Assembly (NCBI RefSeq): GCF_017115025.1
Contig: NZ_JABXKM010000061.1
Location: 1-64,000 of the forward strand
DNA: 64,000 nt
Direction of reading: 5' to 3'
DNA from: Nostoc sp. NOS(2021)
Lineage (GTDB): Bacteria; Cyanobacteriota; Cyanobacteriia; Cyanobacteriales; Nostocaceae
The notes beneath the pieces were generated by a model. That model searched no databases. It was not told where the DNA came from and saw nothing but the letters and a program-made list of their open reading frames with translations. Both the position numbers and the translations under genes were made by a program. Within the stretch, counting starts at the first letter, position 1. The number at the start of each line of letters is the position of its first letter. Positions 1 to 64,000 of the stretch are shown one piece after another.

Positions 1-40
1 CCCTCCCCGCCGGCGGGGAGGGGATTAAGGGGTGGGGTGC
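1..40. repeat. GC-rich palindromic repeat
   Basis: A hairpin with CCCTCCCC and GGGGAGGG arms is followed by a G-rich tail. The same type of sequence occurs inside the coaT coding region near 21880-21915, so this is one copy of a dispersed cyanobacterial repeat. The rest of the upstream region to 170 holds nothing else I can name. Confidence 0.6.
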
Positions 41-170
41 AATGACTATGGGAATCACAACTAATTACCCGGACATGATATGAAAAGTCAGTGCGAGGCG
101 TAGCAAGCTTTAAGAGTAGGCGATCGCACATTCGCACATAATTAAACCATCCCCTCTATTCCACTCACTT

Positions 171-731
171 ATGACTATTGCCAGTCAACCCCAACTCACT
201 TTAGACGACTTCCTCAAACTGCCAGAAACTGAACCAGCATCAGACTTTATCAACGGGGAAATTATTCAAAAACCAATGCCTCAAGGTGAACATAGCCTAC
301 TGCGGGGAGAATCTTGTCATGTGATCAACCAGATAACCGAAGGGCAAAAAATTGCTTACGCTTTGCCCGAACTACGCTGTACCTTCGGCGGCGCTTCTAT
401 CGTCCCCGATGTCTCTGTGTTTCGTTGGGATAGAATTCCTAAAACTCCATCTGGCAGAATTGTTAATCGCTTTGAAATTCATCCCGACTGGGCAATTGAG
501 ATTCTTTCCCCAGACCAAAGGTTAAAAAAAGTGTTGAGTAAATTATTGCATTGTTCGCGCAATGGTACTGAACTAGGCTGGTTAATCAACCCAGAAGACG
601 AAAGTGTGCTAGGGATTTTTTCTGGACAGCGAGTGGAATTATACGAAAGTGCTGATAAATTACCCATTCTTGAGGGTATCGAGTTGGAAGTGACTGTGGA
701 AGAAGTTTTTGGCTGGTTGAGTTTGACGTAA
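171..731 (+). CDS. Uma2 family endonuclease (DUF820)
   Basis: The 186-residue product matches the Uma2/DUF820 family of PD-(D/E)XK-fold proteins, which is strongly expanded in cyanobacteria. Family marks seen are a glutamate in NGEIIQKPMPQG (E30), the VPDVSVF motif with D80, and EILSPDQ with E110 followed by lysines, together a plausible metal-binding nuclease site. The length is typical for the family. No partner gene is adjacent; a small membrane protein follows 120 bp downstream. Two further paralogues lie at 37924 and 51491. The biological role of Uma2 proteins is not settled, so nuclease activity is a family-level inference. Confidence 0.88.
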   Translation: MTIASQPQLTLDDFLKLPETEPASDFINGEIIQKPMPQGEHSLLRGESCHVINQITEGQKIAYALPELRCTFGGASIVPDVSVFRWDRIPKTPSGRIVNRFEIHPDWAIEILSPDQRLKKVLSKLLHCSRNGTELGWLINPEDESVLGIFSGQRVELYESADKLPILEGIELEVTVEEVFGWLSLT

Positions 732-851
732 AAAAGCGAACGCATTTCCTAGAGAAAGTTGGAAAGGATTGTATCTGTAGGTTTATTGTAGAAACTGGGC
801 GGTACAGCCAAAATTCATGTATATCCACAAAAATTTATATCCCGTACTTTT

Positions 852-1043
852 ATGGAAAATCAACTAGGATTAGTTCTGAAACTGCTTTTACTCTCAGCTT
901 TGTTATCGCTATTAATTAAGTATGCAGCGCCAAGTCTATCAATTCCGGCGACAGCAACCAACGCGCTGATTATAATATTGTTGCCGATTGTGATTATAGC
1001 GATCGCGCTACTGTGGCGATTCCAAGCACAGAAACAAAATTAA
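852..1043 (+). CDS. Small two-helix membrane protein, hypothetical
   Basis: This 63-residue ORF is very hydrophobic, with two predicted membrane helices at about residues 5-25 and 36-55, separated by a short polar turn and ending in a basic tail (RFQAQKQN). It lies 90 bp ahead of the AI-2E-type permease on the same strand and may be cotranscribed with it. I do not recognise a named family. The composition and clean ATG start support a real gene, but the call rests on context only. Confidence 0.6.
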   Translation: MENQLGLVLKLLLLSALLSLLIKYAAPSLSIPATATNALIIILLPIVIIAIALLWRFQAQKQN

Positions 1044-1133
1044 CTCAAACTATCTACGCACAAGTTCCTAAAATGGGCTAACCTAGCTGAATTACCAGAA
1101 AATTGCATCTCGCCAACCGTTGGGAGTCAGCCT

Positions 1134-2258
1134 GTGAACCTCGGTCAATCGATCGGCTTAATCACCATAGTTCTTTCTTTATACATCCTGTGGCAAATTC
1201 GGGAAGTGCTTTTGCTGATGTTTGCCGCAGTTGTGTTAGCCACCACCTTAAATCGGCTAGCGAAACGCTTCCAACGCTTGGGGATGAAGCGTGGATTCGC
1301 CGTCCTCCTGACAGTGGCTATCTTTTTTGCAGGTATCGCGGGTTTTTTCTGGCTAATTGTGCCACCATTTGCACAGCAGTTTCAAGAACTAACTTATCAG
1401 GTTCCTAAAGGGTTTGGACGCTTTAATAGTTGGCTTGATGCCCTGAGAACTCGTATCCCTAACCAGTTAGTTCCCTACATCCCAGATATCAATAGCCTCA
1501 TCCAACAAGTACAGCCCTTCGCCAATCGACTACTGGGAAACTCCTTCGCCTTTGTATCTGGCTCTTTGGAAGTCGTCCTCAAGATTTTGCTAGTGTTGGT
1601 TTTAACAGGAATGCTATTAGCCAACCCCGTGGCTTACCGCCAAGTATTTGTGCAGCTTTTCCCCTCATTTTATCGGCGACGGGTAGATGGGATTTTAGAT
1701 AAATGTGAAGTCTCCTTGGAGGGATGGATTACAGGCGCTTTCATTGCCATCTGTGTAGTGGGGCTGATGAGTCTGATTGGCTTATCAATTTTGGGTGTCA
1801 AGGCAGCACTAGCTTTAGCGGTTTTAGCAGGATTTTTCAACTTGATTCCCAACCTGGGGCCAACGATGAGTGTCATACCAGCAATGGCGATCGCTTTCTT
1901 GGATGAACCTTGGAAAGCGATCGCTGTCTTGGCTCTCTACTTTATCATTCAACAGACTGAAAGTAATTTCATCACGCCCGTTGTTATGGCGCATCAAGTC
2001 TCGTTGCTGCCAGCTCTAACCTTAATTGCCCAACTATTTTTCGTTACTTTCTTTGGCTTTTTAGGATTATTTCTGGCGCTACCCCTGACTGTTGTCGCTA
2101 AGATTTGGTTGCAAGAGGTGTTAATTAAAGATGTTTTGGATCAATGGGGAAATAATCATAGACAAGAGACTGAGTTTGTGATTGTTTCTGAATCTCCTGA
2201 AGTAGATGATAATTGGAAAGCAGAAAGTCCTGATATTAATCAGGAGCGGCCAGATTAA
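1134..2258 (+). CDS. AI-2E family transporter (PF01594-type permease)
   Basis: The 374-residue inner-membrane protein starts with GTG (MNLGQSIGLI). It has the layout of the AI-2E/PurR-associated permease family: two or three N-terminal helices, a soluble amphipathic segment (about residues 85-130), then about five helices. These contain the family-typical stretch around NLIPNLGPTMSVIPA and the C-terminal QQTESNFITPVVMA motif. The family includes TqsA-like exporters and sodium/proton antiporters, so the substrate cannot be given. The polar tail after the last helix is about 50 residues. An overlapping reading frame at 1103 is rejected because it lacks any family signature. Confidence 0.9.
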   Translation: MNLGQSIGLITIVLSLYILWQIREVLLLMFAAVVLATTLNRLAKRFQRLGMKRGFAVLLTVAIFFAGIAGFFWLIVPPFAQQFQELTYQVPKGFGRFNSWLDALRTRIPNQLVPYIPDINSLIQQVQPFANRLLGNSFAFVSGSLEVVLKILLVLVLTGMLLANPVAYRQVFVQLFPSFYRRRVDGILDKCEVSLEGWITGAFIAICVVGLMSLIGLSILGVKAALALAVLAGFFNLIPNLGPTMSVIPAMAIAFLDEPWKAIAVLALYFIIQQTESNFITPVVMAHQVSLLPALTLIAQLFFVTFFGFLGLFLALPLTVVAKIWLQEVLIKDVLDQWGNNHRQETEFVIVSESPEVDDNWKAESPDINQERPD

Positions 2259-2286
2259 CAATTCAAAATTCAAAGTTCAAAGTCTA

Positions 2287-2466
2287 AGCTCGACTTTATC
2301 CATTTTTTTCGCAATGCGATCGCTATCGCTGAAACCTTTCTGGGACGGTAGTTTTACTTTTTTAACTTCATCGATAATCTGTGACGTGGAAAAAGTATTT
2401 GTCAAAAAGCCAGGGTTTTTGTCGGATAAAGAAAACCAAGTTCTTAATTTTGGATAAAGTCGAGCT
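2287..2466. mobile_element. MITE-like element, 15-bp terminal inverted repeats
   Basis: AGCTCGACTTTATCC at 2287-2301 is matched by its exact reverse complement at 2452-2466, giving a 180-bp unit. No transposase is encoded. The left end lies 28 bp after the permease stop codon. Called non-autonomous because only the ends are recognisable. Confidence 0.6.
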
Positions 2467-2469
2467 AAG

Positions 2470-2734
2470 AGGTTGTTTGAAAAGTATTATTGTTATAACA
2501 GGGAACTCTTAATAGGGAACTCTTAACAGGCTTGAAAGTCTCTTGGTGTCAGTGTTTTCTGATTAGCTGATGTCAACCGCTACCTGGCAACTGCTATAAC
2601 ATCTAAGCCTCGGAAACCTAACCCACCGAGCAAGCCTTCCCTACAAGGGAATGGGGTTTCAAAGCCTCTTGACCTTTCGGGGAGAGGAATGGAAGCGGGG
2701 TTTCTAGTATAGTTTGCGACTTTTCAAACATCCT
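2470..2734. mobile_element. MITE-like element, 16-bp imperfect terminal repeats
   Basis: AGGTTGTTTGAAAAGT (2470-2485) pairs with ACTTTTCAAACATCCT (2719-2734) with a single mismatch, delimiting 265 bp. It begins three bases after the previous element ends, so the two elements are back to back. The interior has no long ORF. Confidence 0.6.
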
Positions 2735-3463
2735 TTAAGGGACTGACAAATAAAAAAATACTCAATATTAGTACTTGTGCCATTACGCTTACAGGACTTT
2801 CTTTGACAAATTGCTCAAAGATGGAAGATAGCATCTGATTCACCCTCATATTTCACTCTTATTACGGTTGCAAAGTACCGCAACCCTCATCTAGAGGTTT
2901 GCTCCCCCCATGACCTTTCGGTTCTATGCAACCGAACCTTGCTGACCCGTAACCCAAGTTATTACCAAAGATAACTTGAAACCATTGCGTCCAACCTATA
3001 CTAAGAGCGATTTCCAGACATTGAACAAATGAACTATATTTTCCTCCAAAAATATATGTCCAATTAACCCTTACACAATCAGACTTAGGCGATATTATCC
3101 CAAAAAATGCTCAATTCCAGAGTCCATAAATTGACCGTTTTGGATCTGCGATCGCATAAACTGGCATCGATAGCCTAGAAGCATAATTTTTGGCTCTAGT
3201 CTGGGAGCAGGTTTCAGCCCGGGATTTAGTAGTATACTTGTTCGCGTTGAAAGGGCTGGGTTTAAGACCCCAACAATACAGGTAGCGCGGAGTCGGAGCC
3301 ACTCTGTCTCCGCGAAGTTTCAGTCGGGGTTTAAATCACCGTCTGAAAATGTCTTTAATGCAAGAATTTTGTTAGCGCAGCGTAAAGCCTTCTCTTCTCC
3401 CTTAGCGCTAGCCTCTCCCAATGTGAGAAGGAGAGACGCACTCGCGTCCCTTGAGGCAACGCC

Positions 3464-3597
3464 CAATACGGTTCGGTTAAGGTGCATAGGCTTTAAAGAT
3501 CCCCTTTAGTCCCCCTTAAAAAGGGGGAAATAGAGCGATTTTTAGCCCCCCCTTTTTAAGGGGGGTTGGGGGATCGTGTCTTATCCGAACCGTATTG
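3464..3597. mobile_element. Inverted-repeat element with 13-bp flanking direct repeats
   Basis: CAATACGGTTCGG at 3464-3476 is the exact reverse complement of 3585-3597. The core carries a stem-loop rich in CCCCCTT and AAGGGGG. The 13-mer TTGAGGCAACGCC occurs immediately left (3451-3463) and again at 3595-3607, overlapping the right end by three bases. This may be a duplicated target or a recombination scar. Confidence 0.55.
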
Positions 3598-3785
3598 AGG
3601 CAACGCCAACGGCATAGCTTCTCTACCAGACGCTACGCGAACGCTTAGAGCGAGTCTGCGTTCGCTTTTAGCGTCTGGTAGAGAGCGTCATTTTGAATTT
3701 TGAATTTTGAATTGTTAATTGTTGGAAATCCCTAATACCATTTCTTTTTGAAGATGCGCCTATAGAACTTACCCAAAACCGCGCT

Positions 3786-3813
3786 GTAGGGGCAATTCAT
3801 GAATTGCCCCTAC
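3786..3813. repeat. 28-bp perfect palindrome
   Basis: GTAGGGGCAATTCA and its reverse complement abut at 3786-3813. Imperfect outer arms near 3734 (ATACCATTTC) and 3839 (GAATTGGTAT) suggest a larger MITE-like unit of about 115 bp. Confidence 0.5.
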
Positions 3814-3974
3814 GTGAATAAAGCGCAGCCTCACATAGAATTGGTATAAGGAATAAGAATTAAATAACATACAATTTATGTCTCTGCCTTACCTCACCCT
3901 CAATCCCTCTCCGATATATTGGAGAGGGAAGCTAGATACAGGATGAAGTTTTGCATTTTATTTAATCCACGTTC

Positions 3975-4817
3975 CTAAGGTTTGTCCGAGAGAATCGGTT
4001 CTGCGGCAATATCATCTAAGTGGATGCTGCTTAACAAATTCCGCCACTCTGCTTGCAGTGCTGCATCTTGAGGATTTTTCTGACGCAGTTGAGCGAGTAT
4101 CGTCAGTGCCTCGTACCATATCCCGTTTTGGGCATAGATAGCATAGCGCTTTAGAGGTTCTGTGGTTTGTAGCTCTTTGACTGTGGCTGGATTCAGTTCG
4201 ACTCGTTGTATTACCCCTTCGAGGAAAGTCGGGGGAGAATTTTCTTCCTTGTCACAGTTAATCGTGAAAAACCAGCGATATTGTTTGCCTAGTGCCAAGG
4301 GAGGAGTAGTGGTAGGCAGAGAAACGCGGATGACTCCTGGTTTATCTGGTAGAGCGATCGGTTTTCGGTAAATCTCCTTAGAGTCCTTAGAGTCAGGATC
4401 TTCTTGCAGCACAAATTCAACTTCATAGGGCGAATCTTTGGTATATGGCACATAGAAAAACCAACTTGGGCGTTCTACCATTGTCTTTCCCCAGACATTG
4501 ATCACTGAGTTAGGTTCCTCAGTGAAAGGTGCTAAAGCAGTCAGGTCAGGTTTAGCAAGTGGACATCCACCGCGCTTTGCTCCACCACGAACGCGACCTC
4601 CTGGAGGGGGGCCAGGTGGAAGTGTGGGTTGATTAAAGGTTGTGGCTTGAGCCAGGGTCGTTTTTGGATGAGAGCGTAGGCGTAGCCCGCCGTAGGCATC
4701 GCTAAGTGAAGAACCAAGAGTTGGTTTTGCCAGTACTGGAGTCAGGCTAACTAGTAAGTTGGTGCAGCTAAAAGCTACTACTAAAAACAGTTTTATCGGT
4801 TGTGAATTTGACTTCAT
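3975..4817 (-). CDS. DUF928 domain-containing exported protein
   Basis: The 280-residue product has an N-terminal signal peptide (hydrophobic core LFLVVAFSCTNLLVSLTPVLA, cut near residue 30) and then the DUF928 domain (about residues 68-270). The domain is recognised by the PPPGGRVRGGAKRGGCP entry motif, the PSWFFYVPY segment and LGKQYRWFFTINCD. It is probably periplasmic; the function is unknown. It is the last gene of a minus-strand row with CHAT-CHASE2 and DUF1822 genes, a neighbourhood recurrent in cyanobacteria. Oddity: residues about 35-50 (SDAYGGLRLRSHPK) are encoded by a dispersed palindromic repeat near 4670-4705 inserted in frame just after the signal peptide. Confidence 0.85.
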   Translation of the reverse strand: MKSNSQPIKLFLVVAFSCTNLLVSLTPVLAKPTLGSSLSDAYGGLRLRSHPKTTLAQATTFNQPTLPPGPPPGGRVRGGAKRGGCPLAKPDLTALAPFTEEPNSVINVWGKTMVERPSWFFYVPYTKDSPYEVEFVLQEDPDSKDSKEIYRKPIALPDKPGVIRVSLPTTTPPLALGKQYRWFFTINCDKEENSPPTFLEGVIQRVELNPATVKELQTTEPLKRYAIYAQNGIWYEALTILAQLRQKNPQDAALQAEWRNLLSSIHLDDIAAEPILSDKP

Positions 4818-4837
4818 AAAAACCCTACCTCATCCGA

Positions 4838-4868
4838 TTTTGGATTTTAGATTTTAGATTTTAGATTG
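4838..4868. repeat. Heptameric short tandem repeat
   Basis: Tandem TTTTAGA-type heptads lie between the DUF928 gene and the CHAT-CHASE2 gene, as is common in Nostocales intergenic DNA. Confidence 0.6.
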
Positions 4869-4919
4869 TGAAAGAGTTATTGGAATACGATTTGGTTAAG
4901 TATATTTATTCAACGCTCC

Positions 4920-7256
4920 CTATTCCCCACTCGCCACCCGAACTTTTGTTTTTGAATTATTATAAATTGACATCAAGCCAACCGTGGCTACCAATGACAA
5001 AGCCGACGGGATAAACGGCACCCAAGCACCCGAAATTAACAGACCAAAGCAAACTATATACAGAATACTAGAGGTGATACTGACTGCCAATGCCAACCAG
5101 AGCAACGAAAGCTTTCGCCAAGCCAGGATTCCCCCTAGCAAAGACCAGCCCCAAATCCAGACCACCTCAACCCACAGTGACCAAACCCGCAGCAACGGCC
5201 GCCCATCCTGGACAGCACTGAGGATCTGGCTAATCATATGGGCTTGTACTAACACTCCTGGCATTTGCTCATCTAAAGGAACGCCATAGGGTGTAGGCCA
5301 GGTGTCTGGAGAATCGCCCTTTGCCACCACACCAATCAAAACAATCTTGTCTTTGATCGCACTGGGGTTAACCGGACTAGATAAAAATTGGGTTAGCTTC
5401 ACCTGTTCGGCTATATCTTTTGAAGAACGGTAGTTGAGCAAGACTTGACCGCCATTAGCATCAATATTTTGATAGCCGCCAGTACGAGATTTCAGATTTG
5501 GAAAAATAGTTTTACCCAGCTGCAAATTACCTTCAGGGGTGAACTTGGCTTGAATTCCTGAAGGGCGCAGATATAGAGAGGCCAGTTCTAGACTGAATGC
5601 AAAGGGAGCAGGACACAACGATGTCGCCTCTTGGTTCATGAACAGGAGATGCCGACGGATAACTCCATCACGATCATGAATAAAGTCACTGAATCCCAGG
5701 TTTGTTGTGGGGATTTCTGGTGGCGGCTTAATACCTTTGATATTTATAGTGCCATCGCTCCCCTTACATATGCCAACCAAATTCTGAGTTTGTTGAAGAC
5801 GAGTAATTAAATCTGGTTGTTTGGCTTTAAAATCACGGTAGATATCTAAGCCGATCGCGCGGGGTTGGTATTGATTCAGTTTTGCCAGGAGTTTGTTGAG
5901 AGATTTTTCGGAAATGGAAGCTCCAATCAAGGACTCGCCATTTTGTCTTTGAGTCGCCAAATCATCATCGTCAATTGTAATTACCAGCTGTCGGGGATCA
6001 AGTCCTTCCGCAGGGCGCGATCGCATCATCTGGTCAAAGGCTTGAATCTCTGGATTTTCCAGCAATCCCACCAATCTTACCCCACAAACCAAGGCTGTAA
6101 TCGCCAAACTGGATAACAAAGTTGTCTGAAATCTGTGTCTGGTAGACAAAGCTAAATTCGGTGGATCTTCAGTTTTTGTAAACCTTAATTCATCCCAAGT
6201 GGGTGGTATCTGCGCTGGATTTTGGCAAATCACTGGTAGCCAAGTCGCACAGGGAAATCGATCCTCAAGTCCTTGCAACCGTTCTCGCGCTTGGCGTACC
6301 GACTGATATAAAGACTCGCCACCGGCAAAGCCTTCGAGAAAATACTTTAAAAACTCCTTAGCAACCTGGTCTGGGACTGGTTCGCGCATGACGATCATCT
6401 GAGGTATTTGTAAATCAGCCAGTTCTCGCGCCAATCCCAATCCATCACAGGAGTTGAATATAGCTAGTTGCAAGCCGTTTTCAATCGCTTTCCTGAGAGC
6501 GTACTTTAACTCGCCAATGCTGAGGCTATCAGTTTTATTCAGGTAAATTCGTCCGCTTTCTCCATTTCTGTTACTGGAACTGTGCCCAGCAAAGAAGAGA
6601 ATATCCCAGTTTTTTCCCCAGAGATGGTCAGTCAATTGCTGACGTTGTGGTTCTACCAAAAAGCTGACCTCTGCATTACTACACTGTTGCAGTAAAGCTT
6701 TATCAGCTTGGGTATCAATCCCCTGACTATTGCCCACAATTGCTAAAATGTTGACTAATTGATTTAAAGTGCGTGGCTTGTGAATGCGATCGTAGGATGG
6801 TGAAGAAAGGGCGATTTCAGCCTTGGGGTAGCGTTCTAACAAGTCCCACAGATGCCAGGGTAATAGCTGCAATTGGCTATTTTCCGTTTGCAGAATCACC
6901 CGTATTTCTTCCGTGGACGATAATCTTTCTAACCATTTTTCCCTCAAAGGGCGAAACTCCTCTGCTCGCAGCCAGGTATTGAAACGTGCCCGCAAAATAT
7001 GGGAAGTGTTTTCGCAGTCTTGAATCATCGATACATTCGTCACCTGCATTTGGTCAGCATGGAGGCGATAACGATTGCCTATCTGCCGATAACTAGACTG
7101 CCAATGACTGTAATAGAGCGGCATTTCCGGGAATGAAGCTAGCCTCCCCGTAATTTCTGTTGCAGGCCGCTCGTGTTCTTCACCAATTTGGAGAGTGACA
7201 GCAAACCCCTGCTCAAAACTACCCTCTCCGAATTTCATCACCACTAACTTACCCAT
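4920..7256 (-). CDS. CHAT domain and CHASE2 domain protein
   Basis: A caspase-like CHAT protease domain is followed by a CHASE2 sensor and about three C-terminal membrane helices. In the longer reading (start 7286, 788 residues) the CHAT domain spans about residues 140-370 with the His-Cys dyad visible as FFAGHSS (H235) and FNSCDGLGLA (C280). A membrane helix near 390-410 precedes the periplasmic CHASE2 region (about 410-710, with FDQMMRSRPAEG and VITIDDDDLA). The helices end at TVGLMSIYNN. I prefer the ATG at 7256 (MGKLVVMKFGEG), which resembles starts of homologues. The orientation suggests an extracytoplasmic signal controls a cytoplasmic protease. It lies between the DUF1822 gene (upstream) and the DUF928 gene (downstream). 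Confidence 0.88.
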   Translation of the reverse strand: MGKLVVMKFGEGSFEQGFAVTLQIGEEHERPATEITGRLASFPEMPLYYSHWQSSYRQIGNRYRLHADQMQVTNVSMIQDCENTSHILRARFNTWLRAEEFRPLREKWLERLSSTEEIRVILQTENSQLQLLPWHLWDLLERYPKAEIALSSPSYDRIHKPRTLNQLVNILAIVGNSQGIDTQADKALLQQCSNAEVSFLVEPQRQQLTDHLWGKNWDILFFAGHSSSNRNGESGRIYLNKTDSLSIGELKYALRKAIENGLQLAIFNSCDGLGLARELADLQIPQMIVMREPVPDQVAKEFLKYFLEGFAGGESLYQSVRQARERLQGLEDRFPCATWLPVICQNPAQIPPTWDELRFTKTEDPPNLALSTRHRFQTTLLSSLAITALVCGVRLVGLLENPEIQAFDQMMRSRPAEGLDPRQLVITIDDDDLATQRQNGESLIGASISEKSLNKLLAKLNQYQPRAIGLDIYRDFKAKQPDLITRLQQTQNLVGICKGSDGTINIKGIKPPPEIPTTNLGFSDFIHDRDGVIRRHLLFMNQEATSLCPAPFAFSLELASLYLRPSGIQAKFTPEGNLQLGKTIFPNLKSRTGGYQNIDANGGQVLLNYRSSKDIAEQVKLTQFLSSPVNPSAIKDKIVLIGVVAKGDSPDTWPTPYGVPLDEQMPGVLVQAHMISQILSAVQDGRPLLRVWSLWVEVVWIWGWSLLGGILAWRKLSLLWLALAVSITSSILYIVCFGLLISGAWVPFIPSALSLVATVGLMSIYNNSKTKVRVASGE

Positions 7257-7439
7257 GACCGTCGCTATCTCCCTGTGAAAAATCATGCCCTGTTCTCATG
7301 TCTGATCGCAAGCTCCAGCAGCGTCTACAGACTTTTTTCAAAATCCCCAAAAGTCGGCTTGAATTTTTAATTTTGAATTTTTAATTAACCAATTACCACT
7401 TAATAAATTACCGACAAAGAGGGAAGATAGCTAGATGTT

Positions 7440-8408
7440 TCAAATCCTAAAATGTTCGGTAATGCTGGTATTATCCAAGGCTACCCTAACGCTAAATTGC
7501 TCTGTAGGTTCACCGCGAAACTGCAACTGAATGTAGTTGTCTGATTTTCTAGATTGAGCGTCTAGAAATACTGCTCCCGAACTATCTAGAACGGTGAGAT
7601 GAACTCCTGGCGGCAAGTAGACTTGATTCCCAGTGGCGTGCAATTGGAGATAAATACTGGTTTGTTGATCTTTTTCGGGGCTGATTTCCACAATCAACAT
7701 GACGGGTTGATTGAGAATTTGGATACCCAAATCAATCAGTTTTGCACGTTTAGTAATTGATTCTGGTCGGTTAAGGGTATTTAGTTCCAGAGTTTCAGTA
7801 CTGCGAAAGGCATAAGCTGGTCTGAGTTCCGGCACGTTCCACAGGGATTCAATAGTCTGCCAACCTGTCTCAAATATACCAGCAAACCACTGACTTAAAT
7901 TCACCAGTGAATTAACTGGGAATTGGCGCAGTTGACCCAGGTGGTCGATAAACGCTTCCAATGGTTGCAGTTGTTCTAAAGGCAGTGTTTCAGTGGCGAC
8001 ACTAGGGATAAAACCAAGCAGCCTCGCTTCTTGGAGCGATTCATCAAATTGAACTACTAAATAACCCACCCGTTCTTCCCAGGTTTCTGGAGGAATGGAA
8101 CATATCTGCTGATGCAGATGGATAGGGCGACACTCCAGACGACCAACTGAGGGCACCTCTAAGTCAGCTACATTCCCACAAAGGCGCATGATGGGGTTCC
8201 AGCTGTCACTAGCTTGGAGGTCAGTAGGAATATCCATCATTTCCAAGTAGTCATTCACCACCCAGACAGCCAGGGTATTCAGGCGAACTTGCTCTGCTTT
8301 TTCAGTATTTGGCTGCTGGTTAGCAAATTGCTGGGCAGTTATGCGAGCTGATTGGGAAATCGGCAATGTTAAAGTAAAATCGTCTAGCTGATAGGTGGAG
8401 TTATTCAT
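7440..8408 (-). CDS. DUF1822 family protein
   Basis: This 322-residue soluble protein matches the cyanobacterial DUF1822 family. Marks are the opening region with ISQSARITAQQFANQQPNTEKAEQVRLNTLAVWVVNDYLEMM (about residues 17-58), a central VGYLVVQFDESLQEARLLGF segment, and a C-terminal beta-rich part (PPGVHLTVLDSSGAVFLDAQSR, then QLQFRGEPTEQFSVRVAL). It is the promoter-proximal gene of the DUF1822 / CHAT-CHASE2 / DUF928 row. The gap to the next gene is about 180 bp, so a single transcript is possible but not shown. Function unknown; the C-terminal region may serve as an activity-regulating or effector-binding sandwich. Confidence 0.85.
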   Translation of the reverse strand: MNNSTYQLDDFTLTLPISQSARITAQQFANQQPNTEKAEQVRLNTLAVWVVNDYLEMMDIPTDLQASDSWNPIMRLCGNVADLEVPSVGRLECRPIHLHQQICSIPPETWEERVGYLVVQFDESLQEARLLGFIPSVATETLPLEQLQPLEAFIDHLGQLRQFPVNSLVNLSQWFAGIFETGWQTIESLWNVPELRPAYAFRSTETLELNTLNRPESITKRAKLIDLGIQILNQPVMLIVEISPEKDQQTSIYLQLHATGNQVYLPPGVHLTVLDSSGAVFLDAQSRKSDNYIQLQFRGEPTEQFSVRVALDNTSITEHFRI

Positions 8409-9035
8409 AAGTCAATCCCTACTGATCAATGCTGGTATATACATATCACCCGCATTCACTAAATTTATGCCACAAAATAGAGAATGATTATTGGAAAAAC
8501 AGAATTATGGATTGGGGATTGGGGATAACACTCCCAGTACTCCCAAGTACCCAAATCCTCATCAGCCGTATAACTTGATAGTACTCACACTTGAAGCGAT
8601 GTCTACGAAGGGCTGTGACGCTCGTTCGCCTTTGGCGTCTCCCCTTCTCTACGAGACGCCAAGGGCGATGGGAGATGACTCCCTAAGGCTAACGCTATCG
8701 GTGACGCAGTTCACCGGATAACCCGCTTGATGGCATTTGGACAGCAAATCGACAATCACGGGCGGATAGGCAAATGTAATACTGTTACCCATAAAGAGTT
8801 ACACTCACGTCCCAAGCCTGACAAACAACTATTGACATCAAGAGAAGCGATCGCTGGATTATCTAACCAGACTTTCTCTACTATCTCACCACACTTGATA
8901 TTTGACATTTTCTGTAAAAACTGCTATTCAGTATTACTGATTGCACTGGTTAACTTAAAAGTCTCTATGAGCTTGTAAGTCAGCGCACATAAAAGCAGCG
9001 ATTTTTATCACTGCTAAAAGTAAGGAAACAAAATA
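8409..9035. other. Intergenic region with palindromic repeats
   Basis: About 630 bp between divergent genes. A perfect inverted repeat TTGGCGTCTC (8632-8641) / GAGACGCCAA (8653-8662) sits in a repeat block typical of Nostoc. A HIP1-like GCGATCGC lies near 8848. Two weak ORFs (8491-8721 and 8727-8978, plus strand) show no family and are not annotated. The promoter of the AIPR gene should lie in the last 100 bp; a TAAGGA ribosome binding site precedes its GTG. Confidence 0.55.
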
Positions 9036-10271
9036 GTGCCTAAACAAGACTTTCTGCTACAAGCAGATGAATTTCGTTCGATTCCTGTCCCATTTTCTGG
9101 GCGAAGCATCAAGCTATCGACCTGCTTTGTTAAAATAAGTGAGGTTCCAGAAGAATGGTGTGACTGGCTTGAAGTTAATCCGCGAACACCGCAGCGGAAA
9201 AAGTCAGGAGAACTTAAAGGGACTGTTGTAAACGGAATGATTGACACCTTGAGTGACGAACCTGAGATGTTTGCCCTAAAGAATCAGGGAATTTTTGTTA
9301 CTGCCGAAAAAGTTGAGTTTGACAAAGAAACTGGTGGGCAAGGCATTGTCAGAATCAAGTTGACAGATCCTAAAAAACATGGTGTTGTCAATGGAGGTCA
9401 CACCACTCAAGTAATTATGCAAGCTCGGAACAATTCAGAATCTTTTCCGAAGCTTGAAGAGGCTTTTGTAAGACTTCACATTTACGTATCTGGAGATGTC
9501 GATTCTGGGTTCATTGCCAGCATTGCTGAGGGTCTTAATACATCTTTGCAGGTGAATAATCCTAGCTTGGAGAACCTAAAAGGTACATTCAATAAAATTA
9601 AAGATTCTCTCCGAGGCAAACAAGGAGAGGAGCAGATTGCATACTTTCAAGGAGATAGCGGAGAAATTGAGATTACCCAGGTTTTAGCATATCTTGCAAT
9701 GTTTAACCTGAACGTGTTTTCAGACCGCACCACTCATCCCAACAAGCTTTTTGGTCAAGCAAAGGAAGTTTTAAGAATTTTTACGGAGGATATGGGAGAC
9801 TCTGGAAAACATGCCTTTGAACGTATAATTCCATACACATCTGATATCCTCATCTTGTCTGAACTTATTATGCAGAGGGGAATCATCAACCTTGGTAAGT
9901 TGAAAGTCAGCAATGCAAAGAAGGGTAACAGAGCTAGGTCGCCAAGAAATCTAAATCGACTAGCACACTTTGCTGGAGGAACTATTGACGGTCGCTTTCA
10001 TCAAGGGTGGCTTTATCCTCCGTTGGCAGCATTCCGAGCTAATATTTCCAGAGATGCTTGGGATAAGGGTGAATTTCGCTGGCTCTACGATCCGCTTCAG
10101 CTTCTCGATAAGACTATCGACGAAATGATAGAAATCGTCAAGCAGGAACACACTGATAACAATAGAAAACCTGCGGAAGTTGGACGCAAAGAAGCAGCTT
10201 ATCGAGGCTGCTACAGTGTAACAATGATGGAGTTGGCTAAACTTGGAAAACTAGAGATAGGCAAAATTTAG
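9036..10271 (+). CDS. AIPR family protein (abortive phage infection)
   Basis: The 411-residue product starts with GTG behind a TAAGGA ribosome binding site. It matches the AIPR family named after lactococcal abortive-infection proteins: FALKNQGIFVTAEK, then VVNGGHTTQVIMQA (about residues 126-139), then a segment with AEGLNTSLQVNNPSLENL. AIPR proteins often belong to phage-defence loci or accompany restriction systems. Here the gene stands alone, flanked by repeat-rich intergenic DNA on both sides, consistent with horizontal acquisition. No signal peptide or membrane segment is seen, so a cytoplasmic protein is expected. The biochemical activity of the family is not established. Confidence 0.85.
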   Translation: MPKQDFLLQADEFRSIPVPFSGRSIKLSTCFVKISEVPEEWCDWLEVNPRTPQRKKSGELKGTVVNGMIDTLSDEPEMFALKNQGIFVTAEKVEFDKETGGQGIVRIKLTDPKKHGVVNGGHTTQVIMQARNNSESFPKLEEAFVRLHIYVSGDVDSGFIASIAEGLNTSLQVNNPSLENLKGTFNKIKDSLRGKQGEEQIAYFQGDSGEIEITQVLAYLAMFNLNVFSDRTTHPNKLFGQAKEVLRIFTEDMGDSGKHAFERIIPYTSDILILSELIMQRGIINLGKLKVSNAKKGNRARSPRNLNRLAHFAGGTIDGRFHQGWLYPPLAAFRANISRDAWDKGEFRWLYDPLQLLDKTIDEMIEIVKQEHTDNNRKPAEVGRKEAAYRGCYSVTMMELAKLGKLEIGKI

Positions 10272-10625
10272 TCTTATAGCTTTACTTTTGTTCCACAGTC
10301 TAAACATAAATAAGCTTGTAGAGTATGTGCTTATTGAAGAGTATTAATAATCTTTTTCAATAAGTATTTAAACATATAAGCGATACCTACAGACTTCACC
10401 GCCGGATGCTTCGCAATCGTCACGCTTCCGTAGAAAATGTAATTTTTGACCGTAATATTACACTGAGAATCGAGTACGATTTAGATGAGCGAGCGCCGCC
10501 GTTGCAGGTTATTCTTTATATTGACTGGAGAGCGTCCAAAGATAGATAAAATCTGCTGATTAACCCTCTCCCCATTTCACCTTAAAAGGGGAGAATAGGG
10601 TTAGAGGGGTAACTCAGGGTAATTG
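10272..10625. other. Intergenic region with stem-loop repeat
   Basis: It holds one possible small ORF (see 10406) and an imperfect inverted repeat around 10559-10605 (TAACCCTCTCCCC against GGGGAGAATAGGGTTA), a common cyanobacterial repeat that may end transcription between these convergent genes. Confidence 0.5.
10406..10549 (+). CDS. Possible small ORF, 47 aa, unrecognised
   Basis: A 47-codon frame reads MLRNRHASVENVIFDRN and ends in LYIDWRASKDR. Its composition is protein-like rather than repeat-like, but no family is recognised and no clear ribosome binding site precedes it. It could equally be the remnant of a longer gene. Confidence 0.25.
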   Translation: MLRNRHASVENVIFDRNITLRIEYDLDERAPPLQVILYIDWRASKDR

Positions 10626-13600
10626 CTAGTTTTCGGAAGTTTCCTGGGAGAACTTCTTATGGATAGTTCTAGTGGATTCCCCATCAGCAGCTACCGTTAT
10701 GAGATAGTCCATTAAACCATCTGAAAAGGGAAGACGTAGGTGGAAAGTACCATCGGGTTTGATTTTGATGGTATGACCACCAATGTTTACGGTTGTATTT
10801 GGTTGGGTTGCTCCGTGAATAATCAACTCAGCATCAGCCACAAACCAAAAATCTCCGTGGGGATGACTGAAGACCCGAACATTAGATGAACGGGCGATGA
10901 GTAACCACCGATCGCCATCAGCGATATAGCCAATTTCAACCATGTAGTCGTGATCGCTGACAGGAATAGCCACAAAGCGATCGCTTGCTACCTCTTCACA
11001 TTCATACTGCTGTACAAGCTGGGGACTTTGATAACTCAAGTCAATCCCAGTCACATCGTAGAGCCGCACTACCAATTGGGAGCCGCCCTGTTGTTGCAAC
11101 GCTTCGTTCTGAGTCTTGGAAATGTACCAAGAGACATAAGCCCATTTGGGAGTGCGGGGTGTGAGTACAATATTGCTCTCTTCTTGGGCATCTACCAAGC
11201 CAATAGTTGTTTCGCTTGTTAACGCTGCATTTTCAACGGTGGGATCTATTGTGGAATCTGTATGGACAGGACTGAAGACACGAGCGATCGCGGAACGGGC
11301 GATGAATAACCAGCGTAGTTTACCGCCTTCGGCATCGCCATCAGCGATATAGCCAATTTCAGCGATGTAATCGCGATCGCTGACGGGAATTTCCACAAAG
11401 CGATCGCGTGCTGTCTCTTCACATTCATAGTGCTGGACAAACTGAGGACTTTGATAACTCAGGTCAATGCCAGTCACATCGTAGAGCCGCACTACCAATT
11501 GAGAGCCGCCCTGTTGGCGTAGCGCGGCTTTCTTGGTTTCGGAAATCTCCCAGGAGACATAAGCCCACTGGGGAGTGCGGGGTGTGAGGACAATATTGCT
11601 CTCTTGTTCACTGATCTCTTCTTGGGCATCTACCAAGCCAATAGCAGTTTCGCTTGTTAACGCTACATTTTCAACTGGAGTATCTGTTATAGGATCTGTA
11701 TGGACAGGACTGAAGACACGAACGATCGCGGAATGAGCGATGAATAACCAGCGTAGTTTACCGCCTTCGGCATCGCCATCAGCGACATAGCCAATTTCAG
11801 CGATGTAATCGCGATCGCTGATGGGAATTTCCACAAAGCGATCGTGTGCTGTCTCTTCACATTCATACTGCTGGACAAACTGAGGAGTTTGATAACTCAG
11901 GTCTATCCCAGTTACATCGTAGAGCCGCACTACCAATTGAGAGCCGCCCTGTTGTTGCAGCGCGGCTTTCTTGGTTTCGGAAATCTTCCAAGACACATCA
12001 GCCCACTGGGGAGTACGCGGTGTGAGGACAATACTGCTCTCTTCTTCACTGCTCTCTTGTTCACTGATCTCTTCTTGGGCATCTACCAAGCCAATAGCAG
12101 TTTCGCTTGTTAACGCTACATTTTCAACTGGAGTATCTGTTATAGGATCTGTATGGACAGGACTGAAGACACGAACGATCGCGGAATGAGCGATGAATAA
12201 CCAGCGTAGTTTACCGCCTTCGGCATCGCCATCAGCGACATAGCCAATTTCAGCGATGTAATCGCGATCGCTGATGGGAATTTCCACAAAGCGATCGTGT
12301 GCTGTCTCTTCACATTCATACTGCTGGACAAACTGAGGAGTTTGATAACTCAGGTCTATCCCAGTTACATCGTAGAGCCGCACTACCAATTGAGAGCCGC
12401 CCTGTTGTTGCAGCGCGGCTTTCTTGGTTTCGGAAATCTTCCAAGACACATCAGCCCACTGGGGAGTACGCGGTGTGAGGACAATACTGCTCTCTTCTTC
12501 ACTGCTCTCTTGTTCACTGATCTCTTCTTGGGCATCTACCAAGCCAATAGCAGTTTCGCTTGTTAAAGCGACATTTTCAACTGGGGTATCTGTGATGGGA
12601 TCTGGATGAACAGGACTGAAGACACGAACGATCGCTGAACGGGCGATGAATAACCAGTGTTCGCCATAAGCGACATAGCCAATTTCAGCTATGTAATCGC
12701 GATCGTTGACGGGAATATCCACAAAGCGATCGTGTGCTGTCTCCTCAGATTCATACTCCTGTAACAGGTGGGGACTTTGATAACTCAGGTCAATGCCAGT
12801 CACATCGTAGAGCCGCACTACCAATTGAGAGCCGCCCTGTTGTTGCAGCGCTGCTTTCTTGGTTTCGGAAATCTCCCAAGAGACATGAGCCGATGTATAA
12901 GTATGCGGTGTGAGGACAATATTGCTCTCTTCATCTGCATCTCCCCAATCAATATCTGTTTCATCCCCAATCGGCAGATCATCAATTATGGGATCTGGAT
13001 GAACAGGACTGAAGACACGAACGATCGCTGAACGGGCGATGAATAACCAGTGTTCGCCATCAGCGACATAGCCAATTTCAGCTATGTAATCGTGATCGTT
13101 GACGGGAATATCCACAAAGCGATCGTGTGCTGTCTCTTCACATTCATACTGCTGTAACAGGTGGGGACTTTGATAACTCAGGTCAATGCCAGTTACATCG
13201 TAGAGCCGCACTACCAATTGAGAGCCGCCCTGTTCCCGCAGCGCTGCTTTCTTGAGTTCGGAAATCTCCCAAGAGACATGAGCCGATGTATAAGTATGCG
13301 GTGTGAGGACAATATTGCTCTCTTCATCTGCATCTACCAAATCAATATCTGTTTCGGCTGCAATCGGCACATTGTCAACCGAAGTATCAGTTTCTCCTTG
13401 GGCATCTGATGCAATGGTAGCCCAGGCTCCAATCCCTGCGCCTGCTACTACGGCAGCAGCAGTGGCAAAATCTGGGGAGTCAGTTTCAGCAACATCTTCC
13501 CCAATAGTCGGCTCTGCTTGAGATTCTTCCTCTAGCAAATCGCCATTGGGTTCGGCTGCGTCCGCCACCACATTGAATGCATCTTCTGGCAATTCTGGCA

Positions 13601-15551
13601 AATCGGGCAGTGGTTCCACATCGGCTGCCACTTCGCCAAACTCTGGTAAGGGAAATTCATCTACTGAGGCTGTATCTTCAGTTGAGGTGATACTCTCTAG
13701 CCAGTTCAATTCTGCCTGAAGTTCCTCATCTATGTGATCTTCACTAACTTCTGTGTCCCAATATCCAAAATCAGATGTCACTTCTGGCACATCTGGTAAT
13801 TCCGGGAGTGGGGCTGTCACCTCAGATGCCTCTTCTGGAATATTAGCCAGGTGAGGATATGAAGTATTTACTACAGCCGCTGGGGCTTCTATGTCCCATG
13901 CAACTTGATCAGACTCAGGAGGGTTTGTCTCCATATAATTATTTAGCTCGATTGTCTCATCAATCGCGTCTGTTTGTGTTTCTTTGTTGCTAAAGGCAGA
14001 CCAGGTAGCCGCCCCGATGCCCGTTGCTAGAGCCGCACCACCGGTTAAAGCTGCGGCTCCGAAGTTGTTATTTTCTGATCCATTAGCTACGTCTGAGGTT
14101 GTGTCTTCGTAGAGGTTAGAGGTGCCATTAGTTGCCTCTTGTACTAAATTTGATGTCCCCTGAGTAGCGTTCTGGGTCAGGTCAGATTGTGTTTGAGCAT
14201 AGATGTTGAAAGGAGTGCGATCGCGGGTTTCTTGCTCTTGGTAGTGCGGCACTGGCTGCTCCTCAAGCATCGCTCCGTTAACGTAGGGATTTGTGCTGGC
14301 GTTAAGCACCGCCGTTTCTCCAACTTCTGTGCTGGGTGGATAAGGATTTGATTCTGGTAAGTTGTCTGTTTTCTCAGTCGGCAATGGGCGTTTTCCCAAA
14401 ACCCACCATAGTAACCCTCCAGCTAGAGTAATAAAAAAGAAAGGTAGCAGCAACCACAATGGTGTTTCCCTGTCTACAATTGGACTCTTTTGTGCAGGAG
14501 TAGCCACAAACGGCTGTTCGCCAAATACAGAATTAGTGGCACTAGGGGAAGGCGTAGCAACTGGTGTCGTCTGGGCATTGGGGGAAGGCGTGAGAGCAGG
14601 TGTCGTCTGGACACTGGGGGAAGGCGTGACAGCAGGTTGTAATACGCTGGCTGCGATCGCCTCTGCTTCAGTAGTTCTAGCTTGTTCTATAGCTTGCTGT
14701 CCTGGGGGTGCAAGGGTAAAGCCGAGAAAATCTACTATGGTTAAGCTGGGATTTTTTTTGTAAACGTAAACTAAAGGTTGCGAGAAAGGATATTTAGGAT
14801 CATTTGGCAAGGTTTGATGTAATTGCAGAACTCGCACACCTTTCAACTTCGACACCTGATTAGCTAACACATAGCTGATGCCGTCTTTGCCCAGTTTTTT
14901 GATGATTTCTGCGGTATTATCCTCAGTTAGTTGGGTAGCATTAGAACCTGTAGCAAAGTCAGCAACTTTGAAGGCTGGATAAGCACGGAAAGTATCACGA
15001 GTATCGCTGGTGTTAGGGCGATCAATTACCCGAATCTTCCCTGGAGGCCCTCCCAGTTGTGACCAATTTGTAATTGTTCCCCGAAAAATGCGGGCGAATT
15101 GCCTACTGGTCAAGCTTTGCTTGAAAGGATTATCTGCACCAACCACGATCGCAATCTTTTCACGGCGCAAGCGAACTTGCTCTAGTCCTTGGGCTTTTTC
15201 TGCTGGTGTCAACCCACGCCCGATTGCTGCTATGTCAATTTTGCCATCTAGCAAATCTTTCAGTGCCGTACCAGTGCCGTTAGCAGCAATTTCAACCTTT
15301 GTGCCGGAAAACTGTTTTTCAAAACTTTCTTTCAGGCTTTGGTTGATTGCAGCCAAGCTACTTGAACCGTCAATCCGCACTGTTGTCCCATTCTGCACTG
15401 CTTGTGGCAGTGGAAAAGAGGAAGCTTCAGGTGTAGATTGTGCCAGCATCGGTGCAGATACCACCAGAGTTGCTGCCATCGGGGTCGTTGCTAAGGCAAC
15501 CCATAATACCAGCCTGACTATTGAAGTATCTTTTTTTTCTTGTTGCCACAT
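10626..15551 (-). CDS. PstS-like substrate-binding protein with six DUF4912 repeats
   Basis: A 1641-residue chimera. Residues 1-38 look like a signal anchor; about 50-300 form a phosphate-binding-protein-like domain (DGSSSLAAINQSLKESF, then SRQFARIFRGTITNWSQLGG). A proline/threonine linker and a membrane helix follow (LLLPFFFITLAGGLLWWVLG, about 365-385). A long acidic low-complexity region precedes six DUF4912 units, each opening with (N/S)IVLTP and carrying GGSQLVVRLYDVTGIDLSYQ, DRFVEIP and a YIAEIGY core. The C-terminal 60 residues form a small beta domain with GATQPNTTVNIGG. Units 3 and 4 are practically identical in DNA (period 453 bp). The PstS-like part is probably extracytoplasmic and the repeats cytoplasmic. 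Function unknown. Confidence 0.82.
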   Translation of the reverse strand: MWQQEKKDTSIVRLVLWVALATTPMAATLVVSAPMLAQSTPEASSFPLPQAVQNGTTVRIDGSSSLAAINQSLKESFEKQFSGTKVEIAANGTGTALKDLLDGKIDIAAIGRGLTPAEKAQGLEQVRLRREKIAIVVGADNPFKQSLTSRQFARIFRGTITNWSQLGGPPGKIRVIDRPNTSDTRDTFRAYPAFKVADFATGSNATQLTEDNTAEIIKKLGKDGISYVLANQVSKLKGVRVLQLHQTLPNDPKYPFSQPLVYVYKKNPSLTIVDFLGFTLAPPGQQAIEQARTTEAEAIAASVLQPAVTPSPSVQTTPALTPSPNAQTTPVATPSPSATNSVFGEQPFVATPAQKSPIVDRETPLWLLLPFFFITLAGGLLWWVLGKRPLPTEKTDNLPESNPYPPSTEVGETAVLNASTNPYVNGAMLEEQPVPHYQEQETRDRTPFNIYAQTQSDLTQNATQGTSNLVQEATNGTSNLYEDTTSDVANGSENNNFGAAALTGGAALATGIGAATWSAFSNKETQTDAIDETIELNNYMETNPPESDQVAWDIEAPAAVVNTSYPHLANIPEEASEVTAPLPELPDVPEVTSDFGYWDTEVSEDHIDEELQAELNWLESITSTEDTASVDEFPLPEFGEVAADVEPLPDLPELPEDAFNVVADAAEPNGDLLEEESQAEPTIGEDVAETDSPDFATAAAVVAGAGIGAWATIASDAQGETDTSVDNVPIAAETDIDLVDADEESNIVLTPHTYTSAHVSWEISELKKAALREQGGSQLVVRLYDVTGIDLSYQSPHLLQQYECEETAHDRFVDIPVNDHDYIAEIGYVADGEHWLFIARSAIVRVFSPVHPDPIIDDLPIGDETDIDWGDADEESNIVLTPHTYTSAHVSWEISETKKAALQQQGGSQLVVRLYDVTGIDLSYQSPHLLQEYESEETAHDRFVDIPVNDRDYIAEIGYVAYGEHWLFIARSAIVRVFSPVHPDPITDTPVENVALTSETAIGLVDAQEEISEQESSEEESSIVLTPRTPQWADVSWKISETKKAALQQQGGSQLVVRLYDVTGIDLSYQTPQFVQQYECEETAHDRFVEIPISDRDYIAEIGYVADGDAEGGKLRWLFIAHSAIVRVFSPVHTDPITDTPVENVALTSETAIGLVDAQEEISEQESSEEESSIVLTPRTPQWADVSWKISETKKAALQQQGGSQLVVRLYDVTGIDLSYQTPQFVQQYECEETAHDRFVEIPISDRDYIAEIGYVADGDAEGGKLRWLFIAHSAIVRVFSPVHTDPITDTPVENVALTSETAIGLVDAQEEISEQESNIVLTPRTPQWAYVSWEISETKKAALRQQGGSQLVVRLYDVTGIDLSYQSPQFVQHYECEETARDRFVEIPVSDRDYIAEIGYIADGDAEGGKLRWLFIARSAIARVFSPVHTDSTIDPTVENAALTSETTIGLVDAQEESNIVLTPRTPKWAYVSWYISKTQNEALQQQGGSQLVVRLYDVTGIDLSYQSPQLVQQYECEEVASDRFVAIPVSDHDYMVEIGYIADGDRWLLIARSSNVRVFSHPHGDFWFVADAELIIHGATQPNTTVNIGGHTIKIKPDGTFHLRLPFSDGLMDYLITVAADGESTRTIHKKFSQETSEN
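11599..12503. repeat. Two-copy 453-bp tandem duplication
   Basis: DNA from about 11599 to 12051 recurs with a period of 453 bp (151 codons) in the next block to about 12503. I saw no difference over most of the length. It encodes DUF4912 units 3 and 4 of the large protein. The period being a multiple of three keeps the frame open. The near identity, against visible divergence of the other units, points to a recent duplication. Confidence 0.8.
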
Positions 15552-15835
15552 ATGCCCTTGATTAAAGTAAAAAATAGAAAGCCTGCCAATCCTAAATCGC
15601 GATCTTTTTAGAAATTATGGAGGAGACGCGCTAATTATACATCTGAGTTATCTTTACTTTTAATTCTTTCAGCGCACTTATATGGATTTATACTTCGCTG
15701 TAGCTTGTATAGCATGATAATTTATACTCTAAATTGCCAAAGTCTGTTTACTATAAATTTTTCTAATTTATATTGCAACTTATACCAAGTTGGTAGCTTA
15801 TGGCCACAATTATGAATTATTGAATTAGTGAACTA

Positions 15836-15866
15836 CCCACACTTACTCCGTCAGGAGAAGTGTGGG
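15836..15866 (-). other. IS605-type right-end hairpin / omega-RNA 3' stem
   Basis: CCCACACTT (15836-15844) pairs with AAGTGTGGG (15858-15866) exactly at the end of the tnpB reading frame, the usual place for the right-end hairpin and the guide-RNA scaffold of IS200/IS605 elements. The flanks GTGAACTA and GCTTCTG are shared with the second tnpB copy near 41015-41078, while the stem bases differ but still pair. Confidence 0.65.
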
Positions 15867-17107
15867 CTTCTGGTTTCATCAACAACAGCCTTTCCACCTT
15901 GCGGTTTATCGGTCTTACGTCGCTTCGACACAGCAAGAACGGGGTTCCCTCCGCCCACAGATAATATCCGAAGTCCTTCTGTTCTTATATTCAACGCGGC
16001 ATTGCCATCACGATCATGATCAATGCCGCATGAGGGGCAATTCCATTCTCTTACATCAAGTGGCAACTGATCAACTACGTGACTACAGCAAGAACAGGTT
16101 TTAGAACTGGGGAAAAATCGACCTATCTCTACAAGTTGACAATCTTGTTGTCTCAACTTGTAATCTAGAAAATTAATAAATATTCCCCAGCCCACATCGG
16201 ATATTGATTTTGCTAGCTTGCGGTTGCGTACCATTCCCTTGACATTGAGATTTTCAACGGCAATAACTTGGCTATCGTCTACCAGCTTTCTGCTTAACTT
16301 ATGCAGAAAATCTTGGCGGGAATTTGATACTCTTTCGTGAACCTTAGCTACTATTTTTTTAGATTTTTGTCTTGACTTACTTCCTTTAGTTTTACGTGCA
16401 AATTTTTTCTGTTTACGGGCTAGATTTTTTTGATGACGCTTAAGGTGTTTAGAATTGGAATACTTGGCAACTTGCTCACCATCATGGACAATTGCAAAGT
16501 CCTTTAATCCCAAATCAATACCAAGTATTTTGTCCCCCTTCGGGTTCGCCACTTTACCATCGACGGAAACCGCCAAGACGGTAAGTGGCTCACCAGATGA
16601 AGAGTCTTGAGTGCATTCTACTTCAACTAAGATCGAGGCAAAGTACTTGTCAGTAGAGGTTTTGCTGATAGTGACAGTTTTGATTTTCCCTTCAATCGCT
16701 CTATGGAATACTGCTTTGACTTCGCCAATCTTGGGAATCTTTAACTGATTGCCTGCAATAGCAACACTTTGCGGATATTGGATAGATTGCTTATGCTGCT
16801 TTGACTTGAAGTTAGGAAATTTAGCCCGTCCCTCAAAAAAATTCTTATATGCCTTGTCAAGATTGATTGCTACACACTGCAAAACGGATGAATAGCAATC
16901 TTCCTTTAACCAAGGATATTCTAGCTTTAATTGAGGTAAAAGACCTTTATAAACACTCAATTTTAATGATTTATTTGTTTGTTCATAGTGTTGAATGCAA
17001 GCATTTAAAGCATAATTCCAATACCATCTAGCGCATCCAAAAGATTTAGACAATGCTTTTTGCTGTTCGGTTGTTGGATCTAGCCTTACTTTGATTGCTT
17101 TCAACAC
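15851..17107 (-). CDS. tnpB: RNA-guided endonuclease TnpB (IS200/IS605 OrfB)
   Basis: The 418-residue protein has the full TnpB layout. An N-terminal OrfB helix-turn-helix region (1-100) contains FGCARWYWNYAL. The RuvC-like catalytic residues are all present: D198 in GIDLGLKDF, E285 in AVENLNVKGM and D367 in HDRDGNAALN. A zinc ribbon is formed by C338, C341, C357 and C360. TnpB is a nuclease guided by an RNA made from the element's own 3' end; it is not the transposase itself. No tnpA is adjacent, so mobility would need TnpA in trans. The frame runs into the right-end hairpin. All motifs are intact and the gene could be active. Confidence 0.93.
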   Translation of the reverse strand: MLKAIKVRLDPTTEQQKALSKSFGCARWYWNYALNACIQHYEQTNKSLKLSVYKGLLPQLKLEYPWLKEDCYSSVLQCVAINLDKAYKNFFEGRAKFPNFKSKQHKQSIQYPQSVAIAGNQLKIPKIGEVKAVFHRAIEGKIKTVTISKTSTDKYFASILVEVECTQDSSSGEPLTVLAVSVDGKVANPKGDKILGIDLGLKDFAIVHDGEQVAKYSNSKHLKRHQKNLARKQKKFARKTKGSKSRQKSKKIVAKVHERVSNSRQDFLHKLSRKLVDDSQVIAVENLNVKGMVRNRKLAKSISDVGWGIFINFLDYKLRQQDCQLVEIGRFFPSSKTCSCCSHVVDQLPLDVREWNCPSCGIDHDRDGNAALNIRTEGLRILSVGGGNPVLAVSKRRKTDKPQGGKAVVDETRSPHFS

Positions 17108-17172
17108 TTTTAACTCCTTTATGTTGAGCCAAGTCGAAACATAACAATATTATTTTCAGAGACGTAGCACTG

Positions 17173-18309
17173 CTAAGTCTCTAGAAGTGGTTCCACTTCT
17201 TTGAGATAACAATGACAATCTGGCTTATCAATCAGTGACTCCACCAAGGCATTTAGGGCAGTTGCAGCTAAAGCGCCACCTCCCAAAGTTCCTTCAACTG
17301 TAATAAAAGGTATCGCTTGTTGCATTAGTTGTCGTTTGGCTGCGGGAGCATGGCTAAAGCCAATGGGCATTCCAATTACTAATGCAGGCTGAATTTTCTG
17401 GTTGGCGATCGCAATTGATGCTTCCAGAAGTACTGAGGGAGCATAACCAACTACCAGCACGCAACCATTACTTACTTGCTGCAATTTTTCTCGCCATTCT
17501 CGATGTTGCCAAAAGGCAAGTTCGGCCTCTGTGGCGGTGGTAATATGGGGATTATCAATCAAGGTTTCAATCCGGCATCCCAAGTGAAGTAATCGGGTTT
17601 GATCCAAAGCAGCAGCAACCGTTTGGGTATCGACTACAATTTGACAGCTTGAAGATAAAGCTTCTCGACTAGCGGCGATCGCACCTCGACTCAATTTGAT
17701 AAAGGACACCAAACTCACATCGCCAGAAGCCAAAACCAACTGAGATATTAAGTGTTGTTCAATTTCCGAACGGTTAGACAAATCAGGTAATAAACGTTGT
17801 AGCGATTCTGTAAAAGCTTCCGAGTGCGTATGAATTTCGGCATCCAAGCCACTCCAGAGATTTTCCAATCCCCCCAATCCGGCTTGAGTTTCGACATCGA
17901 GTAACTTGAGTTGTGCCAAAACTTCCGCCTGGATAATTTGACAATGGCGATCGCGCCCCAATAATCCTTCTAATGCTGATGCAGTTTGCCGCAGTTGGGA
18001 AATTTGTTGCATCACCGCCCGATATTGCTGCTGAAGTTGTCCCATGAGGTTAACAGTTGTTTCGGCTTCTGGTTCCACCTCCAAAATATTGCGGATATGG
18101 TTTAGCTGAAACCCTTGCTGCTTGAGTGCTACAATCCGTTGCAACCTGAGAACATCTTTTTTGGTGTAGAGACGGTAATTGCTGCGCGATCGCACTGGTT
18201 GCGGTAATAATCCCAATTGATGGTAATGGCGCACCATCCGCGGAGTTAAACCGCCGCCCACCAAATGCGTTAACTGCTTAATTGTCAGATCGCTACTTTT
18301 GATTTCCAC
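17173..18309 (-). CDS. coaR: Cobalt-responsive MerR-type regulator CoaR with CbiC-like domain
   Basis: The 378-residue protein fuses a MerR DNA-binding domain (about 8-80: TPRMVRHYHQLGLLPQPVRS, then YTKKDVLRLQRI) to a precorrin-8X methylmutase (CbiC/CobH)-like domain (about 180-355, with GYAPSVLLEA and ALVIGMPIGFSHA). The C-terminus carries Cys-His-Cys (DCHCYLKEV, C365-H366-C367), the cobalt-sensing motif known from Synechocystis CoaR. CoaR activates the cobalt exporter gene coaT. Here coaT is 2.2 kb away on the opposite strand, and its promoter carries a MerR-type dyad. The start codon is GTG. In Synechocystis coaR and coaT are adjacent and divergent; here three foreign-looking genes lie between them. 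Confidence 0.92.
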   Translation of the reverse strand: MEIKSSDLTIKQLTHLVGGGLTPRMVRHYHQLGLLPQPVRSRSNYRLYTKKDVLRLQRIVALKQQGFQLNHIRNILEVEPEAETTVNLMGQLQQQYRAVMQQISQLRQTASALEGLLGRDRHCQIIQAEVLAQLKLLDVETQAGLGGLENLWSGLDAEIHTHSEAFTESLQRLLPDLSNRSEIEQHLISQLVLASGDVSLVSFIKLSRGAIAASREALSSSCQIVVDTQTVAAALDQTRLLHLGCRIETLIDNPHITTATEAELAFWQHREWREKLQQVSNGCVLVVGYAPSVLLEASIAIANQKIQPALVIGMPIGFSHAPAAKRQLMQQAIPFITVEGTLGGGALAATALNALVESLIDKPDCHCYLKEVEPLLET

Positions 18310-18420
18310 GAATTACGCTATTAATTAAAGAGGTTAATTGTTGTCGAGGGGGCGTTTAGAAAAGGCGATGTCTGACGACAAGCCACTGCGTGTCTACGCT
18401 TTTAACCTAGCTTAGTTAAA

Positions 18421-19044
18421 CTACCTGCTAGCGGATAATTTTTTCTGTATATTAGCTGCTTGGATGACGTTGTTGTTGCTCGTAAATACCTGAATATCTG
18501 GAACAACAGCATAATCCATGTCATGTGTGATAATTTTAATTTTACCTGCTCCTGCTCTGCTAATAGCTTCGAGAAGTAGTAAGTCATAGCCATCAACAGC
18601 TTGAGTTTGGAATCTGTTTAGTGCTGCATCGGTCGTTGCGTCATCTACTCTCAGATCAACAGAAACAGCCAGCGCCTTAACCTGACTCCAAGCTGACTGA
18701 ACTTCGGCAACAACATTCATTCGTTCATTTGAATAATTATGGCGGTATTCTTTGAGTGGCAGATGACCATGAGACTGCATATAAATCTTATATTCAGTTC
18801 TCTCAATGATATGAGCAAGCTCCGCCAATATAAGTCCAGAGTAGGTTAGTGTGGCTCCATTTACAAGAGCTTGGTTGAGATATGTTAGATAAATACTGAA
18901 TTCGGAAGCGTTAGCACCAAACCCAGCATTTGTATAAGTCTGCCAAAACCAGACGTTGGTATCTACAAGAAAAATATCACCCTGCTGCGGAGTATCAGTT
19001 TTGATGTCGATGATATCAGCTTGAATCTTAAGGTTGACTACCAT
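18421..19044 (-). CDS. PIN domain protein (putative ribonuclease)
   Basis: The 207-residue protein shows the four acidic positions of a PIN nuclease: D28 in FLVDTNVWFW, E75 in ILAELAHIIE, D154 in DGYDLLLLEA and D175 in ITHDMDY. PIN proteins cut RNA as VapC-type toxins or in RNA processing. It is longer than a usual VapC (about 130-140), with an N-terminal extension of 22 residues and an insert around 85-120. It is the last gene of a tight minus-strand row: three bases separate it from the STAS-like gene. No VapB-like antitoxin is present, so control may come from the two partner genes. Confidence 0.8.
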   Translation of the reverse strand: MVVNLKIQADIIDIKTDTPQQGDIFLVDTNVWFWQTYTNAGFGANASEFSIYLTYLNQALVNGATLTYSGLILAELAHIIERTEYKIYMQSHGHLPLKEYRHNYSNERMNVVAEVQSAWSQVKALAVSVDLRVDDATTDAALNRFQTQAVDGYDLLLLEAISRAGAGKIKIITHDMDYAVVPDIQVFTSNNNVIQAANIQKKLSASR

Positions 19045-19047
19045 GCT

Positions 19048-19395
19048 TTAAAAAGTTGCAGCCTGCTCTGCGATCGCTGCATCAACCGCATTACGAAATT
19101 GCTCATCAGAATAGTAATGCTTGGCATTGCCAATCACACGCTCAAGAACATTCCACCCCTCAGAACTTATAGCGGTGAACTCAAGCAATCGATTAAGGTT
19201 ATCTGCTGGAATATCCTTCAAGAGATGACCGATTGCTAAGTTGAAAAAGGGAGACGCAAAGACCTGAACTCCAGTAAAATCCAATTCTACAGGGTTGCCA
19301 GAAAGCAGAACTGGATGAATCTGGTCATATACCTTCTGTCCACTTTCAGCGCTGATGGCGTATTTCCCGACGATATCAAAAATTTTGTATGCCAT
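19048..19395 (-). CDS. STAS-like DUF4325 domain protein
   Basis: This 115-residue protein fits the STAS-like DUF4325 family. The segment PVELDFTGVQVFASPFFNLAIG (about 35-56) corresponds to the strand-helix core that in anti-anti-sigma factors carries the phosphorylated Ser. DUF4325 genes are commonly found next to a GHKL ATPase gene, as here. It sits between the HATPase gene (16-bp gap) and the PIN gene (3-bp gap), so all three are almost certainly cotranscribed. A role as switch between kinase and effector is inferred from family and context. Predicted cytoplasmic. Confidence 0.78.
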   Translation of the reverse strand: MAYKIFDIVGKYAISAESGQKVYDQIHPVLLSGNPVELDFTGVQVFASPFFNLAIGHLLKDIPADNLNRLLEFTAISSEGWNVLERVIGNAKHYYSDEQFRNAVDAAIAEQAATF

Positions 19396-19411
19396 TCCTC
19401 TATCTCCCTCT

Positions 19412-20323
19412 TTAAAATAACCGCTTCTTAAGTTGATGAGCTTCAGTTGCTAGGTAGTAGCAAGATTCATCACACCGAATTGCAATATTAATCAGGGTTC
19501 CTCTAAAATTAGTACATTTGTTCTCATATATAATATTATCGCCTATATTGACATATCCGTCATTACTAAAGATTGTAAGGTTTCCATGATTTTTTACGAT
19601 GAACTCCTGCAATAAATTTAAGCCTGCGCCACGGGAGATACTGTCTTGCTTAGTGCTATTTCCAGGCTCGAACGCCCACTGTAGAGCCTCATTAGCAGTT
19701 TTGTCTGAGTTCTGAGGTAGAGAGCGAACATTACTAGGGATACCAATACCAAAGTCGATGACTGTTAGATGAAGAAAACCAAGCTTGGGGTAGTGCTGAC
19801 CGCAGCTGAACACCCCCACAGCAGATTGACTATGATCAAATGCATTTAAATATATCTCTAAGACTCGCCCTGTAATTGCATCTTGTAGTCTTGGACTGAT
19901 GTTGACCCAACCTTTGCCCAGCCAATTATATTTCAGGTAATCTGCAATAACACTCATATCCTGCTGAAGATCATTCCGGTAAGGTATTGAGTTGCCATCC
20001 CACGGTTTCGTGTTAAAACCGAAATCATACAAGAAGCCATTCTGAGCTAAGTTCATCCGAATTTTGTCTGGAAGTGTATTCCAATCGAAAGCGAGAGAGC
20101 CGCCACGAGCTTCTACAAGACGGAATAGTCCCCCCAAAAAAGCAACGCCGTAGTGTCCCAAGAATTCGCAGTAATGAAAATCTACTTTGATATTTAAGCA
20201 ATCTTGGGGTAACTGCTCAATTTCATCCCTAAGTTTGAATAACTTATTAAAATGATGGGGATTATCATCAATCTTGGTTATATAAAGAATTAAATTTGGC
20301 TGGTTTTTAGTCTCTAAGAGCAA
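19412..20323 (-). CDS. GHKL-type ATPase with N-terminal STAS-like region
   Basis: The 303-residue protein has an N-terminal STAS-like part (about 10-100, with CLNIKVDFHYCEFLGHYGVA) and a C-terminal histidine-kinase-type ATPase. The ATPase has the N-box EIYLNAFDHS (E156, N160), G1 box VIDFGIGIP (D190) and G2 box SRGAGLNLL (231-236). No phospho-acceptor His domain or membrane segment is seen, so it resembles an anti-sigma-type kinase rather than a two-component sensor. The start is TTG with a good ribosome binding site (CGGAG five bases upstream). It is first in the row with DUF4325 and PIN genes and diverges from coaT. Confidence 0.8.
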   Translation of the reverse strand: MLLETKNQPNLILYITKIDDNPHHFNKLFKLRDEIEQLPQDCLNIKVDFHYCEFLGHYGVAFLGGLFRLVEARGGSLAFDWNTLPDKIRMNLAQNGFLYDFGFNTKPWDGNSIPYRNDLQQDMSVIADYLKYNWLGKGWVNISPRLQDAITGRVLEIYLNAFDHSQSAVGVFSCGQHYPKLGFLHLTVIDFGIGIPSNVRSLPQNSDKTANEALQWAFEPGNSTKQDSISRGAGLNLLQEFIVKNHGNLTIFSNDGYVNIGDNIIYENKCTNFRGTLINIAIRCDESCYYLATEAHQLKKRLF

Positions 20324-20456
20324 GATAACTCCGACTATTACAGATATTTATTAGTTATTTATATCTTGAACTTTAACACTGGTATCAACAAGATTTAGCA
20401 TTTTTTGCGATCGTGGAGCGTGCCAGAGGCAATTGGTGTCAGAGCATTTTTCAGGC

Positions 20457-20494
20457 TAAACCTTGACATTAACATCAATGTCAAGGTTTAAGGT
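20457..20494 (+). promoter_or_regulatory. CoaR-type operator-promoter of coaT
   Basis: A perfect 14-bp inverted repeat (TAAACCTTGACATT, 20457-20470, against 20477-20490) with a 6-bp centre overlaps a -35 element TTGACA (20463-20468). A -10-like TAAGGT lies at 20489-20494. The spacing is 20 bp, longer than the usual 17, which is what MerR-family activators need. It sits 27 bp before the coaT ATG. Binding by the CoaR encoded at 17173 is inferred. Confidence 0.8.
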
Positions 20495-20521
20495 GAAAGA
20501 GTCCCTGTTAATTCACCTCTC

Positions 20522-22477
20522 ATGCTCTACCCCCAACGTTTCACCCAATTCACCAGAGAACACGCAGATACAGTAGCAGCCCTTTTGTGTGGCTTACTGC
20601 TATTTCTCGGATGGTTCGCCTTACATCTTGGCGCTTTGGGATTGGCGTTCTTGCTGCTACCTGCTGCTTATGTGATTGGTGGTTACGAAAGTGCGCGAGA
20701 AGGATTGACTACCCTCTTCAAAGAAAAAGAACTCGATGTAGATTTGCTGATGATTGTGGCGGCCATTGGTGCTGCTAGCCTCGGCTTATGGCGAAGAGAA
20801 TATCATCTAATTATTGATGGGGCAATTTTGATTCTCATCTTTGCCATCAGTGGCGCATTAGAAGGCTATGCAATGCAGCGAACTGAGCAGAGTATCCGCA
20901 GTTTGATGAGCCTGACACCAGATACAGCAAGGGTTTTACATCAGGGAAGAGAAGATGAAGTTTCCATCACTCACCTAAAAGTGGGTGATGAGATTGTCGT
21001 CAAACCTGGAGAGCTAATTCCTACTGATGGGATAATTTTATCTGGTTACAGCACCCTGAATCAAGCTGCAATTACAGGCGAGTCTTTACCTGTAGAGAAA
21101 ACAGTGGGCGAAGAAGTATTTGCTGGCACCCTTAACGGCTATGGTGCATTGCAAATTAAGGTACACAAACCAGCCCAAAGCAGTTTAATTCAGCGTGTAA
21201 TTCGCTTAGTAGAACAGGCGCAGACTCAAGCCCCTCCTTCCCAAGAGTTTATCGATCGCTTTGAACGAGGATATGCCAAAGTTATTGTAGTAGCTGGGAT
21301 ATTACTGGCAATTTTGCCGCCATTTCTTTGGGGTTGGGATTGGGAAACAACAATTTATCGCGCCCTTACTTTCCTGGTGGTAGCTTCTCCCTGTGCGTTG
21401 ATGGCGGCAATTATGCCCACCCTGCTTTCGGGAATCGCCAATGGTGCAAGACAGGGGATTTTGTTTAAAAATGGGGCGCAGTTGGAGAAGATTGGCAAAG
21501 TCCGAGCGATCGCATTTGATAAAACTGGTACTTTAACAACAGGACAGTTGCAGGTATTCAAGGTAATTTCAGCTAGTGAATACACTCACGCAGATGTATT
21601 AAAAGCCGCAGCTAGTGTAGAATCTTCTTCAGAACATCCCATCGGTAAGGCAATTGTGCAGGCGGCTGGTGATTTGAATTGGGTTGGTGCAATGCAAGTG
21701 CAAGCTATACCTGGACAGGGAATTGTGGGAATCGCCCAAGAACAACAGATAATTGTGGGGAATGCCGTTTTTGTGCAACAGTATGTGACAAATTTACCTG
21801 AAGAATTGCAAGAAATGGCTCAATCTTTAGAGCAAGAAGGTAAAACCGTCGTTTGGGTAGCGAAGAAGGCTCCGGCTCCCCTCCTCGCTTGCGGGGAGGG
21901 GTTGGGGGTGGGGTGTTTTGAGGTGATGGGTGTAATTGCGATCGCAGATGAAGTAAGATCGCAAGCAGCCGCAACCATTACCCGGTTAAAGAAACTGGGA
22001 ATTGAGCAAATTGTCATGTTAACTGGGGATAATCAGGAAACTGCTCACAGTGTCGCCAAAGCAGTCGGAATTGATCGAGTATATGCTCAACTTCTACCAG
22101 AAGATAAGCTGGATGTGATCCGTCGTCTACAGCAAGAATATCAAACTGTGGCAATGGTGGGCGATGGTATAAATGATGCACCAGCCCTAGCGCAAGCATC
22201 TGTAGGTATAGCGATGGGAATATCTGGGAGTGATGTGGCATTGGAAACCGCAGATATAGTATTAATGGCAGACAGGTTAGAAAAAATTGCCGTGGCGATA
22301 CATTTGGGTAGGCGATCGCAATCCATAGTCAAACAGAATATATTCGTAGCGTTGGGTTTTATTGTGTTGCTTTTGGTGGGCAACTTTCTGGGAAATATTA
22401 ACCTACCCATTGGCGTTATTGGGCATGAAGGTTCCACAGTGTTAGTTACCCTCAGTGGTTTAAGATTGCTCAAATAA
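20522..22477 (+). CDS. coaT: Cobalt/heavy-metal P1B-type ATPase CoaT
   Basis: The 651-residue membrane pump has the P-type ATPase marks: TGES (185-188), phosphorylation site DKTGTLT (D333), the HP motif in SSEHPIGKA and GDGINDAP. The transmembrane motif SPC (289-291) and HEGST in the last helix (635-639) define the P1B-4 group, whose members export cobalt and related ions. There is no N-terminal metal-binding domain, as expected for that group. The CoaR-type operator precedes it. Oddity: about 16 residues (APAPLLACGEGLGVGC) between VWVAKK and FEVMGV are encoded by a dispersed palindromic repeat inserted in frame at the N-domain/P-domain junction. Confidence 0.92.
   Translation: MLYPQRFTQFTREHADTVAALLCGLLLFLGWFALHLGALGLAFLLLPAAYVIGGYESAREGLTTLFKEKELDVDLLMIVAAIGAASLGLWRREYHLIIDGAILILIFAISGALEGYAMQRTEQSIRSLMSLTPDTARVLHQGREDEVSITHLKVGDEIVVKPGELIPTDGIILSGYSTLNQAAITGESLPVEKTVGEEVFAGTLNGYGALQIKVHKPAQSSLIQRVIRLVEQAQTQAPPSQEFIDRFERGYAKVIVVAGILLAILPPFLWGWDWETTIYRALTFLVVASPCALMAAIMPTLLSGIANGARQGILFKNGAQLEKIGKVRAIAFDKTGTLTTGQLQVFKVISASEYTHADVLKAAASVESSSEHPIGKAIVQAAGDLNWVGAMQVQAIPGQGIVGIAQEQQIIVGNAVFVQQYVTNLPEELQEMAQSLEQEGKTVVWVAKKAPAPLLACGEGLGVGCFEVMGVIAIADEVRSQAAATITRLKKLGIEQIVMLTGDNQETAHSVAKAVGIDRVYAQLLPEDKLDVIRRLQQEYQTVAMVGDGINDAPALAQASVGIAMGISGSDVALETADIVLMADRLEKIAVAIHLGRRSQSIVKQNIFVALGFIVLLLVGNFLGNINLPIGVIGHEGSTVLVTLSGLRLLK
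21868..21920. repeat. Palindromic repeat inside coaT
   Basis: CCCCTCC and GGGGAGGGG arms around CGCTTGC, followed by a G-rich tail, reproduce the dispersed repeat at 1-40. It is read through in frame by coaT and adds a loop without a stop codon. Confidence 0.75.
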
Positions 22478-22794
22478 ACCACTCTTCTCTGTTTTCGGGG
22501 AACCCGCTGTTAGCGCCTGGCTCACCACTTTGGCATCACTAACACTTAAAGCAATACGCTTGGGTTAAGGCTGAAAATCATGTAAATTAGGCATTGTTCC
22601 CAAGCATGGAAACTCAATACAGTTCAGTTAAGCATTTTTTTCTTCTCTCTGTGTTCTCTGCGCCTCTGTGGTTCGTAAAAAAAAATTGACCTTGACAAAG
22701 GATTTTAGGCTTAACCCAAGCGTATTGCATGGAAACTGAATATGGTGCATCTCAAGGATTTCTCGTTGGTGTCTCTGTACAACAGACTTTTGCT
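22478..22794. other. Intergenic region containing a MITE-like element
   Basis: Between the convergent coaT and TPR genes; dominated by the inverted-repeat element at 22551-22728. No gene is seen. Confidence 0.6.
22551..22728. mobile_element. MITE-like element, 19-bp perfect terminal repeats
   Basis: GCAATACGCTTGGGTTAAG at 22551-22569 is repeated exactly in inverse orientation at 22710-22728, delimiting 178 bp. The interior has no ORF. It contains a CTCTGTGTTCTCTGCGCCTC stretch. Short related sequences CATGGAAACTCAATACAG (22605) and CATGGAAACTGAATATGG (22728) occur inside and just outside the right end. Confidence 0.65.
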
Positions 22795-23256
22795 CTACTC
22801 AACTTCTCGAATAAATGTTTTCACATATTCATAATATTTAGAATCTTCATTCTCAAAAATCTCTTTTCCTTCTATGATATAAGCTCTTGCAAGCTCATCT
22901 TTAGCACCTTCAAAATCCCCCAACTCAAATTGAGCTTGTCCTAATTTTAAGTGAACATAAGGGTTTCCAATTGCATTTGGACAATACATAGCTTCTTGAA
23001 GCGCATGAGATGCATTTTCATAGTCACTCATGAGTAAATATGATTCACCAATGGTTGTCAACAACCAAGTAGATGCTGTATAAGCTTCAAAGGGTTCAGG
23101 TATCAAATCAAAAGCTTGATGATAACTTTCAATCGCTTTTGCAAATTCTTTATGCTCTGCATAAGCATCTCCTTGCCTACACAGTTCTAACATTCTAGAG
23201 TAAATATTATCATCAATATCAGGATAATATTTCGGGCTATCTTTCGATGAGTTCAT
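22795..23256 (-). CDS. Tetratricopeptide-repeat protein
   Basis: The 153-residue protein is almost entirely helical with about three TPR-like units: LCRQGDAYAEHKEFAKAIES, then WLLTTIGESYLLMSDYENAS, then HLKLGQAQFELGDFEGAKDE. TPR proteins act as binding scaffolds. No signal peptide or membrane segment is seen. The stop lies next to the MITE-like element. It is a single gene without an obvious operon partner, and no specific function can be assigned. Confidence 0.75.
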   Translation of the reverse strand: MNSSKDSPKYYPDIDDNIYSRMLELCRQGDAYAEHKEFAKAIESYHQAFDLIPEPFEAYTASTWLLTTIGESYLLMSDYENASHALQEAMYCPNAIGNPYVHLKLGQAQFELGDFEGAKDELARAYIIEGKEIFENEDSKYYEYVKTFIREVE

Positions 23257-23546
23257 AAATTTCGGCGGGGTGAGGTTTTTTTCTTATAAACAAGATTCTT
23301 GCTCCCTCTCCTTACCAAGGAGAGGGTTGGGGTGAGGTTTTACAAGGCTTTTTACACTCATTGAGATGCTCCCTGTGAAAAGTCAGAAAGTATCACAGAC
23401 GACAAAACTTTTCTCAATCACCGCACTCAAGAAAACTTTTCGAGTTATTCAACACTGATAGGATTGATTCAAAGACTTGTGGAATCTGCTCTTCCTAAAC
23501 AGACTAGACTTGCATAAATTACTATCAACAACTTTCGACTAACATC
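23257..23546. other. Intergenic region between divergent genes
   Basis: Contains a common repeat (CTCCTTACCAAGGAGAGGGTTGGGGTGAGG type, near 23300-23340) with a short CTCCTT/AAGGAG stem. The promoter of the secreted repetitive protein should lie near 23470-23540. No other structure was recognised. Confidence 0.4.
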
Positions 23547-23930
23547 ATGAACCGCTTTACCTCTATTTTTCTCGCAGGCTTGATAGCATCTGCTTCAGCT
23601 TTGGCTATTTCTCCAAAAGCTGATGCTAAAGCACCAGTGTCTTATCTTGCTGAGTTAGATAACTACAACTATCATCGCAACGATGATGTTAACTACGAAC
23701 GTGAGAGTCGTTACCACAGAGATGGTGATTATGACCGCGAGAATAACCTTCGCAACATTAATGACAATAACTATCGCTATGACCGCGAGAATAACTATCG
23801 CTATCACCGCGAGAATAACTATCGCTATCACCGCGAGAATAATCGCCGCTATCACCGCAAGAATAACCTTCGCAACATTCGTGAAAATAACCTTCGTTAT
23901 GAGCGCGAACGTGACTGGGGTCGTGGTTAA
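23547..23930 (+). CDS. Secreted Asn/Arg/Tyr-rich repetitive protein, hypothetical
   Basis: The 127-residue product has a signal peptide (hydrophobic IFLAGLIASASALAIS, likely cut after ADA near residue 28). The mature part has repeated NNYRYHRE units, encoded by near-perfect 24-bp tandem repeats at about 23767-23865. The composition (Asn, Arg, Tyr, His, Glu) suggests a low-complexity exported or wall-associated protein. No family is recognised. Oddity: the frame continues after the TAA with 46 sense codons to 24071, containing three 14-residue repeats YQRLINGVxSFINE, so the stop may be a recent truncation. Confidence 0.7.
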   Translation: MNRFTSIFLAGLIASASALAISPKADAKAPVSYLAELDNYNYHRNDDVNYERESRYHRDGDYDRENNLRNINDNNYRYDRENNYRYHRENNYRYHRENNRRYHRKNNLRNIRENNLRYERERDWGRG

Positions 23931-24071
23931 TCCATCCGCGTTCATTATCAAAGACTCATTAATGGCGTTCTGAGCTTCATTAATGAGTATCAAAGACTCA
24001 TTAATGGAGTTCCAAGCTTCATTAATGAGTATCAAAGACTGGTCAACGAAGTTTTGAGTTTAAATTTTTGA
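23931..24071 (+). pseudogene. In-frame C-terminal repeat region past the stop codon
   Basis: Directly after the TAA at 23928-23930, in the same frame, 46 sense codons encode three copies of YQRLINGV(L/P)SFINE-like repeats with a period of 42 bp (starts at 23946, 23988 and 24030), ending in a TGA at 24069-24071. The repeat period of exactly 14 codons and the shared frame suggest an original C-terminus. It overlaps the 3' end of the convergent isomerase gene by 12 bp. Confidence 0.5.
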
Positions 24072-24524
24072 TCCCATTACACTTTGCTCTAGCTGTCTAA
24101 TCCGCTCCATTTGCAGCAGATTCCACTCATCATCAGAAAAGGGTGTGCTAAACCAGGCATCTAATATTTCTTTAGCGATCGCTTCTGTAGTTGCACGTAA
24201 ACTTAATACTAGGACATTCGCATGATTCCAGATGCGGGCCCCGCGTGCAGTCTCGGCATCATGGCACAAAGCTGCACGTATCCCAGAGACTTTGTTGGCG
24301 GCAATAGATGCGCCTGTACCAGTCCAACAAAAGACAATCCCCTCATCTGCTTTCTGGGTTGCCACTGCCAAAGCAACTTTACTACTGCTGAGAGGCCAAT
24401 CGACTTCAGGATCATTCTCGGCTAGGGAACCGAAGGGTATAACTTCATGCCCACGTTGCTTAAGTTCTTCCAATATCCTGTCGGTAAGGTTGGTGCGTTC
24501 ATCACTGCCAATAGCGATTCTCAT
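24060..24524 (-). CDS. RpiB/LacA/LacB family sugar-phosphate isomerase
   Basis: The 154-residue protein matches ribose-5-phosphate isomerase B / galactose-6-phosphate isomerase. The N-terminal MRIAIGSDERTNL corresponds to the substrate-binding IGSDH loop, and GIVFCWTGTGASIAANK carries the catalytic Cys and the anion-binding GTGxSIAANK motif. CHDAETARGARIWNHANVLVL is the usual conserved stretch. The reaction would be ribulose-5-phosphate to ribose-5-phosphate, or a related isomerisation. The usual His of GSDH is replaced by Glu (GSDE), so the exact substrate is uncertain. It is a single gene, convergent with the repetitive secreted protein gene. Confidence 0.85.
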   Translation of the reverse strand: MRIAIGSDERTNLTDRILEELKQRGHEVIPFGSLAENDPEVDWPLSSSKVALAVATQKADEGIVFCWTGTGASIAANKVSGIRAALCHDAETARGARIWNHANVLVLSLRATTEAIAKEILDAWFSTPFSDDEWNLLQMERIRQLEQSVMGSKI

Positions 24525-24729
24525 GCATTCCCCTTTGAAAGTAGTACTTTGTCAAGCTAGTAATGAAGGGTTTGTAGTAAGTACTTTAGTGCTTAGAAGA
24601 TAAGGACTAAAGTCTTTACTACGAAGTTGCTCACCCATCAATTTAAACTTCAAGTCGGGAAACCCGCTGTTAGCGCCTCGCTCACCGCGCTGCTTCACCA
24701 AAATCCCAAATTTAAAATCTAAAATTCGG

Positions 24730-26367
24730 TCAAGGCTTCCGACTACCCGCTTCATCAGGTGCAGGAGTGACGGGAGCGCCATTGGTTAGGCTGAGAATAC
24801 CGGAAACAACAATTTTGTCCCCAGCTTTTAGTCCTTCGATAACTTGATAATTATTCCCCTCAATTACTCCCAATTTCACGGGCTTTTGTTGAGCTACTAA
24901 AGATGGCCCTCCAGCTTTCGGCTTTTCCTGTAGGGCTTCAGCTTTCGGCTTTTCCTGTGGGGCTTCAGATTTTGGCTTTTCCTGCGGGGCTTCAGCTACA
25001 AACACAAAAGTTTCTCCACCCAAGCGAGTTATTGCTGTAACTGGAATTAAGATTCCTGGATGTTCATTCCAGATTACTTTGGTTTGGACTGACTGAAGAT
25101 TAAGCAGTCGATTTCTCAAATTGCCAAAGTTCGCTTTCACCAAAACTGTCTGTGAATCTGAACTGGCATTTGGGGAGATAAAACTGATCTTACCCGTTGC
25201 TGTGGGTTGGCCTTGGGCATCGAGCATTTGCACAGGTAATCCCAAACGCAACTGTCTGGCTTGACTTAGCGGAATGGATATATTCAGCTCTAAAGAGTCG
25301 TTTTTGGTCAATGTGGTGAGTTGATCACCTTGTCCCACATACTGTCCTACCTTAACTGGGATATCACCAACAATACCTGTAAAAGGAGCTAGAACTTTTG
25401 TGTATTGCAGTTGGACTTGAGCCGACTGGACTTGAGCCGCTGCTTGGCTTACTTGCGATCGCCCTTGGGCAATATCTTCTGGGCGGTTGCCGTTCACCTG
25501 CTGCCTATAGTATTGTCTCTGTTGTTCTAAGGCAGCACCTAGCTGCTGGATATTAGCAGTTCTGCTTTTGCGGAGTTGCTCTAAGTTTTTCTGGGCTGCA
25601 ACCAGCGCCGCTTCAGCACTACCTTTGTTTTTGAGGTATTCATCTAGGCTATCTTGGGAAGTTGCCCCTTCTTTTGTTAATTGTGCGTATCGCTTTGCTC
25701 GTGCTTGTGCTAACACTAGATCGGATTGGGCAGAATTAACTTGAGCTTCAGCCTGCTGAATTTGCTGTGGTAGCGATCCAGATACGGCGTCTTGATATTT
25801 TGCTTGGGCTTGATCTAGCTGGGCTTTGGCTTGGAAAACTACTTCTCTTCGAGTCCCGGCTTTGAGTTCGGCAAGATTTGCCTGTGCTTGTTCCAGTGCT
25901 GCTTGTTTTTGTCGTAGCTGGGCTTGGGCATCATCAATTTGTAGGCTAATAATTACTTCCCCTTGTTGAACACGGGTGCCCTCTTTGATGTAAATCTGGG
26001 TAATTCGCCCTCCAACCTGTGGCTTGATTGGTACAGAGAGTGGTGCCTCTAAGGAGCCAATAAACTGCGAACTATCCTGCACAGTTTCAGTTTTCACAGT
26101 TGCTAGCTTGACGGGAATTACGGGTTGACCAGCCGCTGCTCCAGCACCCGATGGTGCATTACTAGCATGACTAGTATGCCACCAGCGCCAACCAATACCA
26201 ACACCCGCAACTAACAGGACGATTCCCAAGATTAGAGGCCAACGCCGCTTTTGAGGTTGCTTAGGCGATCGCTCTGGCAATGGTTGCGACTCTTGACTAG
26301 AATCAGTAACAGGAGGCTGTTCTATTTCAATGGGAAGGCGAGAGTCAGGAAACTCAGAATGGGACAT
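24730..26367 (-). CDS. HlyD/RND-type periplasmic adaptor (membrane fusion protein)
   Basis: The 545-residue protein has a cytoplasmic proline-rich N-terminus, one membrane helix (about 43-62: WPLILGIVLLVAGVGIGW) and a lipoyl half-motif (GGRITQIYIKEGTRVQQGEVI). A long alpha-helical hairpin rich in Ala and Gln (about 150-300), the second lipoyl half (VLAPFTGIVGDIPVKVGQYV) and a beta-barrel follow. Near the C-terminus are three tandem EAPQEKPK repeats. Such adaptors link an inner-membrane efflux pump to an outer-membrane channel. No pump gene lies within the window, so the partner is unknown. A TetR gene lies upstream on the same strand and probably controls it. Confidence 0.88.
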   Translation of the reverse strand: MSHSEFPDSRLPIEIEQPPVTDSSQESQPLPERSPKQPQKRRWPLILGIVLLVAGVGIGWRWWHTSHASNAPSGAGAAAGQPVIPVKLATVKTETVQDSSQFIGSLEAPLSVPIKPQVGGRITQIYIKEGTRVQQGEVIISLQIDDAQAQLRQKQAALEQAQANLAELKAGTRREVVFQAKAQLDQAQAKYQDAVSGSLPQQIQQAEAQVNSAQSDLVLAQARAKRYAQLTKEGATSQDSLDEYLKNKGSAEAALVAAQKNLEQLRKSRTANIQQLGAALEQQRQYYRQQVNGNRPEDIAQGRSQVSQAAAQVQSAQVQLQYTKVLAPFTGIVGDIPVKVGQYVGQGDQLTTLTKNDSLELNISIPLSQARQLRLGLPVQMLDAQGQPTATGKISFISPNASSDSQTVLVKANFGNLRNRLLNLQSVQTKVIWNEHPGILIPVTAITRLGGETFVFVAEAPQEKPKSEAPQEKPKAEALQEKPKAGGPSLVAQQKPVKLGVIEGNNYQVIEGLKAGDKIVVSGILSLTNGAPVTPAPDEAGSRKP

Positions 26368-26652
26368 CTTTATTTTCTCGTTTTGTGGATTTAAACTTGG
26401 GCAATCTACTTTTCGCTAAAAAAGCATTGTTTGAATAGTTTTTTAGCCTTTTTTCTCTATCTAGGTGACAAATATGCTTGGGTATTTGGGCGATCGCTCA
26501 CGATGTCTAGCACCTAAAACGAACAAATATGGTTGATCACATTATGGTTAATTTGTAAATTTTTTAACTCCGATCAATTTTTTAAAGTGTAATTTATAAA
26601 ACCTTCTTAGTCAGTATAAACTCAGCGCCTTAGCTCAGAGAACAAGCACGGT

Positions 26653-27300
26653 TCATCTTATTACAGGCACATCAACAGAACCTCCTACCTCCTTCAATGG
26701 CAAAGTACTAATACCGCGCACAAATAAATTTACACAAGTTTCCATGTAGCATTCACGACTGTAGCCTACTGTGGTAGGTATATCGCTAAAACGCAGCATA
26801 CCGTGAAGCAACATACCCGTGAAACTATCCACAGATGCTTTCAAATTTATATCTAAGGACACTGTGCCCTTCTCTTGACTCTTCTGCAAGTAAACAACCA
26901 GCTGTTCGCGCCGCGATTTGTCAGTTTCGTATAAGATCAGACGGGCGGCGTGGGGATGTCGCTTCGCTTCCCCAATAAATGTCCGAATCAGGTCTTCATG
27001 CTCCTCTATCATCTGGTTGCAAAGCCTTGCATAATTCTTGAGGTCAATGTATAGGTTTTGAGTCCACTCGTCGTGATGGACTAAAGCTTGGGCTTGTAAA
27101 GCGATCGCTTCGGTAATTACAGCAGCTAGTAGTTGCTCTTTATTCTGGAAATGACGAAATAAAGTTACCTCATTGACCGCAGCAACACGAGCAATTTCTC
27201 GCGTTGTGGCTCCGGTTAAACCTGCTGTTGCAAACACCTTAGTTGCTGACTTTATCAAGCGTGCACGAGTTTGTGCCGTCCTTGATGCTAAGTTTTCCAT
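26653..27300 (-). CDS. TetR/AcrR family transcriptional regulator
   Basis: The 215-residue product (ATG at 27300; a TTG at 27312 would add four residues) starts with a TetR helix-turn-helix (about 10-60: IKSATKVFATAGLTGATTREIARVA, then VTLFRHFQNKEQLLAAV). A ligand-binding helical domain follows, including EEHEDLIRTFIGEAKRHP. It lies 285 bp upstream of the efflux adaptor on the same strand. TetR regulators usually repress efflux genes and themselves. Two 15-bp direct repeats directly before the start are candidate operators. The inducer is unknown. Confidence 0.88.
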   Translation of the reverse strand: MENLASRTAQTRARLIKSATKVFATAGLTGATTREIARVAAVNEVTLFRHFQNKEQLLAAVITEAIALQAQALVHHDEWTQNLYIDLKNYARLCNQMIEEHEDLIRTFIGEAKRHPHAARLILYETDKSRREQLVVYLQKSQEKGTVSLDINLKASVDSFTGMLLHGMLRFSDIPTTVGYSRECYMETCVNLFVRGISTLPLKEVGGSVDVPVIR

Positions 27301-27749
27301 GAGCGTTTGCAAGCGCTTGCTTGCACATGTAAGTGCTTGCTTGCATTATAACCACACAGCAGAAAATAGTGGTATAAGTTACAGATGAGTTTATCGCTCT
27401 TGAGTAGTAGTGAGTACTGATCTTAGGGAAGAAATGCCTATGGAGCGATGCCTTCTCTACGAGACGCTTGTCTGCGACACGCTGCGCGTAGCTTGCTTCC
27501 AGGAAGTGGTACGCCAACGGCGGGCTACGCCTACGCTGATTAATTCAGCTCTATTAATCAAGGTTGCGAGTTTCATCAAGTTATCCTCACCAAGAACAAC
27601 GTGCAAGTCCCTTAGTGTTCTCTAGAGTCCTATTTTTGAGTAGTCTCAACTTCCTACACTCAGGTCATCCGATCGGTTGATTTTTAACTCACCCAAATGG
27701 GTGATTTAATTTTCCCTAATCAGGGTTTTGTTGTATGCCCCAATCCCCT
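27301..27749. other. Intergenic region with operator candidates and repeats
   Basis: The first 45 bp hold the TetR operator candidates. Around 27440-27540 lies a Nostoc-type repeat block (CTACGAGACGC, CTGCGCGTAGC, GGCGGGCTACGCC). A 16-bp palindrome TCACCCAAATGGGTGA at 27689-27704, followed by T-rich DNA, may act as a terminator. No gene was found. Confidence 0.5.
27309..27345. promoter_or_regulatory. Candidate TetR operator, two 15-bp direct repeats
   Basis: AAGCGCTTGCTTGCA (27311-27325) and AAGTGCTTGCTTGCA (27331-27345) differ at one base and are spaced 20 bp apart, about two helical turns. The first overlaps the 12-bp palindrome GCAAGCGCTTGC (27309-27320). The position just before the regulator start suggests autoregulation. 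Confidence 0.55.
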
Positions 27750-29039
27750 TCAACCATCCACAACTGATTTTTTAGAATCCAATTTTGGTAAAATACCCAC
27801 AGTTGATTTTCGGTTAGCAACAATATGAGAAAGCAGCCCTTCATACCGATCAAGTGCTTGCTCCAAGGAATAGTTTTCTTCGGCAAACTGTCTTCCTGTC
27901 TTACCTAGCCTCGCCCCTAGAGTAGGATTAGCATATAAATTATGCACCGCAGCGGCCATTGCATCGGGTGATTCTGGCTCAACAATTATCCCACCACCAC
28001 TGAGTTGGATTGCTTTAGCAGCAGTACCAGTAGCGGGAACTGAACCCACAATCGGGCTACCACTCGCCAACAGCAGTGGTATTTTTGAAGGCATATTGAA
28101 CGAAATCACATTCCGCTTTTGCACAATCAGCCCGATATCAGATGCTGCTAGCATTTCGGGTAGTTTTTCTCGCGGCTGCAATGGTAGCAGCAAAACATTA
28201 TCTGCTCCATTTAATAGACAATATTCCTGCAACCTTCGCAATGCTATTGATTCGCCAACAATGACAAAGACAATATCTCTGATATGACGTAAGCAAACTG
28301 CTGCTTCTATTACTGTCTCTAAACCTTGCGTTAGAGCAATGTTACCCGAATAAAGTACTACAAATTTCCCATCGAGTTGATGGCTAGATATCCAGGAGTT
28401 GGTCTCTTTCGGTAAGGGGCGAATGAAATTTACATTCACCCAATTGGGAATACAAACGATTTTATTAACAGGTACTCCCTTATTCACTAAATTCTCACGA
28501 AACCCATCGGTGATCACACTAATAGTGTGTGCAGTCCGATATGCAAATTTCTCTAGGGCTGCAAGAGTTCGGATCATCCACTTATTTTTTAATAGCCCAA
28601 TACGCACGGCAGCTTCTGGGAGAATATCTTGCACATTCAGAACTACTGGGCAGTTGTATAACCAACCAAATATTGTTGCTGGTAACGTACCTAGTAGAGG
28701 CGGAATTGTTAAGATAATCACATCTGGACGTTCGCCTTTAAAGACTTGGGGTAAGCTCGTGAAAACAAAGCTCAACTCCAATAAAAGCCGATCCACGAGG
28801 TTTGGTTTAGACTGAATCCGCAGGTAACTTCGTTGAATGGTGACGCCATTTTTTTGTTCAGTAACGTACCATTTACCCCGATATCCATCGTAAATCTGAC
28901 GCTGAGGATAGTTGGGCATTCCGGTAATCACCCGCACTTTATGACCTCGCTTTACTAGTCCTTCGGCCAATTCAGTCATTAAGGGAGCAATTCCAATCGG
29001 CTCTGGATGATAGTTGTAGGAATAGATCAGAATGTGCAT
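27750..29039 (-). CDS. Glycosyltransferase family 4 (WcaI-like)
   Basis: The 429-residue protein has a GT-B glycosyltransferase 4 layout. The N-terminal domain starts ILIYSYNYHPEPIGIAPLMTELAEGLVKRGHKV and contains VRVITGMPNYP, resembling colanic-acid WcaI-type enzymes. The C-terminal nucleotide-sugar domain (about 220-400) contains VVLYSGNIALTQGLETVIEAA and the PSKIPLLLASGSPI / VEPESPDAMAAA donor-binding region. It probably transfers a sugar in exopolysaccharide or lipopolysaccharide synthesis. A membrane-associated stretch (TIPPLLGTLPATIFGWLYNCPVV) is likely peripheral. It is a single gene without polysaccharide neighbours in this window, so the product is unknown. Confidence 0.88.
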   Translation of the reverse strand: MHILIYSYNYHPEPIGIAPLMTELAEGLVKRGHKVRVITGMPNYPQRQIYDGYRGKWYVTEQKNGVTIQRSYLRIQSKPNLVDRLLLELSFVFTSLPQVFKGERPDVIILTIPPLLGTLPATIFGWLYNCPVVLNVQDILPEAAVRIGLLKNKWMIRTLAALEKFAYRTAHTISVITDGFRENLVNKGVPVNKIVCIPNWVNVNFIRPLPKETNSWISSHQLDGKFVVLYSGNIALTQGLETVIEAAVCLRHIRDIVFVIVGESIALRRLQEYCLLNGADNVLLLPLQPREKLPEMLAASDIGLIVQKRNVISFNMPSKIPLLLASGSPIVGSVPATGTAAKAIQLSGGGIIVEPESPDAMAAAVHNLYANPTLGARLGKTGRQFAEENYSLEQALDRYEGLLSHIVANRKSTVGILPKLDSKKSVVDG

Positions 29040-29753
29040 GAGCTATTTATAATTATAAATTTTGTGAATACAGCCTGAGATGAGCGGATTTACTGCTAAT
29101 TTCAGTAGGCGCTCTATTTTTATTGTTTAATTTAGGTTGTGAGTCGGTGATGATTTTTTAAATCACAATTGCAAGCAAGACTGTTTAGGACTTTTATCGA
29201 TGGATTTTAATACAGCACAATTCAGAATTCAGGAGTCAGAATTCAGAAGTAAAACAGGCTTTGTGCCTGGCTTTGAGACTTGGGTTGTGTACTTCACTTT
29301 CCTTGAAATCTGCTGTAGTTGTTAATTATTAGTTATCAATTACCAGTGTTTACTGATAATTGGTAATTGATTTAAGTTTATTATCATACGCATGATAAGT
29401 TTTCACTAATTTAAATCAGAATCTAATATTTAAATTTACACTTAGGCGATTGTAGCATTATATTTAATCTTGTGTATCAAACCTACATTCCACCTTGTAA
29501 AGTGGCACATGAAGTATTTTTAACCAAGTGATCAGGATTGGATTCAATATTATTACTGGAACAACCTATTTTGGTAAAAAATGCATACCATGATTAATTT
29601 TTACAGTGCGTAAGTCCAATCATTGCGATCACTCGAATACTTGTGTTAAAAAGTATTTGAGCGATCGCAAACCGATAAGGTTGAATGATCAACTCGCCAG
29701 TTCACTGAACTATAAACTAAATTTGGCTACCTCTGACTAGGAAGCCCTACTTT
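29040..29753. other. AT-rich intergenic region with palindromes
   Basis: About 710 bp without a gene. It contains a common repeat around 29218-29260 (CAGAATTCAGGAGTCAGAATTC), an inverted repeat AATTACCA/TGGTAATT near 29337-29367 and the palindrome TTATCAT-ACGC-ATGATAA at 29381-29398. A HIP1-like site (GAGCGATCGC) lies near 29660. The promoter of the glycosyltransferase gene is expected close to 29050-29100. Confidence 0.5.
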
Positions 29754-30344
29754 CTAGCAAGAGGCTTGCTTTTTCTTCAGAGTTGAACCTACACCCAACA
29801 TCCCAAATGCCAGTACACCCAAGATAGAAGCAGGTTCAGGGACTTGGGCTAAGTGAATAGAGCCAGAATTTTGATCTACTAGTGTTGACGTTCCCTGTTG
29901 ATTGACATCCTGACGTAATACCAAAGAGTCGCCAACCGTTCCCTGAAAGAAATATTCTCCGATTACACCCGTCCCTCCTCCTACATCAAAGGGGCCAAAC
30001 AATTTCTGAGTGGAAGTATCAAAGTTGAAAGTGAAGAAATCAGATTGTGACACTCCACCACTAACGGTGTTATAAGTTCCCAGAGAATTATTAGATGGGT
30101 CTAAGAAGGAGACATTCAAGGATTGTAAAAATTTGGTCGCTCCACTACCACTTTCTGAAATAATTGTCGGTGCTGTAGCCGCGTCGTAGCTGAATGAACC
30201 TACTGCTGAATAACCGGCATTACCTAGCCAGTTAAAGTTTAAATCAATAGCTTGAGCTGGGTTGTTAGCACCAGTAGCAATCGCAACACTAAGAGCAGTA
30301 CTGGTTGCTGCGATCACAGCGATTTTGGTAAAAATATTTTTCAT
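29754..30344 (-). CDS. PEP-CTERM sorting domain protein
   Basis: The 196-residue secreted protein begins MKNIFTKIAVIAATSTALS, preceded by GGAG eight bases upstream; a longer frame from 30371 is less likely. It has a signal peptide cut near the AQA of NPAQAIDL. A beta-rich middle part follows, then the C-terminal sorting signal: VPEPASILG, a hydrophobic helix (VLAFGMLGVGS) and a basic tail (LKKKQASC). PEP-CTERM proteins are processed by exosortase and end up on the surface or in exopolysaccharide. Its own function is unknown. Confidence 0.87.
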   Translation of the reverse strand: MKNIFTKIAVIAATSTALSVAIATGANNPAQAIDLNFNWLGNAGYSAVGSFSYDAATAPTIISESGSGATKFLQSLNVSFLDPSNNSLGTYNTVSGGVSQSDFFTFNFDTSTQKLFGPFDVGGGTGVIGEYFFQGTVGDSLVLRQDVNQQGTSTLVDQNSGSIHLAQVPEPASILGVLAFGMLGVGSTLKKKQASC

Positions 30345-30622
30345 TGTTCTAACTCCAAAATTCATTGACATGATGCAGATATCAATGCATCAAACATCAC
30401 TCAGCTTACGATAGAAATATGTATAAGTAAATACTGCATGAAACTACGGTAGCAAATGTAAAAAATCAATGAAGAGAAACACTTTTTTGTGAAGTTTTGG
30501 AGAAAATGCCAAATCTATCTAACAATCCAAAGATGTATCTGGTAAGGCTGACTAAAAATCACGAGCGATCGCCAGATAATAACTGATAAAGTTGAGCTAC
30601 GCAAAGTTGAAAACAGTGTCCT

Positions 30623-32776
30623 ATGCCTGGGTTTCTATTAGAAGTTGGTACAGAAGAACTACCTGCAAGTTTTCTCAGTGATGCTTTAGTGCAATGGCAG
30701 GAACGCATTCCCCAAAGCCTGGAAGCAAACAGCCTCAAGGGCGAAAGTGTCCAAGTGTACGGTACTCCCCGGCGGCTGGCGGTAGTAATTAAAGGTCTAC
30801 CATCTCAGCAACCAAACCGAGAAGAAGAAATTAAAGGGCCCCCCGCCCAAGCCGCCTTTAAAGATGGTCAGCCGACAGCAGCAGCAGCAGGCTTTGCTAA
30901 AAAGCAAGGTGTGGAAGTGGATGCGCTGTTTATTCGCCCCACTGACAAAGGGGAATTTGTATTTGTGCAAAAAAGAATTTCCGGTCGTCCTGTAGCGGAA
31001 ATTTTGACAGAACTTGTTCCCCAGTGGATTTGGGGTTTGGAAGGTAAGCGGTTGATGCGTTGGGGAAATGGGGATGCGAGGTTTTCCCGACCAATTCGCT
31101 GGCTAGTAGCTTTGTTAGATGAGACGGTGCTACCTCTAGAATTAGTTAATGGTTCTAAAACGATTCAGAGCGATCGCATTTCCCAAGGTCATCGTGTCTT
31201 GCATCCTAAACCTGTGACAATTGCTCAAGCTACTGATTATGTTACCGCCCTCAAGTCTGCTTATGTCACCGTTGACCCAGAAGAACGGGCATATGAGATT
31301 GAAAAGCAAGTAAATGCAGTAGCACAGAATTTAGGCGGGTATACAGTAATTTACCCCGATTTGTTAGCGGAAGTAACCAACCTTGTAGAATATCCTTCCA
31401 CGGTTGTCGGTAAATTTGAACCAGAATTTTTGGAATTACCAACTGAGGTAATTACTGAAGTCATGGTTACTCATCAGCGTTATTTCCCTGTATTTAAACC
31501 AAATAGTTTTGAGCAAGAATTATTGCCCAATTTCATCACTATTTCTAACGGTGATCCTCAGAAGTCAGATATTGTTGCCGTCGGGAATGAAAGGGTAATT
31601 CGTGCCAGATTAGCTGATGGCAGATTTTTCTATGAAGCTGATTTAACTAAGCCTTTAGAAAGCTTTTTACCCCAATTAGAAAAAGTCACTTTCCAAGAAG
31701 AATTGGGTTCTTTGCGTGCGAAGGTAGATAGAGTAGTTAAAATTGCCGAGCAAATTAGCAGCCAATTAGAATTAGAGGAAAATCAAAGCCAAAGAATCCA
31801 ACGCGCTGCTTTATTATGTAAAGCAGATTTGGTTACACAAATGGTCTATGAATTCCCAGAATTACAAGGGATTATGGGAGAAAAATATGCCTTAGCCAGT
31901 GGTGAAGATGCCGAAGTAGCAAAAGCTATTTTTCAACATTATTTGCCAACAGGAGCCGGTGACATTTTACCTGGAACACTCACGGGTCAAATTGTCGGTT
32001 TGGCAGATAGATTAGATACCTTGGTGAGTATCTTTGGTTTAGGTTTAATTCCCTCTGGTTCCTCTGATCCTTTTGCCTTGCGCCGTGCTGCTAATGCTGT
32101 AGTTAAAATTGTTTGGTTTGATAATTTACCGATAAATTTAGATGATTTATTGACGCAAATAGCAACAGATTTTGCAGCAACATATCACAAAGATCAGGCA
32201 TCATTAACCGCAGCATTACAAGAGTTTTTCTTACAACGCATCCGCACTTTACTGCAAGAAGAAAAGCAGATTGATTACGATTTGGTAAATGCAGTTTTGG
32301 GAGAAAATGACGCGGAATACACAGAACGGACGTTAAAGGATTTATTAGATGTACGCGATCGCGCCTTATACTTACAACAAATCCGTAACGACAGTACCTT
32401 AGATAACATCTACGAAACCGTTAACCGTTCCACACGATTAGCCGCCCAAGGTGATTTGGATACAAAACAGCTAGAACCCACAACCGTAGTGCGTCAAGAA
32501 TTATTTCAAAAGCCCTCTGAGATCGCTTTGTATAATGCCCTAATCGAATCAGTACCCCAAACTCAAGCAGCACAGCAGACACGAAATTATCAACTGTTAG
32601 TAGCAGCACTAACAAAAATTGCTCCGACAGTTAGTAACTTCTTTGATGGCCCAGATAGTGTTTTAGTTATGGACTCCGATCCAGAAGTCAAGCGTAATCG
32701 ATTACACTTACTGGGATTAGTTCGCAATCATGCCCGTGTTTTAGCTGACTTTGGGGCGATCGTCAAAAATCTGTAG
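30623..32776 (+). CDS. glyS: Glycyl-tRNA synthetase beta subunit
   Basis: The 717-residue protein is a full-length beta subunit of the tetrameric bacterial glycyl-tRNA synthetase. It opens with the family signature [14 protein letters not shown], followed by YGTPRRLAV and [20 protein letters not shown]. The C-terminal part holds the HD-like domain ([38 protein letters not shown]) and the anticodon-binding region ending in [17 protein letters not shown]. It charges tRNA-Gly together with GlyQ, which is not in this window. The next gene, murD, starts 83 bp downstream on the same strand. Confidence 0.97.
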
Positions 32777-32859
32777 CGTAGGTTAACAAAAACTTGTGTA
32801 ATTTTTGCCAATAAACGCTAATATGGGACTGCTTAACCAGGGACACTCTGCTGCAATCT

Positions 32860-34326
32860 ATGCCTAGAGCTTCTGTGATTGGATTGGGAAAGTCCGGTGT
32901 TGCTGCGGCGAGATTGTTGAAACGGGAAGGTTGGGAGGTAGAGCTGAGTGATGGCAACACCTCCGAAACCCTCCTACTACAACAACAAGAACTCGCTGCC
33001 GAGCAAATAACCGTTAAACTAGGCCAATCCCTAGAATTGAATGGTGCTAATTTACCGCAATTAATAGTAGTTAGTCCTGGTGTGCCTTGGGATATTCCCG
33101 TATTAGTTGAGGCACGCCAATTAGGTATTGAAACCATTGGGGAAATGGAACTCGCTTGGCGAAATTTGCGCTCGCTACCTTGGGTAGGAATTACTGGTAC
33201 TAACGGCAAAACTACTACCACAGCTTTAATTGCTGCCATTTTCCAAGCAGCAGAATTAGATGCACCCGCCTGCGGTAATATTGGCTACGCCGCCTGTGAA
33301 GTTGCCCTATCTCAGGGGGCAGGGGGAGCAGAAGAAAAATTTGATAACTCCTCACTCTTAACTCCTAACTCTTCACTCGATTGGGTGATTGCGGAAATTA
33401 GCAGTTATCAAATAGAATCTTCTGTCTCTCTTGCTCCTCGTATTGGTGTTTGGACGACTTTCACACCGGATCATCTTAGTCGCCATCAGACTTTAGAGAA
33501 CTATTACAACATCAAAGCCAAGTTATTACGTCAGTCTGAGTTGCAAGTGTTCAATGGCGATGATGCCTACTTGAGCAAGTTAGGATTAAGTGCTTGGCCT
33601 GAAGCCTATTGGACAAGTGTGAAAGGAAAAGATTTTCTGATTAGCGAAAAAGGCTTTTACATCGAAGACGACTGGGTTGTGGAAAAGTTGAGTGCAACCT
33701 CTGCACCAGAAGCGATTGTGAAAGTATCTACTTTGCAGATGGTGGGAGAACATAATCAGCAAAATCTCTTGATGGCAGTAGCAACGGCACGATTAGCGGG
33801 AATTAATTGCGATGCGATCGCGCGTGCAATTCGGGAATTTCCTGGCGTTGCCCATCGTTTGGAACATATCTGCACTTGGAAAGGTATTGATTTCATTAAC
33901 GATAGCAAAGCTACCAACTATGATGCTGCTGAAGTTGGTTTAGCATCCGTTAACAGTCCAGCGATTTTAATTGCTGGTGGAGAAGCTAAAGCAGGTGATG
34001 ATACTGCTTGGCTAGCACAAATTCACTCTCAAGCTGCTGCTGTGTTATTGATTGGCTCTGCTGCTCCTGCATTTGCCAAACGTCTCCAAGAGGTAGGGTA
34101 TCATTCTTACTATATTGTGGAAACGATGGAGAGGGCAGTTCCCATGTCGGCGGAATTAGCTAAGGAGTATCAAGCGTCTGTGGTGTTGCTATCCCCGGCT
34201 TGTGCGAGTTTCGACCAGTACCCGAATTTTGAGGTGCGGGGCGATCGTTTCCGTCAGTTGTGCCTTGCTTGGGCAAAAGCAGAGAAGCTTCAATACAACT
34301 CGATTCTTTCATCCCCTCTGCCTTAG
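32860..34326 (+). CDS. murD: UDP-N-acetylmuramoylalanine--D-glutamate ligase MurD
   Basis: The 488-residue enzyme adds D-glutamate to UDP-MurNAc-L-Ala in the cytoplasmic stage of peptidoglycan synthesis. Visible marks are the N-terminal Rossmann segment [15 protein letters not shown], the ATP-binding loop [40 protein letters not shown] and the C-terminal [17 protein letters not shown]. MurD is normally about 450-460 residues. The excess includes an insert [20 protein letters not shown] near residue 152, encoded by an intergenic-type repeat (33313-33380) that entered in frame between VALSQ and LDWVIAEI. All catalytic motifs are intact. Confidence 0.96.
33313..33380. repeat. Intergenic-type repeat inside murD
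   Basis: CAGGGGGCAGGGGGAGCAG is followed by heptads of the CTCCTAA/ACTCTTA type (ACTCTTAACTCCTAACTCTT). The same heptad class occurs between genes at 47531-47573. It adds about 23 codons to murD without a stop. Confidence 0.7.
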
Positions 34327-34327
34327 C

Positions 34328-34364
34328 TCATTCACTGTGTAGCTGCAAGTCACACAGTGAATGA
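34328..34364 (+). terminator. Stem-loop after murD
   Basis: A perfect 13-bp stem TCATTCACTGTGT / ACACAGTGAATGA (34328-34340 and 34352-34364) with an 11-base loop starts two bases after the murD stop. No long T-run follows, so it may be a terminator or an mRNA-stabilising hairpin. Confidence 0.55.
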
Positions 34365-34453
34365 ATCATGTAAAATTATTAACAATTTTTGTATTTGGTA
34401 GCAAATAGCTGTATTCTACACAACTGATAATACTGTGCAGCTAGGAGAGATTT

Positions 34454-34867
34454 ATGAAATTAAAAATGGTCGCCACTTGGCAATATGCAAAGAAAAATTT
34501 TGTTTTCCCAAGAAATATTATATTTTTTGGGTTGGCACTTTTACTGATTTTAGGTTTTAGTACGATTGTAAACTTCACACCATTGGCTCAACCTGCCGTA
34601 GCTCAAGTGGCGCCAATCTCAACCACTATTCCACGTTATGCGGTAACTGCTGAATTTGGTAGAGATAGACCAGGTAGCGATTACTATTCTTTTACGATTT
34701 CAGCATACGCTTCAATTTGCCAGGAGGCTTGTATTAATGATACCGGCTGTATTGCTTATACCTATGTTCGACCAGGGCCACAAGGTCCTAGTGCTGTTTG
34801 TTATTTAAAATCTGTAGCCCCAGCATCTAACCCAAATGACTGCTGTGTATCCGGTGTGAAATTGTAA
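34454..34867 (+). CDS. PAN/Apple domain-containing exported protein
   Basis: The 137-residue protein has a long N-terminal hydrophobic signal or anchor (IIFFGLALLLILGFSTIVNF, about 24-43, with AQPAVAQV as possible cleavage region). A small PAN/Apple domain (about 58-137) follows with the expected cysteines in SICQEACINDTGCIAYTYV, VCYLKSV and the C-terminal DCCVSGVKL. PAN domains bind protein or carbohydrate ligands outside the cytoplasm. The ATG is preceded by AGGAGA. It is a single gene; no partner is evident. Confidence 0.8.
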   Translation: MKLKMVATWQYAKKNFVFPRNIIFFGLALLLILGFSTIVNFTPLAQPAVAQVAPISTTIPRYAVTAEFGRDRPGSDYYSFTISAYASICQEACINDTGCIAYTYVRPGPQGPSAVCYLKSVAPASNPNDCCVSGVKL

Positions 34868-34994
34868 GTTAAAAGTGCAGTGCGATCGCATCATCACATA
34901 GACTTAAATATTCTAGAAGGATTGTTTAGCCCTAATTTAGTGGTTTCCGATAATTATGTTTTGCTGTAGTTTGCAACTTCAACCCCATGAGCAA

Positions 34995-35400
34995 TGCTTG
35001 TAGGTTTAGGAATAGTTGACACTCCCCGCCATAAATGGACGGGGATTCTTGGTTCAATGAGACCACTTAAACTAGGTTCCTTGCGTTACCTAGCCCAGAG
35101 GTGGGACTCTCCCCAAGCCTTAACTTTCCGAGTGCCCCTCGGTAGTTGCATTGCTGAGGCAGTGCGTTGGGCGGCTATGCCGACTTAAAGCAACTGCCGT
35201 GCAAGTCCTGTTTAGTTTGAAACAAATAGTCTCAAAATTCTGAGTCGTCTAGCTCCTATAAATCTTTTACCTACTGCTAGGAGGAAACTAGAACAATGCA
35301 GTAGAACCGCATAGATTTAATTGTCAAGGTTCAGTGCTTTGTCTTTCGACGGCTAGGTTTTTTAAGTGGTTGATTACCTTTCCACTATAATTAGTGTAGC
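34995..35400 (-). mobile_element. Decayed IS605-type element end without tnpB
   Basis: Read on the minus strand, the segment ends in GAATCCCCGTCC-ATTTATG-GCGGGGAGTGTC, the hairpin-plus-tail form common at right ends of cyanobacterial IS200/IS605 elements (about 35013-35055). Next to it is a GC-rich, structured-looking 170-bp stretch (35056-35220) that could be a guide-RNA-like scaffold. No tnpA or tnpB frame remains. The outer limits are uncertain. Confidence 0.45.
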
Positions 35401-35415
35401 ACATTGGTACACTAA
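35395..35415 (+). promoter_or_regulatory. Dyad upstream of small RHH gene
   Basis: TAGTGTA and TACACTA form a 7-bp inverted repeat with a 9-bp centre immediately before the ATG of the ribbon-helix-helix gene. This is the expected position for an autoregulatory operator of such a protein. Confidence 0.45.
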
Positions 35416-35574
35416 ATGCTTGAAAAACAGTTGCACATTAGACTTTCCCAAGATGAGATGAAAGCCCTTGAGCGATATGCAAAAAAAGCAAAGCGAACCA
35501 AAACAGATATTATCAGGGAGTTTCTTCGATCATTAATAGAACAAAAGCCGATCGCGCGAACGACGGGGCTTTAA
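35416..35574 (+). CDS. Small ribbon-helix-helix (CopG-like) protein
   Basis: The frame is 52 codons long (too short for many gene finders). It opens MLEKQLHIRLSQDEMKALE, a beta strand followed by a helix, then a second helix KRTKTDIIREFLRSLIEQ, the standard ribbon-helix-helix pattern of CopG/Arc-type repressors and antitoxins. A dyad precedes the ATG. It may be the accessory DNA-binding protein of the decayed IS605-type element or an orphan antitoxin. Its last 42 bp overlap the 3' end of the convergent hicB-like gene. Confidence 0.6.
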   Translation: MLEKQLHIRLSQDEMKALERYAKKAKRTKTDIIREFLRSLIEQKPIARTTGL

Positions 35575-35751
35575 ACCCATTAATTCCGGTAAACCATCTT
35601 CTAGCATTCCTTCTAGATGAAATTCAATAGCTTCTGTAATCATCTGCTTGACTTCTTCTAAAGTTTTACCCACAGCTACACAACCTGGTAAATCAGGGAC
35701 ATAAGCGCCGTAGCTAGTTTCTCCCTTTTCAATCACAACTGTATAACGCAT
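35533..35751 (-). CDS. HicB-family antitoxin-like protein
   Basis: The 72-residue protein matches the HicB partial RNase H-like fold: MRYTVVIEKGETSYGAYVPDLPGCVAVGKTLEEVKQMITEAIEFHLEGM. The C-terminus (PRRSRDRLLFY) is atypical, lacks a DNA-binding domain and overlaps the convergent RHH gene. Its ATG overlaps the stop of an upstream fragment resembling the C-terminus of HicA (TAATG), the normal arrangement of a hicAB operon. Since HicA lacks its catalytic part here, the antitoxin is probably an orphan. Confidence 0.8.
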   Translation of the reverse strand: MRYTVVIEKGETSYGAYVPDLPGCVAVGKTLEEVKQMITEAIEFHLEGMLEDGLPELMGLKPRRSRDRLLFY

Positions 35752-35855
35752 TAGTCTTCCTCCAATTGAGCTTGTCTCCAGATATTTTTAAGAGTACCAA
35801 TTGACACATCAAGATTTAGCTTACCAGATACTATTACAGTAGTGGGTTTGAGCAT
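35751..35855 (-). pseudogene. HicA toxin remnant (C-terminal part)
   Basis: A 34-codon fragment (MLKPTTVIVSGKLNLDVSIG, then TLKNIWRQAQLEED) resembles the C-terminal half of HicA/YcfA mRNA interferases, where a basic strand leads to the GTLxxIxRQA helix. The N-terminal part with the catalytic His is missing. The frame ends in TAATG, overlapping the hicB-like start by one base as in intact operons. Confidence 0.55.
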
Positions 35856-35910
35856 TGCTAAGTAGATGGATAAAAATATTTCTCATGAATCGAGCTGCTC
35901 AAAATGAAAT

Positions 35911-36000
35911 AGACATCTCCGAAAAAGAATGTAGAGACGTAGCACTGCTACGTCTCTACAAGGGTTCTGGTTAACGCATATTTAATTTCTGGAGATGTCT
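35911..36000. mobile_element. 90-bp MITE-like element with inner hairpin
   Basis: AGACATCTCC (35911-35920) and GGAGATGTCT (35991-36000) are exact inverted ends. Inside, GTAGAGACGTAG (35931-35942) pairs with CTACGTCTCTAC (35948-35959). A related GAGACGTAGCACTGCTAAGTCTC hairpin occurs at about 17158-17181 next to coaR. Confidence 0.6.
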
Positions 36001-36066
36001 AATGCTAAAGTTAATAATCAAGCTTTTCCAGAGCTACATTTCCCTTCTGACAGATAAAATTTATAT

Positions 36067-37878
36067 ATGAACTCTACACAAGAAAAACTAAAAGTTCAGC
36101 TTGAACAGGCAATAGTTGCGGCTTTTGGCGCTGACTTCGCTGGAGTAGATCCAATTTTGGTTTCTGCTAGCAATCCTAAATTTGGTGATTATCAGGCGAA
36201 TGTGGCTTTATCCCTAAGTAAAAAGAAAGGATTGCAACCAAGAGCGATCGCAGCTGCGATCGTTGAGAAACTAGATGTATCCGAAATCTGCGAACCGCCG
36301 GAAATCGCTGGCCCAGGATTTATCAATCTGAAACTGAAAACGGCATACTTAGAAGCGCAACTAAACGCGATTCAAGCTGATCCCAGACTAGGAGTTCCAG
36401 CCGCGAAAACGCCCAAGCGGGAAATTGTGGATTTTTCCAGTCCGAATATTGCTAAAGAAATGCACGTCGGACACTTGCGTTCGACAATTATTGGTGATTC
36501 CATCGCCCGGATTTTAGAATTTCAAGGACATGACGTACTGCGATTAAATCATGTGGGTGATTGGGGTACGCAGTTTGGAATGTTAATTACTCATCTTCGT
36601 GAATTTGATTCTGAAAATAATTCCTTTTGGAATAGTCTATATTATGAGGCGGACAATCAACCGGGTTTTATTAACTCTCCCTCTATAAATATAGGAGACT
36701 TGGTTCAGTTTTACAGAGAAGCTAAGAAAAAATTTGATGAAGATGCTGATTTTCGAGAAAGATCACGTAAAGCAGTAGTAGAACTACAATCTAATGAGTT
36801 ACCAGCAAAACACGCTTGGTTTTTTCTTTGTGAAGCTTCTCGAAAAGAATTTAAAGTAATTTATGACTTACTGAATATCAACTTAACTGAACGAGGCGAA
36901 TCTTTCTACAACCGCTTCCTACCAAAAGTTGTGGAAGATTTAGAAAAATCTGGATTACTCGTAGAAAATCAAGGGGCAAAATGCGTTTTTCTGGAAGGCT
37001 TTACAAATAGAGAAGGTGAACCTCTACCTTTAATTGTGCAGAAATCAGATGGCGGTTATAACTACGCCACTACAGATTTAGCATCCCTCCGCTACCGGAT
37101 TCAGCAGGATCAAGCAAAGCGGATAATTTATGTAACCGATGCTGGACAAGCAAACCATTTTGCCCAATTCTTCCAGGTAGCACGCAAAGCCGGGTGGATT
37201 CCCGATGATGTGGAATTAGTGCATATTCCCTTTGGGTTGGTGTTAGGAGAAGATGGTAAGAAATTCAAAACTCGTTCTGGAGATACTGTGCGGTTGCGGG
37301 ATTTATTAGATGAAGCTGTTTCTCGTGCCCATGCTGACCTAAAAACTAGATTACAAGAAGAAGAACGCCAAGAAACTGAAGAATTTATTAATGAAGTTGC
37401 TAGGATAGTTGGGATCAGTGCAGTTAAATATGCAGACTTAAGCCAAAATCGCACCAGTAACTATATCTTCAGCTACGATAAAATGCTGGATTTCAAAGGT
37501 AATACTGCACCCTATATGCTGTATGCTTATGCGCGGATTCAGGGGATTAGTCGCAAGGGTGATATTAACTTTAAGGAGTTGGGAAATAATGCCGTTCTGT
37601 TGGAGCATGAAACAGAATTAGCGCTGGCAAAATATTTACTTCAACTGGATGAAATTATTAGTAGTGTAGGGCAAGACTTGCTGCCCAATCGTTTATGTGA
37701 GTATTTGTATGAACTGAGTAAAAAGTTTAATCAGTTTTATGACCGGAATCAGGGAGTTCAGGTGCTGGAGGCGGAGGAACCACAGCGAACATCTCGCTTG
37801 ATTCTGTGTGATTTGACCGCTAGAACCCTGAAGTTGGGATTATCTTTGTTGGGAATTCAGGTATTGGAGAGGATGTAA
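36067..37878 (+). CDS. argS: Arginyl-tRNA synthetase
   Basis: The 603-residue class I synthetase attaches arginine to tRNA-Arg. Marks are the N-terminal Add-1 domain (about 1-110), the catalytic HIGH-type motif HVGHLRS within [37 protein letters not shown], the [12 protein letters not shown] region in place of KMSKS, and the anticodon-binding C-terminus ([13 protein letters not shown], ending in [13 protein letters not shown]). It is slightly long for the family. A stretch around residues 180-210 ([17 protein letters not shown] and on) before [15 protein letters not shown] looks like an extra loop, without clear repeat character in DNA. Confidence 0.97.
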
Positions 37879-37923
37879 TACTAATTCGTAATTCGTAATT
37901 GGTGGAGTTGGAGGCGATCGCAA

Positions 37924-38487
37924 ATGGTACGGACACCATCTAAAAACATAACTTTGGCGGAGTTTCTAATGCTACCAGAAACGAAGCCCGCTAGTGAGTA
38001 CATCGATGGTCAAATTATTCAAAAACCTATGCCACAGGGAAAGCACAGTACAATTCGAGGTGAAATGGTTAGCACCATCAACTCAATAGTGAAGCCCAAG
38101 CGAATTGCTCGTGTTTTTCCAGAACTGCGGTGTACTTTTGGTGGAAGGTCAATAGTGCCAGATGTTTCTGTGTTTACTTGGGAAAGAATTCCCCGTGACG
38201 AAAATGGTCAAGTTGCTAATGTATTCCAAGCAGCTCCCGATTGGACTATAGAGATTCTATCACCTGACCAAAGACAAACGAAAGTTACAAAAAATATTTT
38301 ACATTGCCTGAATTATGAAACACAAATGGGTTGGCTAATTGATCCAGAGGAACAAACGGTATTTGTGTACATCCGCAATCAACAGCCAGTCATGTTGGAT
38401 GAATTAGAAGCTTTACTCCCTGTGCCAGATTTTGCAAGTGAGTTGAGGCTGACGGTGGGAGATTTATTTGGTTGGCTGTTGGAATAA
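37924..38487 (+). CDS. Uma2 family endonuclease (DUF820)
   Basis: The 187-residue Uma2 paralogue has DGQIIQKPMPQGKHS, IVPDVSVFTWERIP and PDWTIEILSPDQRQTKVTKN, the same candidate metal-binding positions as the copy at 171. It is closer in sequence to the copy at 51491 (shared LRCTFGGRSI(V/I)PDV, TKVTKxILH and QMGWLIDPxE). It lies 45 bp after argS and just ahead of the CbiG-like gene, so it may be cotranscribed with both. The gene may have been inserted between argS and the cobalamin gene. Confidence 0.88.
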   Translation: MVRTPSKNITLAEFLMLPETKPASEYIDGQIIQKPMPQGKHSTIRGEMVSTINSIVKPKRIARVFPELRCTFGGRSIVPDVSVFTWERIPRDENGQVANVFQAAPDWTIEILSPDQRQTKVTKNILHCLNYETQMGWLIDPEEQTVFVYIRNQQPVMLDELEALLPVPDFASELRLTVGDLFGWLLE

Positions 38488-38524
38488 ACCAAACCCTGAC
38501 GAACTAAGTAAGGAAATAGAGCAA

Positions 38525-38965
38525 GTGCAACAGGTTTTATGGGTAGGGATCGGTTGTAAACGGGGAACCTCATGGCAGTTGATTGATCGGGCAATTGAGC
38601 AAGTTTTTCGAGAAAATCAACTTTTTCAAAGTGCGATCGCAGGGATTGCTAGCATTGACACCAAAGCCTCGGAAGTTGGTTTAGTAGAACTTTGCAACCT
38701 CCGCCATTTGCCCCTAAAAACCTTTTCTGCCCAAATCCTTCGCTCTGTCTGTGTCCCCAACCCTGCCACAATTACCGACCACAAAGTAGGTACACCTAGC
38801 GTAGCAGAAGCAGCTGCTATTCTTGCAGCCGCTCAACTCACATCGTTGACTGTTTTCCCCTTTAGAAGCATAGAGGAATTGCGGGTGAGGTTCTTAGTTC
38901 CTAAACAAATTTTCCAGTTACAAGGGCAACCAGGAGCGGTAACACTAGCTGTTGCCCAAGCTTAA
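38525..38965 (+). CDS. CbiG C-terminal-domain protein (cobalamin biosynthesis)
   Basis: The 146-residue product (GTG start at 38525 behind AAGGA; a TTG at 38468 would overlap the Uma2 gene) matches the C-terminal domain of CbiG / CobE. It has LWVGIGCKRGTSWQLIDRAIEQV, GIASIDTKASEVGLVELC and VGTPSVAEAAAILAA. In the anaerobic cobalamin pathway CbiG opens the lactone of cobalt-precorrin-5A. In cyanobacteria the domain also occurs alone or fused to other enzymes. The N- and central CbiG domains are absent here. Cobalamin genes are not clustered in the window, so the assignment rests on sequence. Confidence 0.78.
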   Translation: MQQVLWVGIGCKRGTSWQLIDRAIEQVFRENQLFQSAIAGIASIDTKASEVGLVELCNLRHLPLKTFSAQILRSVCVPNPATITDHKVGTPSVAEAAAILAAAQLTSLTVFPFRSIEELRVRFLVPKQIFQLQGQPGAVTLAVAQA

Positions 38966-38994
38966 AATATTAGTATTACAATTTACTAATTTTT

Positions 38995-39348
38995 CTAGTC
39001 AACCACTCTCAACAAATAGTTAATTATGCTAGAAACAACTGCTAGTACAATTGAACCTAATAAAGCAGGTAAAAAGCCCTGAATCTCAAAACCATAACCA
39101 GGAGTGAGGGCACTTGCCAGCCAAAGGGTTAAGGCGTTGATCACTAATGTAAATAAACCAAAGGTGAGTAAGGTAATCGGAAACGTCAAAATCTGCAAAA
39201 TTGGTCTAATAAATGCATTAACCAGACCAATAACAAGGGCAGCGACCAGGGCAGTCACAAAATTCTTGATAAAGAATCCCGGAACGATATTAGCAGTAAT
39301 AAATAACGCCACCGCACTACCGAGCCAAGTTAATAAAAAGTTTTGCAT
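38995..39348 (-). CDS. Phage holin family / YvlD-type membrane protein
   Basis: The 117-residue protein has four predicted membrane helices covering nearly its full length. It fits the Pfam family named Mycobacterial 4 TMS phage holin (PF04020), with ANIVPGFFIKNFVTALVAALVIGLVNAFIRPILQILTFPIT as the characteristic core. Despite the name, members are common chromosomal genes of unknown function with no shown holin activity. It is convergent with the CbiG-like gene and no phage genes are nearby. Confidence 0.85.
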   Translation of the reverse strand: MQNFLLTWLGSAVALFITANIVPGFFIKNFVTALVAALVIGLVNAFIRPILQILTFPITLLTFGLFTLVINALTLWLASALTPGYGFEIQGFLPALLGSIVLAVVSSIINYLLRVVD

Positions 39349-39805
39349 AAGTTTTTTTAGAGGAATTAGCAGTTTAATTAATTTGACTATTGCCAGTTGT
39401 AATCTGTAACACCATCAGGCGTAGTTGTATCTAGCTCTTAAAGTTGCTGTACTCTCTTATCAGCCCAAAAACAATGTAATTTTTCAGCGATCGCATAGAG
39501 AGATACTTTCAATCAGGGTATCTTTATCGTATTGCAGGATGTACCACGAATTAAATTCATTAAAAATGAGATGAGCAGCAAAACTCCTACAGAAGTTTCT
39601 CTTGGTCGAGAAACCTCTGTATCTAAAAGAGGGTATCTAGCACTAGCAAGTTCCAAAGTCATTAAGGGAACTAGCAAAATTGCACTATAGCAGTTCTCGT
39701 TTGGATGCAATACATGGTAGAGGCACAGCATTGCTGTGCCCTTACGAGTGGTCTGTATCCCATGCAATTAAGAACCGCTATATAGTTGGCAACTTTAGTA
39801 TCAGC
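39349..39805. other. Intergenic region with repeat element
   Basis: About 450 bp. A HIP1 site lies near 39489. The TATAGC-ended element at 39686-39782 occupies the right part. Nothing else was recognised; weak ORFs across the repeat are not supported. Confidence 0.5.
39686..39782. mobile_element. TATAGC-ended MITE-like element, copy 1
   Basis: TATAGCAGTTCT (39686-39697) and AGAACCGCTATA (39771-39782) form imperfect terminal inverted repeats around a GGCACAGCA-T-TGCTGTGCC hairpin (39722-39740). Related ends occur at 48499/48647, 62335/62420 and, as a single end, 45383-45395. Confidence 0.55.
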
Positions 39806-40870
39806 CTAACGCGGTTGGGGCGATCGCCGCAAAAGAACCTCCCAGGTAGAGCCACCAACTACACCGTCAGCTTCTAAACCATAGCGCTTTTGTGCAGCTT
39901 TCACAGCTTCCTCGGTTGTCACGCCAAAATCTCCATCGGCATCGCCTTTCAATAAACCAAGCTTTTTCAGTTGTTCTTGCAACTTGACAACTTCAGAACC
40001 ACGTAATCCTATACGCAAAATTGGCAATCCTTCTGAGGTGTATTGAATACCAGGGGTTCGCTTAGTAGTTGTGTTTGACTGAGTTCGAGTAGTTGATGTA
40101 GTACGATTCGGTGTTTTCTGTGTCCTTGAAGTTGTAGCTTTTCTTGGGGTAGCAGGTCTTGGCTCAGGGCTGGTCGCAACTTGTGTTACAGGTTTTTTTC
40201 GGGTAGCAGGTTTTGGCTCAGGGCTGGTCGCAACTTGTGTTACAGGTTTTTTTCGGGTGGCAGGTTTTGGCTTAGGGCTGCTCGCAGCTTGTGTTACAGC
40301 TTTTTTTGGAGGGTTGGGGTTAGGATTTGCAACGTTGGTGACGTTGCTAGGCTGGGTTGGAACAGGAAAATTCGTAGCTGAGTTAAATCTTGGCTGGGAT
40401 GAAGGGGCGGTTGATGCTGCTACCGATTCATTAGGGAAAAGTCGTTGCCAAGTGCTGGCATCAACAACGCCATCTGGATTTAAGCCAGCTGCTTGTTTAA
40501 ACCGGGAAACAGCACTGGCCGTATTCTGACTATATACACCATCTACTGCACCAGAGTAATAACCCAAAAGTTTCAGAGCTGCTTGAAGTTCAGACACGCG
40601 TTCGCCTTGACTACCAACTTTGAGGGTAGGGCGGCTGATGCTATCTCCAGGATTTACTTGGGCAATTTTTTGTGGTGCAGCTATTGATACTACAGCCGTT
40701 GAGGCAATCAAGAGAGGTGTAGTGGAGAACAAGAGTATTTCAATGGCTGATAAAGATTTAGAGCTTTTTGTCCACCAACCTTTTTGCCGTTTTTCCATTC
40801 TACAGCGATTTACAGTTGGATCTAGTAATTTTAAGTAACTCAAAATACTTGCTGTCAGGCTGCCTTGCAT
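39806..40870 (-). CDS. Peptidoglycan-binding protein with two PG_binding_1 domains
   Basis: The 354-residue exported protein has a membrane anchor or signal (about 40-65: IEILLFSTTPLLIASTAVVSIAA). A first peptidoglycan-binding domain (about 82-132: LKVGSQGERVSELQAALKLLGYYSGAVDG) is followed by a low-complexity Pro/Thr/Lys linker and a second domain (about 285-350: LPILRIGLRGSEVVKLQEQLKKLGLLKGDADG). The linker carries tandem ATRKKPVTQVATSPEP units encoded by near-identical 54-bp DNA repeats (40170-40275). An alternative start at 40798 (MEKRQKGWW) would drop 24 residues. It probably anchors to the wall; no catalytic domain is present. Confidence 0.87.
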   Translation of the reverse strand: MQGSLTASILSYLKLLDPTVNRCRMEKRQKGWWTKSSKSLSAIEILLFSTTPLLIASTAVVSIAAPQKIAQVNPGDSISRPTLKVGSQGERVSELQAALKLLGYYSGAVDGVYSQNTASAVSRFKQAAGLNPDGVVDASTWQRLFPNESVAASTAPSSQPRFNSATNFPVPTQPSNVTNVANPNPNPPKKAVTQAASSPKPKPATRKKPVTQVATSPEPKPATRKKPVTQVATSPEPRPATPRKATTSRTQKTPNRTTSTTRTQSNTTTKRTPGIQYTSEGLPILRIGLRGSEVVKLQEQLKKLGLLKGDADGDFGVTTEEAVKAAQKRYGLEADGVVGGSTWEVLLRRSPQPR

Positions 40871-41021
40871 GGAATTTACTCCCAGAATATTCTCATGCTA
40901 ATGGTACAGCCGCTTGGTCTAAAATACAGCTGTATTTACGATGTCTACGACGGGCGTAGCTGCGGCACATAATCCAATACGCTTCCTCCCTAACCCTTCT
41001 CAAAAAGAGGGAAGTGAACTA

Positions 41022-41071
41022 CTCCTAGTTGCCTTGTCTGCGACACGCTGCGCGAACGGCTGAACTAGGAG
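41022..41071 (-). other. IS605-type right-end hairpin of the tnpB relic
   Basis: CTCCTAGTT (41022-41030) pairs with AACTAGGAG (41063-41071) at the end of the relic tnpB. The 32-base loop is a dispersed repeat fragment (CTTGTCTGCGACACGCTGCG). The flanks GTGAACTA and GCTTCTG match those of the hairpin at 15836-15866, but every stem pair that differs is compensated. Confidence 0.6.
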
Positions 41072-41996
41072 CTTCTGTAATCACGGGGGAGTGCCCAAAC
41101 TTAGACTTTCGTCCAAGTTTAGGACTTACCTCCCCTCCTACAGCAGAGACGGCTGAACCTTCCGCCTTTATCATTCTGATACCCTCTGCTCTAATATTTA
41201 TAGCTGCGTTTCCATCCCTGTCATGATGAGTACCGCAGTGAGGACAAGTCCATTCACGGACATCCAATGGCATCTCACTAACCTGATAGAAACAATTAGA
41301 ACAGAGTTTAGAACTGGGGAACCATCTGTCAATCTCAACTAACTTACCACCATTGCGTTCCAGCTTATAAGCTAAGAAATTAGTAAATGTTCCCCACCCA
41401 ACATCAGATATTGATTTTGCCAAATATGAAAAGCGTACCATGCCTTTGACATGAAGATTCTCTACTATGACAGATTGGCTATCGCTGACTAACTTATAAC
41501 TAAGTTTATGTAGAAAATCAAGACGGGAATTACTAACTCGTTCGTACACCTTGGCAACAACTTTTCTATACCTATTTCTTGAATTACTTCCTTTTTGTTT
41601 ACGTGCTAATTTTTGTTGTTTACGCTTGAGGTTTTTCTCATGCTTGGCAAGATGTTTAGGGTTGTCGTATTTGGAAACCTTTTCACCGTCAGTAACGACA
41701 GCAAAGTGTTTTAGCCCTAAGTCAATGCCGTAAATTTTACCAACTGAGAAACGCGGGTTTTCTCCTTCTGTCTCAGTCAGTATAGATGCAAGATATTTAC
41801 CTGAAGGCATTTTACTCACAGTAACAGTTTTGACTTTCCCCTCAATCGCTCTGTGTATTTTGGCTTTGACTAGCGTTAGCGAGCTTGCGTTCGCTTTTAA
41901 CGTCTCGTAGAGAGCGTCACCTCGAAGAGGGGATTCGTCATACATCTGATATTTGTTTAAGATAGGCAAGAAATCAATATCAGATGCAATCCTCAT
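41025..41996 (-). pseudogene. tnpB: TnpB (IS605 OrfB) relic lacking its N-terminus
   Basis: The 323-codon frame aligns with intact TnpB only from about residue 44 (VKAKIHRAIEGKVKTVTVSK). The catalytic D92 (GIDLGLKHF), E179 (IVENLHVKGM) and D261 (HDRDGNAAIN) and the zinc ribbon C232/C235/C251/C254 are intact. The first 100 or so residues of a normal TnpB are missing. Codons about 20-43 (DESPLRGDALYETLKANASS) come from a dispersed palindromic repeat at about 41872-41940. The relic shares about the same right end as the copy at 15851. It is probably non-functional as a nuclease. Confidence 0.82.
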
Positions 41997-42065
41997 CCCC
42001 CGCTCCCTATCCCCACCTTATGAGTACATTGAAGGTGGGGACTTCCGCGATACGTTAAAGCAAAG

Positions 42066-43358
42066 CTATGCGTAGGCTCCGCCCGTCGTAGACATCGCTC
42101 GATTAATTGCTTCTTCTTGACCAACTAAAGACAAGTAAGGTGATTTTAAATACTTACAAGCTGAAGCGATCGCATCCTTGGCACTCACCGCCGCAATCAA
42201 TTCTTGGAACTTTGTATCAAAATCAATTCCTAAGCCCAAAATTTCATACCAGCCGTATATCTGAGCAATTTGCCCGTTCGTTTGTTTACCCAAGGCGTAC
42301 TGCCCCAGGATCTTGTTTTTAGCAGCTTGGAGTGCGCTTTCGGTTACTTCGGTGGTAGACAATAAATCTACTTCTGTACGCAGTCCTTCTAGGGCGATAC
42401 TGGTATTTTCCGGTGCTGTACCCATGTAAACCACAAATGATGCTGGAAATAGCCTTGTGGAGTAAAAGGCGGATACTTCGTAAGCTAAACCTCGTTTTTC
42501 TCGCAATTCGACAAACAAGCGACTAGAAAGCCCATTTCCCAAGTAGGTACACAGCAACTTCAGTGGGGCGTAGTCAACAGAACTCACCGATGTTCCCAAA
42601 TAACCGAGCATCACGATTGATTGTTGTGTCTGTATTGGCTTCACCTTTACCTGCGGTTCCACCTTAATTTCAGGTAAATTCAGTATTGGCAGTGCTTGGG
42701 CTGGAGCTTGCCAATCACCAAAAACTTCTTCTACCAATGCTACTGCATCTGTAGGTGTGACTCTCCCAGCAATACTAATTACTAGATTATCTGGACGAAA
42801 ATAAGTTTGGTGATACTCCACTAAATCCGCACGAGTTAAGTGGCTCATGGTGGTTTCATCTCCCAGCACTGACATAGAGTAGGGATGATTTTGGTACATT
42901 ACCTGCCGCATTTGTTCAAAGGCGACAGTGAACGGTTGCTCTTTTTGGGAACGAATATCTTGGAGTGCTAAACGTCGTTCTAGTTCCACTTGAGTTTCGG
43001 GAAAAGTAGGCGATCGCAAAATCCGCCCTGCCAATGTTAAAATTTCCGCAAAATCGGATGTTACCGTTTTGAAAGATAGCAAAAAATAATCAGTACTGGC
43101 ATCTGCACTCAAACTCGCCCCTACAGACTCGACAATTTCGGCAATTTCCAAACTAGAAAGTCCATCACATCCCTTTGTCATCACTGCTGATAGCAAATGT
43201 GCCAACCCTGCTTGCTCCCGCTTTTCGTGACAACTACCGGCACGCACAAAGATTCGCGCCGCAATAATGTCCGCAGCAGGATTTTCTGCTACCAGCACGA
43301 CAATGCCATTGTTCAATACAGTGCGATGGATAGGCGATTTTTGCAGCAAGGTTGTCAT
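42066..43358 (-). CDS. M16 family peptidase-like subunit, catalytic motif absent
   Basis: The roughly 430-residue protein (start at MTTLLQKSP, 43358; a frame from 43379 reads into a tandem repeat) has the two-domain M16 peptidase fold. Seen are NGIVVLVAENPAADIIAARIFVRAGSCHE and the C-terminal RLFVELREKRGLAYEVSAFYS region. The zinc motif HxxEH is replaced by AHLLSAV, so it is likely the non-catalytic partner of a heterodimer. The catalytic partner is the next gene upstream (43439-44704). Paired M16 proteins of this kind resemble mitochondrial processing-peptidase subunits. The C-terminal codons run into a palindromic repeat. Confidence 0.88.
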   Translation of the reverse strand: MTTLLQKSPIHRTVLNNGIVVLVAENPAADIIAARIFVRAGSCHEKREQAGLAHLLSAVMTKGCDGLSSLEIAEIVESVGASLSADASTDYFLLSFKTVTSDFAEILTLAGRILRSPTFPETQVELERRLALQDIRSQKEQPFTVAFEQMRQVMYQNHPYSMSVLGDETTMSHLTRADLVEYHQTYFRPDNLVISIAGRVTPTDAVALVEEVFGDWQAPAQALPILNLPEIKVEPQVKVKPIQTQQSIVMLGYLGTSVSSVDYAPLKLLCTYLGNGLSSRLFVELREKRGLAYEVSAFYSTRLFPASFVVYMGTAPENTSIALEGLRTEVDLLSTTEVTESALQAAKNKILGQYALGKQTNGQIAQIYGWYEILGLGIDFDTKFQELIAAVSAKDAIASACKYLKSPYLSLVGQEEAINRAMSTTGGAYA

Positions 43359-43441
43359 TTGTCCTTTGTCCTTTGTCATTTGTCATTTGTCATTGGTCAT
43401 TGGTCATTTGTCTTTTGCTAATGACTAATGACTAATGACTA
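43359..43441. repeat. Heptameric tandem repeats
   Basis: Runs of GTCATTT/GTCCTTT/GTCATTG heptads pass into three TAATGAC heptads, filling the gap between the two M16 genes. This is the short tandem repeat type typical of Nostocales. Confidence 0.8.
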
Positions 43442-44704
43442 ACACGGTTTAAGTACAGTAACCGCATAATTCTGCGGCGAGAGATACTGTTTAGCTAACT
43501 TTTGCAATTCTTGGGCATCAAAAGACTGAATCTGCTGGGGATATGTCACAGCTAATTCAGCTTGGGCGATCGTATTGTAATACCCATAAAGCCCCGTTAG
43601 CTGATTTGGCGTTTCAGTAGAAAACGCATACTCATTACATAGCAGCCTGCGTGTACGGGCAAGTTCCTGTTCACTAATCCCTCTAGTCTGCAAATCATCC
43701 AAATGAGCGCAAATTAAAGACTCAACTTCCTCCAAATTTTCTGGTTCCAACCAGGCAGTAATTGTAAATAAACTTGATTCCCGTTGTAGAGAAAAACTAC
43801 TGCAAATTCCCTGTACCAATTGCAAATCTTCTCGCAAATCACGCACTAAACGCGAAGTCCGCCCTTCTGCCAATAACACCGACAACAAATCTAAACCATA
43901 GCCAGTGCGGATTTCCTCTACTCCGGGTACCAGCCACGCCATCAACAATCGCGCTTGCTCTATGCGTGGTAAACACAGTTCTTGACGGTGAATTCCTGTT
44001 ATCACTGGCTTTGCCACTTTCTCAAACTGCGGACAATTTGAGCGTTCGGCAAAATCAGCAAATGAACGATTTACCATTTCCCAAGCTGGTTGCTGGGCTA
44101 TACCCCCGGCAATTACCACCGTCATGTTTTCCGGCTGATAGTGAGTGCGGTGAAAACAGCGCATTGCTTCTGGTGACTGCTGCATCAGTTCTTGCTCAGT
44201 ACCCAGCACCGAACGTCCGTAAGGGTGATGCTGATAGATGCTTTGAATCAGAGTTTGAAATCCTATCCAGTCGGAATCGTCATGACAAGAGCGAATTTCC
44301 TCTAGCACCACGTCCCGTTCGCGGCTAAATTCATCTTCTGGAATTGCCGCATTCAGTAGTAGTTCTCCCAAGTAGGGCAGAGTATCTTTTAAATAAGGGG
44401 CAGCTGTGGTGAGTGAATAATTAGCATAATCATAGCTTGTCGCTGCATTACTCACGCCACCCCGGTTTTCAACCTTGTAATCGAACATTCCAGGGGGTAG
44501 CGTCGCCGTACCTTTAAAAATCATATGTTCTAAAAAGTGCGCCATGCCGAACCACGGTTCTGGCTCTAGGCTTGCTCCAGCACGCACCCAAACATCAGCC
44601 ACAACTACAGGGGTAGTGGGAATTTCTTGATGAATAAACGTTAAACCACTCTCTAGTCGGAAGACCGAGGCTGGAAATACGGTATTAGTTAGTTGCTGTG
44701 ACAA
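43439..44704 (-). CDS. M16 family zinc metallopeptidase
   Basis: The 421-residue catalytic M16 protein carries the inverted zinc motif HFLEH in WFGMAHFLEHMIFKGTATLP and a downstream glutamate in the RERDVVLEEIRSCHDD region. The second domain contains RTSRLVRDLREDLQLVQGI. Such enzymes cut short peptides within a closed chamber; cyanobacterial members occur with a non-catalytic partner as here. No signal peptide is evident, so it is probably cytoplasmic. The two genes share orientation and probably a transcript, separated only by the heptameric repeat. Confidence 0.92.
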   Translation of the reverse strand: MSQQLTNTVFPASVFRLESGLTFIHQEIPTTPVVVADVWVRAGASLEPEPWFGMAHFLEHMIFKGTATLPPGMFDYKVENRGGVSNAATSYDYANYSLTTAAPYLKDTLPYLGELLLNAAIPEDEFSRERDVVLEEIRSCHDDSDWIGFQTLIQSIYQHHPYGRSVLGTEQELMQQSPEAMRCFHRTHYQPENMTVVIAGGIAQQPAWEMVNRSFADFAERSNCPQFEKVAKPVITGIHRQELCLPRIEQARLLMAWLVPGVEEIRTGYGLDLLSVLLAEGRTSRLVRDLREDLQLVQGICSSFSLQRESSLFTITAWLEPENLEEVESLICAHLDDLQTRGISEQELARTRRLLCNEYAFSTETPNQLTGLYGYYNTIAQAELAVTYPQQIQSFDAQELQKLAKQYLSPQNYAVTVLKPC

Positions 44705-44866
44705 TTTTTTGTAGCTTTAACCACAATTTTAGATAATTTTGTTATCTTAACTCTGAACGATACCTAATTTAGAATCAAGTTATACAGATTTTGTTTTTAT
44801 CAGCAGGTATTGCTAACTTCTAAGCACATCTGTCGTCGGGGCACAGCAATGCTTATTGGTGTCAAC

Positions 44867-45175
44867 TTAAGAAGATAAAGCCCAAATTTGTTGGGTGTAA
44901 GCGTCAATCTCTCGATGGCGCTTACGCCTGGTTTTGACTAATCCAAACAGCTTTTGACGTTCCATAAGATAGGGAACAGGGTAATGGGCATCACCACGTA
45001 GAACAGCTTGAGAAAAATGGTATAACCCACGAAAGACCATTATCTCTTTCTCGATTTGCAAGGGTTGGCGGCACTGGTACATATTTTTGCTGCCGCAGGT
45101 CTGGGTTTCCTTTTCGCACCGGACGTTTTGTACTCGTGATATATCACTTAGAACATCAAACCAGATATTCCGAGA
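44867..45175 (-). pseudogene. Gene fragment inside IS-like element, unrecognised
   Basis: The frame is open from 45175 to the stop at 44867 (102 codons; the first ATG is at 45082). It contains RCEKETQTCGSK, then EKEIMVFRGLYHFSQAVLRG and KTRRKRHREIDAYTQQIWAL. The position against the terminal repeat suggests a transposase 3' part, but I do not recognise the family. It is cut upstream by the nested repeat. Confidence 0.4.
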
Positions 45176-45191
45176 TTACATCTTATGCTGG

Positions 45192-45318
45192 CTTTTAGAG
45201 TTGTCTCGTTCCCAGTCTCTGACTGGGAATGCCTAATTGGAGGCTCCGCCTCAAGACTTGCGGCAGAGCCGCAATGAGCAGCATTTCCAGCCAGAGGCTG
45301 GAAACGAGGTTCTAAAAG
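45192..45318. repeat. Nested palindromic repeat (CTCGTTCCCAG type)
   Basis: CTTTTAGA and CTCGTTCCCAG on the left pair with CTGGAAACGAG and TCTAAAAG on the right, with further inner palindromes GGAGGCTCCGCCTC and GCGGCAGAGCCGC. It is a common large hairpin repeat of filamentous cyanobacteria. Confidence 0.65.
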
Positions 45319-45421
45319 GGTTTTAGCTTAAGTTGACACCAATGGGCACTGCCATGCCCCTACGGGTGTACCTCACGTAAACGAAAACCGCTATATTATC
45401 AAAATAATTCATAATTGATCA

Positions 45422-45552
45422 TTAAGTAGTCGGACAGAATTAATTACACAATGTCATTGCGAATGCAGCGAAGCGAAATGAAGCAATCGCAAGGGCTGGG
45501 ATTGCTTCGCTCCGTTCGCAATGACTATAAATATTTTTGTCCAGCTACTTAA
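45422..45552. mobile_element. 131-bp MITE-like element
   Basis: TTAAGTAGTCGGACA (45422-45436) and TGTCCAGCTACTTAA (45538-45552) are inverted ends with two mismatches. Inner arms GTCATTGCGAA and TTCGCAATGAC also pair. No ORF. Confidence 0.6.
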
Positions 45553-45883
45553 TAATTCATAATTACAAGACGCTCTCTACGAGACGCTGCGCGTAGCTTG
45601 CTTAAGAGCAGGGGTACGCGGACTCGCTTTGCGTGGCGCTATCAGTAGTAGCTCCTGTACTCTCCACTGTCTTGTTGACCACTAAATTTTGATTTAGTGT
45701 GGGCTGCTTTACCCATTCTTTAATTATGAATTATCAATTATGAATTATTCGGTCAGCCCTGGTATAAGAACAAAGTTTTGCGTGGCGACTGAATGATTTT
45801 TATAATTCGCACGAGTCGCAACAAGCAAAATCATCAAAAGTCAGAATAATCGATGGTTGGTCAAATTTTTATGCAAGTTTTAA

Positions 45884-46366
45884 CTACCGAGACTCAGGAG
45901 TTTGTTGCAGACGTAATAGGGTATTGTAAACCTGCCGTTTTAACATGTTGTTATTTTGTAGTTCTATAGTAATTTTGTTGAACTGATCAAATCTCAAACC
46001 ATTATCTTCGACAATTTTTTGAGCGTGGGTACAGTAATTCACTGCGATATCTTGAGCCTTCTTTGGAAGACCATTTATGCTGTTAGAATCGTTACAAACA
46101 ATCTTGGGAATTTCTCCATTGCCAATAAGTTTTTTAATTTCTTCAAAGGCATTTTGACGTGCTGGTTCCATTGCTAGCACGGCTTGAGCGTAGCTGTCGA
46201 TTTCAGTATTGTTAACTATTGGTGGTGGAGTTTGAGCGTAAGCTTTTGAACTCAATGAAAAAGCGTTGAAAATCACACCCGCAGTAGCGATCGCGCCGAA
46301 AAAGAATGATTGAGAAAGGATTCGCTTTCGGCTAGGTCGGGAAAATAAATCGTAAATTTTCTTCAT
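45884..46366 (-). CDS. DUF4168 domain-containing exported protein
   Basis: The 160-residue protein has a basic N-terminus and a hydrophobic stretch (FFFGAIATAGVIFNAFSLSS) ending in AYAQT, a likely signal peptide. A DUF4168-like helical domain follows (about 52-155, with IDSYAQAVLAMEPARQNAFEEIKKLI and FDQFNKITIELQNN). Two cysteines (VCND and NYCTHAQ) may form a disulfide. DUF4168 proteins are small periplasmic helical proteins of unknown function. It is a single gene upstream of which holA lies on the same strand. Confidence 0.75.
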   Translation of the reverse strand: MKKIYDLFSRPSRKRILSQSFFFGAIATAGVIFNAFSLSSKAYAQTPPPIVNNTEIDSYAQAVLAMEPARQNAFEEIKKLIGNGEIPKIVCNDSNSINGLPKKAQDIAVNYCTHAQKIVEDNGLRFDQFNKITIELQNNNMLKRQVYNTLLRLQQTPESR

Positions 46367-46475
46367 ATAGTGTGTGACACAGAACTACATCAGGGATATT
46401 ATAAGAACTTTGAATTATTTTCACAGTTGGAAGTTCCAGCAACTGCTCAAGACATCAAGCTTTTATACTTGATTG

Positions 46476-47465
46476 TCAATTTCCTCGGCATACTTCACAA
46501 AGTTCGATTACTTTAGTCTGGAGTGTTGACATTTCTGATGCTCCTTGCTTGAGGCTCACTTCTAACTCTAGTAGTAGGGGTAAGCAAGAGATCAACTGTT
46601 GCACAGAAAGCAGCCTGATTTCTTGCTGTAAGAAGTAAATTCGTTTGGGATTACCGATGTCAGCAGCTTTAGCAATCTCTTGTTGATTGCGCTCACCACT
46701 TTCGATCATAATCTTGACCCAGAGCCAGGTGCGAAATTGTCCAATCAGTGTGGCAACTATCCGTAATCCCGGCTCGGAAGCATTGCTCAAATCTGCCAAG
46801 GTTGTCAAAGCTTTAGCTGTATCTCCTGTTCTGATTGCTGCTGCTAATTGTAAGCTATTTTGAGTAGTATTTCTTACTAACTTCGTAACGGTATCTATGT
46901 CTAAAGGCTTATTGCTACCTTGGGCATATAGCCGCAATTTCTCTAACTCATTGTAGAGAAGCCGTGTATCATTTCCGATAGATTCTGCCAACAACTGGGC
47001 AGTATTGGCTGTCAGTTTCACGCCCACAGTCTGGGCTGCTTGATTAACAGATTGCACCAGCAATTCTGTTTTCCAAGGGGGAATGAGCGGAAATTCTCGG
47101 AACTCGCTAGCAGATTGTTTTAACAATTTCGTGGATTTGAGGCGTTCATCTGGCTTGTTCCGGCTGGTAAGCAATAAAAATGAGTTTTCGGGAATGACAG
47201 GTAGCGATCGCCCCAATTCTGCTAACACATTCTCTGGACAGTGCTGAAATAGAGTAGTATTTATCAGCCATACCAAGCGCCCACCAGCGCCAAAAGTGGG
47301 TGTCATTACCTGATTTAACCCCTGGATCGCAGCATCAGCTTGATCTGGGGGGAATGAAGTGTAGTTAAAACTTATCCATTGGGGATCGAGGACGCGATCG
47401 CGCAGCATAGCGATCGCCTTTTCTATAGCAAAATCATCCTCACCCCAGTAAACACAGATTGGCAT
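46476..47465 (-). CDS. holA: DNA polymerase III delta subunit
   Basis: The protein (329 residues from the ATG at 47465, preceded by AAGAGA; a longer frame begins at 47492) matches HolA, the clamp-loader subunit that opens the beta clamp. It starts MPICVYWGEDDFAIEKAIAMLRDRVL. It continues with LLTSRNKPDERLKSTKLLKQ (AAA+-like domain, no Walker A, as expected for delta) and LAESIGNDTRLLYNELEKLRLYA. The C-terminal collar domain contains FRTWLWVKIMIESGERNQQEIAKA. It acts in the cytoplasm at replication forks. A heptameric repeat lies upstream. Confidence 0.93.
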   Translation of the reverse strand: MPICVYWGEDDFAIEKAIAMLRDRVLDPQWISFNYTSFPPDQADAAIQGLNQVMTPTFGAGGRLVWLINTTLFQHCPENVLAELGRSLPVIPENSFLLLTSRNKPDERLKSTKLLKQSASEFREFPLIPPWKTELLVQSVNQAAQTVGVKLTANTAQLLAESIGNDTRLLYNELEKLRLYAQGSNKPLDIDTVTKLVRNTTQNSLQLAAAIRTGDTAKALTTLADLSNASEPGLRIVATLIGQFRTWLWVKIMIESGERNQQEIAKAADIGNPKRIYFLQQEIRLLSVQQLISCLPLLLELEVSLKQGASEMSTLQTKVIELCEVCRGN

Positions 47466-47497
47466 AGATAAATCTCTTAGTAGATAGGGCATGGGGC

Positions 47498-47578
47498 ATT
47501 GGGCATTGGGCGTTGCTAAAGAATTAATATTTATAACTCCTAACTCCTAACTCCTAACTCCCCACTCCCCACTCCGAA
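47498..47578. repeat. Heptameric repeats
   Basis: GGGCATT-type heptads (47498-47512) and CTCCTAA/CTCCCCA heptads (47537-47573) lie between the divergent holA and DUF1868 genes. The CTCCTAA class is the one also found inside murD. Confidence 0.7.
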
Positions 47579-47660
47579 AACTAAATACTTTTGAAATCAT
47601 TCTGTTAATCAAGGTAATTTTCCCTAAAATCTATCAAGTGAGAGCGTGAGGCTATGAAGA

Positions 47661-48452
47661 TTGGACGACAACTATCAAACTTACTTAAATCGGTTAGCAC
47701 GACTGACGCTGCCAGAAGCCTACAGATCCCAAGTCCAGCATATTCAGGAATCTTATAAATTTCAGCCACATTCTGGGTTGAGACAAGCAGCATCCTTTCC
47801 TGGCTATACGCTAATTACCCCGCCTGCGGCAGAAGAAGAATCACAAAACTCTGCTTTCTATGCCAAATTACAGACTTATCAACAGGAACTTTTGCAGTTG
47901 CCTGTAAACCGTAATTTGATTGTACCTGTACCTCCTGTTAGCTTCCATCTAACTTTGGCAGATTTAATTTGGGACAGTGCTTACCTTGACACCTGCGAAA
48001 AAAATCCCAAATTTGACGAGGAGTTACACTCTTGTTTCGCCGAAATGTTTCAGCAATATCAACAATTGATGACAAACAGGAGTCATCCGATTAAATGGCA
48101 AATGCTGGGACTAATACTGATGCCAAGAGCTGTAGCCGTTTGTTTAGTACCCAAGGATGAACGCTGCTACGAGGAAATTATTAAATTTCGCCGAACAATT
48201 TATCAAAATCCCAAGTTAATTGCTTTGGGTATTGAGCAGCATTATCACTTCACAGCCCATGTTACATTAGCCTATTTTGGGGAGGTTTCATCTGACTTAG
48301 ACCGCACAAGTTTCAGCACAATGCTTTCTCAATTGAATGAACAATGGCTGTTAAATTTGCCAGAATTTTTGATTCATCGCGTCGAATTACGGAAGTTTAA
48401 TGACATGACTCGCTATTATCGTGAACCAGACTGGCCGGTTTTAGATTTTTGA
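47661..48452 (+). CDS. DUF1868 protein, 2H phosphoesterase-like
   Basis: The 263-residue product starts with TTG (in-frame TGA just upstream, GAGG nearby), giving MDDNYQTYLNRLARLTLPEAY, a start I expect for DUF1868. Two HxT motifs typical of the 2H phosphoesterase fold are present: FHLTLADL (about residue 95) and HVTLAYFG (about residue 202). Members of that superfamily hydrolyse or ligate 2',5'- or 2',3'-phosphodiester bonds in RNA or nucleotides. The exact substrate of DUF1868 is unknown. It is predicted soluble and diverges from holA. Confidence 0.82.
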   Translation: MDDNYQTYLNRLARLTLPEAYRSQVQHIQESYKFQPHSGLRQAASFPGYTLITPPAAEEESQNSAFYAKLQTYQQELLQLPVNRNLIVPVPPVSFHLTLADLIWDSAYLDTCEKNPKFDEELHSCFAEMFQQYQQLMTNRSHPIKWQMLGLILMPRAVAVCLVPKDERCYEEIIKFRRTIYQNPKLIALGIEQHYHFTAHVTLAYFGEVSSDLDRTSFSTMLSQLNEQWLLNLPEFLIHRVELRKFNDMTRYYREPDWPVLDF

Positions 48453-48498
48453 CCTGAGACCAGCATTATCTCAGCAACATTAAATTTGGGTTTGCTAA

Positions 48499-48647
48499 TA
48501 TAGCGGTTCTCAGTTGAGTCCAATATAGACCTAACCCCAGCCCCTTCCCTTGTAGGGAAGGGGAGTAAGATTCAAAACCTCTCTCCTTTTAGGAGAGAGG
48601 TTTGGAGAGAGGTCAAACTGTATTGCATATAAACGAAAAGTGCTATA
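48499..48647. mobile_element. TATAGC-ended MITE-like element, copy 2
   Basis: TATAGCGGTTCTC (48499-48511) and GAAAAGTGCTATA (48635-48647) are imperfect inverted ends. The core consists of two hairpins: CCCCTTCCCT/AGGGAAGGGG at 48541-48563 and a CCTCTCTCC/GGAGAGAGG stem near 48578-48600. Confidence 0.55.
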
Positions 48648-48659
48648 GTTTTTTCGCAT

Positions 48660-49430
48660 TTAAAATTCCGGTTGTTGATAAACGAGGTAAATTGCTTCTA
48701 AAAAAACATCAGGTGTAACAGCTTCTGGCAACTTTTCTAAATTAATAATACCTACAACTTGCTCGGCTAACTTTAGAGATAATGAGGCTTTTGCTTTTAA
48801 GGACATTGCACCACGTCGCTGCAAATACTCACGAATCACAGCAAAATCATCAGGCATCAATGGTGATAAATCAGCAATTTGTACTAACTGTTCATGAAGT
48901 ACCTTAGCCTGTTCTGAAATCGTCAATATCGCTGATGCAGTCGTTGTTTGGGTTTGAATCACAATTGTGCCAGCTGCCAAATCACCTAAGCGCTTTTCTC
49001 GAGGGCCGAACATAATTAAAAATGCGCCAATAAACAAAGTTTCATCAAAGGGTCGAAGTAAGGCACGTAGAGTTGCTTGTTGTAGCCCGATGAGTCTACC
49101 ATCATCTCGAACAACGCGAATTTTAGCAAACCGTTTACCAGGAGTTTGCCCAAACCAGAGGGTTTCAAAAAATACAAAATAGCTGATGTAAATTGCAAAG
49201 GCGATAATGAAGAAAATTGCTATTAACCAAATTCCTAAATTCTGAACCTCAAAAAAATTCAACAGTTGCGTCGAAAAAACAGTCCATGCAAGGAAAAACA
49301 CAAGCAAGGTTACAGTCAAAACTGTATAGTCAATCAGCAGTGCCAAAGCTCGATTGCCGATTCCCGCTAGAGTAAATTCCAACTCTACACTTTCTGGAGT
49401 CTGGAATGTAATGCGATTAAAAAAGCGCAT
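48660..49430 (-). CDS. RDD family membrane protein
   Basis: The 256-residue protein starts with an RDD domain (about 18-155): GNRALALLIDYTVLTVTLLVFFL with the R/D pair, a second helix (LIAIFFIIAFAIYISYFVFF), then TLWFGQTPGKRFAKIRVVRDDG and LRALLRPFD. Three helices are predicted. RDD proteins are proposed ion antiporters, but most are uncharacterised. The soluble C-terminus (about 165-256) is extra to the domain. It lies 47 bp from the next upstream gene on the same strand, with a SpoIIM-family gene divergent beyond, a grouping also seen in other bacteria. Confidence 0.88.
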   Translation of the reverse strand: MRFFNRITFQTPESVELEFTLAGIGNRALALLIDYTVLTVTLLVFFLAWTVFSTQLLNFFEVQNLGIWLIAIFFIIAFAIYISYFVFFETLWFGQTPGKRFAKIRVVRDDGRLIGLQQATLRALLRPFDETLFIGAFLIMFGPREKRLGDLAAGTIVIQTQTTTASAILTISEQAKVLHEQLVQIADLSPLMPDDFAVIREYLQRRGAMSLKAKASLSLKLAEQVVGIINLEKLPEAVTPDVFLEAIYLVYQQPEF

Positions 49431-49477
49431 ATTTTAACTAATTCAAAATTAATAGAGTTGAGAATTAAGGTGTTGAG

Positions 49478-50323
49478 TTAACGAAAATCCTGCAAGGGAG
49501 GTTCTCGTAATTGCAAACCTAGACCCTCACGCCGACTACGCAAGTCAAAGTATAAAACAGCTTTTAGTGCTTGCCAGAATGGCATCACAAAAACTCCACC
49601 TACTAAGCTGCCGATCAAAGAAATAAAATACACAATCCAGTAGATTGTAGAACCTTGCTCAAGCTTTATGAGGAATAGTTGGGGTATATAGTTTAATACA
49701 AATACTAACGGTAGTGTAACGAAGAAAGCAATTAAAACGACGCCCTGAATGCGAAGTACTGAAGCTTTAGTTAACTCCCAACTTCTCGCAACACTTTCGC
49801 CACCATTAATATTTTCCTCAACTGCTAGCGGTAACTCAGCTACCACCCAACGCGAGTAGAACCAGGTTAGTCCCAATACCAGAATAACTACCATTACAAT
49901 TGCTCCGATAATTGTGCCTATAATAGCTGCACTAACACCTAATATCCCTCCTAAGACTACTCCCAGCAAGCCACCCACGACACCACCCGCGATCGCTAGT
50001 CCCAAATAAATTACCAGCAAAGATATTCCTACTTGGAAACCAACTCTTAAAAATGACCAAAGACGTGGATTAACATGACTGCTGGCAGTTTGGACACTTT
50101 CAGGTTGGTAAATCAATTCTCTAAAAGCCAAGCGTGAAATTAGTCCAGAGATGGCTGCACATTTTGCCCAGCCGTAGATCGGAACTATAATCCACAAGTG
50201 AGCAATTAAAGCCAGTTTCAGATAAGTCTTCAGATGAGAACGATACAACCGTACCGCAGCACTGACGACGTTACCGATACTCAGTGGTTGTATGGAACTG
50301 GGAGATCCAAAGTTTTCAGACAT
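49478..50323 (-). CDS. Multi-helix membrane protein, glycerophosphodiester-type membrane domain-like
   Basis: The 281-residue protein has an opening PLSIGNVVSAAVRLYRSHLKTYLKLALIAHLWIIVP that resembles DUF975/YciC-like membrane domains. About five helices follow, including a glycine-rich pair (GGVVGGLLGVVLGGILGVSAAIIGTIIGAIVMVVI) and WFYSRWVVAELPLAVEE. Function unknown. It is in a probable operon with the RDD gene (47-bp gap) and diverges from the SpoIIM-family gene 80 bp away, so the three may act together at the membrane. Confidence 0.7.
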   Translation of the reverse strand: MSENFGSPSSIQPLSIGNVVSAAVRLYRSHLKTYLKLALIAHLWIIVPIYGWAKCAAISGLISRLAFRELIYQPESVQTASSHVNPRLWSFLRVGFQVGISLLVIYLGLAIAGGVVGGLLGVVLGGILGVSAAIIGTIIGAIVMVVILVLGLTWFYSRWVVAELPLAVEENINGGESVARSWELTKASVLRIQGVVLIAFFVTLPLVFVLNYIPQLFLIKLEQGSTIYWIVYFISLIGSLVGGVFVMPFWQALKAVLYFDLRSRREGLGLQLREPPLQDFR

Positions 50324-50403
50324 AATAGCAAATTTCCCTTGAAACTACGGAGATGAAGTTGAAGCTATCTTAAGCTAAGTTAAATTCAGTCTTCCCAAAA
50401 TTC

Positions 50404-51378
50404 ATGAATATTCAACGTTGGATTGCGCGACGAGAACCAAATTGGCAACGTCTGGATGCCCTATTAAGGCAGATAGAAAAAAAAGGGTTAAAGTCCTTAA
50501 GGGCAGCAGAAATTAGAGAGTTAGCGAGTTTGTATCGTTCAGTGGCGGCAGATTTGGCTCGTGCCCGCACTCAGCAAATCGGCAATACTTTGATCCAAAG
50601 TTTACAATCTTTAACAACTCGTGCCTATACGCAGATTTACCAAGGTTCGCGGCGACAAGAATGGCAGGCAATCCGAGAATTTTACAGTTGGGGATTACCA
50701 TCTGTAGTCCAGAAAACATTTGCATATATTACTGCGGCGACGGCGCTGTTTCTGGTGGGGGCGCTAGTCGCTTGGTGGTATTCCTGGCAAAATCCTAGCT
50801 TTATGTCGTTGATAGTACCTGAAAGTTTGATTACCAAGGTGCGAGATGAGCATAAATTGTGGATGGGGTCAATTGTCGGCGTTGAACCTCTGGCATCCAG
50901 CAGTATCATGATCAATAACCTGTCGGTGTGTTTTGGGGCTGTTGCTGGTGGCATGACGGCTGGAGCATACACAGCTTATTTGATGGTATTTAATGGCTTA
51001 TTAATTGGTGCTGTTGGTACTTTGGTGGGTCAAAATAATCTGGCTTATCCTTTTTGGGCATTTGTGTTTCCGCATGGTTCTTTGGAATTACCCGCCATTT
51101 TTTTTGCTGGGGGTGCGGGATTTTTATTAGCAAGAGCAATTTTATTTCCTGGTAAATATCGCCGTGGGGATGCACTGAAATTGTACGGTTTGCAAGCAGT
51201 GCAGCTAGTATTTGGGATTGTACCAATGTTGATTATTGCTGGTGCGATCGAAGGCTTTTTTTCCCCTAATCCCAGCGTACCTGAACCGATTAAATATCTG
51301 GCAGGAATCGGATTATTTATACTTTTAGTAATGTATTGTAGCCGGAAGCAAACATTAAATAATTTAGATGGCAGCTGA
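50404..51378 (+). CDS. Stage II sporulation protein M (SpoIIM) family membrane protein
   Basis: The 324-residue protein has an N-terminal soluble helical region (MNIQRWIARREPNWQRLDALL, typical of the family) and then about five membrane helices. Family segments are IMINNLSVCFGAVAGGMTAGAYTAY and FVFPHGSLELPAIFFAGGAGFLLARAILFPG. In sporulating Firmicutes SpoIIM acts in engulfment, but cyanobacteria do not sporulate that way, and such homologues commonly sit with RDD and MoxR/DUF58-type genes. Its role here is unknown. Divergent from the two membrane genes to the left. Confidence 0.9.
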   Translation: MNIQRWIARREPNWQRLDALLRQIEKKGLKSLRAAEIRELASLYRSVAADLARARTQQIGNTLIQSLQSLTTRAYTQIYQGSRRQEWQAIREFYSWGLPSVVQKTFAYITAATALFLVGALVAWWYSWQNPSFMSLIVPESLITKVRDEHKLWMGSIVGVEPLASSSIMINNLSVCFGAVAGGMTAGAYTAYLMVFNGLLIGAVGTLVGQNNLAYPFWAFVFPHGSLELPAIFFAGGAGFLLARAILFPGKYRRGDALKLYGLQAVQLVFGIVPMLIIAGAIEGFFSPNPSVPEPIKYLAGIGLFILLVMYCSRKQTLNNLDGS

Positions 51379-51490
51379 TTGGGAAATTAAAAAAGTATTT
51401 TAGAATAAGGTAAATACTTTTCAGTTAAGACTTCACCAGTTAGGACTTAACTATGTAAAAAAATCATTATAAGTTGAAGCTAGGATAATC

Positions 51491-52060
51491 ATGGTACAAA
51501 CACCAAATAAAATATTGACCCTAGAAGAGTTTCTCGCACTACCAGAAACTAAACCGTATTGCGAGTACATTGACGGTAAAATTATTCCAAAACCTATGCC
51601 TCAAGGAAAACATAGCACTATTCAAGGAGAACTCTGTCCCACAATCAATTCTGTTGTCAAAGTACAAAAAATGGGTTGGGCTTTTCCAGAATTACGTTGC
51701 ACTTTTGGAGGACGTTCTATAATTCCCGATGTCGCTGTATTCTCTTGGGCAAGGCTTCCTGTAGATGAAAATGGTGATATTGCCAATACATTCGCCGCAG
51801 CACCCGACTGGATAATCGAAATTCTCTCCCCCGAACAAAGCCATACAAAAGTTACAAAAAAAATCTTACACGCTCTCAATCACGGGACTCAAATGGGTTG
51901 GTTAATTGACCCTGATGAGCGATTCATTGCTGTTTATCCTGCGGGACAACAACCTTTACCTTTTGAAGAAATTGAGTCTGTTTTACCAGTGCCAGATTTC
52001 TGTCAGGGGTTACAGTTGACGGTAGGTAATATTTTTGGGTGGTTAAAGGTGATTCTTTAA
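51491..52060 (+). CDS. Uma2 family endonuclease (DUF820)
   Basis: The 189-residue third Uma2 paralogue of the window has DGKIIPKPMPQGKHS, IIPDVAVFSWARLP and PDWIIEILSPEQSHTKVTKK. It is most similar to the copy at 37924, sharing NxILTLEEFLALPETKP-like openings and the same spacing of acidic residues. It lies 112 bp behind the SpoIIM-family gene with an AT-rich gap. The start is ATG with weak ribosome binding signals. Confidence 0.88.
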   Translation: MVQTPNKILTLEEFLALPETKPYCEYIDGKIIPKPMPQGKHSTIQGELCPTINSVVKVQKMGWAFPELRCTFGGRSIIPDVAVFSWARLPVDENGDIANTFAAAPDWIIEILSPEQSHTKVTKKILHALNHGTQMGWLIDPDERFIAVYPAGQQPLPFEEIESVLPVPDFCQGLQLTVGNIFGWLKVIL

Positions 52061-52164
52061 TAAATATTAATCGCATTAGTTTAGCATTAATGTTTTAGCT
52101 CAAGAGTAACAGAAGAAATTCTGTTCACTTCGTTCAACCCAATCTACTATTCTTGCACCGAAAT

Positions 52165-52992
52165 ATGCCAAGACGCATAAATGATATGCCAAAACGCATC
52201 ATCACCGAACTATCTGATGAACAAGAAGCAATGCTTCCTATCTATAGAGACAAGTGGCGATCGATACAAATATCAACTGAATCAATTAAGCAAGAAAAAG
52301 TCGCAGCAGTAATCAAAGCTGCTTATGCGGTGAGTGATTATCCTGAGCCTGAGATATTATTCTATAGCAGTCCGATGACGGCAATTGAGAAGATTCTTGC
52401 TATTGAGAACTTTAAGGTGTATCTAGGGCGCGATATCCACAGCAAATTCCTTAAAAGAGTAGTAGATCACGTTAAACATGGAATAGGGCAACAGCTTGAG
52501 GAGCATCTCTTTATTAGGTTGCGGAACCAAATTCAACACCCTGAATTTCCGTACTACTCAACTCAGAGTCATCCACAAGTTTCATACTTTCCGTACACAG
52601 GAAGATGTCTTGAACATCAACTAACTACTGATCTTGAGAAGCTTGAACTTGAATTTACTGATATTTTATACTTTAGAAACAACCTGACTAGACCAGCAGA
52701 ATGGGTAATTTGGGGTTGTATGTTAGATTTTTGTATCTCAGTTCTTAACCTTCAACACGACAAGAAAAAATGGAATGTACTTCAAGAGTTGATGCAACAT
52801 TGTGGTTTGATATTCCAATTTGAAAAGGTTTGTATAGTCTGCGATCGCCCTTGTAAATTATCTTTTGATGAAGAAAATATACTTCATGCTGAAGGGGAAC
52901 CTGCTCTTCAATTTGCTGATGGCTATAGTGTTTATGCTTGCCACGGAAGACATCCTTCTCAAGAAGATCGAGAGCGATATTATGAGGAGTAA
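52165..52992 (+). CDS. DUF6745-like protein, apparently C-terminally shortened
   Basis: The product (275 residues from 52165, or 268 from the ATG at 52186) resembles cyanobacterial DUF6745 proteins. It has MPKRIITELSDEQEAMLPIYRDKW at the start, a helical middle part, and CIVCDRPCKLSFDEENILHAEGEPALQFADGYSVYACHG near the end. In relatives as I remember them this segment is followed by about 100 more residues, including a conserved IGY region. Here the frame ends 16 residues later (HPSQEDRERYYEE), so the gene seems truncated. A MITE-like element lies 180 bp downstream. Function unknown. Confidence 0.62.
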   Translation: MPRRINDMPKRIITELSDEQEAMLPIYRDKWRSIQISTESIKQEKVAAVIKAAYAVSDYPEPEILFYSSPMTAIEKILAIENFKVYLGRDIHSKFLKRVVDHVKHGIGQQLEEHLFIRLRNQIQHPEFPYYSTQSHPQVSYFPYTGRCLEHQLTTDLEKLELEFTDILYFRNNLTRPAEWVIWGCMLDFCISVLNLQHDKKKWNVLQELMQHCGLIFQFEKVCIVCDRPCKLSFDEENILHAEGEPALQFADGYSVYACHGRHPSQEDRERYYEE

Positions 52993-53668
52993 GATCCTGA
53001 TTCTGTGTAGATGCACAGCCTAACAACAAATGATTTAGGATTGCTACTCAATTCCAGAGACTCACCGATAACCACAGATTTTTTAAAGTGTGGTTTAAAA
53101 AATTACTAATTCATCTTTATAGATAAACTAGCTCCTCACTACCCATGAGGGCTATATGATATTAATATTTTAGGACCAGCCCTTTCAAGGTGAACCTTTG
53201 TACTATGAGAAAATCATGTTTTTCAGCCGATTCTGGGATTTTGGCGATCGCTTACGCTTAATTTACAGTCCAAAAATCTGGGGTTTAAAGGATAGATTTT
53301 TTATTCAATTCCAGCCGATGGCTAAAATGCCGCAAAAACCGTGATAGTACATCTGCTCACCTTGAAAGGGCTAGTCCTGTATTTTTATTTCTACATAGCT
53401 ATTTTAAGTCGAACCAGCCCAAATCCTTTTGAATTGGAAAGGATGGCATATAGGTCAAGGTGCCAAAGGTGGGTATAAAAAGTCTGTAAAAGATAAATTT
53501 TGGGACACAGCCTTATACAAATGCTTACTAACAGTTTATCTGCTGTATGACTACTGTATAGCTACGTAATTCCCATGAACATCTCCTTTTGGGAGTAACA
53601 TAGTGAAACAGCGCTGTTGATTTGTACTACTTTACTTCGTCAAGTTTTGTTTCACACGTTTTGGGAAT
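52993..53668. other. Intergenic region with MITE-like element
   Basis: Contains the element at 53172-53378 and, before pstB, AT-rich DNA with no recognised structure. A weak CCACA/TGTGG stem followed by T-rich DNA at about 53080-53105 may end the upstream transcript. Confidence 0.5.
53172..53378. mobile_element. 207-bp MITE-like element, 22-bp terminal repeats
   Basis: The 22-bp ends at 53172-53193 (AGGACCAGCCCTTTCAAGG...) and 53357-53378 are inverted with one mismatch. Secondary arms TTTGTACTATGA and TGATAGTACATC continue the pairing inward. No ORF. Confidence 0.65.
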
Positions 53669-54448
53669 ATGAGTAAACTAATTCCAGCCATCAGAGTCAA
53701 AAACTTCAGCTTCTATTACGACACTCAAAAGATAGTTGAAGGCGTGTCAATGGATATTTACCAAAACCAAGTCACGGCAATTATTGGTTCTAGTGGTTGT
53801 GGCAAGTCTACTTTTCTTAAATCGTTAAATCGCATGAGTGAATTAGAAGGAGAAGCGAGGGTTGAAGGAAGAGTAGAATTTTTTGGACAGAGTATTTATG
53901 AGCGTCGTGTCAACATCAATCGCTTACGTCGCCAAGTTAGTATGGTTTTTCCCAAGCCAAATCTTTTTCCCATGAGCGTTTACGATAATGTTGCCTATGG
54001 GGTGAAATTAATTGGATGGCATCCGAAAGTAGAATTAGATGGGATTGTTGAATCTGCCATCAAAGCTGCCGAACTTTGGGATGAAGTGAAAAATAAGCTG
54101 CACAAATCTGCTTTAGAGCTTTCTGGCGGCCAACAACAAAGATTATGTATTGCCCGTGCTTTAGCAGTCAAACCGAACGTTCTGTTGATGGATGAACCTT
54201 GTTCAGGTCTTGATTCTGTCGGTAGTATGAAAATTGAGCATCTGATCCATAACTTGCGCTCTGAGTTGACAATTGTGATGGTTACTCACAATATGCAGCA
54301 AGTTACTCGCCTATCTGATTTTACGGCTTTCTTTTGTAGTAATGAAAATCGGATTACTCAAATGGTTGAATTTGGTACTACAAATAAAATCTTTACTAAC
54401 CCCGTGGATTCTCGCACCCGCGACTACGTTTTCGCCCGCATCAGTTGA
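53669..54448 (+). CDS. pstB: Phosphate ABC transporter ATP-binding protein PstB, Q-loop variant
   Basis: The 259-residue ATPase is PstB-like over its full length. It has Walker A GSSGCGKST (40-48), signature LSGGQQQR (151-158), Walker B VLLMDEP (E176), the D-loop SGLD and H-loop H207. In PstB the Q-loop normally reads MVFQKP; here it is MVFPKP (P95), so the Gln that contacts the catalytic Mg and the permease is missing. No pstSCA genes are adjacent. The protein may be a paralogue serving another permease or a regulatory function. It is assigned to the phosphate family by overall similarity only. Confidence 0.85.
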   Translation: MSKLIPAIRVKNFSFYYDTQKIVEGVSMDIYQNQVTAIIGSSGCGKSTFLKSLNRMSELEGEARVEGRVEFFGQSIYERRVNINRLRRQVSMVFPKPNLFPMSVYDNVAYGVKLIGWHPKVELDGIVESAIKAAELWDEVKNKLHKSALELSGGQQQRLCIARALAVKPNVLLMDEPCSGLDSVGSMKIEHLIHNLRSELTIVMVTHNMQQVTRLSDFTAFFCSNENRITQMVEFGTTNKIFTNPVDSRTRDYVFARIS

Positions 54449-54898
54449 AGTGTTTCTTAAATTCTACTAGTATAGCGCCGCGTAAATAAGCCACCCATTT
54501 TAAATGTCTAAAACCCTTACGGAACAGGAATTACGAATTACGTTAGCGAGTCAGACGCTCCTACGTCGCTGACGCTTTGCTATCGAGTTCAGGTAGAGTT
54601 CGCAACACGGTAGGATGCGATCGCCATCCATCATATATCTCTGTTTTTGTTTCAATATGCTTATTACGAGCAAATTTAATTAACTTTACATTGCGTAACA
54701 TAGTTTGATTTATTCTCGCCTACTTACTTAGCTATTCAGAGGGTTACTACATGGTGCAAGCGGAAATTAGGGGTTAAATTTAATTTTCGCTTGCTTTGAG
54801 TTTTTCTTGTGTTGGGCAATATGAACTGACATTTACAGTATTTTTTTATACTATATATTTAAAGACAAGTATCTGCTCTAGACCACCTGAATCACAAG
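54449..54898. other. Intergenic region with a repeat block
   Basis: A Nostoc-type repeat block (GCGAGTCAGACGCTCC and GTCGCTGACGCTTTGC, about 54545-54580) and a near-HIP1 GCGATCGCC at about 54617 are present. The 100 bp before the NYN gene are AT-rich and likely hold its promoter. No gene seen. Confidence 0.5.
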
Positions 54899-56185
54899 AT
54901 GAAATGTCCCCGGTGCGAATCTACTTCATATCGTAAAAATGGTCGTCGGAATGACAAGCAGAATTACCTCTGCAAAAACTGTGGTAAACAATTCCTTGAG
55001 CCTGCATTCCCTCGTTCCCTAGAAACTGACTTGTTTGCTAACAGCAACGGGCATACTAAAGTCTCTATGGCTGAAGTGACAGAACTTTCTTTAGTACAAA
55101 ACCTGCTAGAAGAAAAAGCCACAGAGAAAAGTCTTAGCTCTTTTAGTTTGACATTAGCTGAAGAACTGCTGCAAACTATATTATCGCCTGATTGGCTAGA
55201 ATCTGCTGCGTTCAGTCAATTGCTCTTCAAAATTCAGCAAAAAAATGAAATTAAACCTAAGCTGGAAACAGGAATCTCTCTTCTACTTTTGGATGCAGAA
55301 AACTTAAAATTAGATGTTAATTCAGAATTATTTTTAGCAAGTATCTGTGAGTATCCTCTCCAAGTTAAAATTGCATTTGCTAACTGGAGAAATCCCAGCA
55401 TTGGGAAGCAAGATATTGAACTATATAACCGTGGCTATCAACTTGTCCATGTGCCTGAGGGTAAGAATAGTGCTGATGCAAAAATGATCGCAATTGGTGC
55501 TTGTGTTTTACGCTCTTATCCAACAGTTAAAGAAATCTTGGTCTGTTCTAGCGATGGAATTTTAATTCACCTCTGTAATGAACTTCAAAATCAAGGATTG
55601 ATTGTCTATTGGGTACGTAGACAAGGGCAAACTTTGCATATAGAAAATAGGAATACTGGCAAATTAACTCATTATTCCTTAGCAATGGCAACAGAAGTTC
55701 CATCCTTGGAAAAGGTGGTTGAGCAAATTCAAGATTTAATTAAAAATGAGCAGGAATCAATCAATGCTCGATTAAACAGTTTAGTTGCTATTGCCAGTTT
55801 ATTTCAAGAAAGATGTGATATCAATATTAAACATAATCCAAAGCAACCAGAAATTGAGAAAATAATCCCTGTTTTAGATAACTCAGTTACAGAATCTATT
55901 CAAGAAGTAAAAAAAGAAGATTTTCCGAAAGTTTCTAATGGTAAAACATTGGATAAATTACTATTGAAGATTATTCAAGATATACAAATCAAGTCTCCTG
56001 AAACTAAATTATCTGTGCCTAAGCTCGGTTCAGAATTACAAAAAATAACCGGAGATTCTCCTAATTCAATTGTCAAAAAATTAAAGTTAGGTTCTAGTTT
56101 TACCAAATATTTAGAATCATCTCCCACATTTACATTAAAAGCAAGTGGCAAGGAATACGAGGTAACAGCGCTACTCTGCGAATAG
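54899..56185 (+). CDS. IS1-type zinc ribbon fused to NYN (PIN-like) domain protein
   Basis: The 428-residue protein has three parts. Residues 1-35 form a zinc ribbon (C3, C6, C25, C28: MKCPRCESTSYRKNG and YLCKNCGKQF) like the N-terminus of IS1 InsA. Residues about 124-245 match an NYN/LabA-like PIN-fold RNase: LLLLDAENLKL (D132), EGKNSADAKM (N190, D193) and VCSSDGILI (D219). Residues about 345-428 form a helix-rich C-terminal domain (DKLLLKIIQDIQ ... SFTKYLESSPTFTL) that resembles an OST-HTH/LOTUS winged helix. Together this suggests a nucleic-acid-binding RNase. No IS1 element is nearby. Function unknown. Confidence 0.75.
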   Translation: MKCPRCESTSYRKNGRRNDKQNYLCKNCGKQFLEPAFPRSLETDLFANSNGHTKVSMAEVTELSLVQNLLEEKATEKSLSSFSLTLAEELLQTILSPDWLESAAFSQLLFKIQQKNEIKPKLETGISLLLLDAENLKLDVNSELFLASICEYPLQVKIAFANWRNPSIGKQDIELYNRGYQLVHVPEGKNSADAKMIAIGACVLRSYPTVKEILVCSSDGILIHLCNELQNQGLIVYWVRRQGQTLHIENRNTGKLTHYSLAMATEVPSLEKVVEQIQDLIKNEQESINARLNSLVAIASLFQERCDINIKHNPKQPEIEKIIPVLDNSVTESIQEVKKEDFPKVSNGKTLDKLLLKIIQDIQIKSPETKLSVPKLGSELQKITGDSPNSIVKKLKLGSSFTKYLESSPTFTLKASGKEYEVTALLCE

Positions 56186-56262
56186 ATACTTTCTGGATGT
56201 CTACGTACAACCTGAGCCTGTAATTCAGTATTATCTAAAAAGATATAAATGTAAATAATACG

Positions 56263-56967
56263 ATGCAGGATAAAGTCGTTGTTGTTGTTGGTGCTACCGG
56301 TGGTATTGGTTCAGCTTTAACACACAAACTTGCGCCTACCGGAGTCCGGTTGGTATTGGCTGCCAGAGATGCAGTTTATTTAACAACACTGGCAAATCAG
56401 TTACCAGGGCAAGTTTTGAGCGTTCCCACAGATATTACTGACCCCCAACAGGTAGATAATTTGATCAAAAAGACCATCGCTGAGTTTGGTCAAATCGATA
56501 TTTTGGTGAATGCAGCTGGTGCTGGTATACTCAAGCCTTACAACAGCCTGGAACCCGCTGATTTAGACAAGATGCTAGATGTCAACTTAAAAGGCAGCTT
56601 TTACACCACTCAGGCAGCTGCTGAAGAGATGCAAAAGCGCAAGTCTGGTCACATCTGTAATGTGGTAGGAATTCTGGGCAAGCATTCGATGGGGATGGCA
56701 GCAGCTTATTCTGCTTCTAAGTTTGGTGTTGTCGGTTTCAGCAAGTGCATGGCAGAGGAACTCAAGCGTTTTGGTATCAAGTTCACGCTATTCTACTTTG
56801 GTGGGGTAGATTCTCCTTTCTGGGATAATGTCAACCTAAAAGTAGACCGAAAAAAAATGCTCAGTCCTGAAACTGCTGCCAATGCGATTTTCTTTGCCCT
56901 TTCTGCCGAACCGCAAGCTGTGCCAATGGAAATTAATATTCAACCTGATAGTCATCTGTTCTTTTAA
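56263..56967 (+). CDS. SDR family NAD(P)-dependent oxidoreductase
   Basis: The 234-residue protein is a classical short-chain dehydrogenase. It has the cofactor motif GATGGIGSAL (10-19), DILVNAAGAGI, the catalytic YSASK (Tyr and Lys) in MAAAYSASKFGVVGFS, and the substrate loop YFGGVDSPFWDN. The expected catalytic Ser before the Tyr is replaced around VVGILGK, so the activity may be altered or the Ser lies elsewhere. The likely reaction is reduction or oxidation of a small alcohol or ketone. It lies 106 bp ahead of the hydroxyphenylpyruvate dioxygenase gene and could be cotranscribed with it. Confidence 0.9.
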   Translation: MQDKVVVVVGATGGIGSALTHKLAPTGVRLVLAARDAVYLTTLANQLPGQVLSVPTDITDPQQVDNLIKKTIAEFGQIDILVNAAGAGILKPYNSLEPADLDKMLDVNLKGSFYTTQAAAEEMQKRKSGHICNVVGILGKHSMGMAAAYSASKFGVVGFSKCMAEELKRFGIKFTLFYFGGVDSPFWDNVNLKVDRKKMLSPETAANAIFFALSAEPQAVPMEINIQPDSHLFF

Positions 56968-57073
56968 AGTGGGAGTACGCCTAGATAATTCTTGCTTAGG
57001 AAAGACGTGAAAATCTAGCAAAAAAGGCAAAATTTACAGATATATAAACTTTTATGCTGGATTTTGAGTATCT

Positions 57074-58138
57074 ATGAAAATTGATCACGTTCATTTATAT
57101 GTAGAAGACGCCAAAGTGTGGCGGGATTGGTTTGTACACCATCTTGGTTTTCAAGCAGTAGCCGATCGCATCAGTTCATTTCATACTTGTACAGAAGTGG
57201 TCAAAAGTGGCACTGTCTGCTTTTTTCTGTCTTCGCCACTGTTGCCCACAAGTCCAGTAGCTGAGTTTCTGCGTCAATATCCCCCAGGTGTGGCAGATGT
57301 GGCTTTTGCTGTCGAAGATGTCGAAGGCGCGATCGCACTAGCTGAAAAACACGGTGCTACAATCCTACAACCCATCCAGGAACGCCAGATCGGTACGGCA
57401 TTCCTCAAGTGTGGCAAAATTGCCGCCTGGGGTGGACTGACTCATACTTTGATCGAAAAGTCATTTGTAACTAACACAAATGACAACGGACAAATCACAA
57501 ATGACAACACTTTTACCGCCATAGATCACATAGTCCTGAACGTGGCAGTTGGTGAATTAGAGCGTGCTGTCGCTTGGTATGAAAATATCCTAGATTTTCA
57601 ACCCCAGCAAGCATTTAAAATTAAAACCGATCGCTCTGGTTTACACAGCCAGGTGATGGTTTCGCGCAACGGTAGCGTCCAATTGCCCATTAATGAACCG
57701 GCTTCCAGCAATTCCCAAATTCAGGAGTTTCTCGATGTCAATCGGGGGGCAGGAATTCAACATATTGCCTTGCGGACGACTAATCTTGTGAGTGCGATCG
57801 CTAAATTTCGTGCCAGTGGTTTATCCTTACTCTCAGTTCCTCAAACCTACTACTCGCAACTAAAACAGCGTCCAGGACTCACCCTATCACCCCTAGAACT
57901 GGAAGCGATCGCTCAACAGGAAATTCTGGTGGACTGGCAAGAATATACTCCTGTAGGGGGACAACAAACCGCACCCCTACTACTGCAAATTTTCACCCAG
58001 CCCATTTTTGAACAGCCGACATTTTTCTTTGAGTTTATTGAGCGCCGTTTCCAAGCTAAAGGTTTTGGCGAAGGTAACTTTCGCGCCTTATTTGAAGCCA
58101 TTGAAAGCGAACAAATCAAACGCGGTACCTTGCAATGA
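57074..58138 (+). CDS. 4-hydroxyphenylpyruvate dioxygenase
   Basis: The 354-residue VOC-superfamily enzyme matches HPPD, which makes homogentisate for tocopherol and plastoquinone-related synthesis. The iron ligands are visible as H in TAIDHIVLNV, H in GIQHIALRT and E in FFFEFIERR. The C-terminal segment GFGEGNFRALFEAIE is the family's closing helix. Two VOC halves are joined by a linker that contains an insert FVTNTNDNGQITNDNTFT, encoded by CAAATGA-type heptads (57468-57510), another case of intergenic repeat read in frame. Confidence 0.93.
   Translation: MKIDHVHLYVEDAKVWRDWFVHHLGFQAVADRISSFHTCTEVVKSGTVCFFLSSPLLPTSPVAEFLRQYPPGVADVAFAVEDVEGAIALAEKHGATILQPIQERQIGTAFLKCGKIAAWGGLTHTLIEKSFVTNTNDNGQITNDNTFTAIDHIVLNVAVGELERAVAWYENILDFQPQQAFKIKTDRSGLHSQVMVSRNGSVQLPINEPASSNSQIQEFLDVNRGAGIQHIALRTTNLVSAIAKFRASGLSLLSVPQTYYSQLKQRPGLTLSPLELEAIAQQEILVDWQEYTPVGGQQTAPLLLQIFTQPIFEQPTFFFEFIERRFQAKGFGEGNFRALFEAIESEQIKRGTLQ
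57468..57510. repeat. Heptad repeats inside the HPPD gene
   Basis: CACAAATGACAA and CGGACAAATCACAAATGACA repeat the CAAATGAC/GTCATTTG heptad class found between the M16 genes. The segment adds about 14 codons in the linker between the two enzyme halves. Confidence 0.7.
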
Positions 58139-58243
58139 TGCCTGAGTACAATTTACCTTTTTTGTACTATTTCTATGGACTTAATGGTGATAACCTTGAT
58201 TTGTAAGTAACTTGCAGAGTGAAAGATATTGAGATAAATCTAA

Positions 58244-58375
58244 AATTTTACTTACAGTTTCCAAGCTCCCAAATTTTATCAGCACTTGGGGTATGAAGTT
58301 TTTGGAGAGTTAGAGGATTTTCCTCTAGGTCATTGTCGATATTTTCTTCAAAAGAGTTTACAAAAAAAACCTTAG
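58244..58375 (+). pseudogene. GNAT acetyltransferase remnant
   Basis: A frame from 58244 to the TAG at 58373-58375 encodes FQAPKFYQHLGYEVFGELED and FPLGHCRYFLQKSL, the C-terminal signature of GNAT N-acetyltransferases (A-P-x-F-Y-x-x-L-G-Y-E, then GHxRYFLxK). Everything upstream of this motif is lost and no start codon is in place. Confidence 0.7.
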
Positions 58376-58414
58376 CTAGTAGGTTACGCTACGGCAAAAC
58401 GCCTAACACATGGT

Positions 58415-58642
58415 TCACAACACAGGCAAAAGTTGGATAATTTCTCCAGGATTTCTCTTAGGATATTCACGCCAAAGTAGATTGTACACCTGTAGTAAAG
58501 ACTTTTTTTCAGGATCATCATCAGAATAACTTAATGCTAATTCGTAGAAGTCAGCAAAAGCTGGTTGGATTTCACAGCCTAAAAATTTGCTAACGAAACT
58601 ATGTTTTCCAGTAATAACAAGGAAATCTAACTTAGTACACAT
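58415..58642 (-). CDS. Hypothetical protein, 75 aa
   Basis: The 75-residue product reads MCTKLDFLVITGKHSFVSKF and ends in YPKRNPGEIIQLLPVL. No family is recognised. It starts six bases after the stop of the gene at 58649-59020 on the same strand, so the two are probably cotranscribed and may form a pair. The acidic patch SYSDDDPEKK and soluble composition suggest a small cytoplasmic protein. Confidence 0.55.
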   Translation of the reverse strand: MCTKLDFLVITGKHSFVSKFLGCEIQPAFADFYELALSYSDDDPEKKSLLQVYNLLWREYPKRNPGEIIQLLPVL

Positions 58643-58648
58643 AATTAC

Positions 58649-59020
58649 CTAATCAGGCTCTCCAGCATACAATGCAAACCAAAAATGTCCACATTCATGA
58701 TTAAACTCTGCAATAGTTTCAGCCGTTGCTGGAAATACAAATGCGAGAGGGAACGCTTTTAAAGGCTCAAATGCTATTGCTACAATTTCTTGATTCCCAT
58801 GTTGCGATACTGCTTGCAAGAGTTTAATTTCATCTTCTTCAGAAAAGTGATCTCCACTTTCTGTTGGTATGGCAATCCAGTCAGACTGCTTAATAATATT
58901 AAGTTTACTAGGCTCGATAGTACTTCCAGAACCGATTACAACTTTGTTTAGTTTTTCCCTAAGTTTAGTTACTTCTTCATCATTGAAAATAGGCTTTAAA
59001 AATTTCCATTCTTCACTCAT
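58649..59020 (-). CDS. Hypothetical protein, 123 aa
   Basis: The 123-residue soluble protein begins MSEEWKFLKPIFNDEEVTKL and contains DWIAIPTESGDHFSEEDEIKLLQAV and a C-terminal ATAETIAEFNHECGHFWFALYAGEPD. The HECGH string recalls a zinc-ligand arrangement but is not enough to assign a protease. The size, acidity and a small companion gene downstream would fit an immunity or antitoxin protein, but no toxin is visible nearby. No family recognised. Confidence 0.55.
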   Translation of the reverse strand: MSEEWKFLKPIFNDEEVTKLREKLNKVVIGSGSTIEPSKLNIIKQSDWIAIPTESGDHFSEEDEIKLLQAVSQHGNQEIVAIAFEPLKAFPLAFVFPATAETIAEFNHECGHFWFALYAGEPD

Positions 59021-59264
59021 AATTTCCCTGAAGGTGATGGTAGCTTATATCTAAATACTGTGTGTTTTTTACTACCTAATGGATTAACTTGTTATAGTTA
59101 GAGAACCTTCCGTACTATTATTCCGAACACTGATTGTTGAAATATATTGTTATATCTGGATAGTTCTTGAGCTAATTTTTGTGCAGGGCTTAAATCACGC
59201 TGTTACTCTCGAAAAATAGCCATATATCTGAGATAATTGTAATAAGAATTAACATTTTCCGCCG

Positions 59265-59957
59265 ATGCTAAGACTGATTACTGACTTCGACGGCCCAATT
59301 ATTGATGTTTCTGAACGGTACTACCGTGTTTATCAATTCTGCTTGGAGAAAACCCGTCGTCCAAACCAAGTAGTGCAAGAACTTCCGAAAGCGGAATTTT
59401 GGCAGTTAAAGCGATCGCGCGTTCCTGAAAAACAAATCGCCTTAAATTCCGGGTTAGACGAAACCCAAGCCCAAGAATTTGCCCAGTTACGACGCCAAAC
59501 TGTGCATACAGAACCCTATTTCAAGTATGACACTCTCCTGCCCGGTGCTGTGGATGCACTGTTAAAAATTCAACAAGCTGGAATTGATTTGGCAGTTCTG
59601 ACTATGCGCCGAGTTCGAGAACTAGATTATGCTTTTAAAAAATACGATTTGGAGAGATTTTTCCCGGAAAATCGTTGTTATTGCCTGAGTAACGACTACA
59701 TTAAAACTCGCGATATTGAAGATAAGCCCTTATTGATGGCTAGGGCATTAAAAGAACTGCCCCCGGCTGCTGATACCTGGATGGTGGGAGATACGGAAGC
59801 CGATATCACCGCAGCTAAAAATTATGGTATCAAGGTGATGGCTGTGGAATCTGGGATTCGCGATCGCACCCAATTGGAACTTTACCACCCCGACTTAATC
59901 GTTAAGGATTTCAGCGCTGCTGTAGATTTAGTCCTAAAACCTAAACACCTTGTCTAG
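59265..59957 (+). CDS. HAD family hydrolase
   Basis: The 230-residue HAD-superfamily protein has motif I DFDGPIIDVS (D7 nucleophile, D9), a helical cap (about 15-95), motif II LTMRR, a conserved Lys in KPLLMARAL and motif III/IV GDTEADITAAK. Such enzymes are usually phosphatases for sugar phosphates or nucleotides. The cap type (C1) agrees with a phosphoglycolate-phosphatase-like member, but the substrate is not determined. It is convergent with the CPP1-like gene, and a hairpin lies between them. Confidence 0.85.
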   Translation: MLRLITDFDGPIIDVSERYYRVYQFCLEKTRRPNQVVQELPKAEFWQLKRSRVPEKQIALNSGLDETQAQEFAQLRRQTVHTEPYFKYDTLLPGAVDALLKIQQAGIDLAVLTMRRVRELDYAFKKYDLERFFPENRCYCLSNDYIKTRDIEDKPLLMARALKELPPAADTWMVGDTEADITAAKNYGIKVMAVESGIRDRTQLELYHPDLIVKDFSAAVDLVLKPKHLV

Positions 59958-60014
59958 AAAGGCTCTGTAACTGCAACAGCTTGAATTAATCAGCATTCAG
60001 GTTACAAATCAAAG

Positions 60015-60044
60015 CAGGAGTCAGCATACATATTCTGACTCCTG
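60015..60044. terminator. Bidirectional stem-loop between convergent genes
   Basis: CAGGAGTCAG (60015-60024) pairs exactly with CTGACTCCTG (60035-60044) over a 10-base loop, 57 bp after the HAD gene and 70 bp after the convergent CPP1-like gene's end. Short T-rich tracts follow on both sides. It is also a common repeat sequence. Confidence 0.5.
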
Positions 60045-60113
60045 ACTCTCTTATTTGAGAAGAACACACATCAACCATGTCTTCTTCATAGAAACTTGCT
60101 TACGGGTAGCTAT

Positions 60114-60740
60114 TTAGCGTAGAAAGCTACTAACCAACCACAATAATATAAACGTTACTACCGTAGAGAACTGATTCGTTCCCAGACTGGTAAATGATAT
60201 TTGTGGTAAGAGCCAGCTAGCAACTAGTCCCCCAGCGATTAAGCCAATTATTAAACTGACCAGGGTGAACAAAACTGCTCGGCCAAATTTGCCTTCTTTG
60301 CGATTGAGAAAATAAATACTGGTAGCTACCCCAACCACCAATGCTAACTGCAAAACCTGATCTCCTCCCTCTGGATAAAACAGGCTAATAGAACTCAAAC
60401 CAAGAAACCAAGCTCCTGGTAAGAGTATATCCGCAGGTGTTGGCTGATCCAGCATCCGTTGCAGCCATGCAGGTGACTGCTCGCGAGGGGTTGGACTTTC
60501 TTTAGGAGGCGATTGCACTCGCAACTCTGGAAACCGGATACGCTCAGGGACTTTAATTTTACCTTCCTGGCGCATCCGTAAGCGATCCATTAAAATCGCA
60601 TCGTAAGCCGCTTCAATTACTTCTAAATGCTTGGCATCGCCACTATGTTGCTCGAATAGGCGATTACGAGCATCCTGAATTTCATCGAAGCTAGCCTCTT
60701 CTGATACCCCAAGTTTTTCGTAGGGATTTTGATCGCTCAT
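60114..60740 (-). CDS. CPP1-like family protein (J-like domain, DUF3353)
   Basis: The 208-residue protein starts with a J-domain-like region (NPYEKLGVSEEASFDEIQDARNRLFEQH and LEVIEAAYDAILMDRL, about 5-57) that lacks the HPD motif. A proline-rich linker and four membrane helices follow (about 105-205: LQLALVVGVATSIYFL, AVLFTLVSLIIGLIAGG, FSTVVTFILLWLVSSF). This is the layout of cyanobacterial and plastid CPP1 (chaperone-like protein of protochlorophyllide oxidoreductase), which stabilises that enzyme in chlorophyll synthesis. The cyanobacterial role is inferred. Confidence 0.85.
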   Translation of the reverse strand: MSDQNPYEKLGVSEEASFDEIQDARNRLFEQHSGDAKHLEVIEAAYDAILMDRLRMRQEGKIKVPERIRFPELRVQSPPKESPTPREQSPAWLQRMLDQPTPADILLPGAWFLGLSSISLFYPEGGDQVLQLALVVGVATSIYFLNRKEGKFGRAVLFTLVSLIIGLIAGGLVASWLLPQISFTSLGTNQFSTVVTFILLWLVSSFLR

Positions 60741-61382
60741 GGGAGTTTGTTACTTCAGCCTCAGTCAGCGGCAGTCTTTTGTCGAAGAAAAAACAGCTTT
60801 AGGTTTTATTTTGATCGAAACTAAAATCTCGACCTAATTTTATGCCCTACCAGGATAGTAGCACGGGTTAGTTTGATCGACTTTGTAATTTCAACTATAG
60901 TCACTTTAACATATTGCTATAACTCCGTGTATACCCTCATGTCGTTGATCAGTTCTGGCTCTAATCTAGAATTTGAACGGAGAATACCTAAAATGCATAG
61001 TTTTTATGAAAAAATCAACTTTACTGTTTCAAATTTGGCAACTTACTGTGCCCTAATAGAGTTTTTTTTAATTATACTGAATAATCGCTTGTGGTATATA
61101 TCCGCATATCGATTTAAAATTGAAACGTTTTAAGTTACCACCTAACTGGGATCAATAAGGTGTCTTGGTATCAAGAACTGTTGCGGCTAAAGTCAGAGCG
61201 CTTATATACTGTGGCTAACAGAAGTTTCGCGTTCTCATCGCCCACAATCCTGATTAGAGTATTTACTTTTAAATAATCAGGATTCTTATACCGTAGCCAT
61301 GTAGATTCTTAGTTAGTCCGAAAGTGGCAACTGCGTTTTTACGCAACCCTCTTGTTAATCTTACGAATTTTTGTGCAAAGTA
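60741..61382. other. Intergenic region upstream of the response regulator
   Basis: About 640 bp. An 11-bp inverted repeat AATCCTGATTA (61246-61256) / TAATCAGGATT (61274-61284) lies about 100 bp before the regulator start and could be an operator or terminator. An 86-codon ORF at 60873-61133 shows no family and is AT-rich, so it is not annotated. Confidence 0.5.
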
Positions 61383-62108
61383 ATGGTCATGGCTCCTGCC
61401 AAGATTCTTGTAGTTGACGACGATCCTGCGGTTCGGAATTTAATCCAACGCTTTTTGATTAAGCAGAACTATCAGGTGGAGGCTGCCGAAGATGGAAAGA
61501 CAGCCTTAGCTCTATTTGAGCAATTTAACCCTGATTTGGTGATTCTAGATGTGAATCTACCAGATGTAACTGGGTTTAACCTCTGCCAAGAGATGCAAAG
61601 TCGTAATGGTGTTTTTGTTCTGATGTTGACTAGTCGTGCTGACGAAGCTGACAAAATTCGCGGCTTTTCTAAAGGTGCTGACGACTATCTCACCAAGCCT
61701 TTTGGGCTGGGAGAGCTAGAAGTCAGAGTCGGAGCTATTTTGAGGCGTCAGCGAGTGATAACTACGGCCGAGCAGAAACGCTTGGTATTTGAAAAACTTA
61801 TGATTGATCCGGTGCGACGGGAGGTGGCACTTAATAACCAACCAGTACTCTTAACTGCTCTGGAATTTGACTTGTTGCATTTTTTAGCCAGTCATCCAGG
61901 TCGAGTTTGGCGGCGTGCAGAACTAATCCAAGAGGTGTGGGACTATGAATATGTCGGCGACCAGCGGGTTGTAGATGTACATATCGGCCAAATTCGCAAG
62001 AAGATTGAAATTGATGCAAGTCAGCCAGCATTAATTCAAACTGTACGTGGCGTAGGGTATAAGTTTGAATCTCCTGCTCACCCCCAGCAATTGGAAGCCA
62101 AATCCTGA
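61383..62108 (+). CDS. OmpR/PhoB-type response regulator
   Basis: The 241-residue regulator has a receiver domain (about 5-120 from the ATG at 61383) with the acidic pair VDDDP, phospho-acceptor Asp in LVILDVNLPD, LTSRAD and the conserved Lys in DYLTKPFG. A winged-helix DNA-binding domain follows (about 140-232: LTALEFDLLHFLASHPGRVWRRAELIQEVW, DVHIGQIRKKIE, TVRGVGYKFE). No kinase gene is adjacent, which is common in cyanobacteria. An ATG at 61389 is an alternative start. Targets are unknown. Confidence 0.92.
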   Translation: MVMAPAKILVVDDDPAVRNLIQRFLIKQNYQVEAAEDGKTALALFEQFNPDLVILDVNLPDVTGFNLCQEMQSRNGVFVLMLTSRADEADKIRGFSKGADDYLTKPFGLGELEVRVGAILRRQRVITTAEQKRLVFEKLMIDPVRREVALNNQPVLLTALEFDLLHFLASHPGRVWRRAELIQEVWDYEYVGDQRVVDVHIGQIRKKIEIDASQPALIQTVRGVGYKFESPAHPQQLEAKS

Positions 62109-62150
62109 GTTAATAGTCTAGAGTTTTTTAACTCTTGACTATTAACTTTT
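62109..62150 (+). terminator. Rho-independent terminator of the response regulator
   Basis: GTTAATAGTC-T-AGAGTT pairs with AACTCT-T-GACTATTAAC over a TTTT loop, with one internal mismatch. The stem begins directly after the TGA and is followed by TTTTG. Confidence 0.75.
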
Positions 62151-62674
62151 GGGGGAGCAATTAGTGAATTTCTTTGGCTTTAGTAAAAGACAAATTTAGG
62201 CAATCAAAATAGGTAGATATTGCTCAAATACAGACCAAGCAGTTATTTTAGATATTGATTTATCCGTTTAAGACAGTGGACAGGGGAGAGAGTCCACTGG
62301 AAAATATTTCTTTGCTTCTGACCGTTTTAGTAGATATAACGGTGCTTCGGGTGGAGTTCGGAGGGGTGCATAGCTGTGCTACCCTCCGAACGTGTTTGTA
62401 TCCAAAAGAAAACCGCTATATAAGCAAGTATTAAGGGTCAGCTAATATACTTAAGTCTTGCCTCAATTCTAAATCTTGTACTATTACCAACTAGTTTTAG
62501 CAACAGGAGAAACTATTGGAACCTTTTTAAGGATGAGAATCTACTGATCTTTTTGTTGTAATATTGCCCCCAGATGGCCGATCGCTATTTGGTCAAAATC
62601 CCATTGATGGGGCACGGTTTGCCGTGCCCATATTAGGGCATTAGCCGCCAGAATAACGCCCTTCATACCAGTAC
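62151..62674. other. Intergenic region with hairpin repeats
   Basis: Contains CAGTGGAC/GTCCACTG (62274-62299), the TATAAC/GCTATA-ended element at 62335-62420, and GGGCACGG/CCGTGCCC (62610-62629). No gene. Confidence 0.5.
62335..62420. mobile_element. TATAGC-ended MITE-like element, copy 3
   Basis: TATAACGGT (62335-62343) and GAAAACCGCTATA (62408-62420) flank a strong hairpin, GTTCGGAGGG paired with CCCTCCGAAC (62356-62391). Confidence 0.5.
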
Positions 62675-62929
62675 CTATGGGGTGTCTAGTAGATTAGCTG
62701 TTGCGGGTGAATCGATGCTGGGCATTTCTACTGAGGAGTGGTGGAACAAAGTTTCCAGATAGACTCGGGCAGCACGGCGATCGCTATCTCCATTTTGGAG
62801 TAAAAACAATGATAACGCCGCCGTCAACACTCTGTTTTCATCCCAATCGGGATGCTTTTCTAAGTAGTTTTTTAAGGATTCGTGGAGTGTTTCGGGAATT
62901 TCTGTAAAGATGCTAACCGTTGCTTTCAT
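62675..62929 (-). CDS. DUF2811 domain-containing protein
   Basis: The 84-residue protein matches the small cyanobacterial DUF2811 family over residues 1-66 (MKATVSIFTEIPETLHESLK, WDENRVLTAALSLFLLQNG and RRAARVYLETLFHH). The opening strand followed by two helices resembles a ribbon-helix-helix pattern, which would suit a small DNA-binding or antitoxin-like protein, but this is inference. The C-terminal tail (SSVEMPSIDSPATANLLDTP) is disordered-looking. It is preceded by GGAGGA. Confidence 0.8.
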   Translation of the reverse strand: MKATVSIFTEIPETLHESLKNYLEKHPDWDENRVLTAALSLFLLQNGDSDRRAARVYLETLFHHSSVEMPSIDSPATANLLDTP

Positions 62930-63402
62930 GAGATTTTCCTCCTATGAGGATAATCAAGAGGGACAAGTTGCTTGCGGTGAAGCGGCTTAGGGCTACCTTA
63001 CACGCTCTTTCGCTAGCCCGACAATCTGCGCCCACATCTGGTGGTAATATATTTTACACATTTGATGCCAACGGTTGAACGGACTATAAAAGCAAGCCGA
63101 ATCATTGTGCGGCAAGAGGGGGTGGGTTTGTCAATGCTGCGAAATGTTAAAAACGATTGTATAAAAAATAAATCCGAACGAAATAATCAGGTTTAAAGCC
63201 GAGTTTTCGTTACTTTACTTTATAAAAACTCAGTCTTTGAAGTTCCTTGTCACTGTCAATTAACAATCCCCAGTCAGACGGCAAGAAGCCTATTAGTTCG
63301 TTGAGCACCTGTGGAAAACTGCGAAAATCTCTGTGGAAACCCTGTGGAATGAGTGAGGAAAATTGCAGGCAATGATAAGAATTACCAAAATGTCACGAAA
63401 CG
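62930..63402. other. Intergenic region with DnaA-box-like cluster
   Basis: About 470 bp between divergent genes. Apart from the three TGTGGAA sites at 63310-63351 and a palindromic AAAACTCG/CGAGTTTT-like region near 63196-63230, nothing is recognised. Confidence 0.5.
63310..63351 (-). promoter_or_regulatory. Cluster of three DnaA-box-like sites
   Basis: TGTGGAAAA (63310-63318), TGTGGAAAC (63332-63340) and TGTGGAATG (63343-63351) are in the same orientation. The first is the exact reverse complement of TTTTCCACA, the cyanobacterial DnaA-box form. They lie 52 bp before the MFS transporter ATG. Confidence 0.4.
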
Positions 63403-64000
63403 ATGACATTTAACCTGATGAAATTAGCTTCTCAATCCCAATTATCATCGTGGCTGCCCTCGATACATCCCCAGGTGTGGATTTTCGCAATTGGTAGATT
63501 CTTCTCGGAAGTTGGCACCGGCTTTACCCTGTTTTACGCCCCGATTTTTTATGTCAATGAAGTTGGTTTATCTGCAACCAGTGTTGGGGTAGCCTTGGGT
63601 AGCGCCTCGATTTCCGGCATTGTAGGGCGGATTGTCGGTGGTTCTTTGGCTGATTCTGGACACTGGGGACGCCGCCGCACTTTGTTGCTAGCCACGGCGA
63701 TTTCAGCCATTGCCTCTCTAGTTTTAGCTGCAACCAATAATTTTACTATTTTGGTAATTGGTAGCTTGATTAGTGGTTTAGGGATAGGTTTCTATTGGCC
63801 AGCTGCTGAAGCTGTTGTTGCTGATGCCAGTGAGATTGATAATCGCCGCGAAACTTTTGCGATCGCCCGATTAGCAGATAATCTGGGGTTAGCGATCGGA
63901 ATTGTCCTTGCTGGGTTTTTAATCGCGATAATTGGGAGTTATCGATGGCTATTTGTCATTGATGCCATCTCTTTTCTGGTATTTTTTGGTGTTATCTATG
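63403..64000 (+). CDS. MFS transporter, 3' end beyond the window
   Basis: The frame opens MTFNLMKLASQSQLSSWLPS at 63403 (a second ATG at 63418) and runs off the window after 199 codons. Four or five membrane helices are visible, with the MFS motif A-like GRIVGGSLADSGHWGRRRTLLL between helices 2 and 3 and GLGIGFYWPAAEAVVADAS in helix 4-5. The substrate cannot be told from the N-terminal part. Three DnaA-box-like sites lie directly upstream. Confidence 0.85.
   Translation, partial: MTFNLMKLASQSQLSSWLPSIHPQVWIFAIGRFFSEVGTGFTLFYAPIFYVNEVGLSATSVGVALGSASISGIVGRIVGGSLADSGHWGRRRTLLLATAISAIASLVLAATNNFTILVIGSLISGLGIGFYWPAAEAVVADASEIDNRRETFAIARLADNLGLAIGIVLAGFLIAIIGSYRWLFVIDAISFLVFFGVIY

Follow-up and report, generated by a model that had tools for sequence, protein, structure and literature searches.

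A predicted VapKSC kinase-antitoxin-toxin operon in Nostoc and the frequent loss of its kinase among cyanobacteria

What might a bacterium do with a nuclease gene that follows, almost without a gap, a kinase gene and a gene for a STAS-like protein? The question is raised by three ORFs lying in tandem on the minus strand, at positions 18421 to 20323 of a 64,000-nucleotide stretch of the Nostoc sp. NOS(2021) contig NZ_JABXKM010000061.1 (the window). As the initial annotation had read them, they are separated by spacers of 16 and 3 bp. The first gene, here called vapK (19412..20323), encodes a GHKL kinase of 303 aa with a putative STAS-like N-terminus; it begins with TTG, has GGAG 5 bp upstream and shares the place of its TTG start with its closest relatives (L002-L008). 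It is followed by vapS (19048..19395; 115 aa), for a STAS (DUF4325) protein, and vapC (18421..19044; 207 aa), for a PIN RNase. The genome has a single VapK homologue, whose nearest named relatives are Nostoc records (97% identity). An Rfam scan of positions 17000-22600 gave no match, and scans for promoters and terminators found 8 and 0, respectively, against 5.7 +/- 2.5 and 2.1 expected.

By homology, the window operon is VapKSC, a set of GHKL kinase (VapK), STAS antitoxin (VapS) and PIN toxin (VapC). VapKSC is already known: it was described in June 2026 by Chambers et al. (EMBO J, PMC13373217). The third protein is assigned as a PIN nuclease because of its match to VapC of a solved structure (PDB 9Z7O chain C, "Escherichia VapC"), which VapC alone finds with an E-value of 4.7e-43 over residues 7-203; its Pfam PIN match is weak (E 0.091). 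VapS alone matches chain A of the same entry, "Escherichia VapS" (E 5.4e-17), in an alignment running to residue 112, and profiles of the PIN and STAS relatives reach 1.8e-58 (chain C) and 1.2e-29 (chain A). Pfam recognizes the middle protein as DUF4325 (E 2.2e-16), in agreement with its earlier description as a stand-alone STAS-like protein. The first protein matches HATPase_c with an E-value of 5.2e-5 and 24.1 bits, below the cut-off of 26.4, and belongs to phrog_3364, a PHROGs family of unknown function (E 7e-37). Its STAS-like N-terminus gives weak scores (Pfam STAS_2, E 0.22; vapK profile against the STAS protein TM1442, E 0.02).

None of Pfam, NCBIfam, PADLOC and PHROGs names the three-gene system. 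PADLOC also reported VapK as DrmA (E 4.7e-6), a match that we set aside as covering only 113 of 1750 profile positions. The PIN systems DS-3 and DS-5 predicted by DefensePredictor differ, as described in the available text of PMC13092281, from the window trio; a figure legend of predicted systems in that paper does name HATPase. The available text of the eLife 2020 paper on conflict systems (PMC7159879) does not describe the trio.

The residues on which such a system should depend are conserved in alignments whose members come from Cyanobacteriota, from a Deinococcus plasmid, from phages of Streptococcus and from a contig submitted as a gut phage. The acidic quartet that the initial annotation had picked out in the PIN protein, D28 (codon at 18961..18963, the putative catalytic aspartate), E75, D154 and D175, is invariant in 10/10 aligned PIN proteins down to 20% identity, and the quartet is kept in all 74 full-length cyanobacterial loci counted. 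VapS carries S or T at position 48 in 11/11 aligned rows; in the window it is serine (codon 19252..19254, the predicted phosphosite), within a FASPFFN motif common to the VapS of 9Z7O. The VapS C-terminal tail, residues 94-115 (19051..19116), aligns with that of 9Z7O VapS and corresponds to the stretch reaching the VapC active site. In VapK, the N, G1 and G2 boxes expected of a GHKL ATPase (E156/N160/H164, D190/G192/G194, G232/G234/L235 and G275/T276) are invariant in ten of ten proteins, an alignment from which L009 was omitted for its stop codon. Position 54 of VapK, a putative ssDNA contact (codon 20162..20164), is F or W in 10/10 proteins and in 15/16 of a wider set (I in L153), and F in the window; its equivalence to F54 of Escherichia VapK and W68 of CapK is drawn from numbering and conservation, in alignments made without Escherichia VapK. 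Of 29 full-length cyanobacterial VapK proteins, 26 have the expected residue at each of the seven positions checked. In one, D190 is replaced by N, and the other two, which are distant, have Y54, N190 and T194, which may be alignment slips.

How could such a trio work? According to PMC13373217, which names vapKSC as a three-gene operon and finds it 289 times, with another immune gene within 10 kb in 103 cases, Escherichia VapC is toxic, its D28A variant is not, and VapS neutralizes VapC via its C-terminal tail. The VapS substitution S48E abolishes both neutralization and co-purification with VapC, and the structure of the VapS-VapC complex has been solved (9Z7O; PMC13373217). Protection against phage Bas42 by the Escherichia operon amounts to about 2 log and is lost in VapC D28A, VapS S48A and VapK F54A (PMC13373217). 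Escherichia VapK is insoluble, and in Escherichia too the triggering of VapK by ssDNA and its phosphorylation of VapS are steps of a model patterned on CapK/CapS (PMC13373217). The main text of that paper holds no word beginning with cyanobacter or Nostoc; the window operon may be among its instances.

Given the homology and the conserved residues, we consider it very likely that the window operon is a phospho-switched toxin-antitoxin module working by the VapKSC mechanism. In the resting state, VapS and the PIN RNase VapC would form a 2:2 complex, in which the C-terminal tail of VapS sits close to the active site. Single-stranded DNA arising from phage attack, or from DNA damage of another kind, would be bound by VapK; ssDNA-bound VapK would then phosphorylate Ser48 of VapS, located in the VapS-VapC interface, and the phosphorylated VapS would release VapC. 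The freed VapC would cut cellular RNA and arrest growth, with tRNA or rRNA as the target guessed at by the authors of PMC13373217. The scans of Pfam and NCBIfam matched no VapB family in the three proteins, as had been noted from the start; the trio can be regarded as a toxin-antitoxin system despite the absence of VapB because the STAS protein would be the antitoxin. The homologous Escherichia operon (PMC13373217) thus supports the original proposal, in which a partner-switch pair controls a PIN RNase, perhaps for stress response or defence, with two refinements: the STAS protein is probably the antitoxin and the kinase its releaser.

Might the kinase-STAS pair be an ordinary anti-sigma/anti-anti-sigma regulator and the PIN gene a bystander? 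The GHKL and STAS domains are those of such regulators, the VapK profile touches anti-sigma F structures weakly (E 0.5-0.6), and more distant kinase-STAS genes exist with no PIN gene (L087 and phage pairs). Nevertheless, all cyanobacterial loci that the VapK search gave with full-length VapK (E <1e-60) have a PIN gene beside vapS, albeit broken in L070 and cut by the contig end in L071, and the VapS and VapC homologues form a complex in the crystal (9Z7O). In addition, the operon contains no sigma factor: its third gene is the PIN gene, and the genes on either side are a MerR-CbiC and a P-type ATPase gene. We therefore regard the bystander explanation as very improbable. We give just as little credence to control of the CapK/CapS type, in which the pair would regulate an adjacent immune operon through a DNA-binding STAS protein. 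The protein families are related and CapK is activated by ssDNA, but CapS has a winged HTH and CapK an N-terminal HTH (PMC13373217), whereas no Pfam HTH matched the window VapK or VapS at E-values up to 1; moreover, the 115-aa VapS aligns to 9Z7O VapS through its tail.

The gene trio also has a distribution beyond the window. The three families occur elsewhere in the same order, which, like the conservation of the acidic PIN residues, is what the proposal of the initial annotation requires: the order is seen among Cyanobacteriota, on a plasmid of Deinococcus and in records of phages or prophages. Because this order recurs, the gene trio is not a product of chance. Full trios are found on a plasmid of Deinococcus gobiensis and in Streptococcus phage Javan172, whose PIN gene lacks an annotation and has a TTG start, as well as on the IMG/VR contigs L150-L153 and on a 7-kb contig submitted as a gut phage with unverified status. 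The PIN proteins of Javan172 and Deinococcus match the window PIN weakly when taken alone (E about 1e-4), and their assignment rests also on gene order and motifs. A tblastn search of plasmids with the window VapC (1e-5) gave no match, and the divergent Deinococcus copy was found through VapK. Within cyanobacteria the distribution of VapC is patchy: relatives turn up in 22/53 genomes at genus level (E up to 1e-6), in 77/217 at family level (1e-10) and in 27/386 sampled from the phylum (1e-6).

In the window, vapKSC is located between a MerR-CbiC gene, which is present in all 53 genomes of the genus, and a P-type ATPase. What occupies this site when the operon is absent? We compared the surroundings of MerR-CbiC in eight genomes with no vapC match. 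The ATPase lies beyond MerR-CbiC in six of them, across gaps of about 175, 596, 1,082, 1,375, 1,765 and 2,348 bp, none of which has nucleotide similarity to vapKSC; in the other two, the ATPase was absent from the stretch retrieved. The gap in L221 is too short for a gene, that in L224 holds one 53-aa ORF, and those in L217 and L223 hold two genes of no known family, while L219 has an AAA_15/21 ATPase with a partner gene and L218 a C5 methylase fused to an EcoO109I-type nuclease. The differing contents of the six sites indicate a turnover of genes at this place, and in two of the six the genes appear, from their predicted products, to be of defence type (restriction, AAA ATPase). Of ten window ORFs around the operon (9-30 kb) scanned with Pfam and PADLOC, however, only one falls into an abortive-infection-type family, an AIPR gene about 8 kb away. 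An IS605-type TnpB near the operon also scores as Cas12-like in PADLOC.

If VapS is the antitoxin and VapK its releaser, what happens to each when the operon decays? VapC was used as bait so that the loss of VapK or VapS becomes visible; searches of genus, family and phylum yielded 96 cyanobacterial loci, short VapC fragments being left out, of which 79 are of the window type (class A) and 17 of a distant type (class B, counted separately). Six class A loci in which a contig end cuts the operon were excluded (L105, L108 and L164 with full-length VapC; L187, L195 and L212 with broken VapC). The remaining 73 comprise 54 loci with a full-length and 19 with a broken VapC. With full-length VapC, VapS is intact in 54/54 loci and VapK in 29/54; where VapC is broken, VapS is missing in 8/19, versus 0/54 with full-length VapC (Fisher p 5.6e-6), and VapK is intact in 2/19. 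On a VapS-VapC tree of these 54 loci the state of VapK changes at least 16 times (parsimony). A second batch comprised 20 new genomes, retrieved with the VapC of a variant described below as the query; they were taken from 50 places, 25 of which lay in genomes already counted, and five further new genomes were left out (G574, G609, G683, G727 and G796). VapS is present in 20/20 and VapK intact in 8/20. The two batches together give 74 loci that have a full-length VapC and sufficient flanking sequence; VapS is intact in all of them and VapK in 37. Some of the VapK breaks could be assembly errors, such as the single frameshift in L185. This pattern of decay fits the roles suggested by homology, VapS as the antitoxin and VapK as a dispensable trigger or releaser.

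The toxin-antitoxin pair appears to be maintained by selection. The dN/dS ratio between the window and a close relative (L096 versus L126) is 0.21 for VapC and 0.14 for VapS. VapC and VapS have ratios of 0.08-0.44 in 15 pairs, picked by hand, in which one or both members lack VapK, compared with 0.06-0.21 in seven pairs with VapK, which indicates that constraint is kept, perhaps somewhat relaxed, when VapK is gone. Since half of the VapSC pairs counted have no intact VapK beside them, and dN/dS stays <0.5 in the 15 pairs compared, VapSC may have a use without VapK. This persistence (37/74 loci), together with the commonness of broken copies (19 loci with broken VapC), favours a reading in which the trio is, in cyanobacteria, mainly an addiction or stabilization module, a plain toxin-antitoxin pair for which phage defence is secondary or absent. 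Against it stand the two of six relatives in which restriction or AAA ATPase genes occupy the vapKSC site and the protection conferred against phage by the Escherichia homologue, which needs VapK F54 (PMC13373217). Weighing both, we consider a mainly addictive role unlikely, and the VapKSC phospho-switch remains our preferred reading.

If VapK phosphorylates VapS, the phosphosite should follow the fate of the kinase. Position 48 of VapS is S or T in 37/37 loci with intact VapK and in 30/37 without it (Fisher p 0.011, in a test that ignores relatedness; p 0.04 in the first batch alone), and since 30 of the 37 VapK-less loci keep S/T48, the covariation is partial. All seven exceptions (five P, two A) combine another upstream gene with an N-terminally extended VapS, and they represent three kinds of upstream gene. 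The first kind is found in four genomes of two families (L188, L255, L256 and L257), where a large gene lies 3 to 99 bp upstream of a VapS whose N-terminal extension is a common domain of about 130 aa. In L188 the large gene encodes TPR and CHAT domains (Pfam, CHAT 2.9e-40); the other three are 46-47% identical to the CHAT part of L188, and all four retain the His (FHF[AT]GHG) and Cys (ACET) motifs of CHAT. Position 48 in these loci is P, P, S and P, respectively. A protein stretch corresponding to the extra domain of their VapS occurs in 21 of 388 genomes of the class, at 23 loci, six of which (on five contigs) are directly preceded by a CHAT match; the 1.5-kb flanks of all 23 gave no VapS or VapC match. 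The second kind is a TIGR04255 gene (E 1.5e-18), which in G307 has a 19-bp overlap with the extended VapS (position 48 P); a gene 97% identical to it likewise overlaps the extended VapS of G725. The third is a 229-aa gene of no known family 11 bp upstream of VapS in G203 and G523 (position 48 A). Overall, the phosphosite is lost in seven of the eight genomes having another upstream gene and an extended VapS.

A protease or another protein may have replaced the kinase in these genomes. The CHAT version is the clearest, its VapS being fused to a domain that elsewhere forms a separate protein next to CHAT genes. It is possible, at slightly less than even chances, that VapS-VapC is a toxin-antitoxin core with an exchangeable trigger, of which the kinase would be one of several, and that the CHAT protease cleaves or displaces VapS. 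Among the papers listed by a literature search, none appears to concern a system joining a CHAT protease to VapC and a STAS antitoxin. The window itself has the kinase version.

Related forms also exist in which one or the other half is missing. The class B loci have a VapS-VapC-like pair, with VapC full length in 16 of 17, and no VapK match in the stretch examined, the flank of L205 being too short to tell; two class B genomes also covered by the VapK search (G221 and G140) gave no VapK match either. In 14 class B loci with neighbours assigned, the gene immediately upstream is cinA in 11 (ten of L197-L210, and L159, where Pfam identified it); the others follow a glycyl-tRNA synthetase gene (L160) or a GAF histidine kinase (L163) or lie elsewhere (L209). 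Conversely, kinase-STAS pairs without VapC are present in Streptococcus phages and at 34 IMG/VR loci (L032-L065, about a dozen being near-identical Streptococcus copies), with the STAS gene found in 33 and a PIN match in none. The 18 STAS proteins aligned from such VapC-less pairs have S or T at position 48 and lack most of the VapS tail. Inspection by eye of 25 loci, some of which end soon after the pair, revealed no recurrent effector behind the phage kinase-STAS pairs except a CsbD-like gene in Streptococcus phages.

In summary, a reading from raw sequence alone found a real, recently characterized immune switch, which we followed through cyanobacteria, where its kinase is often broken or absent. 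Two things stand out, how often the kinase has been lost in nature and the existence of relatives in which a different gene lies upstream; the second, found outside the window, is the new part. The losses provide an independent check of the published model, in that, among the loci counted with an intact toxin, toxin and antitoxin are kept together and the kinase is often lost. The variants make it testable how one toxin is wired to different alarms; if the exchangeable trigger is real, bacteria would differ in whether phosphorylation or proteolysis sets the same RNase toxin free.

How does the window operon compare with known systems? With VapKSC of Escherichia sp. E4736 (PMC13373217; 9Z7O) it shares gene order, the GHKL, STAS and PIN domains, S48, D28 and the VapS tail, with VapC and VapS aligning over almost their whole length, and, by numbering and conservation, F54; it differs in host phylum and in its site between the MerR-CbiC gene and the P-type ATPase, and is not known to differ in function. 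CapK and CapS resemble it in having a GHKL kinase, whose STAS domain may have a counterpart in the window VapK, and a STAS substrate with a conserved serine, but their output is the de-repression of an immune operon, whereas that of VapKSC is the release of a toxin (PMC13373217). Like VapBC, it combines a PIN toxin with a protein antitoxin; unlike in VapBC, the predicted antitoxin is a STAS protein rather than VapB, and the third gene encodes a kinase. In the partner switches SpoIIAB/SpoIIAA and RsbW/RsbV, a kinase phosphorylates a serine of a STAS protein and thereby changes its partner. There the partner is a sigma factor, whereas the predicted partner of VapS is a nuclease.

The window operon vapKSC, which encodes the GHKL kinase VapK, the STAS antitoxin VapS and the PIN RNase toxin VapC, has a gene for a MerR-CbiC fusion on one side and a divergent gene for a P-type ATPase on the other (17173-22477); we take these neighbours to be the cobalt pair coaR-coaT. 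The gap between these two genes contains different genes, or nearly none, in relatives. An inverted repeat with 31-nt arms (20440-20507) lies immediately before the ATPase gene. Because portions of it are matched in relatives that do not have vapKSC, the repeat is perhaps an operator of the metal regulator. About 8 kb from vapKSC, the window carries a gene of the AIPR family, which is of the abortive infection type (9036-10271). The translation of 10626-15551, a 1641-aa protein, contains several internal repeats that are long and alike.

Kinase-STAS pairs without VapC are present in phages and prophages (L032-L065, L011, and L016), and the tail of their STAS protein is shortened. Position 48, the putative phosphosite S48 in the window VapS, retained S or T in 18 of the 18 STAS proteins aligned from VapC-less pairs. 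By eye, we saw no recurrent third gene after the phage pairs, except for a CsbD-like gene in Streptococcus phages. An unannotated vapC-like gene (L012:5170-5697) is present in Streptococcus phage Javan172; it starts with TTG and overlaps the STAS gene. Distant VapK-like sequences were found in three stretches from other cyanobacterial genomes, within a single ORF of ~420 to 440 aa with a weak STAS match in L085 and L086 and as a gene paired with a STAS gene in L087; a search for a PIN match at these three loci gave none.

VapS and VapC also occur without an intact VapK. Type I restriction genes adjoin vapSC in L161, where VapK is gone, and in L162, where it is truncated and Septu ptuA/ptuB are also beside vapSC. 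The window's family contains distant VapS-VapC-like pairs with no adjoining VapK (L159 and L197-L210), and cinA is directly upstream of the pair in 11 of the 14 loci inspected. At other loci, a different gene precedes an N-terminally extended VapS, with VapC next. A TIGR04255-family gene overlaps the extended VapS gene at L155:3573-5679 and L258:2073-4179, and position 48 is P in both; a 229-aa gene matching no known family lies 11 bp upstream of it at L156:3205-5102 and L186:2256-4162, and the residue is A.

A gene with a CHAT (caspase-like) domain takes the upstream place in four genomes of two families (L188:8-4171, L255:1823-5419, L256:1961-5599, and L257:1407-7588). The extended VapS, again followed by VapC, has the same N-terminal domain at all four loci, with P at position 48 in three. 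This domain is also a stand-alone small protein encoded directly 3′ of CHAT genes at L265, L266/L285, L267, L268, and L286, where no VapS or VapC was found within 1.5-kb flanks. Perhaps, then, the domain is a general partner or substrate domain of CHAT proteins.
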